Assembly: GCA_902551855.1 (NCBI GenBank)
Contig: CACDER010000011.1
Span: 1 to 32,749, forward strand
Length of the DNA stretch: 32,749 nt
Origin: an uncultured Cryomorphaceae bacterium
GTDB lineage: Bacteria > Bacteroidota > Bacteroidia > Flavobacteriales > UBA7430
Reading direction: 5' to 3'
Below are positions 1 through 32,749 of this stretch, piece by piece (the first letter of the stretch is position 1; every line of letters begins with the position of its first letter). The notes under the pieces were generated by a model. That model saw only the letters and a program-made list of their open reading frames with translations, searched no databases and was not told the DNA's origin. The translations under genes were made by a program, and so were the position numbers.

Positions 1-762
1 GTATGTCAATTTTTCATTAGTCGTATAAGAATTTGATGATAATGCTGAATTATGGTAAAACGCCCCTACCGTAAATAATTTATCATATAAGTTTTTATAC
101 AATTGAAGACCCAAATCAAAATTAAAATTTATAATTCTTCTCAAAACCCTATCCCTACTATTAAATAAATTTTCATCTGAGTCGTTAAATATTAAATCTG
201 AATTTTGAGACAAAGTACCAAAAATCAAATTACCTGAGGTACCAATTGAAAATCCTTCAAATAATTCTATTCCAATTGATCCAAAAGCTCTGGATAACCC
301 CCCTGTTCCATAGTGATTTATTTGATAAGGCACATTAACTCCATCCAAATCGACTTCATTGTTATTAGTTATATCATAACCATAAAACGTATAAGGCGAA
401 GAACCGGCCATTATTGCAACTTTGTCACTAATTGGAAATCCTATTCCTAAATGAGACAAAGTAGAATTAAAATATTTTACACTTGATTCATTATCTGATA
501 TTTTAACAAAATCTCCAATTAAGCTAAATTCATACGCTGTCTTAGTTAAACTTGTCAGTGAGGCTGGGTTTCTGGGATTTAAATAATTTTCTGATCTAAA
601 AGCTACTCCAACCCCTCCAGAACTAGAGTTAATTGCAAATTCAGTGTCTTGAAATTTACCTAAACCCAAATATGAATAAGGCGATATTGTATTTTGTTGT
701 GCAAGCAATAACTGTGAAAATACAAAAAAATATAATTTGAATATGTAGTATATCTTATTCAT
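1..762 (-). CDS. Outer-membrane beta-barrel transport-like protein (FadL/PorV-like), 3' truncated by window edge
   Basis: Open minus frame from ATG (complement of 760-762) to the window edge: MNKIYYIFKLYFFVFSQLLLAQQNTISPYSYLGLGKFQDTEFAINSSSGGVGVAFRSENYLNPRNPASLT... Signal peptide, 'SPYS..G.G' and 'NPASL' motifs typical of Bacteroidota FadL/PorV-like barrels; overlaps the coaX stop. Confidence 0.65.
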   Translation of the reverse strand, partial: MNKIYYIFKLYFFVFSQLLLAQQNTISPYSYLGLGKFQDTEFAINSSSGGVGVAFRSENYLNPRNPASLTSLTKTAYEFSLIGDFVKISDNESSVKYFNSTLSHLGIGFPISDKVAIMAGSSPYTFYGYDITNNNEVDLDGVNVPYQINHYGTGGLSRAFGSIGIELFEGFSIGTSGNLIFGTLSQNSDLIFNDSDENLFNSRDRVLRRIINFNFDLGLQLYKNLYDKLFTVGAFYHNSALSSNSYTTNEKLTY

Positions 763-1489
763 TTATTTCAATTAAAAAATTTAACCCGTCAAGTAAAAGA
801 TTTTTTTCAACAAATATGGTATTTTTTAATTTCCCAACAAAGTATCCTGAGTCTCCTCCAGTCAATAAAACTGTTAATTTTGAATTTTTATTTTGATACA
901 TATTTATTTTGCCATCTATTTCGGATAAGATTCCATAGAAAACACCAGACAAAATTGAGTTCTCTGTAGTATCACCAATAAAGCTTGGGGGGACTTTAAA
1001 CTCAACAGTTGGAAGCTTATCAGTAAATCTATTTAAAGATAATAACCTTATATTTATTCCAGGGGAAATGGCTCCACCAAAATAATAATTATTTTCACTT
1101 AAATAATCATAGGTAATACAAGTTCCTATATCAATTATTAATATTGGATTACCAGAAAACTTCTTTATTGCACCAGAAGCTAATGCAATTCTGTCTGAAC
1201 CAATAGACTTATTAGAATTATATTTATTTCTAAATGGTAATTTAATTTTATCCGAAACAATGAGTAATTTTTTGACTTTATTTTTAATATTCAAATAATT
1301 AAGCTCTGAAAATTTACCAACATTGCTAACAATCACGGAATTTGTATTTATCATATATTTATCAATAGTCTCCATAATTTGGTTTTGATTTTTGGTATTT
1401 AAATCTAAAATTTCATTATGTAACATATTTCCTTCTGCAAAAACAGCATACTTAAATCTTGTATTTCCAATGTCAAATGTAATATTCAT
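755..1489 (-). CDS. coaX: Type III pantothenate kinase
   Basis: ORF 244 aa; N-terminal FDIGNTRFKYAVF, 'GSDRIALASGA', 'PILIIDIGTCITYDYL', 'GGAISPGINIRLLSLNRFTDKLP' are CoaX hallmarks. Confidence 0.95.
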   Translation of the reverse strand: MNITFDIGNTRFKYAVFAEGNMLHNEILDLNTKNQNQIMETIDKYMINTNSVIVSNVGKFSELNYLNIKNKVKKLLIVSDKIKLPFRNKYNSNKSIGSDRIALASGAIKKFSGNPILIIDIGTCITYDYLSENNYYFGGAISPGINIRLLSLNRFTDKLPTVEFKVPPSFIGDTTENSILSGVFYGILSEIDGKINMYQNKNSKLTVLLTGGDSGYFVGKLKNTIFVEKNLLLDGLNFLIEINE

Positions 1490-1586
1490 AGTTAAAAATA
1501 GTAATTTTAAAGCAATATTATAATTAAATAATTGGAGATTTCTTTGATAGAAGAATCATTGTAATTATATTTGATAGTTTAATAAA

Positions 1587-1659
1587 GGTACCATAGCTCA
1601 GTTGGTAGAGCAAAGGACTGAAAATCCTTGTGTCCCTGGTTCGATTCCTGGTGGTACCA
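1587..1659 (+). tRNA. tRNA-Phe (GAA)
   Basis: Cloverleaf by eye: acceptor GGTACCA/TGGTACC, D-stem GCTC/GAGC, anticodon stem AAGGA/TCCTT with loop CTGAAAA (anticodon GAA), T-arm CCTGG-TTCGATT-CCTGG, discriminator A. CCA not encoded. Confidence 0.97.
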
Positions 1660-1678
1660 CTTGTGAACAGGTTAGTTT

Positions 1679-2041
1679 CTAACTTCCTGTTTTATTTCTT
1701 GTTTTTCTAACTTCAATAAATGACTTTACGAAAGATATGAAAGCAAATAATGACGATATCATCATAGTTAAAACCCTAAAGATGCTAGGATAATTTGTCC
1801 TATTCATCGCTCCTAAAAGTGGTTTAATTAAACCGAAAAATATTAAAATGGTAAATATAACAGCCAAATGAGAGGCAATTTTTTGCTGTTTTTTGACTTT
1901 TGGATTAATAATTAATAAAATTGCTCCGAAAAAAACAGGAATTAATGCTGTTGGTGATGGAGTAATAGAAAATATGTATCCCCAAAATCCAAAAACAATT
2001 AATATTATCGAATTAATTAAACTTGCTGTAGATGGTTTCAT
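1679..2041 (-). CDS. Small integral membrane protein, 3-4 predicted TM helices, unknown function
   Basis: ORF 120 aa with hydrophobic segments (SLINSIILIVFGFWGYIF, ALIPVFFGAILLII, HLAVIFTILIFFGLI, FRVLTMMISSLFAFISFV). Confidence 0.6.
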   Translation of the reverse strand: MKPSTASLINSIILIVFGFWGYIFSITPSPTALIPVFFGAILLIINPKVKKQQKIASHLAVIFTILIFFGLIKPLLGAMNRTNYPSIFRVLTMMISSLFAFISFVKSFIEVRKTRNKTGS

Positions 2042-2074
2042 AAAATAAAATTAAATTGTGATATAAGTATTAAA

Positions 2075-2098
2075 AAACCCTCCCATCTGGGAGGGTTT
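2075..2098 (-). terminator. Rho-independent (potentially bidirectional) terminator downstream of the FAS1 gene
   Basis: Perfect 10-bp stem AAACCCTCCC-ATCT-GGGAGGGTTT flanked by A/T runs, just 3' of the minus-strand stop at 2106. Confidence 0.9.
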
Positions 2099-2105
2099 GA
2101 TTTTT

Positions 2106-4265
2106 TTAATTTTTAAATCTTTTAATTACTCTTCCAGATGAATAGACATCAAAAACTATTTGATTTGACAAATTTCTATCAATTTTCTCACCTAAAATAT
2201 TTACAGAGTAAAGGTAAATATCTTTTCTAATAAAGTTTGATTCTTTCATATCTAAATCCGGTGGGAGTAAAATAGAATTTACTACGTGAACAACTCCATT
2301 AGAGGCTAATAAATCTGCCTCTGTAACTAGGGCATTATCAACCATAACTGTCATCATAACGTCATCAATATTTACTGTCAATTGATGGTTGTTCAAAGTA
2401 GGAATCATCATTTGATCACTTAAATCTGTAGACATTGCTTGACCAGAATGTACATGATTCAATAAAATATTTGTCAATTGTCCTGTAGGGTCCGATAATA
2501 GCAAGTCTAATGTGCCATCTGGCAGATCTGCAAAAGCGTCATCTGTTGGGGCAAATACGGTAAATGGTCCTTCACTCATTAAAGTTTCATTCAAACCAGA
2601 TGCGTTAAGAGCTGTTTTCAAAGTGGAGTGATTTTCAGAATAACTAATGATATCTACTACAGTTAGTGGTGCTTCTTCAGGAACTAGTACAGCATCAATT
2701 ACATGTACAATACCATTATCTGCAACAATATCTACAACTGTAACTAGTGCTTCATTAATATATACCATATCATCAACAAAAGTAACTTCTAAATCTCCTT
2801 GATATGAGGAAATAACCATTTGATCAGATAAGTCTGAAGAATATAAAACACTGTCAACTAAATGGTATTTTAAAACTGATTGTAAATACTCTAAATCGGT
2901 TAAAATAGCAGCTAAATCTGATTCATTAAAGACAGAAAATGCTGCATCTGTTGGAGCAAACAACGTAAATGTATACTGGTCACTTGACAAGAAATCAACA
3001 AACCCAGCTATAGAAATTGCTTGACTAAGTGTTGAATGAATATCAGAATTAGACACAACATCATAAACTGTATTTGATGGAGGTGGTGGAGATGGTAATA
3101 AAATTGCATCAATTACATGAACAACTCCATTATCTGCACTCAGATCTGCGACAGTAACCATTGCATCATTAAAATAAACACCTGTTGAGTCAATCGTAAC
3201 CATTAAACTGTCTCCATAAAGAGTACTGACCATCATTCCATCACTCAAATCTGTAGACATTGCTTGACCTGAATATACATGATTCAATAAAATATTTGTT
3301 AAATCTCCAGTAGGATCAGATAATAAAGTTTCTAAAGTACCTTCAGGTAATTCAGCAAATGCATCATCTGTTGGAGCAAATATTGTAAAAGGGCCTTCAC
3401 CAGATAAAGTTTCGACTAAACCAGCGGCTGTAACAGCTGCTTCAAGTGTAGTATGTGTTTCTGAACCTACTACAATATCCACTACTGTGTTTGATGGATG
3501 TGGTGGAGATGGTAATAAAATTGCATCAATTACATGAACAACTCCATTATCTGCGCTCAGGTCTGCGACTGTAACCATTGCATCATTAAAATAAACACCG
3601 GTTGAGTCAATCGTAACCATTAAGCTATCTCCATAAAGAGTACTGACCACCATTCCATCACTCAAATCTGTAGACATTGCTTGACCTGAATATACATGAT
3701 TCAATAAAATATTTGTTAAATCTCCAGTAGGATCAGATAATAAAGTTTCTAAAGTACCTTCAGGTAATTCAGCAAATGCATCATCTGTTGGAGCAAATAT
3801 TGTAAAAGGGCCTTCACCAGATAAAGTTTCGACTAAACCAGCGGCTGTAACAGCTGCTTCAAGTGTTGTATGTGTTTCTGAGCCTACCACAATATCCACT
3901 ACTGTGTTTGAGTTTTCAACCACAACTACTGTTCCTGTCTGTCCGTTAGCAGCATGATATCCTACAGAACAGTCGTAGTTAAAAGTTCCTGCTTCATTAA
4001 AAACAATTGATCCCATGAAACCTACACCAGAAACTGGAAGAGATTGATCTACTAGATAAATAGGATTACCAAAAGATATTCCGGTTAAAGAATTAACATC
4101 AAAATTAACGTTGTGGTTACCACCTACATTAGTCCAATTTACAGTGTCACCAACATTGATATTTAATTCTTGTGGTGAATAATAAAACCCTCCAACCTCA
4201 ACCTCGTGAGAGGTTTGAGCAAAAATAAATGTTGGTATTAATAATAATAATAATAATTTTTTCAT
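2106..4265 (-). CDS. Secreted cupredoxin (plastocyanin-like) + four fasciclin (FAS1) domain protein with short C-terminal tail resembling a T9SS sorting domain
   Basis: ATG at 4265 gives signal peptide MKKLLLLLLIPTFIFAQ; 'YSPQELNINVGDTVNWTNVGGNHNV...YDCSVGYHAANGQTG' cupredoxin; four 'FTIFAPTDDAF...NGVVHVIDAILLP' FAS1 units; C-terminal 'IYLYSVNILGEKID...VYSSGRVIKRFKN'. The listed start at 4316 is an upstream extension. Confidence 0.9.
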   Translation of the reverse strand: MKKLLLLLLIPTFIFAQTSHEVEVGGFYYSPQELNINVGDTVNWTNVGGNHNVNFDVNSLTGISFGNPIYLVDQSLPVSGVGFMGSIVFNEAGTFNYDCSVGYHAANGQTGTVVVVENSNTVVDIVVGSETHTTLEAAVTAAGLVETLSGEGPFTIFAPTDDAFAELPEGTLETLLSDPTGDLTNILLNHVYSGQAMSTDLSDGMVVSTLYGDSLMVTIDSTGVYFNDAMVTVADLSADNGVVHVIDAILLPSPPHPSNTVVDIVVGSETHTTLEAAVTAAGLVETLSGEGPFTIFAPTDDAFAELPEGTLETLLSDPTGDLTNILLNHVYSGQAMSTDLSDGMMVSTLYGDSLMVTIDSTGVYFNDAMVTVADLSADNGVVHVIDAILLPSPPPPSNTVYDVVSNSDIHSTLSQAISIAGFVDFLSSDQYTFTLFAPTDAAFSVFNESDLAAILTDLEYLQSVLKYHLVDSVLYSSDLSDQMVISSYQGDLEVTFVDDMVYINEALVTVVDIVADNGIVHVIDAVLVPEEAPLTVVDIISYSENHSTLKTALNASGLNETLMSEGPFTVFAPTDDAFADLPDGTLDLLLSDPTGQLTNILLNHVHSGQAMSTDLSDQMMIPTLNNHQLTVNIDDVMMTVMVDNALVTEADLLASNGVVHVVNSILLPPDLDMKESNFIRKDIYLYSVNILGEKIDRNLSNQIVFDVYSSGRVIKRFKN
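3081..3911 (-). repeat. Tandem near-identical FAS1-encoding repeat, 417-bp period (139 codons), two copies (3081-3494 and 3498-3911)
   Basis: Hand alignment: about 11 mismatches over 414 bp, with a 216-bp perfectly identical core (3234-3449 vs 3651-3866). Confidence 0.93.
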
Positions 4266-4359
4266 TTTTGTATATTTTTTTTTAGTTAATGTTATACATT
4301 TGTAAAAGTTTTGCAAAAGTAATTACTTTTTTATCAACATCAAAATTTAAATCTTTATA

Positions 4360-4773
4360 ATGATTTTAAAAACTAGTATAGATTCTAAATCTAAATTTTT
4401 TCAAATTAAAGAAGTTTGTGGAGAATCATTCAATCTAATTGAAAAATTTAGTTATGGTGTTTTTGGGTCATTAAGATACAGAATTAAAAATATTTTCACA
4501 AAAACAACACTAAGTGAAATTAGTAATTATAATTCCATTGTTTATGCAAATTTTGAAATTAGAAAAAAAGGTCTAGTTATGTTTTTTAGATTTAAGAATG
4601 ATCAATATGCCATTTTTGGGAGGTTGAATCAAATTACATTCCAGTCAAGCAAAAATAAATTTGATATTCAAATTGCAAATGAACTTATTTCTTTAGAAAT
4701 TTTAAATTCAAAAAAACATAAAAGTTTTATTAATAATCTTACTAAAATTCGGTCTCGGAATATAAAAATTTAA
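4360..4773 (+). CDS. Hypothetical protein, 137 aa
   Basis: ORF with ATG, divergent from the FAS1 gene; no family recognised. Confidence 0.55.
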   Translation: MILKTSIDSKSKFFQIKEVCGESFNLIEKFSYGVFGSLRYRIKNIFTKTTLSEISNYNSIVYANFEIRKKGLVMFFRFKNDQYAIFGRLNQITFQSSKNKFDIQIANELISLEILNSKKHKSFINNLTKIRSRNIKI

Positions 4774-4782
4774 ATACTCGCT

Positions 4783-5502
4783 TTGATCAAAATTTATCCC
4801 AAGAAAAGCCAAGCTCACGGGGAGTTTAACAATGGAGAAATAATTGAAAATAAACCCATTGGTTTCCCTCAAGACAATGGTCCTGTTAAACCATATTCTA
4901 ATTTATTTTATTGGGCGTTTGCAGAGGCATATAACGAAAGTACCATTGGTCTTCACCCTCATAAAGGGTTTGAAATTATGTCTTTTGTATTAAGTGGATC
5001 AATTGATCATTATGATACAAAAATCAATAAATGGCTAACATTAAAAAAAGGAGATGTTCAATTAATCAAATCTGGATCAGGCATCTATCATTCTGAAAAG
5101 TTACATAAACATTCTTCCATATTTCAAATTTGGTTTGATCCAAATATTTCGAAATCAATCACCAATCCACCTCAATACCAAGACTTTAAATCAAATAACT
5201 TTAAATTTGATGGTATCAGGAAATATTATGTTGGGAATAACTCCCCAATAAAACTTGACTCTGAAAATATACAAATTTTCAAATTAAAAATTTCAAAGTA
5301 TACGATTTTAAGTGTACCTGAGACTCTTGTATACTCAATTTATTGTTTAAATAATAGTTTTAAACTAAATAATATGACCATTAAAAAAAATGATTTTATA
5401 ATTATATGTGATGAGAAAAATGTTACTATATCAGTAAAAACTCCAATAGAATTATTTGTAATATCTTCGAGTAAGTTTGTCTCGTATAAAACCTATTTTT
5501 AA
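4783..5502 (+). CDS. Pirin family (bicupin) protein
   Basis: ORF 239 aa (TTG start in track); 'HPHKGFEIMSFVLSGSIDHYDT...GDVQLIKSGSGIYHSE...FQIWFDP' pirin signature with metal ligands HxH and HxE. Confidence 0.9.
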   Translation: MIKIYPKKSQAHGEFNNGEIIENKPIGFPQDNGPVKPYSNLFYWAFAEAYNESTIGLHPHKGFEIMSFVLSGSIDHYDTKINKWLTLKKGDVQLIKSGSGIYHSEKLHKHSSIFQIWFDPNISKSITNPPQYQDFKSNNFKFDGIRKYYVGNNSPIKLDSENIQIFKLKISKYTILSVPETLVYSIYCLNNSFKLNNMTIKKNDFIIICDEKNVTISVKTPIELFVISSSKFVSYKTYF

Positions 5503-5505
5503 AAT

Positions 5506-5967
5506 TTAAGCTTTAAAGGGTAAAGAGGAGTGATGTAAATCTATTTTTAATTCTCCATTTGATAGTTTATACCCAAATGTATATTCTACTTTTGTCTCAA
5601 CTCCTGATAAATCTGTAAAATAATAATTGCCCATTGCTATAGCTCTTGAATCCTCTATTATAAAACCACTATTTTCAAATCTAACTTTAGTCCATGGATT
5701 CAATGCAAAACCTTTATCCTCGGCACAGGCTTTATTTTCTCCTGCAATAAAATAAGATAATGCTTCTAATATTGTCGGTCTAAATTGTTGTGATTCACAC
5801 TTGGTTGGTTTAAATAAAACGTCCCCTGATTCAAATGAGTAATGTTCACCTAAAAAATTAATTGCAAACATTTCACATTCATTGAAATCCTCCATTAATG
5901 AACCTATTTTTACAACACCGTTCCCCCAAGATTCTTGAGCTTTTAAAATTTGGTCTTTAGTTATCAT
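5506..5967 (-). CDS. NTF2/SnoaL-like (CaMKII-association-domain-like) protein
   Basis: ORF 153 aa; 'AQESWGNGVVKIG...YYFTDLSGVETKVEYTFGYKLSNGELKIDLHHSSLPF' resembles DUF4440/CaMKII_AD-like folds. Confidence 0.65.
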   Translation of the reverse strand: MITKDQILKAQESWGNGVVKIGSLMEDFNECEMFAINFLGEHYSFESGDVLFKPTKCESQQFRPTILEALSYFIAGENKACAEDKGFALNPWTKVRFENSGFIIEDSRAIAMGNYYFTDLSGVETKVEYTFGYKLSNGELKIDLHHSSLPFKA

Positions 5968-5988
5968 AATTTTTAAATTTGATTGATA

Positions 5989-7521
5989 TTATGGTTTATG
6001 TATTATATTGGAAAAATTTTTAGGATCTGTAAAAGTTTTTTCCTTAGTTTTTATTTCAATTGTAATACCTTTATCCTTTGATTTAGACTTAAAATTTTCG
6101 AAAATATCTACCAAATCATAATCTAAATACTTTGTTTTAGTAACGTCTATTGTTAAAGTTGTATTGTCTTTTATATTTTGTAAATCTTTAAAAATTGCTC
6201 CTTTATTTAAAAAAGTAACTTCTTCAGCCAAAGTCAATACCGTTTTTTCATTTGCTTGATCTTGATTTATGATTTTTAAATCATGAGAATTTCTGTAAGT
6301 ATTAAATAAAGTAGCAGCTAATCCTATTATCATTCCTATTCCAACTCCATACAATAAATCAATAAATACTATTCCAAAAACAGTTGATATATAAGGTAAA
6401 AACTGATTCCAACCTAAATTGTACATTTTTAAAAATAGTTGGGGCTTAGCAAGCTTGTAACCAACAATAAACAAAACTGATGCAAGAACTGATAGAGGAA
6501 TTAAATTTAATAATCCAGGAATTGTCATTATTGATATTAACAAAAAGAACCCGTGAAGTATACTAGAAAGTTTTGTTTTTCCACCTGATTGAATATTCGC
6601 TGAACTTCTCACGATCACTTGGGTAATAGGAAGGCCTCCAATCAATCCAGAAAACACATTTCCTACACCTTGAGCGACCAACTCTCTATTTGTGGGTGTA
6701 ATATTTTTATTTGGATCTAATTTATCAGTAGCTTCTACGCACAATAAAGTTTCTAAACTAGCTACTAAAGCAATTGTAAAAGCAACAATCCATATGTCTG
6801 AACTTAAAATTAAACTAAAATTAGGGGCGGTAAATTGACCTAAAAATGAGGAAAGATTTTTTGGAACAGGTATCGAAACTAATAGTTTAGAAGAAATTCT
6901 AAAGCTATCGGAAGATATAGTTACTAAATAAAATAAAATTCCCATTATTACCGCAACAATGGGTCCTTGAATTATTGTAAATATTTTTGCTTTTTTTGAT
7001 AATATATTATCCCAAAATAGTATTAAAATCAATGATACAATTCCAATAATTAATGAACCTGGCGTAATAAATTTGAAAATATTTGCTAATGTGAAATCTG
7101 TGTTGTCTGGACTAATATATCCAAAAAAGTGTGGAATTTGCTTAATTACGATAATAATACCTATTCCTGCAAGCATTCCTCTAATTACGGAAGAAGGCAC
7201 ATAGTATGCAACAATTCCAGCTTTTAAAAAACCTGAACAAATTTGTATCAAACCAGCTAAAACAACAGCTAATAAAAAGTTTTCATACCCCCCTAATGAG
7301 CCAATTGATGTTAAAACAATTGCCGCTAAACCTGCTGCAGGGCCGCTTACACCAATAGAGGATCCACTTATAAAGCCAACAATTATTCCGCCAATTATTC
7401 CTGCTATTAAACCAGAAAATAATGGCGCACCACTTGCTAAAGCTATTCCCAAACACAAAGGCAGAGCAACAAAGAATACAACAATACTTGCTGGAAGATC
7501 AGTTTTTAAATTTGATAACAT
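5989..7521 (-). CDS. SulP family inorganic anion (possibly bicarbonate) transporter with C-terminal STAS-like region
   Basis: ORF 510 aa; 'DLPASIVVFFVALPLCLGIALASGAPLFSGLIAGIIGGIIVG..SGSSIGVSGPAAGL', 'ASLETLLCVEATDKLDP', 'GGLPITQVIVRSSANIQSGGKTKLSSILHG'; STAS-like tail. Confidence 0.93.
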   Translation of the reverse strand: MLSNLKTDLPASIVVFFVALPLCLGIALASGAPLFSGLIAGIIGGIIVGFISGSSIGVSGPAAGLAAIVLTSIGSLGGYENFLLAVVLAGLIQICSGFLKAGIVAYYVPSSVIRGMLAGIGIIIVIKQIPHFFGYISPDNTDFTLANIFKFITPGSLIIGIVSLILILFWDNILSKKAKIFTIIQGPIVAVIMGILFYLVTISSDSFRISSKLLVSIPVPKNLSSFLGQFTAPNFSLILSSDIWIVAFTIALVASLETLLCVEATDKLDPNKNITPTNRELVAQGVGNVFSGLIGGLPITQVIVRSSANIQSGGKTKLSSILHGFFLLISIMTIPGLLNLIPLSVLASVLFIVGYKLAKPQLFLKMYNLGWNQFLPYISTVFGIVFIDLLYGVGIGMIIGLAATLFNTYRNSHDLKIINQDQANEKTVLTLAEEVTFLNKGAIFKDLQNIKDNTTLTIDVTKTKYLDYDLVDIFENFKSKSKDKGITIEIKTKEKTFTDPKNFSNIIHKP

Positions 7522-7562
7522 TGTATTTTAGTTTTTTCAAATATACTAAAATTATATTTATT

Positions 7563-7577
7563 GATAGTAATACTATC
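7563..7577. promoter_or_regulatory. Palindrome GATAGTA-A-TACTATC, candidate operator in the sulP/tetR divergent promoter
   Basis: Perfect 7-bp arms around a single central base, located between the sulP start (7521) and tetR start (7635). Confidence 0.5.
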
Positions 7578-7597
7578 TTTTTTTTAAGTATAACTAT

Positions 7598-7616
7598 TTT
7601 TTGTAACTTACAAAAA
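7598..7616. promoter_or_regulatory. Palindrome TTTTTGTAA-C-TTACAAAAA, candidate operator upstream of tetR
   Basis: Perfect 9-bp arms around a central C, ending 18 bp before the tetR ATG. Confidence 0.5.
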
Positions 7617-7634
7617 TTATAAGAAAAAATATTA

Positions 7635-8321
7635 ATGAGTGTTGCTATTAAGATTTCAGTTAATGTAGGGTTATATTTAAAAGAACCACAAAACTCAACA
7701 CTAGGAAAAAAAATACTCAAAAACAGTATTATTTTAATTGACAAAAATGGTTTTGAAGCTTTTACTTTTAAAAAACTTGCTGAAGAAATTCATTCTACTG
7801 AGGCTTCTATCTATAGATACTTTCAAAATAAACATATTTTGCTTCTATACCTATTTAATTGGTATTGGGAATGGGTAAATTATCTAATAATATTTAATAC
7901 AAAAAATATTACTGCTCCAAGTGTAAAATTAAAAATCATATTACACTCTTTTCTTCATGCCCAAAAAGAAAACCCTTCCACAGAGTTTATTAATGAAAGT
8001 GCTTTACATAATATTGTTATTTCTGAGGGGGGTAAGGCCTACCATACAAAGATGGTTGATGATGAAAATTCAAAAGGATTTTTTAGCAGTTATATCTCAT
8101 TGGTCAATTATGTCTCCAAAATTATTAAAGAGATTAATCCTACTTTCAAATATCCAAATGCTTTAGCCTCAAACTTATTTGAAATGTCCAACAATCAAGT
8201 TTATTTTGCCCGACACATTCCAAGCTTAAATGAGGTTTCAAAAAAGGGAGAAGATGTTTCAGAGGTTGAAAAAATACTAAACTATTTTACTGAAATCTTA
8301 TTAGAAAAAAGACTAAAATAA
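7635..8321 (+). CDS. TetR/AcrR family transcriptional regulator
   Basis: ORF 228 aa; N-terminal HTH 'ILKNSIILIDKNGFEAFTFKKLAEEIHSTEASIYRYFQNKHILLLYLFNWYWEW'. Confidence 0.9.
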   Translation: MSVAIKISVNVGLYLKEPQNSTLGKKILKNSIILIDKNGFEAFTFKKLAEEIHSTEASIYRYFQNKHILLLYLFNWYWEWVNYLIIFNTKNITAPSVKLKIILHSFLHAQKENPSTEFINESALHNIVISEGGKAYHTKMVDDENSKGFFSSYISLVNYVSKIIKEINPTFKYPNALASNLFEMSNNQVYFARHIPSLNEVSKKGEDVSEVEKILNYFTEILLEKRLK

Positions 8322-8341
8322 CACAATTTAAAAAAATTGTG
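8322..8341. terminator. Possible bidirectional hairpin between convergent tetR and barrel gene
   Basis: 8-bp stem CACAATTT-AAAA-AAATTGTG spanning the two stop codons; AT-rich, no GC clamp beyond two pairs. Confidence 0.35.
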
Positions 8342-9503
8342 ATAATTCAATTTTAAAGAAATGATCATTAATAAAAAATGGTAATAGAAGTTCTCTTGAA
8401 TCAATATTTAAAAAATATTGGAATTCTAAATTTATCTTATAAACTTCTTTAAACCTTCTTGAAAAGTCACAACTAAAAGACTGTGAGTTGTATTTAATAT
8501 CAGACAATAATCCTACTAATAAACTTGTCCCACTAAAATCATTCCAATTAAAACGCGTACCAATAAAAACATCATTTTGAAGAGAGTTAACGGCTAAAGC
8601 GCCTCTATCATCATACGAATATTCTGAAATCATTCCAATATCTAAACCGTTACCATTTACATTGTTAAGTGTATATTCTAAGCCAACAACTTGAGCGTAA
8701 AAACTTTGAAGATCTGCGGTTCTTTTAATTCCTTCAAACTTAAATAAGAATGTTTCAAATGTTAGTTGTAAATCCAAGCCAAATTGACTAATCATAGGGT
8801 AGAAAGCCATAAAAGTATTGCGATTAAAGATTGGTTCACGACCATTGCCATTGAAATAACTTAATCCAATATCAACTATGTCAAAATAATGGTTCCACCT
8901 AAAAGCAAAATCTTTTTTTAATTTTTTATTGTTTTTTTCATACTTTATAAAATTCCTATTCAAAACTACTGGAAATCTAAATCTTGCCTTTTTTCCAGGA
9001 AAAACTATCTTTCTGTGAAATGGCATTAAAAAAAAACTAAAAATACCAGTATTTTTTGATGAATATGTGAACTTGGATAATGGTTGTCCTAGCTTATCAT
9101 TACCGAAGGGTGATTCGACTGCATCGTTTTGATTTATAATATCAACTAAATTATTACTTTCAACTACACCCCAAAAAACCTGGTGATATCCAATTGAAAA
9201 ATCATATTGTGAAATCGAAGTTTGATAATAAAACTCTCTTAAATCGACATGTGTTCTTCTAATATCTTTATCATGTCTAAAAAACCCTCTGAAAATAATA
9301 TTATTATCGTTAAATTTTATATTAAATTTGGGAGTAAGGGAATATGATGGGAAAAAATCTTCTTGCCCCTGAAAAGAAGGATCATTAAAAAAATACCGAA
9401 ATTCTTCAGAGATTTTTATGTCAGAATCAAAATTAAAATTTTGAGATATTAATTTTAGATGAAAAACTAAAGCTAAAATTAAATTTATTTTATATTTAGT
9501 CAT
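8328..9503 (-). CDS. DUF1302-like outer-membrane beta-barrel protein
   Basis: ORF 391 aa, signal peptide; alternating amphipathic strands, 'REFYYQTSISQYDFSIGYHQVFWGVVESNNLVDIINQND' resembles the DUF1302 'R.G.Q.v.WG....l.dviNP' segment; adjacent to lolA-like/MMPL genes. Confidence 0.7.
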   Translation of the reverse strand: MTKYKINLILALVFHLKLISQNFNFDSDIKISEEFRYFFNDPSFQGQEDFFPSYSLTPKFNIKFNDNNIIFRGFFRHDKDIRRTHVDLREFYYQTSISQYDFSIGYHQVFWGVVESNNLVDIINQNDAVESPFGNDKLGQPLSKFTYSSKNTGIFSFFLMPFHRKIVFPGKKARFRFPVVLNRNFIKYEKNNKKLKKDFAFRWNHYFDIVDIGLSYFNGNGREPIFNRNTFMAFYPMISQFGLDLQLTFETFLFKFEGIKRTADLQSFYAQVVGLEYTLNNVNGNGLDIGMISEYSYDDRGALAVNSLQNDVFIGTRFNWNDFSGTSLLVGLLSDIKYNSQSFSCDFSRRFKEVYKINLEFQYFLNIDSRELLLPFFINDHFFKIELSQFF

Positions 9504-10274
9504 TTAATTTCCAGCTTTTTTGAGGGCTTCTTGAGTAAAGTCATCTCTTGAAAAATTTACATCAAAATTCCAATCACTAAACTCTAATACTGTTTCTTTG
9601 TTAGTTTGATGATTTTTCATGATAAAAACATCTGCCCTCCAAAATTTTTCTTTATATAAATTAAACTTTTCATAACGAAGTGTTTTCAAATGATCACCTT
9701 TTCTGTCATAAAACTCTACTTTTTCAACCCTGTAATTTTTTTTTGAATTATAATAAACTACTCTTTTACTATATCCTGATTTTTCATCTACAGGGTAGGC
9801 TTCAACGATTTTAAATTCATCTTTTTCCGCAATGAATTTATAGGAATACTTCTCTAACTCTGCAGAAGCAAGATCTTCAAAAGAAAATTCGCTCCCCATA
9901 AATGGTCCTGACTTATTGCTTGAGGATATTCTTTTCACTCTATTAACTGCTGGAAGAAACAGCCACTGATCATCTGGGCCGATTTTATGAGTATACGTCA
10001 AAGTTGCTGTACCTTTAACATCTTTAGGGGTATTAAATATTATTAATGAAAAGTCTCCATCTTCGACTTGTTCTAATATTTTATTTTCTAACAACCTTTC
10101 ACTAGTTTGTCCATTTCTGTTTTTTAATGTCATTTTTAATTTTGTTGATAGACTTTTAAATCCTTGGTCCATTAAAACTGCTTTTTGAGCAATTTCAAAA
10201 CCTAGCTTTTCATTAGATTGGGAAAATAAATTTAACGTTTGAATTAATAAAAGTATTACAATAATTTTTTTCAT
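9504..10274 (-). CDS. Outer membrane lipoprotein-sorting (LolA-like, COG2834) protein
   Basis: ORF 256 aa; signal peptide; 'MTLKNRNGQTSERLLENKILEQVEDGDFSLIIFNTPKDVKGTATLTYTHK..DDQWLFLPAVNRVKRISSSNKSGPFMGSEFSFEDLA' is characteristic. Confidence 0.92.
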   Translation of the reverse strand: MKKIIVILLLIQTLNLFSQSNEKLGFEIAQKAVLMDQGFKSLSTKLKMTLKNRNGQTSERLLENKILEQVEDGDFSLIIFNTPKDVKGTATLTYTHKIGPDDQWLFLPAVNRVKRISSSNKSGPFMGSEFSFEDLASAELEKYSYKFIAEKDEFKIVEAYPVDEKSGYSKRVVYYNSKKNYRVEKVEFYDRKGDHLKTLRYEKFNLYKEKFWRADVFIMKNHQTNKETVLEFSDWNFDVNFSRDDFTQEALKKAGN

Positions 10275-10275
10275 A

Positions 10276-12600
10276 TTATTTTTCTTTAGAAATTAGTATT
10301 AGAAGTGATGGTAGAAGTATAAAATCAATTATTAACGCAGAGAGAATGATGACCAGTGTTATTCTTGCCATATGACTATTAATTGCAAATGCTGATGTTG
10401 CCAAAATCCCAAAACCTATGAGGAGTACTACCGTTGTTATTACAAGCGCCCTACCCACAGTTTCAAAACTGTAAATGACGGCTTTTTTTGTATTATATCC
10501 ATATTCTCTTTTTGCTCTCAAAAATTTACTCATAAAGTGAACAGTATCATCAACAATAATCCCCATAGTCATTCCAAAAACAACAACCATTCCAACATTT
10601 ATCGTTCCCTTATATATTGCCCAAAAACCAAAACCAACTAAAATGGGTGTTACGTTTGGTATAATACTTAGCAGCCCTAACCTTAAACTTCTTAAAGCTA
10701 TAATTAAAATAAATGATATAATTAATAAAGCCAAGATATTCCCCTTAAACATTGCATTTGCTTGTCGAAACCCCAAATTTGCAAACATTAAAGGTATTCC
10801 TGCAGCAATAGCGTGCATGTGATTTTCACTATTATTTTTTAACCATTTTTCAGCTTCATTAGATAATTTAATAATTTCTCGTGAAGAAGTGTTTTCCAAA
10901 ATTGCTGTAAATCGTGTTTCTGACTTGTCAACATTGATTTGATTATTTAGATCTAACCCAAATGGTAAAGATAGTTCATATAAAAGTAAATATTGGGCAG
11001 CTTCTTCTCGTGTTTCTGGTATTTTTAAGAATGATTCATCATCACCATGCATAGATTTATTTAATCTTGTTGTAACTTCACTGTAACTTCTAACATGGAC
11101 AACATGTGGTTGTTTTTCAAACCATTTTTTGAAATCATCAAGTTTTCTTAAATAAGAAGGGTTACTAATTCCCCCACTCTCACCACTAGATATGGAAAAT
11201 TCTATATTGTAAAACCCTGTAAGATTATCATTTACAAAATCACTATGAACTCTAAACTCAACTGATTCATCAAAGTACTCAACATATTCGTCATTAATTA
11301 TGTTAAACGAAGAAATGTATCCCAAAACAGCAATTATAAAAATTGAGATGGCAGTTAACTTTTTAGGGCGGGCTACAACCCAGTTTGCAAAATTTGTATA
11401 CCAAGCACTAATTTGTCTTTCTTTTGTGTTATCTTTCTTCCAATATGGAAAAATACTCATTAAAGCTGGTAATAATGTAGTAGAGAATAAGAACGCCATT
11501 GTCATTCCAAAGGCAACAATATTGCCCAAATCATTAAATGGCGGGACCTCTGAAAAATTTAAAGTTAAAAACCCAATTGTTGTTGTCAAACTTGTAATAA
11601 AAACAGGCATAAAATTTAACCTCATACTTTCAATAAGTGCATCATTCTTAGCATAATCTTCTGTTCTTAATTTTTGGAGATAAGTTACTAAGATATGAAT
11701 ACTGTCTGCTACTGCTAATGTTAAAATAACTGTAGGAAAAATTGCAGAGGGGCCTGTTAACTTTATACCCATCAAGCCTATAAAACCAGTAGTTGAAAGT
11801 AAAGAAAATAAATAAACAAAGAAAGTTGAAATTAATGCGAAAATATTTCTAGTCAATATACCTGTTACTATCATTACAACCAAAACCATCACTGCGACTA
11901 GACCTAAATCTTTAACAGAATGTTGATAAAAAGAATAACTTAATGGCATATTACCAGTAGTGTAGACGTCAAAATTTGGGAACTCTTTTTTGAAATTAAA
12001 GATCATATTATCGTAATACTCCATCAAATCCACAACATCTTGGGTTTCGTTACCATCAGGCATTTTTAATGTTATTGAAATTGCTGTTACTGTCCCTTCT
12101 TTGTTAATTACTCTGTCAACAAGCTGTGTCTCGTTTAACGCAATTTTTTTTATTTGGTTAATTTCATCTTCATTTTTTCCAATAGCATTATAACAAAGGT
12201 CCTCAACATATAGGTCATCACCAACAGCTCTAGTATGTTGATAATTTGTAAGAGAATTTACCCTAGAAGAAAATGGAACATTCCAAGACTTGTTAGTCAA
12301 AAACTCCACAGCATTAAGATTTTCTATGGTAAATATATTCTTATTTTTTGGGGCAAGTGCTATTAGAATTAAATCATCTTTTGTATATTTTTCTTGCAAG
12401 GCATCAAAGGCAAGTAATTCTGGATTAGTTCCTTTAAAAAAAGCATGATAGTCTCCTTCAAACTCCATTTTTGAATTTATTGCCAAAAATCCTGTGATAA
12501 GAAGCGATAAGGTTAAAACTAAAAATCTATTTTTAATAATTAGCTTTGCCCAATTAATTGCAAATTTATTGTTGTTTTTATTAAATTTTAAATTTTCCAT
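10276..12600 (-). CDS. MMPL/RND superfamily transporter
   Basis: ORF 774 aa; two sets of TM clusters, 'FPTVILTLAVADSIHILVTYLQ', 'VFGMTMGIIVDDTVHFMSKFLRAKRE', 'SFETVGRALVITTVVLLIGFGIL'. Confidence 0.95.
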   Translation of the reverse strand: MENLKFNKNNNKFAINWAKLIIKNRFLVLTLSLLITGFLAINSKMEFEGDYHAFFKGTNPELLAFDALQEKYTKDDLILIALAPKNKNIFTIENLNAVEFLTNKSWNVPFSSRVNSLTNYQHTRAVGDDLYVEDLCYNAIGKNEDEINQIKKIALNETQLVDRVINKEGTVTAISITLKMPDGNETQDVVDLMEYYDNMIFNFKKEFPNFDVYTTGNMPLSYSFYQHSVKDLGLVAVMVLVVMIVTGILTRNIFALISTFFVYLFSLLSTTGFIGLMGIKLTGPSAIFPTVILTLAVADSIHILVTYLQKLRTEDYAKNDALIESMRLNFMPVFITSLTTTIGFLTLNFSEVPPFNDLGNIVAFGMTMAFLFSTTLLPALMSIFPYWKKDNTKERQISAWYTNFANWVVARPKKLTAISIFIIAVLGYISSFNIINDEYVEYFDESVEFRVHSDFVNDNLTGFYNIEFSISSGESGGISNPSYLRKLDDFKKWFEKQPHVVHVRSYSEVTTRLNKSMHGDDESFLKIPETREEAAQYLLLYELSLPFGLDLNNQINVDKSETRFTAILENTSSREIIKLSNEAEKWLKNNSENHMHAIAAGIPLMFANLGFRQANAMFKGNILALLIISFILIIALRSLRLGLLSIIPNVTPILVGFGFWAIYKGTINVGMVVVFGMTMGIIVDDTVHFMSKFLRAKREYGYNTKKAVIYSFETVGRALVITTVVLLIGFGILATSAFAINSHMARITLVIILSALIIDFILLPSLLILISKEK

Positions 12601-12633
12601 TTTAGCTTTTTTAAATAATTATTTAAACGATTG

Positions 12634-14619
12634 TTATTCATAATATTGATTAAAGGGTAGGAATTTTAAAGTGTCCGGGTGCAAAATTTTAATTTGATAA
12701 CCTTGTCCGGGTTCCATTTCTCCTATTGCATTAAAATTAAATTGAGGTAAATACATTTGCCCAAAATAATCTTTAACAATAATTAAATTGTCTGATTCAG
12801 TCAAGTTATTAAAAACTAGATTAACTAGATTAGGTTCATACCTTAAATACGATACTAACGACCAGCCTTCGGGAAGAATCAGAGGCCACTCTTCAGGCAA
12901 AAATATAGCTCCACTAATTAATAAGGAGTCTTCTGTTTTCATCTTAACATAATATGCATCTAAAAGATTGTAGCTTTGTATAGAGTTGAAAGAAAACTCT
13001 GGTAAATAGACTTCTCCTAAATTATTTTTTACAATAGAAATATTTGAAGACACGTCTGCAAAGATATTTTGAATATCATCATTTTTATAAATATACGAGG
13101 AAATTAGATTCCACCCTTCTTTTAAATAAATCATCTGACTATTTGGAAGGTCAGAAAACATTGTAAACTCAAATCCTCCAATTGGAGCGACAATTGGTCT
13201 ATTAATTTCTTTTCCTGAATTAGCTCTCGCCTTGAAAAAATAAGATATTTTTTCATTTGCTGGCAAACCAAAAATATCGAGAGAAAAAACATCATCATTT
13301 AAATGAACCATGTTTTTAATCGTATAATTTAAATCACTTTCTTTTTTGTAATGTAATTGTACGAAATCTATTCCTGAAAAATGATTTGTTTTAGCTTGAA
13401 AATTAATTATAGACTTATATTCCATATCTCGTTTTGGCGCATGATTTATTAAAAGCGGAGAATCAACCCCAACCGCCTTTGTTATACAGTGAATTGCTCC
13501 ACTTGCAGCGATTATATTATCGTTAGAATCATCGCAGTCAATTCCTACAACCTCGTAGCCAGGTAATATTTCTTCATAAATTCTTTGTGCAATGGTATCA
13601 AACTCTTCTCTATAAAATGGAACTAAAATTTTTTTATTAATAAAAACTGAATTTGTATACGTTCTGTAATACCCTCCATCTGCTGGGTAATTTCCACTGG
13701 TGCTAGGAGGGGATGGTATTCTGACTATTTTATATTGATTACCATATGGAGTGAGATAATTATTTAAAATATAATTAATATTTTCCTCAATTTGAGGGCC
13801 ATCTGATTCTCCAAGCGGATACTCTGAAACTAAAATTGTTTCTTCGTTGATGATTTTCATATGCATATCAATATGATGAATCCCATCATATGGAAGTGTT
13901 TCCATTTTAATATAATTATCAATTCCCATAAATAAATTCATGATTGAATCTATTTCATTTTCATCATGGTTTGGATAATTCACTGAATTATATGGCCCAC
14001 TACCGTCATTTTCTTCAATAATTAATTCAGAGGCAAAGGCCGTACCCATTCCATCTGTCATAAAGTTACCCCCTGTATTTACTAATAAATTCTCACCTGA
14101 ATTTGTTGCAAACAAATCATAATTAAAATAATTTGAAACTAAATTAGGGCTAGCATCATCAAGCGGCCTGGGTCTGTTGTATATCCAATCCACTAGATAT
14201 TGTTGTCCAACTTCATCTTTGTAAACAGTATGTTGTCCGTAATCCCTTATCCATATTGAATTTGTAGGTTCTTGGATAAAATTCACATTTTCTAAGTTAA
14301 TGTTTTGAGAATATAAAGTGTTTTTTACCGAATTAGAATCTTCACAAAAAATTATTACTTCCACTTCACTAACAGCTTGTTTTATTATTTCAGTTAATAT
14401 TCCAGGGTATGAATTCCAACTTAATGTTAATGCTTTTATTTCTTCCCACTCTGCCATAGTTCTCACTGGAAAGGCAGGAGGTGGTGTTAGTTTATTGTTG
14501 AATGACTCTAAATATTTATCCATCATCAATTTTTCCTTGGGAAGAAACCCTTTAGGTAAATGAGTTTGTGCAAATAAACAGACATTTATAACGTAAAATA
14601 ATAAAGTTATTCTCTTCAT
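12634..14619 (-). CDS. Secreted peptidylarginine/agmatine deiminase family protein with tandem C-terminal 'GWNLISxY' repeats
   Basis: ORF 661 aa; signal peptide; 'PVRTMAEWEEIKALTLSW', 'IWIRDYGQHTVY', 'GGNFMTDGMGTAFASE', 'HIDMHMKII', 'ASGAIHCITKAVG' (active-site Cys). Two ~75-aa C-terminal repeats with 'EGWNLISSY'/'EGWSLVSYL' and 'YLPEFSFNSI'/'YLPQFNFNAI'. Confidence 0.9.
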   Translation of the reverse strand: MKRITLLFYVINVCLFAQTHLPKGFLPKEKLMMDKYLESFNNKLTPPPAFPVRTMAEWEEIKALTLSWNSYPGILTEIIKQAVSEVEVIIFCEDSNSVKNTLYSQNINLENVNFIQEPTNSIWIRDYGQHTVYKDEVGQQYLVDWIYNRPRPLDDASPNLVSNYFNYDLFATNSGENLLVNTGGNFMTDGMGTAFASELIIEENDGSGPYNSVNYPNHDENEIDSIMNLFMGIDNYIKMETLPYDGIHHIDMHMKIINEETILVSEYPLGESDGPQIEENINYILNNYLTPYGNQYKIVRIPSPPSTSGNYPADGGYYRTYTNSVFINKKILVPFYREEFDTIAQRIYEEILPGYEVVGIDCDDSNDNIIAASGAIHCITKAVGVDSPLLINHAPKRDMEYKSIINFQAKTNHFSGIDFVQLHYKKESDLNYTIKNMVHLNDDVFSLDIFGLPANEKISYFFKARANSGKEINRPIVAPIGGFEFTMFSDLPNSQMIYLKEGWNLISSYIYKNDDIQNIFADVSSNISIVKNNLGEVYLPEFSFNSIQSYNLLDAYYVKMKTEDSLLISGAIFLPEEWPLILPEGWSLVSYLRYEPNLVNLVFNNLTESDNLIIVKDYFGQMYLPQFNFNAIGEMEPGQGYQIKILHPDTLKFLPFNQYYE

Positions 14620-14638
14620 AAATTAAAATTTATTTGTG

Positions 14639-14646
14639 CAAAATTA
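14639..14646 (-). promoter_or_regulatory. Bacteroidota -7 box TAATTTTG upstream of the deiminase gene
   Basis: Complement of CAAAATTA about 20 bp before the ATG at 14619; matches TAnnTTTG. Confidence 0.5.
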
Positions 14647-14690
14647 ATATTAAAAAATATATTATTTGTCATTTATAAATTCTTATTGCG

Positions 14691-14698
14691 TATTTTTG
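14691..14698 (+). promoter_or_regulatory. Bacteroidota -7 box TATTTTTG upstream of the lysyl oxidase-like gene, with TTTG at 14665-14668
   Basis: TTTG-N22-TATTTTTG, 17 bp before the ATG at 14716; matches TTTG/TAnnTTTG consensus. Confidence 0.6.
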
Positions 14699-14715
14699 CA
14701 CAAAATATATTTATT

Positions 14716-16770
14716 ATGTACAAAATTACATCCATCTTTCTTTTAATGTTTAATTTTAATTTAATTGCTCAATGTACTATCTACGATGCTACTGATTGTC
14801 AATGTGCAAATCCAAATGAAACCGACTGTGATCTCTTACCTGATATTCAAGTGTCTTGGTTTGGACTTGAAAACGTAACTAATGGGCCAACGGAATATTC
14901 TCAAACAGGAGAGGGGGAAAATAACGGACGATTACGTATTAGCGTTTCCACTCCTAATGTTGGTCATGGACCACTTACTGTAAGAGGTGCAGGACCAGAT
15001 GGATACAGAACTTTTATATGTAGTTATCAAGATGGAATAACCGACACTATATCAATATATGATCCTTACTCTGAAGAAGAGTTTTACTGTTCAGATGGAA
15101 GTCATCCTGAACAAATTCTTTGGCAAAGAATTTATCATAGAAATAGCGATGGCTCTATGAGTCATTACGACCGTCAAGCAGGGAGTATGACATACCATCC
15201 TACACATGGGCATAACCATACAAATGATTGGGGTGTTTTTACCCTAAGAATAAAGGACGAAAATGAACCAGACCCAAGAAACTGGCCTATTGTGTCTGAT
15301 GGCGCAAAACTTGGTTTTTGCTTAATGGATTATGGTACCTGTAGCCCTGATAATACGATTGATGCCTACTCAAATGACGATTACACAGGGCATTGCCGTG
15401 ATGACAATACACAATATCAACAGGGTGAAGTTTTATACAATGTTGATTTTCCGAATTTTGGTCTCGGAGGTGGAAATTACGGTTGCTCAGAAGTTGTTCA
15501 AGGAATATCTTCAGGTTGGCTCGATCTTTATGGTGAATGGCTTGAAGAGCAGTGGATTAATTTAGACCCTAATATATGTAATGGCGAGTATTGGATTGTA
15601 GGAATAGCTGATCCTAACAATTATTTTTTGGAGGAAAATTCTGATAATAATTACTCGGCAATTCCGTTTAATTTAGCACTACAAAACAACGGAACTTCAT
15701 CTATTGATATTCAAGGAAGCATTGAAATTTGCGAAGGAGAAAGTGTCGAACTAACTGCAAATTATGGTAATAGTTATTTGTGGAGTAATGGCGAAACAAC
15801 ACAAAGTATTAGTGTTTCAGAGCAGGGTAGTTACAGTGTAACTGTAGAAAATCCAAACTGTGATCAAATAGTTGAGTCTGCCCCAACAAACGTTTTTAAA
15901 GTTTATGCTGATCCTCCTACTCTAAGTTCTTTTTACAACCCAAATAGTGCTTGCCTTGGTGAGCCTTTTTATATTGACCTTAATGAAGAAAATGTAACTT
16001 GGTATAATGAAAACGATGAATTAATTTTTGTCGGAAGCCCCTTTTATGTTCCATCTTTAGAAGAAGAATTGCACCTTTTTGCTAAACAAATTGTTGAAAA
16101 CTTCTCAACTGACAATGTTGGGGAACAGTATCATTCTGGAAATTCCGAATATAGCGGTGAAGAGTATAATGGATTTATGACATTTGATGCAAATGATGAC
16201 TTTATACTAAAGTCAATTGATGTGTTTACTGATAATATATATTCAGGAAACAGAACAATTGAATTAAAAAATGAAAACAACCAAATAATTCATGATACAA
16301 CTGTATTTATTAACTCTGATGCCACATTAAATCTTAACTGGAATATTAATGAGGGACAAAACTATAAAATAGGTACAAATACCGATTCTAATCTAGTAAA
16401 CTTTGGTTTTGCCAACCCGATGCTTAAAAGAAGTAGATCTGATGGTTGGGGTAACTCTTTCGATTATCCTTATGTTATTGAAAATATAATTTCCATTAAC
16501 GATAGTGAATATGGAAATGGGTTTTATTATTTTTTCTATAATTGGAAAGTTGATTGGGTCGTTTCCTCATGCGAATCTGAGGAATCTCTTGAAGTGCTTG
16601 TCACTCCAAACAATTGTTCAGTATCAATTGATGAATTAACCTTCGATAGCAATCAAATTTTAAATATATATGATTTATTAGGAAGAAAAATTTATTCTAG
16701 CTATGAGAATTTAGAATCAGGCACTTACATTATTGAAACTAAAACAAAAAAAATTAAAATCACAAAATAA
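14716..16770 (+). CDS. Lysyl oxidase-like copper amine oxidase domain protein with T9SS type A sorting domain
   Basis: ATG at 14716 gives signal peptide MYKITSIFLLMFNFNLIAQ (TTG at 14686 is a track extension). 'LPDIQVSWFGLEN..', 'HPTHGHNHTNDWGVFTLR', 'SDGAKLGFCLMDYGTC', 'GISSGWLDLYGEWLEEQWINL..G.YWIVGIADPNNYFLEENSDNNYS' match lysyl oxidase landmarks; C-terminal 'ILNIYDLLGRKIYSSYENLESGTYIIETKTKKIKITK'. Confidence 0.88.
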   Translation: MYKITSIFLLMFNFNLIAQCTIYDATDCQCANPNETDCDLLPDIQVSWFGLENVTNGPTEYSQTGEGENNGRLRISVSTPNVGHGPLTVRGAGPDGYRTFICSYQDGITDTISIYDPYSEEEFYCSDGSHPEQILWQRIYHRNSDGSMSHYDRQAGSMTYHPTHGHNHTNDWGVFTLRIKDENEPDPRNWPIVSDGAKLGFCLMDYGTCSPDNTIDAYSNDDYTGHCRDDNTQYQQGEVLYNVDFPNFGLGGGNYGCSEVVQGISSGWLDLYGEWLEEQWINLDPNICNGEYWIVGIADPNNYFLEENSDNNYSAIPFNLALQNNGTSSIDIQGSIEICEGESVELTANYGNSYLWSNGETTQSISVSEQGSYSVTVENPNCDQIVESAPTNVFKVYADPPTLSSFYNPNSACLGEPFYIDLNEENVTWYNENDELIFVGSPFYVPSLEEELHLFAKQIVENFSTDNVGEQYHSGNSEYSGEEYNGFMTFDANDDFILKSIDVFTDNIYSGNRTIELKNENNQIIHDTTVFINSDATLNLNWNINEGQNYKIGTNTDSNLVNFGFANPMLKRSRSDGWGNSFDYPYVIENIISINDSEYGNGFYYFFYNWKVDWVVSSCESEESLEVLVTPNNCSVSIDELTFDSNQILNIYDLLGRKIYSSYENLESGTYIIETKTKKIKITK

Positions 16771-16776
16771 AATATT

Positions 16777-18066
16777 ATGCAAATTCAATTTAGATTATTT
16801 TTATGCTTTTTCTCAATAAATTTTTATCTTGTTTCTCAAACTGTTAATGTCGGCAATACGACCCTAAATGTTAGAGAGGTAATTAACAACCTTAGCATTC
16901 CATGGGAAATTAAATGGGGTCCAGATGGATATATTTGGATGACTGAAAGGCCTGGAATTGTTAGTAGAGTAAATGTTGAATCTGGTGAAAAAAAAGTTAT
17001 TCTTGATATTCAAGATTTAACCTACTCATCATATACAAATAGTGAAGCAGGATTACTTGGGTTTGAATTTCATCCAAACTTTGCTTCCAATAAGATTCTA
17101 TTTTTAGTATACACATACACAACTAGTTCTGGCCAAATCAAAGAACGCCTTGTTTCGTATAATTACAATGAAACTCTTGACGAGCTCAAAAATGAAGAGA
17201 TTCTTATTGATAACATTAATGGGTGGACCACTCATGTTGGGTGTAGGATTCTTGCTCTTGATGACAACACCATTTTAATCTCAACTGGCGACGCCCAAGA
17301 TCAATCTTCCTCTCAAAATTTATTTGAACTTACTGGAAAAATTTTAAGAGTTGATGTTTCAGAGGACAATTTTGGCGGCGTCCCTTCGGATAACCCTGAC
17401 ACATCAAGTTATGTTTATTCTTGGGGTCATAGAAATGCTCAAGGTTTAGAGCTTGCTCCAAATGGAATAGTATATAGCTCTGAACATGGGCCTCAAAATG
17501 ATGATGAATTAAATATTCTTATGCCTAACAGAAATTATGGGTGGCCAAACGTACATGGTTTCTGTGATGCACCCAACGAAACAAACTTTTGTAATGCAAA
17601 TGATGTAGTAGAGCCCCTTGTAAATTGGACTCCAACAATTGCTCCTTCTGATATTATTTGGTATGATCATCCTTCTATTCCTGAATTTCAGAATACTCTG
17701 CTTATGACTGTATTAAAAAATAAAATGCTTGTTAAATTTGACTTCTCAGATGATGGACTAAGTGTTATTAATCAAACTGAATATTTTAATAATATGTGGG
17801 GAAGATTGCGTGATATTTGCGTAAGCCCGGATGGAAAAATATATCTTGCAACAAGTGGATATAGCTGGCCAAGCCAGCCGCCAAATGAAATTATAGAACT
17901 CTCTAACGATAACTACTATTTAAATTTAAACGAAACCCATCAGAAAAATCTTTCTATTAATAAAATAATTGATGTGTTGGGAAAAGAAATTTTAAATATA
18001 GAAGATTATAAAGGTATACATTTTATAATTTATAATGATGGTTCATCAAAAAAGAAAATAAAATAG
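16777..18066 (+). CDS. PQQ-dependent sugar dehydrogenase (soluble glucose/sorbosone dehydrogenase family), truncated T9SS-like tail
   Basis: ORF 429 aa; 'LSIPWEIKWGPDGYIWMTERPGIVSRV', 'AGLLGFEFHPNF', 'SWGHRNAQGLELAPNGIVYSSEHGPQNDDELNILMPNRNYGWP'. Confidence 0.93.
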   Translation: MQIQFRLFLCFFSINFYLVSQTVNVGNTTLNVREVINNLSIPWEIKWGPDGYIWMTERPGIVSRVNVESGEKKVILDIQDLTYSSYTNSEAGLLGFEFHPNFASNKILFLVYTYTTSSGQIKERLVSYNYNETLDELKNEEILIDNINGWTTHVGCRILALDDNTILISTGDAQDQSSSQNLFELTGKILRVDVSEDNFGGVPSDNPDTSSYVYSWGHRNAQGLELAPNGIVYSSEHGPQNDDELNILMPNRNYGWPNVHGFCDAPNETNFCNANDVVEPLVNWTPTIAPSDIIWYDHPSIPEFQNTLLMTVLKNKMLVKFDFSDDGLSVINQTEYFNNMWGRLRDICVSPDGKIYLATSGYSWPSQPPNEIIELSNDNYYLNLNETHQKNLSINKIIDVLGKEILNIEDYKGIHFIIYNDGSSKKKIK

Positions 18067-18067
18067 G

Positions 18068-19414
18068 CTATCTACTTATTGCTAATTTTTTGATAAACCT
18101 TTTATTATTTTGAATTATTTCTACGATATATAGTCCATTATAAAGTGTCCGTGAATCTATACTTGTTAATGTTTGTCCTGGAAAGATTTGTGACATTTTT
18201 AAAATTTTTCCATTTAAATCTATAACATTAACCTTTGTGTTTTCTTTAACTAATCCCAAGCATTGAACAATTATTATCTCTGAAGATTTATTGATGAAAG
18301 CGCTAAAACCCATAGTTAAACTTTCATTATTTAAATTTGTTTGATAATAGGTGGTTGTTTGTTCTAAAATACTATTTGTCATACTGTTTGAATATTCGCC
18401 ATAAAATGTTGGCCCAACAGCATATGGATATTTGGAATTCCAATTTTCATCTACTGTACAAAAATATGCATATGTTCCTTCAGGATACTCTGGTGTTACA
18501 CAGTGTCTTCCATTATGTTCATCTAAATATTTATCTTCTTCCCGGTCTATAAATTCGTAATCTTCTCTAAAATATCCCAGAAAATATTCTGATATACTTG
18601 GCCCATCCTCAACATCTGTTCCATCAGCATGGTGAGTTCTTTCTGTTATATTTCTTAAATTATATCCTGATTCTATTCGAACAACACCTCCAGACCCGTC
18701 ATTATTTTGATATCCATATGCACCATAAATAGGAAAACCATCAAAAGCATAGCCTAAAAGTGGGGAATGAACAGTTGAATCTATCACATACAATCCGTCT
18801 GAATCATACAAATCACAAACATCTGAAACAAGAAACCTATCTAGTTTAAATGCTGATGGATTTTGATGGTGATGATAGTTTCCCATAGCTGGATGTCCTT
18901 TTGCGCAATCAAACCCTTCCATTTCTGCAAGAATTGCATCTCTATTCCAATCCATTTCTGCAAGAAATCCACCTGGACATGGAGGGTTGCCAGGACCGCC
19001 ACACAGTTGGTTGGTGTTTGGGTTCCAAGCAACCCCATCTCTATAATCAAATAGCGCAACTCCGTTAATAAATACCCCTATATTTCCTGGTGTCGTGTAA
19101 GTTAAATCACCCAAGTTTTGCTGAGGGTTTCTAGTAATTTTAAAAATCATTGCTTGGTTTTGTGCGTTTGACGGGTTTCCGTCAAGAAAAGGACCTGTTG
19201 GATAAGAAGGAACCCCTGTTGCTGTTACATAAACATAATCATTGGAAAACTGAACCTTTTGGCAATTAACTAAAATATTATTTGGAACTAATACTGGAGA
19301 ACCTGCAATATAATAATTTCCAGTTGTTTCTGTATTTTGAAGCCAAGAATAGATTTCTGGTTGAGAAAAACAATTTACGGTGTTTAGTAAGAGTATGTAG
19401 GCTATTTTTTTCAT
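18068..19414 (-). CDS. YHYH domain protein with T9SS type A sorting domain
   Basis: ORF 448 aa; 'GNYHHHQNPSAF', 'LLGYAFDGFPIYGAYGYQNNDGSGGVVRIESGYNLR', 'GTYAYFCTVDENWNSKYPYAVGPTFYG'; C-terminal 'NVIDLNGKILKMSQIFPGQTL..LYNGLYIVEIIQNNKRFIKKLAISR'. Confidence 0.9.
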   Translation of the reverse strand: MKKIAYILLLNTVNCFSQPEIYSWLQNTETTGNYYIAGSPVLVPNNILVNCQKVQFSNDYVYVTATGVPSYPTGPFLDGNPSNAQNQAMIFKITRNPQQNLGDLTYTTPGNIGVFINGVALFDYRDGVAWNPNTNQLCGGPGNPPCPGGFLAEMDWNRDAILAEMEGFDCAKGHPAMGNYHHHQNPSAFKLDRFLVSDVCDLYDSDGLYVIDSTVHSPLLGYAFDGFPIYGAYGYQNNDGSGGVVRIESGYNLRNITERTHHADGTDVEDGPSISEYFLGYFREDYEFIDREEDKYLDEHNGRHCVTPEYPEGTYAYFCTVDENWNSKYPYAVGPTFYGEYSNSMTNSILEQTTTYYQTNLNNESLTMGFSAFINKSSEIIIVQCLGLVKENTKVNVIDLNGKILKMSQIFPGQTLTSIDSRTLYNGLYIVEIIQNNKRFIKKLAISR

Positions 19415-20397
19415 TATTTTAAAAGTTTATTTACAGGAAATTTATTTTCAGGGTTTAATATAAACTCCTTATCATTTAAAGTTAATAAAAAAGATATTAT
19501 ATCTATTGTTTCTTTTTCAGTTAAACTTACAGAATTAAATTTTGGCCCTGAATAATGTTTCAAAACTTCAAATAAATTTGAAAACCTGCCGTCGTGCATA
19601 TATGGGTAAGTATAAGATAAATTCCTAAGTGAAGGAACTTCAAAAGACATAAAATCGTCACTATTTTTAGTAATACTAAATCTTCCTGAGTCTAATAAAA
19701 CTTGATTAATGTCCAAAAAATTATTTTCAAACTTATAATTTGTAAACATTGGCTCCTTATGGCAATTACTACAATTTTTTTTGAATAATTCATATCCTCT
19801 GATTTCCTGATCTGAAAAGTGATCTTCTCCTAGTCTAAATCTGTCATATTTTGAATTTTTCGAAATTAAAGTTAATTCAAATTGTGAAATTGATTTTAAT
19901 ACCCTATCTAAATTAATTGTGGAATCGCCAAATGCTTCATAAAACATAGTAATATATTTTTGGTTTTTTTTTAATTTATAAAGTAGATTATCTAAAGAAT
20001 TTCCCATTTCTAAACTGTCCGTTATCGGAACTAATGACTGCATATCTAAATGATTGACGGCGCCGTCTCTCATGAAAGAAGATTTCCAAGCTAAATTAAA
20101 TAATGGGGGGGCGTTTCTTTTACCGATTTTATCATTTATGCCATGGCTTAATCTATGATCTGTATGTGAAAAAGCATTATATGGGCTATGGCAACTTTCA
20201 CAAGAAATAGTGCTATCTATTGATAATATAGGGTCGTAAAACAACATTCTTCCCAATTCAATTTTTGTTTTTGATAAATTATTTTTTGAAAAATCATACT
20301 TAGTTTTGGGGAAATACTCTGGGTAATTAAAAAGACTTTCCTCAATAAATACGTTAATTATTCCGTAAAATAAAGCTAATTTTAAAAACACTTTCAT
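19414..20397 (-). CDS. mbnH: Diheme cytochrome c peroxidase / MauG family protein, probable MbnH
   Basis: ORF 327 aa with two CxxCH hemes (CESCH, CSNCH), 'ELGRMLFYDPILS', 'RNAPPLFNLAWKSSFMRDGAV', 'PSLRNLSYTYPYMHDGRFSNLFEVL'; immediately downstream of and overlapping an MbnP-family gene. Confidence 0.85.
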   Translation of the reverse strand: MKVFLKLALFYGIINVFIEESLFNYPEYFPKTKYDFSKNNLSKTKIELGRMLFYDPILSIDSTISCESCHSPYNAFSHTDHRLSHGINDKIGKRNAPPLFNLAWKSSFMRDGAVNHLDMQSLVPITDSLEMGNSLDNLLYKLKKNQKYITMFYEAFGDSTINLDRVLKSISQFELTLISKNSKYDRFRLGEDHFSDQEIRGYELFKKNCSNCHKEPMFTNYKFENNFLDINQVLLDSGRFSITKNSDDFMSFEVPSLRNLSYTYPYMHDGRFSNLFEVLKHYSGPKFNSVSLTEKETIDIISFLLTLNDKEFILNPENKFPVNKLLK

Positions 20398-21095
20398 TTT
20401 TTAAATTCAAATGATTTAACAATTAAATTTGAAATGTTTTCCCCTTTTAAACTTGGACTCATAATCATTTGTCTATCACAGTTTATTTTTTTAAGGAACT
20501 TATTAAGGTTAAATATTAACCTATGTATGTGTCTTTTTTTGACTAAAACTGTTCTTTTATTATAATACGGCTTTTTGTACCCCCCCAAATGAAAAATGAA
20601 TTGATTATTATCGTTTGAGCACATGTTACTTTCCCACTCAATTTTAAAATTAATATACCCACTTTGCCAAGCCCAATACATACCCTCTATTGGGTCTAGA
20701 GCACCACCCAGTGAACCACTGACATTTATAACACTATCTAATCCTAAATCAAAAGAATATAACTGACTCTTTTTGTTTATTTGAGACTTAATTTTTAAAG
20801 ATTTGGGGTTGTTAAGATCAACTAAATAAACTTTTTCATCAGTGAATATTTCGTCATTTTTTCTATTATAATAACTTATATTTGAAACATAAAACTTAAG
20901 TTTCTTTATATTAAAATGATATTTTCTTATACTGTAATTTTTATTTAATTTAGTGGCCTCATTATTAAATGTTGCTTGAAATTCAATATTCTCTTGCGGG
21001 AATAAATTATATGTAAAAAAAATAAACAGAAAGCTTATAAAGTATTTAAAAAAAAAGCCGCAAGTAGCGGCAAATTTTTCAAATTTATTTGACAA
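20394..21095 (-). CDS. mbnP: MbnP family copper-binding protein (start codon uncertain)
   Basis: Motifs 'RKYHFNIKKLKFYVSNISYY', 'SFDLGLDSVINVSGSLGGALDPIEGMYWAWQSGYINFKIEWES', 'QFIFHLGGY' are MbnP hallmarks. Track start is TTG at 21095 and reads through a terminator hairpin; no in-frame ATG near the signal peptide KYFISFLFIFFTYNLFPQ. Confidence 0.87.
   Translation of the reverse strand: MSNKFEKFAATCGFFFKYFISFLFIFFTYNLFPQENIEFQATFNNEATKLNKNYSIRKYHFNIKKLKFYVSNISYYNRKNDEIFTDEKVYLVDLNNPKSLKIKSQINKKSQLYSFDLGLDSVINVSGSLGGALDPIEGMYWAWQSGYINFKIEWESNMCSNDNNQFIFHLGGYKKPYYNKRTVLVKKRHIHRLIFNLNKFLKKINCDRQMIMSPSLKGENISNLIVKSFEFKK
21048..21071 (-). terminator. Rho-independent terminator after the T9SS cargo gene, lying within the annotated N-terminus of mbnP
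   Basis: On the minus strand GCCGC-TACTT-GCGGC followed by TTTTTTTTT. Confidence 0.75.
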
Positions 21096-21816
21096 GAGTC
21101 ATTTGTTTTGTTAGAGTAATATTATTTGCCTCAATTTTATAAAAATAAATTCCTGCTGTGAGTGACTTGGCGTTCATTTGAACGCTGTGAGTTCCTTTAT
21201 CATAAGTGGTGTCAGCAAGAACCATAACTTCTTGACCCAATGAGTTAGATAAATAAAGTTTCACCTTTCCTTTAGTGGGAATATAGAAGCTTATAGATGT
21301 ATTTTCTTGAACAGGGTTTGGAGCGTTTTGAAACAATTCTAATTTTTGTGAGAGAGATTTAATAATCGAAGCTTGTCCTACAACAGTTACTCCGTCTTTC
21401 ACATAAACATCTTCTCCTGTTTTGAACTCTTCAATTTTAACTTCAAACATTTCATCTTCTGACTTATCGAATAGTAAAATTGTAAACTTTTCACCTTTAA
21501 TCATTCCTTCCTTCTCAGGCGTCGTTTCATCATCTCCCCATATTGCAATTCCGGCGTGACCCTCTTGTTCCGGAACCCAAGCTACAGAGCCAACCATATT
21601 TCCATTGGTATCATAAACAGCTATTTCGTCACCTAACTCAGGAGATGTTTCCCAGGCTGAACCCAAAATTAATAACGTATGATTTGAACCGGTATTAACT
21701 GCGCGCGCAAACCTTTGTGTATTCATTGTTTTTCTTTGATAGCTGCTAAGTTCAGTTGTTTGAGAAAAAACGGTTAAACTAAAAAAGGAAAGTAAAATTG
21801 ATATGCTTTTTTTCAT
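21085..21816 (-). CDS. T9SS type A sorting domain-containing secreted protein
   Basis: ORF 243 aa; signal peptide MKKSISILLSFFSLTVFSQ; full CTD 'LELFQNAPNPVQENTSISFYIPTKGKVKLYLSNSLGQEVMVLADTTYDKGTHSVQMNAKSLTAGIYFYKIEANNITLTKQMTLVK'. Confidence 0.9.
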   Translation of the reverse strand: MKKSISILLSFFSLTVFSQTTELSSYQRKTMNTQRFARAVNTGSNHTLLILGSAWETSPELGDEIAVYDTNGNMVGSVAWVPEQEGHAGIAIWGDDETTPEKEGMIKGEKFTILLFDKSEDEMFEVKIEEFKTGEDVYVKDGVTVVGQASIIKSLSQKLELFQNAPNPVQENTSISFYIPTKGKVKLYLSNSLGQEVMVLADTTYDKGTHSVQMNAKSLTAGIYFYKIEANNITLTKQMTLVK

Positions 21817-21930
21817 TTTTAATCTTTTAATTAGATTTACAAATATACAAATTAAAAATAAAATTATTTTTCAATATATAATAATAATTTATAAAAATTT
21901 AATAGTTATTTTTGCATTAAAAATTGAAAA

Positions 21931-22443
21931 ATGAAAAAAATAGGTCTATTTTTTGGTTCAGATACTGGAAATACAGAAGAAATAGCAAAGAAAATTCAAA
22001 AATTGATCGGCAATGATCTAGTCATTCTATATGACATGTATGATGCAAAAAAAACTGACTTTGAGCAATTTGATAAAATTATATTAGGATTGTCTACTTG
22101 GCATGACGGTCAACTTCAAAGCGATTGGGATAGTTTTTTTAATGAATTTCAATCAATAAGCTTTAAAAACAAGACCGTAGCTCTATTTGGCTTAGGTGAC
22201 CAATTTGTGTATTGTGATTACTTCATTGATGGTGTGGGAATTCTCGGTGAAGTTGTTATAAATAATGGAGGAAAAATCATAGGAAAATGGCCTACCGATG
22301 GATATGAACACACATCTTCAAAAGCTGAAAAAGAAAGTGGTTTTTTTCTTGGTCTAGCAATTGATGAAGACAATCAATATGAATTAACTGAAGATCGAAT
22401 TAATAAATGGTCTGTTCAAATTAAAAAAGAATTTAATCTTTAA
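21931..22443 (+). CDS. fldA: Flavodoxin
   Basis: ORF 170 aa; 'IGLFFGSDTGNTEEIAKKI', 'LGLSTWHDGQLQSDWDSFF', 'FGLGDQFVYCDYFIDGVGIL', 'GLAIDEDNQYELTEDRI'. Confidence 0.96.
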   Translation: MKKIGLFFGSDTGNTEEIAKKIQKLIGNDLVILYDMYDAKKTDFEQFDKIILGLSTWHDGQLQSDWDSFFNEFQSISFKNKTVALFGLGDQFVYCDYFIDGVGILGEVVINNGGKIIGKWPTDGYEHTSSKAEKESGFFLGLAIDEDNQYELTEDRINKWSVQIKKEFNL

Positions 22444-22445
22444 GC

Positions 22446-22958
22446 CTACGTAAACCAGCTTGAATATTTAACATAGTTGTTTGTTGTTTTGTTAATTAAT
22501 TCTTTAACTTGATGGGTAGTGACCTCTTTAACTTTAACAGCAGGATTTCCAGCATAAATTTCTTGTTCTTTTACTATGGTATTTTCCCTTAAAACTGCCC
22601 CTGCAGCAATTATACTGTTGGAGTTTATTAAACAATTATCAAGAATAATGCACCCCATTCCAATTAAGACATCACTCTCAATTACACTACCATGAACAAT
22701 TGCATTGTGCCCTATTGAAACTCTATCTTTGATAATTGTATGATATTTTTTATATGTGCCATGGATAACGGCTCCGTCTTGAATGTTTACTTTTTTGCCA
22801 ATATAAATAGAATTCACATCTCCTCTTACAACAGCGTTAAACCATATACTTGACTTCTCTCCAATAGATACATCTCCAATAATTACCGAGGTGTCAGACA
22901 AATAAACATTTTTTGAAATTTTAGGAGACCTATCTTTTAATGATTTAATTAGTGCCAT
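22446..22958 (-). CDS. Gamma carbonic anhydrase family protein (left-handed beta helix)
   Basis: ORF 170 aa; hexapeptide repeats 'SSIWFNAVVRGDVNSIYIGKKVNIQDGAVIHGTY', 'VSIGHNAIVHGSVIESDVLIGMGCIILDN'. Confidence 0.93.
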   Translation of the reverse strand: MALIKSLKDRSPKISKNVYLSDTSVIIGDVSIGEKSSIWFNAVVRGDVNSIYIGKKVNIQDGAVIHGTYKKYHTIIKDRVSIGHNAIVHGSVIESDVLIGMGCIILDNCLINSNSIIAAGAVLRENTIVKEQEIYAGNPAVKVKEVTTHQVKELINKTTNNYVKYSSWFT

Positions 22959-22987
22959 AATAGTAATATTTTATAATTTTGTATTTT

Positions 22988-23590
22988 ATGTTAAACAATA
23001 ATACCCTACATATAACCATTTATTCTGAATCAACACCAAATCCGGGCGTAATGAAATTTGTCTGCAATAAACAAATTTTGTTTTCACCCCCGATTGAGTT
23101 CTTAAACGCCAATGAAGGTAAAAATAATTTTATTGCAAAAAAATTATTTCTATTACCTTTAGTAAAAGAAGTTTTTATTGCGAAAAATTTTGTTTCTATC
23201 ACAAAACATGATTCTTTTCTCTGGGAGGAATATATCAACAATATTAAAGAAGAAATTAAAATAATTTTGACTGAATATTTAAATTCCACAAAATCAAAAG
23301 AACCAGTTATTCTTCAAAAAAAAACTGCTATTAAAACAAAAGAAACAAGCCTTAATGCTACTGAAAAAAAAATAATCAAAATTCTTGACGACTATGTTAA
23401 GCCTGCTGTTGAGAGCGATGGTGGTAATATAAAGTTTATTTCTTTTTCTAAAGGAACCGTTTCTGTTTTACTTCAAGGAGCCTGTAGTGGTTGCCCTTCA
23501 TCTGTAATAACACTTAAAAACGGAATAGAGACTCTACTAAAGAATATGATTGGTGACGCTGTTAAAAATGTTGAGGCAATTAATGGATAA
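22988..23590 (+). CDS. NifU-domain Fe-S scaffold protein (Nfu N-terminal + NifU C-terminal domains)
   Basis: 'YSESTPNPGVMKFVCNK' Nfu N-domain and 'PAVESDGGNIKFISFSKGTVSVLLQGACSGCPSSVITLKNGIETLLK' with CxxC. ATG at 22988 preferred over the track TTG at 22979. Confidence 0.93.
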   Translation: MLNNNTLHITIYSESTPNPGVMKFVCNKQILFSPPIEFLNANEGKNNFIAKKLFLLPLVKEVFIAKNFVSITKHDSFLWEEYINNIKEEIKIILTEYLNSTKSKEPVILQKKTAIKTKETSLNATEKKIIKILDDYVKPAVESDGGNIKFISFSKGTVSVLLQGACSGCPSSVITLKNGIETLLKNMIGDAVKNVEAING

Positions 23591-23606
23591 CAATCAAAAA
23601 AAAATT

Positions 23607-24605
23607 ATGAACTTTCCTAAATCAAGACTTAGTCGGCTCAGAAAAAACAAAGAAATTAGAGCTCTTATACAAGAAAACAATGTTGGGGTTAATGATTTAA
23701 TTACCCCTATTTTTGTAACAGATGGATTAAACAAAAAGATAGAAATTAAGAGTATGCCTAATTATTTTTGTTTCAGTATAGATTTGTTGCTAAAAGAAAT
23801 ATTTGAATGTACATCACTGGGATTAAATTGTTTTTTACTTTTTGCTAAAATTCCTGAATCCCTTAAAGATAATTCTGGTTTAGAAGCTTGTAACCCAAAA
23901 GGACTAATGCAAAGAAGTATAAAAAAAATTAAGTCTGTATTTCCTAACATAATTTTAATGAGTGATGTTGCCCTTGACCCTTATTCTATTTTTGGCCAAG
24001 ATGGTATTGTAAAAGACAATCAAATTGACAATGATGTCACTATTAATATTTTATCAGAAATGGCTTTATCGCATGTTGATTCAGGAGTAGATTTTGTAGC
24101 CCCCTCAGACATGATGGATGGAAGAGTAAAGTCTATCAGAACAATCTTAGAGAAAAATAAATATTTCAAGACTGGTATAATGTCATATTCTGCTAAATAT
24201 GCATCTTCTTTCTATGGGCCTTTTAGAGACGCATTAGAGTCCTCTCCAACCTCAAATATGGACAAACGGTCTTATCAAATTAACCCTTCAAACTCAAAAA
24301 TAGCAATGCTTGAGGCTAAACAAGATATTTTAGAAGGTGCAGACATTTTAATGGTTAAGCCTGGAATGCCTTATCTCGATATTTTAAATATGATATCAAG
24401 GAAATATAATGTCCCTGTAGCAGTATATCAAGTCTCAGGAGAGTATTCTATGATTTATTCAGCACATATTAAAGGGTGGCTTAACTTAGATGATGCAATA
24501 ATTGAATCTTGTATTGCATTTAAAAGAGCAGGAGCAACACTAATTTCAACATATTTTTCAAAAAAAATAGCACAGTTAATTTCTGAAAAAAAATTTTACT
24601 TATGA
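23607..24605 (+). CDS. hemB: Porphobilinogen synthase (delta-aminolevulinic acid dehydratase)
   Basis: 'SRLSRLRKNKEIRALIQE..V..NDLITPIFV', 'MSDVALDPYSIFGQDGIV', 'DFVAPSDMMDGRV', 'KYASSFYGPFRDAL', 'DILMVKPGMPYLD', 'VAVYQVSGEYSM'. ATG at 23607 or 23583. Confidence 0.96.
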   Translation: MNFPKSRLSRLRKNKEIRALIQENNVGVNDLITPIFVTDGLNKKIEIKSMPNYFCFSIDLLLKEIFECTSLGLNCFLLFAKIPESLKDNSGLEACNPKGLMQRSIKKIKSVFPNIILMSDVALDPYSIFGQDGIVKDNQIDNDVTINILSEMALSHVDSGVDFVAPSDMMDGRVKSIRTILEKNKYFKTGIMSYSAKYASSFYGPFRDALESSPTSNMDKRSYQINPSNSKIAMLEAKQDILEGADILMVKPGMPYLDILNMISRKYNVPVAVYQVSGEYSMIYSAHIKGWLNLDDAIIESCIAFKRAGATLISTYFSKKIAQLISEKKFYL

Positions 24606-25882
24606 CAAATAAAGCATCTTTTAAAAACGCTAAATTGTTCATACCAGGTGGGGTAAACTCACCCGTAAGATCTTTTAGCTCTGTTGGTGGATGTCCTGTT
24701 TTTTTTAAAAAAGCAAAAGGCTCTATAATAACTGATGTTGAAAATAAAAAGTATATAGATTACATTGGGTCTTGGGGGCCCATGATATTGGGGCACTCTT
24801 TCCCACCTGTTATTCGCGCTTTAAAACGTGCAAGTAATTTCTCTACGTCATTTGGTGCGCCTTCTTTAATCGAGACGTCTCTTGCAAAATTAATATGCTC
24901 CAAAATTCCCTTTGTTGAAAAGATTAGAATGGTGAATTCAGGGACAGAGGCGTGCATGAGCGCAATTAGGCTAGCTAGAGCATATACTGGAAAAGAAAAA
25001 TTTATAAAATTTGAAGGCTGTTATCATGGTCATTCAGATCAATTTTTAATAAAAGCTGGTTCTGGTCTCAGTACAATAGGGGTTCCTAACTCTCCAGGTG
25101 TAACAAAAGGAACGGCTAAAGACACAATTATTGCTGAATATAATAACATTGAAGGCGTTAAAAATAAAATTGCTGAAAATAAAAATAAAATTGCAGCAAT
25201 TATACTTGAACCTGTGGCTGGCAATATGGGTTGCGTGCCACCCAAAAAGAATTTTCTCAAAGAATTACGTTCTTTGTGTGATTCAAATAATATTGTTTTA
25301 ATTTTTGACGAGGTCATGACTGGATTTCGTCTTTCTCTTGGCGGAGCTTCAAAAATATATTCTGTCTCCCCTGATCTGGTTTGTTATGGTAAGATTATTG
25401 GAGGGGGGCTGCCTGTTGGCGCATTTGGTGGTGGTGATAAAATAATGTCGCTTTTAGCTCCTTTAGGCCCTGTTTATCAAGCTGGAACGCTATCTGGAAA
25501 CCCTCTTGCAATGACATGTGGTTTTACCTTAATTAACTACCTAAGTAAAAACGAATTTATTTATGATGAATTAAATAATAAAACTGAATATTTAAAAAAC
25601 GAATTCCAAACTATTTTAAAAAAACATAAAATTTTATCATGTATAAATCAAGTTGGCTCAATGTTAAGTGTTCACTTAAACATTTCAAAGGTTGAAAATT
25701 ATACAGACGCTTGTGTGGCTAATAATGCTCTTTTCAAAAAACTATTTCATGGTTTAATTTCTAGAGGAGTCTATTTTGCGCCCTCTGCATTTGAATCTTT
25801 ATTCATCTCCTATTCCCATAATTTAAAGCTTCTAAAAAAAACTGTTGATTCTTTTAATAAAACTATTAAAGAAATAATTTGA
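24602..25882 (+). CDS. hemL: Glutamate-1-semialdehyde 2,1-aminomutase
   Basis: 'FIPGGVNSPVRSFSSVGG', 'MVNSGTEACMSAIRLARAYTGKEKFIKFEGCYHGHSD', 'LIFDEVMTGFR', 'YGKIIGGGLPVGAFGG', 'YQAGTLSGNPLAM'. 4-bp overlap with hemB. Confidence 0.97.
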   Translation: MTNKASFKNAKLFIPGGVNSPVRSFSSVGGCPVFFKKAKGSIITDVENKKYIDYIGSWGPMILGHSFPPVIRALKRASNFSTSFGAPSLIETSLAKLICSKIPFVEKIRMVNSGTEACMSAIRLARAYTGKEKFIKFEGCYHGHSDQFLIKAGSGLSTIGVPNSPGVTKGTAKDTIIAEYNNIEGVKNKIAENKNKIAAIILEPVAGNMGCVPPKKNFLKELRSLCDSNNIVLIFDEVMTGFRLSLGGASKIYSVSPDLVCYGKIIGGGLPVGAFGGGDKIMSLLAPLGPVYQAGTLSGNPLAMTCGFTLINYLSKNEFIYDELNNKTEYLKNEFQTILKKHKILSCINQVGSMLSVHLNISKVENYTDACVANNALFKKLFHGLISRGVYFAPSAFESLFISYSHNLKLLKKTVDSFNKTIKEII

Positions 25883-25887
25883 AATAG

Positions 25888-26601
25888 ATGACTGTTAAGA
25901 AAAAACCCATACCTAAATCTGTTGATAATTTATTATTAGTTAATAAGCCGTTATTTTTTAGTAGTTCATATTTATGCTCCTTATTAAAAAAAAAAATGAA
26001 ACGAAGTTATGGCAGGCGTATAAAAGTTGGGCATTCAGGAACACTAGACCCTCTTGCTTCTGGGTTAATGATTATATGCACTGGAAAAAAAACTAAACTA
26101 CTAGCAAGTATGCAAAGTTTAGATAAAGAGTATGTTGCAACAATAAAAGTTGGTGCAACAACACCATGTTATGACGGAGAGTTGGATGAAAATAGGTTTT
26201 ATAGCACCGCTCACCTGACTCATAGTTTCATAGAAAAAACTATTAATTCTTTTGAGGGGGAAAGATTACAACGCCCCCCTATATATTCAGCAATCAGAAA
26301 ATCTGGAGATAGGCTATATAACATAGCCCGATCTGGTAGAAGCACCCAAATTGACCTTAGGGAGATAAAAATCCGCTCTATTAAAGTAACTAATATTAAT
26401 TTACCCTTTATTTCTTTTGTTGTTTCTTGCTCCAAAGGTACTTACATTCGATCACTTGCTAGTGATATTGGTTTTGCTCTAAACTCTGGAGCTTGGCTAT
26501 ATAAATTAACTAGAACCAAGATTGGAAATTATAATATTAATAAAAGTTTTTCCATTGAGGACATTTGCTTTTTCATAATTTTTTTCTTTCTTAAAATTTA
26601 A
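25888..26601 (+). CDS. truB: tRNA pseudouridine(55) synthase
   Basis: '[17 protein letters not shown]', '[24 protein letters not shown]', '[19 protein letters not shown]', '[23 protein letters not shown]', '[17 protein letters not shown]'. Confidence 0.96.
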
Positions 26602-26610
26602 ATTTATTGC

Positions 26611-26618
26611 TACCTTTG
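26611..26618 (+). promoter_or_regulatory. Bacteroidota -7 box TACCTTTG upstream of queA
   Basis: Matches TAnnTTTG in the truB-queA gap. Confidence 0.5.
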
Positions 26619-26650
26619 AAAAATTAAATATTCTGAATATGATAAATAAA

Positions 26651-27700
26651 ATGAAACTTTCTCACTTTGATTTTGATCTACCTAACGATCTTCTTGCTGA
26701 TCGACCAAGTGAAAATAGAGACGAATCAAGGCTGATGGTTGTAGATAAGAAGTCTGGAAAAATTGAACATAAATTATTTAAAGATTTAATAGATTACTTT
26801 AATGATGATGATGTTATTATATTAAATAACACCAAAGTTTTTCCTGCAAGGATGTATGGAAATAAAGAAAAGACTGGGGCAAAAATTGAAGTTTTTTTGC
26901 TTAGAGAGCTTAATAAGGAAAATCGCCTTTGGGATGTTTTAGTTGATCCTGCAAGAAAAATTAGAATTGGTAATAAACTATATTTTGGAGACGACGACTC
27001 CTTAGTTGCTGAAGTAATAGATAATACTACTTCGAGAGGTAGGACTCTTCGTTTTTTATTTGATGGATCATACGCTGGCTTTAGAGATAAATTAAATGAA
27101 CTTGGAGAAACCCCACTCCCAAAATATATTAATCGGGTTCCTGATAAGGAAGATGACGAAAGGTATCAAACTGTTTATGCAAAAAACATTGGTGCCGTTG
27201 CTGCGCCTACTGCTGGGATGCATTTTAGCAAACATTTATTAAAGCGACTTGAAATTAAAGGGGTTTCTATGGCTGAAATAACTTTACATGTTGGTCTTGG
27301 AACCTTTCGTCCAGTTGAAGTGGAGGACTTGTCCAAACACAAAATGGAATCTGAAAAAATTATAATTTCTGCAAAAGCGTGTGATATAATTAATACAGGA
27401 ATAAAAGATAATAAAAATGTTTGTGTCGTTGGGACAACCACCATGAGAACGGTTGAAAGTTCTGTTTCAACTTATGGAACACTTAAGCCTTTTGAAGGTT
27501 GGACAAATAAATTTATTTTCCCTCCTTATAATTTTAAAATTCCTAACTGTATGGTAACAAACTTTCACACCCCTAAATCCACTTTAATGATGCAAACCTC
27601 AGCTTTCTGTGGGTTTGACCTGTTAAAAAAAGCCTACAGAGAAGCTATAAAAGAAAAATATCGCTTTTTTTCCTACGGAGACGCTATGTTTATAAAATAA
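26651..27700 (+). CDS. queA: tRNA preQ1(34) S-adenosylmethionine ribosyltransferase-isomerase
   Basis: '[31 protein letters not shown]', '[12 protein letters not shown]', '[13 protein letters not shown]', '[11 protein letters not shown]', 'TTTMRTVES', '[12 protein letters not shown]'. ATG 26651 preferred over 26639. Confidence 0.97.
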
Positions 27701-27706
27701 ATTAAA

Positions 27707-28363
27707 ATGCGAAATTACGCTATAATTTTAGCTTCTGGGGAAGGAAGTAGGATGGGAAAGAGTTTTCCTAAACAATTTATGAATCTTAAAGGAAGGCCTG
27801 TTTTGTTTCACACAATTGAAAAGTTTTCACAAGTTAAGCGTCTTGAAATAATTTTAGTTTTAAAATCAGACCAAACTTCATTATGGAGTGATTTATGCTT
27901 TAAATACAATTTTTCTATTCCTCATAAAATTTGCATAGGAGGAAGCACAAGACACCAGTCTGTTAAAAAGGGGTTAGCTTTATGTAAAAAAAAATCCATC
28001 ATTGCTATACATGATGGCGTTAGGCCTTTAGTTTCTATAAAATTAATTAATAAAATCTATGCTCTAGCTGAAACTCATGATGCCGTTGTCCCTGCAGTGC
28101 CCTGTCATGATTCCGTAAGATTATTTAATTCTAAAAAAAATTTACCTTTGAATCGGAATGACGTTTTTATGATTCAAACTCCTCAATGCTTTAAGTCTGA
28201 AGTTATTCTTGAAGCCTACAATAAAATTAAGCTTGATGGCTTTACTGATGATGCTTCTGTTGTTCAACAAACAGGGGTTAGTATCTTCTTAACTGAAGGG
28301 GAGAAAGAAAATATAAAAATAACCTTTCCTGAAGATTTAAAAATTGCAAATTGTTTAATTTAA
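27707..28363 (+). CDS. ispD: 2-C-methyl-D-erythritol 4-phosphate cytidylyltransferase
   Basis: 'AIILASGEGSRMGKSFPKQFMNLKGRPVLFHTIEKF', 'GGSTRHQSVKKGL', 'IAIHDGVRPLVS', 'QTPQCFKSEVILEAYNK'. Confidence 0.95.
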   Translation: MRNYAIILASGEGSRMGKSFPKQFMNLKGRPVLFHTIEKFSQVKRLEIILVLKSDQTSLWSDLCFKYNFSIPHKICIGGSTRHQSVKKGLALCKKKSIIAIHDGVRPLVSIKLINKIYALAETHDAVVPAVPCHDSVRLFNSKKNLPLNRNDVFMIQTPQCFKSEVILEAYNKIKLDGFTDDASVVQQTGVSIFLTEGEKENIKITFPEDLKIANCLI

Positions 28364-28368
28364 ATCTA

Positions 28369-29403
28369 ATGAATAAATTAAATATTAGATCCTTCACTAA
28401 AGATGAGTTAGAGTCTTTTTTTATGAACGTCAAAGAAAAAAAATTTAGAGCCAGTCAGGTTTTTAACTGGGTTTGGAAAAATAATGTTAGTGATTTTTAC
28501 AAAATGAACAACATTCCTTTTTCTTTGAGATCCAAGCTTGATAATTTATTTTATTTTTCTAAAACAACTATTAACTCAAAGCAAATTAGCTCTGATCAAA
28601 CGATAAAACTAGGTTTTAAACTGAGCGATGGGGTTATTTGTGAGGGGGTTTTAATCCCCTCAAAGAAAAGAATTACTGCCTGTATTTCATCACAAGTTGG
28701 TTGTAGTCTCTCTTGTGCTTTTTGTGCTACAGGGAAATTAAAAAGATTGAGAAACATTTCAGCTGAAGAAATTTATGATCAAGTTTATCATATTAAAAAA
28801 ATATCTGAAAAGGAATTTAAAAAAAACCTAACAAATATTGTTTACATGGGAATGGGGGAGCCCCTTTTAAACTATAAAAATGTTATTCGTTCAATCCAAT
28901 TTATAACTTCTAAAGAGGGGTTAGCTATTTCTCCAAAAAGAATAACAGTTTCAACTTCCGGAATTGTGAAAATGATAAACAAACTTGCAGATGATTGTGT
29001 GAAATTTAACTTAGCCTTATCTCTTCATGCAGCAAATAATGAAAAAAGAAGTCAAATAATGCCTATTAATAACTCTAATAACTTGGAGTCTCTAAAGAGT
29101 TCTTTACAATATTTTAATAAAAAAACCAACCGAATAATTACGCTAGAATACATTATATTCAAAGATTTTAACGATTCTATTGATGATGCAAAAGAGCTTA
29201 TTATATTTGCAAAAGATTTAAAGTGTAAAATAAATATAATTGAGTACAATAATGTTGTGGGGTTAAATTATAATAAAGCTTCAGAGGAAAAAACAAATCA
29301 ATTTAAATTTTATCTTGAAAAAAGGGGATTAATTGTTAATGTTAGAAAAAGTAGGGGGGAGGATATTGATGCTGCTTGTGGTCAGCTAGCTAATAAAGCT
29401 TGA
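28369..29403 (+). CDS. rlmN: 23S rRNA (adenine(2503)-C(2))-methyltransferase (radical SAM)
   Basis: 'KKFRASQVFNWVWKN', 'ACISSQVGCSLSCAFCATGKLKRLRNISAEEI', 'NIVYMGMGEPLLNY', 'LALSLHAANNEKRSQIMPIN', 'VRKSRGEDIDAACGQLA'. ATG 28369 preferred over 28351. Confidence 0.97.
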   Translation: MNKLNIRSFTKDELESFFMNVKEKKFRASQVFNWVWKNNVSDFYKMNNIPFSLRSKLDNLFYFSKTTINSKQISSDQTIKLGFKLSDGVICEGVLIPSKKRITACISSQVGCSLSCAFCATGKLKRLRNISAEEIYDQVYHIKKISEKEFKKNLTNIVYMGMGEPLLNYKNVIRSIQFITSKEGLAISPKRITVSTSGIVKMINKLADDCVKFNLALSLHAANNEKRSQIMPINNSNNLESLKSSLQYFNKKTNRIITLEYIIFKDFNDSIDDAKELIIFAKDLKCKINIIEYNNVVGLNYNKASEEKTNQFKFYLEKRGLIVNVRKSRGEDIDAACGQLANKA

Positions 29404-29446
29404 TTTTTTTTTAGATTAAGATTGGTTTTATTTCTAACTTTGTATT

Positions 29447-30421
29447 ATGTCATATTTAAATAAAATTAAAAAACCTTATTTATCAGATATTCAATTATTT
29501 GAAAAAAAATTTAAAGAATCTTTGTCGAGCAAAGTTCCTCTTTTAGATACTATTACTTATTATATTTTTAGAAACAAGGGTAAACAAATACGCCCCTTGT
29601 TTATTTTTATTTGTTCAAATATTTGCGGAAAAATTAATGACAAAACAATTCGTGGGGCTATTCTTATTGAACTTCTGCATACGGCCACTTTAGTTCATGA
29701 TGATGTTGTTGATGAAGCTAAACAACGTAGAGGTTTTTTTTCTATAAATTATATTTGGAAAAATAAAATTTCTGTTTTGGTTGGTGATTTTTTACTTTCT
29801 AAGGGGTTGCTTATCTCAGTAAAAAACAAAGATTTTGATCTTTTAAAAATCACATCGAAAGCTGTGGAACAGATGAGTGAAGGAGAGCTTTTGCAAATTG
29901 AAAAATCAAGAAAATATAACTTTGATGAAATAAGTTATTTTGAAATTATAAGAAAAAAAACCGCTTCATTAATAGCGTCTTGTTGCTCGGTTGGTGCAAG
30001 TTCATCTACCGCAGATAAAAAAACTATAAATCTGTTCTGGGAGATTGGAGAATACTGCGGTATTGCATTTCAAATAAAAGACGACCTTTTGGATTTTAGT
30101 AAAACCAATATTATAGGAAAGCCTGCATCTAATGATATTAAAGAAAAAAAAATCACTTTACCTTTAATTTACTCACTTCAAAATTGCTCTAAAAAAGAAA
30201 AAAAAGAAATTTTATTTTTATTTAAAAAAAAAGAAAAATCACCAAAAATTATTAGTGATATTATTTCTTTTATTGAGACTAAAGGTGGTATTGATTATGC
30301 TAAGTCTAAAATGATACAATATAAAAATAAAGCTTTAACGTTAATTAAGTCTCTTCCCGAATGTTCAAGTAAACAAGATTTAATTTCTTTATTAAACTTT
30401 GTTGTAGAAAGAGAAAAATAA
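29447..30421 (+). CDS. Polyprenyl (octaprenyl-type) diphosphate synthase
   Basis: 'GKQIRPLFIFICSN', 'LLHTATLVHDDVVDEAKQRRG', 'VGDFLLSKG', 'CGIAFQIKDDLLDF'. Confidence 0.95.
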   Translation: MSYLNKIKKPYLSDIQLFEKKFKESLSSKVPLLDTITYYIFRNKGKQIRPLFIFICSNICGKINDKTIRGAILIELLHTATLVHDDVVDEAKQRRGFFSINYIWKNKISVLVGDFLLSKGLLISVKNKDFDLLKITSKAVEQMSEGELLQIEKSRKYNFDEISYFEIIRKKTASLIASCCSVGASSSTADKKTINLFWEIGEYCGIAFQIKDDLLDFSKTNIIGKPASNDIKEKKITLPLIYSLQNCSKKEKKEILFLFKKKEKSPKIISDIISFIETKGGIDYAKSKMIQYKNKALTLIKSLPECSSKQDLISLLNFVVEREK

Positions 30422-30424
30422 ATT

Positions 30425-30432
30425 TATTTTTG
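30425..30432 (+). promoter_or_regulatory. Bacteroidota -7 box TATTTTTG upstream of dnaG
   Basis: Matches TAnnTTTG, 18 bp before the TTG start. Confidence 0.4.
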
Positions 30433-30450
30433 AAAAAATAAATTTAACTT

Positions 30451-32322
30451 TTGATTCCTAAATTAACAATAGATAATATATTCGAGGCATCCAAAATTGA
30501 AGAGGTTGTTCAGGACTTTATTTCTCTCAAAAAAAGAGGAGCAAATTTAATTGGAAAGTGTCCATTCCATGACGAAAAAACCCCTTCTTTTACTGTTTCA
30601 CCCTCAAAAAACATTTTTAAATGCTTTGGATGTGGTAAAGGAGGTAATCCTGTTAATTTTATTATGGAGCATGAAAAACTTTCATATCCTCAAGCCCTTG
30701 AGTATTTAGCCCAAAAGTACAATATAATAATTGAAAAATTAGAACTCTCCCCTGATCAGAAAAAAAAATTAGAGAAAAGTGAGGGATTATATATCATTAA
30801 TAATATCGCCTCTAAATTTTATAAAAATTCCTTACTAAATTCAAAAGAAGGTAAGCATATTGCTTTAAGTTATCTTTATTCTAGAGGATTTAATTATGAA
30901 ATTATTGATAAATTTGATATTGGTTTCTGTTTTAATAAAAATGAAACTTTTTATAATTATGCAGAAAACTTAAAGTATTCTAAAAATTTAATTTTAAACT
31001 CAGGTTTATGTTTTAAAAAAAACAATAAAATTATAGAAAGGTTTGTAAATCGTATAATTTTTCCAATTCACTCTCTAAGCGGAAGAGTTTTAGGTTTTGG
31101 TGGAAGAATATTAAAGCAAGATAAAAATTTAGCAAAATATATTAACTCATCTGAAAACGAAATTTATATAAAAAATAAAATTTTGTATGGAATATATCAA
31201 TCTAAGTCTGAAATTATCAAACATAATAAGTGTTTTGTTGTAGAGGGTTATACAGATGTTTTATCTCTGCACCAAAACGGAATTAAAAATACAGTTGCTT
31301 CTTCTGGAACAGCTTTAACTGAAGGCCAAATTAAACTTATTTCAAGGTTTACTAATAATATTACTTTACTTTTTGATGGAGATGAAGCTGGAATAAAGGC
31401 TTCTTTAAAAGGTGTGAATTTAATATTAAAAAATGGATTAAATATAAAAGTTATAAATTTTCCAAAAGGAGAAGACCCAGATTCATTTGCAAAAAATCAC
31501 GGTAAGTCTATGCTCCAATCCTTCTTATCAGAAAATGAAAAAGATTTTATTGATTTTAGACTAAATATTATATCTGATAAGGATAAAAAAGATCCTATAA
31601 AACGATCAAATTTGATTAAAGAACTTTCTTTATCTATATCTTTAATTTCTGACCCTATTACTCGAGCTGTTTATTCTCAAGATTTATCAAAAAAATTAGA
31701 AATAAGCGAATCCTTAATTAATTCCAATATTAATAGTATTGTTAAACCTAAAAATCAATTTAGGGCTACTTCCTCTGATACAATTTTATTAAATAAGAAT
31801 ATATATGAATCTCAATTAATTAAATATATGATAAAGTATTCTAATGAGAGTATAATAGTATTTTCTTCTGGTAAAAATACAGAAATAAATATAATAGAGT
31901 ATATTAAAAATGCTTTGTCTGAAAAAATAGAAAAAAATGAATCGTGGATAAAAAATAAACTACTTAAAAAAATATTTGATGAAATATTACTAAACTATTC
32001 GTTGAAAAAAAATCTACTTAATTTCTTTATTAATCATAGTGATCCAGATATATGTAAAAAAGTTGTGGAGTTAATCTTTGAAAAACACTCTCTTTCTAAT
32101 TGGAGTAAAAAAAATATCTGGGTTCCATTAGAAGTTGATAAACTTTCTTCCTTAGTCCAAGAATCTCTATTAAGGCTTATGCAACTCAGATTAGAAGAGT
32201 TAATAAATAAAACTAAGGAAAAATTGTCTAGTGATATTGAAAATAATACTTATTTAAAAAAGTTAATTTCTTTAACTTCAGCAAAAAATAAAATAAAATT
32301 AAAACTTGGTAGAGATTGTTAA
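30451..32322 (+). CDS. dnaG: DNA primase
   Basis: CHC2 zinc finger 'LIGKCPFHDEKTPSFTVSPSKNIFKCFGCGKGGNPVNFIM', 'FGGRILKQDKNLAKYINSSE', TOPRIM 'FVVEGYTDVLSLHQNG', 'LLFDGDEAGIKA'. Apparent TTG start. Confidence 0.97.
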   Translation: MIPKLTIDNIFEASKIEEVVQDFISLKKRGANLIGKCPFHDEKTPSFTVSPSKNIFKCFGCGKGGNPVNFIMEHEKLSYPQALEYLAQKYNIIIEKLELSPDQKKKLEKSEGLYIINNIASKFYKNSLLNSKEGKHIALSYLYSRGFNYEIIDKFDIGFCFNKNETFYNYAENLKYSKNLILNSGLCFKKNNKIIERFVNRIIFPIHSLSGRVLGFGGRILKQDKNLAKYINSSENEIYIKNKILYGIYQSKSEIIKHNKCFVVEGYTDVLSLHQNGIKNTVASSGTALTEGQIKLISRFTNNITLLFDGDEAGIKASLKGVNLILKNGLNIKVINFPKGEDPDSFAKNHGKSMLQSFLSENEKDFIDFRLNIISDKDKKDPIKRSNLIKELSLSISLISDPITRAVYSQDLSKKLEISESLINSNINSIVKPKNQFRATSSDTILLNKNIYESQLIKYMIKYSNESIIVFSSGKNTEINIIEYIKNALSEKIEKNESWIKNKLLKKIFDEILLNYSLKKNLLNFFINHSDPDICKKVVELIFEKHSLSNWSKKNIWVPLEVDKLSSLVQESLLRLMQLRLEELINKTKEKLSSDIENNTYLKKLISLTSAKNKIKLKLGRDC

Positions 32323-32357
32323 TTTATATTTATTAATCTTTATTTTTTGAAATTTAT

Positions 32358-32749
32358 TTATTTATTAATTTTTTTAATTCTTTTTAAATGTCTTCCACCC
32401 TCAAAATCACTATTTATAAAATTATTAATAATTTTATTAGCCATTTTTAATGATATATACCTTGCTGGTAAACATAATATATTTGCATCATTGTGGTTTT
32501 TAGCTAATTTTGCTATTTCATTATTCCAACAAACAGCTGCTCTTATATTTTTATATTTATTAGCTGTCATAGCTATTCCATTTCCTGTTCCACAGATGAG
32601 AATTCCAAAATTATATTTATTTAAAATAAATTCTTTAATAAGTTTATGTGCATATACTGGGTAATCTACACTATCATTAGAATAGCAACCTACATCTTTA
32701 ATATTTAAGTTAAACTTTGATATATTTTTTTTTATATTTTCCTTTAAAT
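32358..32749 (-). CDS. rpiB: Ribose 5-phosphate isomerase B, N-terminus beyond window
   Basis: Minus frame open to window edge: LKENIKKNISKFNLNIKDVGCYSNDSVDYPVYAHKLIKEFILNKYNFGILICGTGNGIAMTANKYKNIRAAVCWN... RpiB signature; the listed 70-aa ORF is its C-terminal part. Confidence 0.93.
   Translation of the reverse strand, partial: LKENIKKNISKFNLNIKDVGCYSNDSVDYPVYAHKLIKEFILNKYNFGILICGTGNGIAMTANKYKNIRAAVCWNNEIAKLAKNHNDANILCLPARYISLKMANKIINNFINSDFEGGRHLKRIKKINK

Follow-up and report, generated by a model that had tools for sequence, protein, structure and literature searches.

The genes mbnP, mbnH, and yhyh of an uncultured Cryomorphaceae bacterium almost certainly form one conserved functional module, and a role for this module in copper biology is likely. 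The three genes are encoded on the minus strand, in this order, within the window, the 32,749-nucleotide stretch of DNA that was analyzed. We read the locus as a whole as an operon for copper handling: MbnH would convert MbnP into a kynurenine-containing Cu(I) protein, and YHYH would be a T9SS-exported metalloprotein client. We give this reading a probability of about 0.5. MbnPH pairs and the YHYH domain are each known already, and the pairs were described earlier as "mysterious partners" (PMC3621798). A paper joining MbnPH with YHYH was not found; the main MbnP neighborhood analysis lay outside the search, and a prior mention is possible.

The features of the locus are collected in Table 1. 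The mbnP stop at 20394 and the mbnH start at 20397 give a 4-bp overlap (ATGA), and the end of mbnH coincides with the start of yhyh at 19414 in a 1-bp overlap (TAATG). The coordinates, the strand, and both overlaps, as given in the initial annotation, were confirmed in the sequence. The same 4-bp overlap of mbnP and mbnH is found in 35 of 70 measured pairs. The exact start of mbnP is uncertain. The gene has no ATG start; the listed TTG lies within the final codons of the preceding gene, and the amino-terminal coding stretch of mbnP contains a terminator-like hairpin. Two terminator-like hairpins were found compared to 1.8 expected, which makes this one weak as sole evidence. Locus L211 of a same-genus genome (G396) repeats this arrangement: the surrounding genes and their order, the TTG, and the hairpin are all shared, and an ATG is again lacking. 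An assembly slip is therefore an unlikely explanation of the mbnP start. P0004 (21085–21816) was considered as a member of the operon and was left out because a terminator-like hairpin lies 3' of it and it is not among the recurrent neighbors.

Table 1. Features of the mbnP-mbnH-yhyh locus in window coordinates.
Feature	Position	Strand	Remarks
mbnP	20394..21095	(-)	233 aa from TTG start (start uncertain)
mbnH	19414..20397	(-)	MauG-like diheme enzyme, 327 aa
yhyh	18068..19414	(-)	T9SS-exported YHYH protein, 448 aa
Terminator-like hairpin, GCCGC-tactt-GCGGC then T9	21057..21071	(-)	between the upstream gene and mbnP, within the mbnP N-terminal coding stretch
MbnP motif M139-Y-W141-A-W143	20667..20681	(-)	W141 is the first Trp of WxW
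MbnP His169	20589..20591	(-)	candidate copper ligand; invariant column of the 68-MbnP alignment (A5)
First heme motif CESCH, MbnH residues 66-70	20188..20202	(-)	invariant in MbnH alignment A3
Second heme motif CSNCH, MbnH residues 209-213	19759..19773	(-)	invariant in MbnH alignment A3
MbnH Tyr282	19552..19554	(-)	in one alignment column with MauG Tyr294 and the matching Tyr of MbnH (6E1C)
YHYH domain	18437..19144	(-)	Pfam PF14240
H174...Y180-H181-H182-H183	18866..18895	(-)	core of the presumed metal site, from conservation
T9SS C-terminal sorting domain of YHYH	18077..18250	(-)	PF18962

A 396-genome sample of the phylum contains MbnP in 97 genomes, YHYH in 39, and a full-length, high-scoring YHYH in 25. 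MbnP and full-length YHYH occur together in 13 of the 396 genomes, more than the 6.1 expected (P 0.002). Eight of these 13 genomes, from six families, have the two within a few kb of each other. At a generous per-genome chance of 0.45%, this degree of co-location has a P of ~2e-16. In addition, 84,980 species genomes were scanned with the YHYH alignment alone, and the best 80 of 555 confirmed relatives were taken. Among these best 80, MbnH adjoins YHYH in 69 of the 73 loci with >900 bp of visible upstream DNA. Eleven of the best 80 loci are without MbnH; seven reach a contig end or come close to one, and only L130, L134, L170, and L179 have room yet no MbnH. MbnP is located beside MbnH in 63 of the 69 loci with MbnH in this best-80 set, the rest being mostly cut by contig ends, and MbnP-MbnH-YHYH is the dominant order (58 loci). 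The hosts with MbnH among the best 80 of 555 belong to the Flavobacteriia, Saprospiria, Chitinophagia, Sphingobacteriia, Kapaibacteriaceae, and Ignavibacteria. Restriction of the trio to the lineage of the window had been set beforehand as grounds for rejecting the module; the trio hosts in the best 80 of 555 span at least five classes. Module MbnHs also cluster on a FastTree phylogeny that has some long branches (7 label changes compared to 39 when shuffled).

These counts bear out the extended module proposed in the initial annotation, in which YHYH regularly accompanies MbnPH. Its description of the partnership as obligate-looking was too strong. Most Bacteroidota MbnPH pairs are without YHYH and many YHYHs are without MbnPH, which means that neither is generally needed for the other. 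Three genomes (G192, G144, and G101) have similar MbnPH and a YHYH elsewhere in the genome. The YHYHs of 463 phage records have no MbnPH, and the plasmid records yielded one distant Deinococcus YHYH only, beside a HupE/UreJ gene and without MbnPH.

The mbnP product matches PF20243 with 122 bits (Pfam cut-off 27, E 2.9e-35) and the NCBIfam equivalog TIGR04052 with 44.8 bits, under the cut-off of 140. Its amino terminus is hydrophobic and signal-like, and it has no T9SS tail. The AlphaFold model built from 68 sequences had a pLDDT of 92, and a fold search returned all six chains of 7L6G (Methylosinus trichosporium MbnP; E ~1e-6, TMq ~0.6) as the sole significant matches. As modeled, the MbnP of the window has the MbnP fold. 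W141 and W143 are invariant and M139 is nearly so in an alignment of 68 MbnPs, and GMxWxW is present in 70 of 72 module MbnPs. The MbnP profile (A2) aligns the HxG region with 7L6G, an alignment that is weak taken alone. Manesis et al. in 2021, cited in PMC9426467, reportedly found that the first Trp of the MbnP WxW is converted to kynurenine, and the Cu(I) site of that protein is said to use His and Met. The conserved set of W141, M139, and H169 fits this site composition. By analogy, W141 is expected to become kynurenine; the alignment indicates that MbnP keeps the Trp that is oxidized in the characterized protein. Absence of the modified Trp had been named in the initial annotation as grounds for rejection.

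The mbnH product is a CCP_MauG protein (PF03150, 172 bits) without a T9SS tail. Its best NCBIfam model is TIGR04039 (MbnH) with 188.8 bits, under the curated cut-off of 362.85, and MauG is next. Tyr282 occupies the axial position where the CcpA peroxidases (2C1U, 3O5C) have Met, a ligand of their high-potential heme, and the axial Tyr is present in 76 of 76 readable module MbnHs. The order of the curated models together with Tyr282 identifies the diheme protein as MbnH-like. It is hardly credible that it is instead an ordinary cytochrome c peroxidase with MbnP as an incidental neighbor. CcpA peroxidases do rank above MbnH and MauG by overall score in a phmmer search of the PDB, but the axial Tyr, the best curated families, and the regular adjacency of MbnP in the best-80 set argue against this explanation, and the axial Tyr supports the MauG-family assignment of the initial annotation. 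The Trp that bridges the two hemes is absent from the MbnH of the window, which has Arg (FMRDG) at the FWDG position. Among 57 readable MbnHs of module loci, this position is Trp in 51, Arg in 4, and His in 2.

The MbnP/MbnH pairs already recognized (the "metallo-mystery pair", TIGR04052/TIGR04039, GenProp0940; 7L6G, 6E1C) and the pair in the window have in common adjacent genes, the MbnP fold, a WxW with Met and a later His, and a MauG-like diheme partner with an axial Tyr. The window differs from the methanobactin operons that contain such pairs in that no methanobactin genes were seen and a third gene encodes a T9SS-exported YHYH. Relatives of the window locus often carry a cassette with an ECF sigma factor and a CnrX-like protein, and both window proteins fall under the NCBIfam equivalog cut-offs. 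In methanotrophs, CorA/CorB and MopE/SACCP likewise combine a copper-binding protein carrying a kynurenine derived from Trp with a diheme peroxidase-like protein whose gene lies next to it (PMC3912023). CorA and MopE have a different fold, and neither was matched in the MbnP fold search, where 7L6G was the only match. The CorA site is made of kynurenine and two His, whereas the MbnP described here has conserved W, M, and H.

YHYH is identified by PF14240 with 184 bits (cut-off 25, E 4.1e-54) and by a carboxy-terminal T9SS tail (PF18962, 29.7 bits, cut-off 27, E 8.2e-7); the sorting domain is present in 15 of the 16 YHYHs of alignment A1. Six residues, H174, H181, H183, D169, D225, and D298, do not vary among 50 module-type YHYHs, 3 long non-module ones, and 4 short lipoprotein ones. 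Other residues distinguish the module proteins. The Cys pair C170 and C200 tracks the module (49 of 50 each) and is absent from non-module YHYHs, and Tyr203 also tracks it. These two Cys could form a disulfide. W24 and W156 are invariant or nearly so in module YHYHs, and the long YHYHs that have no MbnH conserve them just as well. The Trp pattern bears on the proposal in the initial annotation that YHYH is an additional substrate of MbnH. A Trp or Tyr of YHYH would then be oxidized during passage through the periplasm. The close coupling of mbnH and yhyh and the near invariance of the two Trp would suit such a substrate. The features that track the module are the Cys pair and Tyr203, not Trp, and the finding that no YHYH Trp tracks MbnH speaks against this role, which we consider very unlikely. 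Of the interpretation in the initial annotation, the regular membership of YHYH in the module is thus supported, whereas its role as an extra MbnH substrate is not, and an obligate association is too strong a reading.

The invariant His and Asp appear to agree with a three-His plus Asp metal site predicted from the YHYHs of phage tails, for which Zn-dependent hydrolase activity was also predicted (PMC7824862). The AlphaFold model of the YHYH domain has a pLDDT of 88 and matches phage YHYH models (BFVD, E 1e-20). A fold search found no solved relative of the model, so an enzyme class cannot be assigned from the fold. A PDB sequence search with P0001 and P0003 gave no matches, and the YHYH profile retrieved only T9SS tails and chance matches from the PDB. 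The cyanophage tail and jumbo phage YHYHs (PMC7824862, PMC7029224) share with the module YHYHs the domain and the predicted fold, and conserved His and Asp have been predicted in them. The phage domains are fused to tail or baseplate proteins, whereas the module YHYHs are T9SS-exported and encoded with MbnPH. No experiments on any YHYH protein were found in the literature, and a literature search combining YHYH with copper returned nothing relevant.

A second branch of the family connects YHYH to a different copper protein. In 16 sampled genomes, short lipoprotein YHYHs lie close to SCO1, usually separated from it by a MORN-repeat protein. The order in G077 is ECF, small one-helix protein, CnrX-like protein, YHYH, YHYH, MORN, SCO1, and this is the one genome of the 16 in which the SCO1-linked YHYH stands behind the cassette. 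YHYH therefore accompanies either MbnP or SCO1, both periplasmic copper proteins, and in each setting it can lie behind this kind of cassette. A copper role of YHYH is supported mainly by this second context, which is independent of MbnPH. The YHYH-SCO1 operons also bear on the explanation that YHYH acts at the surface as a metal-dependent (Zn) hydrolase and that MbnPH is merely co-regulated with it in one metal regulon, with no contact between the proteins. The phage-based prediction of a Zn site and the sulfatase-like T9SS proteins beside some triads are consistent with this explanation. Because the recurrent partners are MbnP or SCO1 rather than members of hydrolytic pathways, and because the YHYH model resembles no solved hydrolase, we regard it as unlikely. 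YHYH is most likely a metalloprotein.

The DNA around the triads in other genomes was compared. Of the 59 triads whose upstream DNA is visible, 26 have a three-gene cassette ahead of mbnP in the same orientation, with genes for an ECF sigma factor, a one-helix small protein, and a CnrX-like protein. The small protein has ~90 aa with a single hydrophobic stretch; a few loci had no call for its gene on this strand. The third protein is an anchored, periplasmic protein of ~155 aa that resembles CnrX/Metal_resist; PF13801 (Metal_resist) is above its cut-off in L115 and L059 and below it or absent in the others. The cassette was found in 0 of the 30 MbnP loci first fetched from the phylum sample (L006–L035), and it is absent from the locus in the window. 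Outside the triads, the cassette occurs in L092 with an MbnPH of the YHYH-linked type, where YHYH is elsewhere in the genome, and in L059 before a lipoprotein YHYH. The CnrYXH system of Cupriavidus likewise encodes, one after another, an ECF sigma factor, a one-helix small protein, and an anchored periplasmic protein of the Metal_resist type. In contrast to CnrYXH, the cassette precedes MbnPH-YHYH or YHYH-SCO1, not an efflux pump, and most of its CnrX-like members are under the Pfam cut-offs. CnrX is a Ni/Co sensor, and likeness to CnrX therefore does not establish copper specificity of the cassette. The position of the cassette before the operon in related genomes suggests that the operon is probably induced by metal status.

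Copper enzymes, which support the copper reading, and other genes also adjoin some triads. In L115 a T9SS-tailed multicopper oxidase is encoded 3' of yhyh, and L136 has a homologue; in L131 a Cu2_monoox_C protein is encoded 3' of the triad. A TonB-dependent receptor lies downstream in L136 and is not a regular neighbor of triads. Sulfatase-like T9SS proteins are found beside triads in 8 loci and between mbnH and yhyh in 2. Sulfatases, PIN, and RecQ were considered as core members and judged to be occasional neighbors.

The copper-handling operon would work as follows. By analogy with characterized pairs, MbnH would oxidize W141 of MbnP to kynurenine in the periplasm, and the kynurenine, with Met and His as neighbors, would give MbnP a high-affinity Cu(I) site. 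YHYH would cross the same periplasm and would then be exported by the T9SS to the cell surface or the medium. Before or during export, YHYH may receive copper from MbnP, and its His/Asp site would be the destination of the MbnP-held copper; both the presence of copper in YHYH and the direction of transfer are inferred. The opposite direction, with copper bound by YHYH at the surface and passed on to MbnP in the periplasm, would make YHYH the outer partner of copper import. T9SS export places YHYH outside, the analogous kynurenine proteins CorA and MopE are at or near the cell surface and copper-repressible (PMC3912023), and a TonB-dependent receptor would be in keeping with uptake. This receptor does not recur beside the triads, and the association with SCO1 suggests copper delivery, not uptake; we consider the import direction distinctly improbable.

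MbnP/MbnH pairs are widespread. The conserved operon, the YHYH-SCO1 operons, and the common metal-sensing-type cassette combine two orphan families into one testable question. A tentative and rather doubtful extension is that YHYHs represent a class of extracytoplasmic copper proteins that is new and whose fold is unlike that of any solved structure. Kynurenine-containing MbnP, made by MbnH, would then serve the T9SS-exported branch and SCO1 the lipoprotein branch, and in Bacteroidota a shared ECF/CnrX-like cassette could drive both. The question posed is whether YHYH obtains copper from MbnP or SCO1. Neolewinella persica DSM 23188 and N. agarilytica DSM 24740 are cultured hosts that have the genes, and they make the YHYH question directly testable.

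The mbnP-mbnH-yhyh operon is adjoined in convergent orientation by a gene for a lysyl-oxidase-like protein and a gene for a GSDH-type PQQ dehydrogenase-like protein, and both neighbors are also present in the same-genus genome G396. At the other end of the operon, a terminator-like hairpin is located within the mbnP reading frame, in the same stretch as its start. G396 shows the same start layout and differs by 3 bp, in-frame.

Features of the operon surroundings and of related loci
Feature	Record	Position	Strand	Remark
Lysyl-oxidase-like protein gene	window	14686-16770	+	PF01186, copper enzyme family; HGHNH motif in protein
GSDH-type PQQ dehydrogenase-like protein gene	window	16777-18066	+	
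mbnP start region	window	21040-21095	-	no ATG; frame opened by TTG within preceding gene
Third MbnP and split MbnH (L089)	G000:C15	3966-5874		MbnP bears its own T9SS-like tail
Phage YHYH homologue (example)	KJ019125.1	65803-66609		

Related proteins of 530-610 aa recur beside MbnP-MbnH-YHYH triads at eight loci (L069, L070, L109, L110, L122, L136, L151, and L159). One member, that of L122, was identified as a T9SS-tailed sulfatase, and in L109 and L151 the gene is positioned between mbnH and yhyh. An alternative layout, one MbnP followed by two consecutive MbnH genes, was found in L081, L091, L095, L097, and L100, where MbnP is frequently longer than usual.

A second MbnP lacking MbnH occurs in G000:C52 (L088) and G396:C15 (L212). 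The L088 copy is flanked by an apolipoprotein N-acyltransferase (Lnt) gene and a PNGase F-like gene, and the Lnt-MbnP pairing was found again in L214. The fold of PNGase F is common to copper monooxygenases. Genome G000 also holds a third MbnP, at L089, followed by an MbnH broken across two frames by either a frameshift or an assembly error.

A third, divergent, lipoprotein-like YHYH type of 319-385 aa also lies near the mbnP-mbnH pair in L107, L110, and L132. YHYH homologues extend to 463 phage records, cyanophages nearly throughout, and the best phage hits share ~33% identity.
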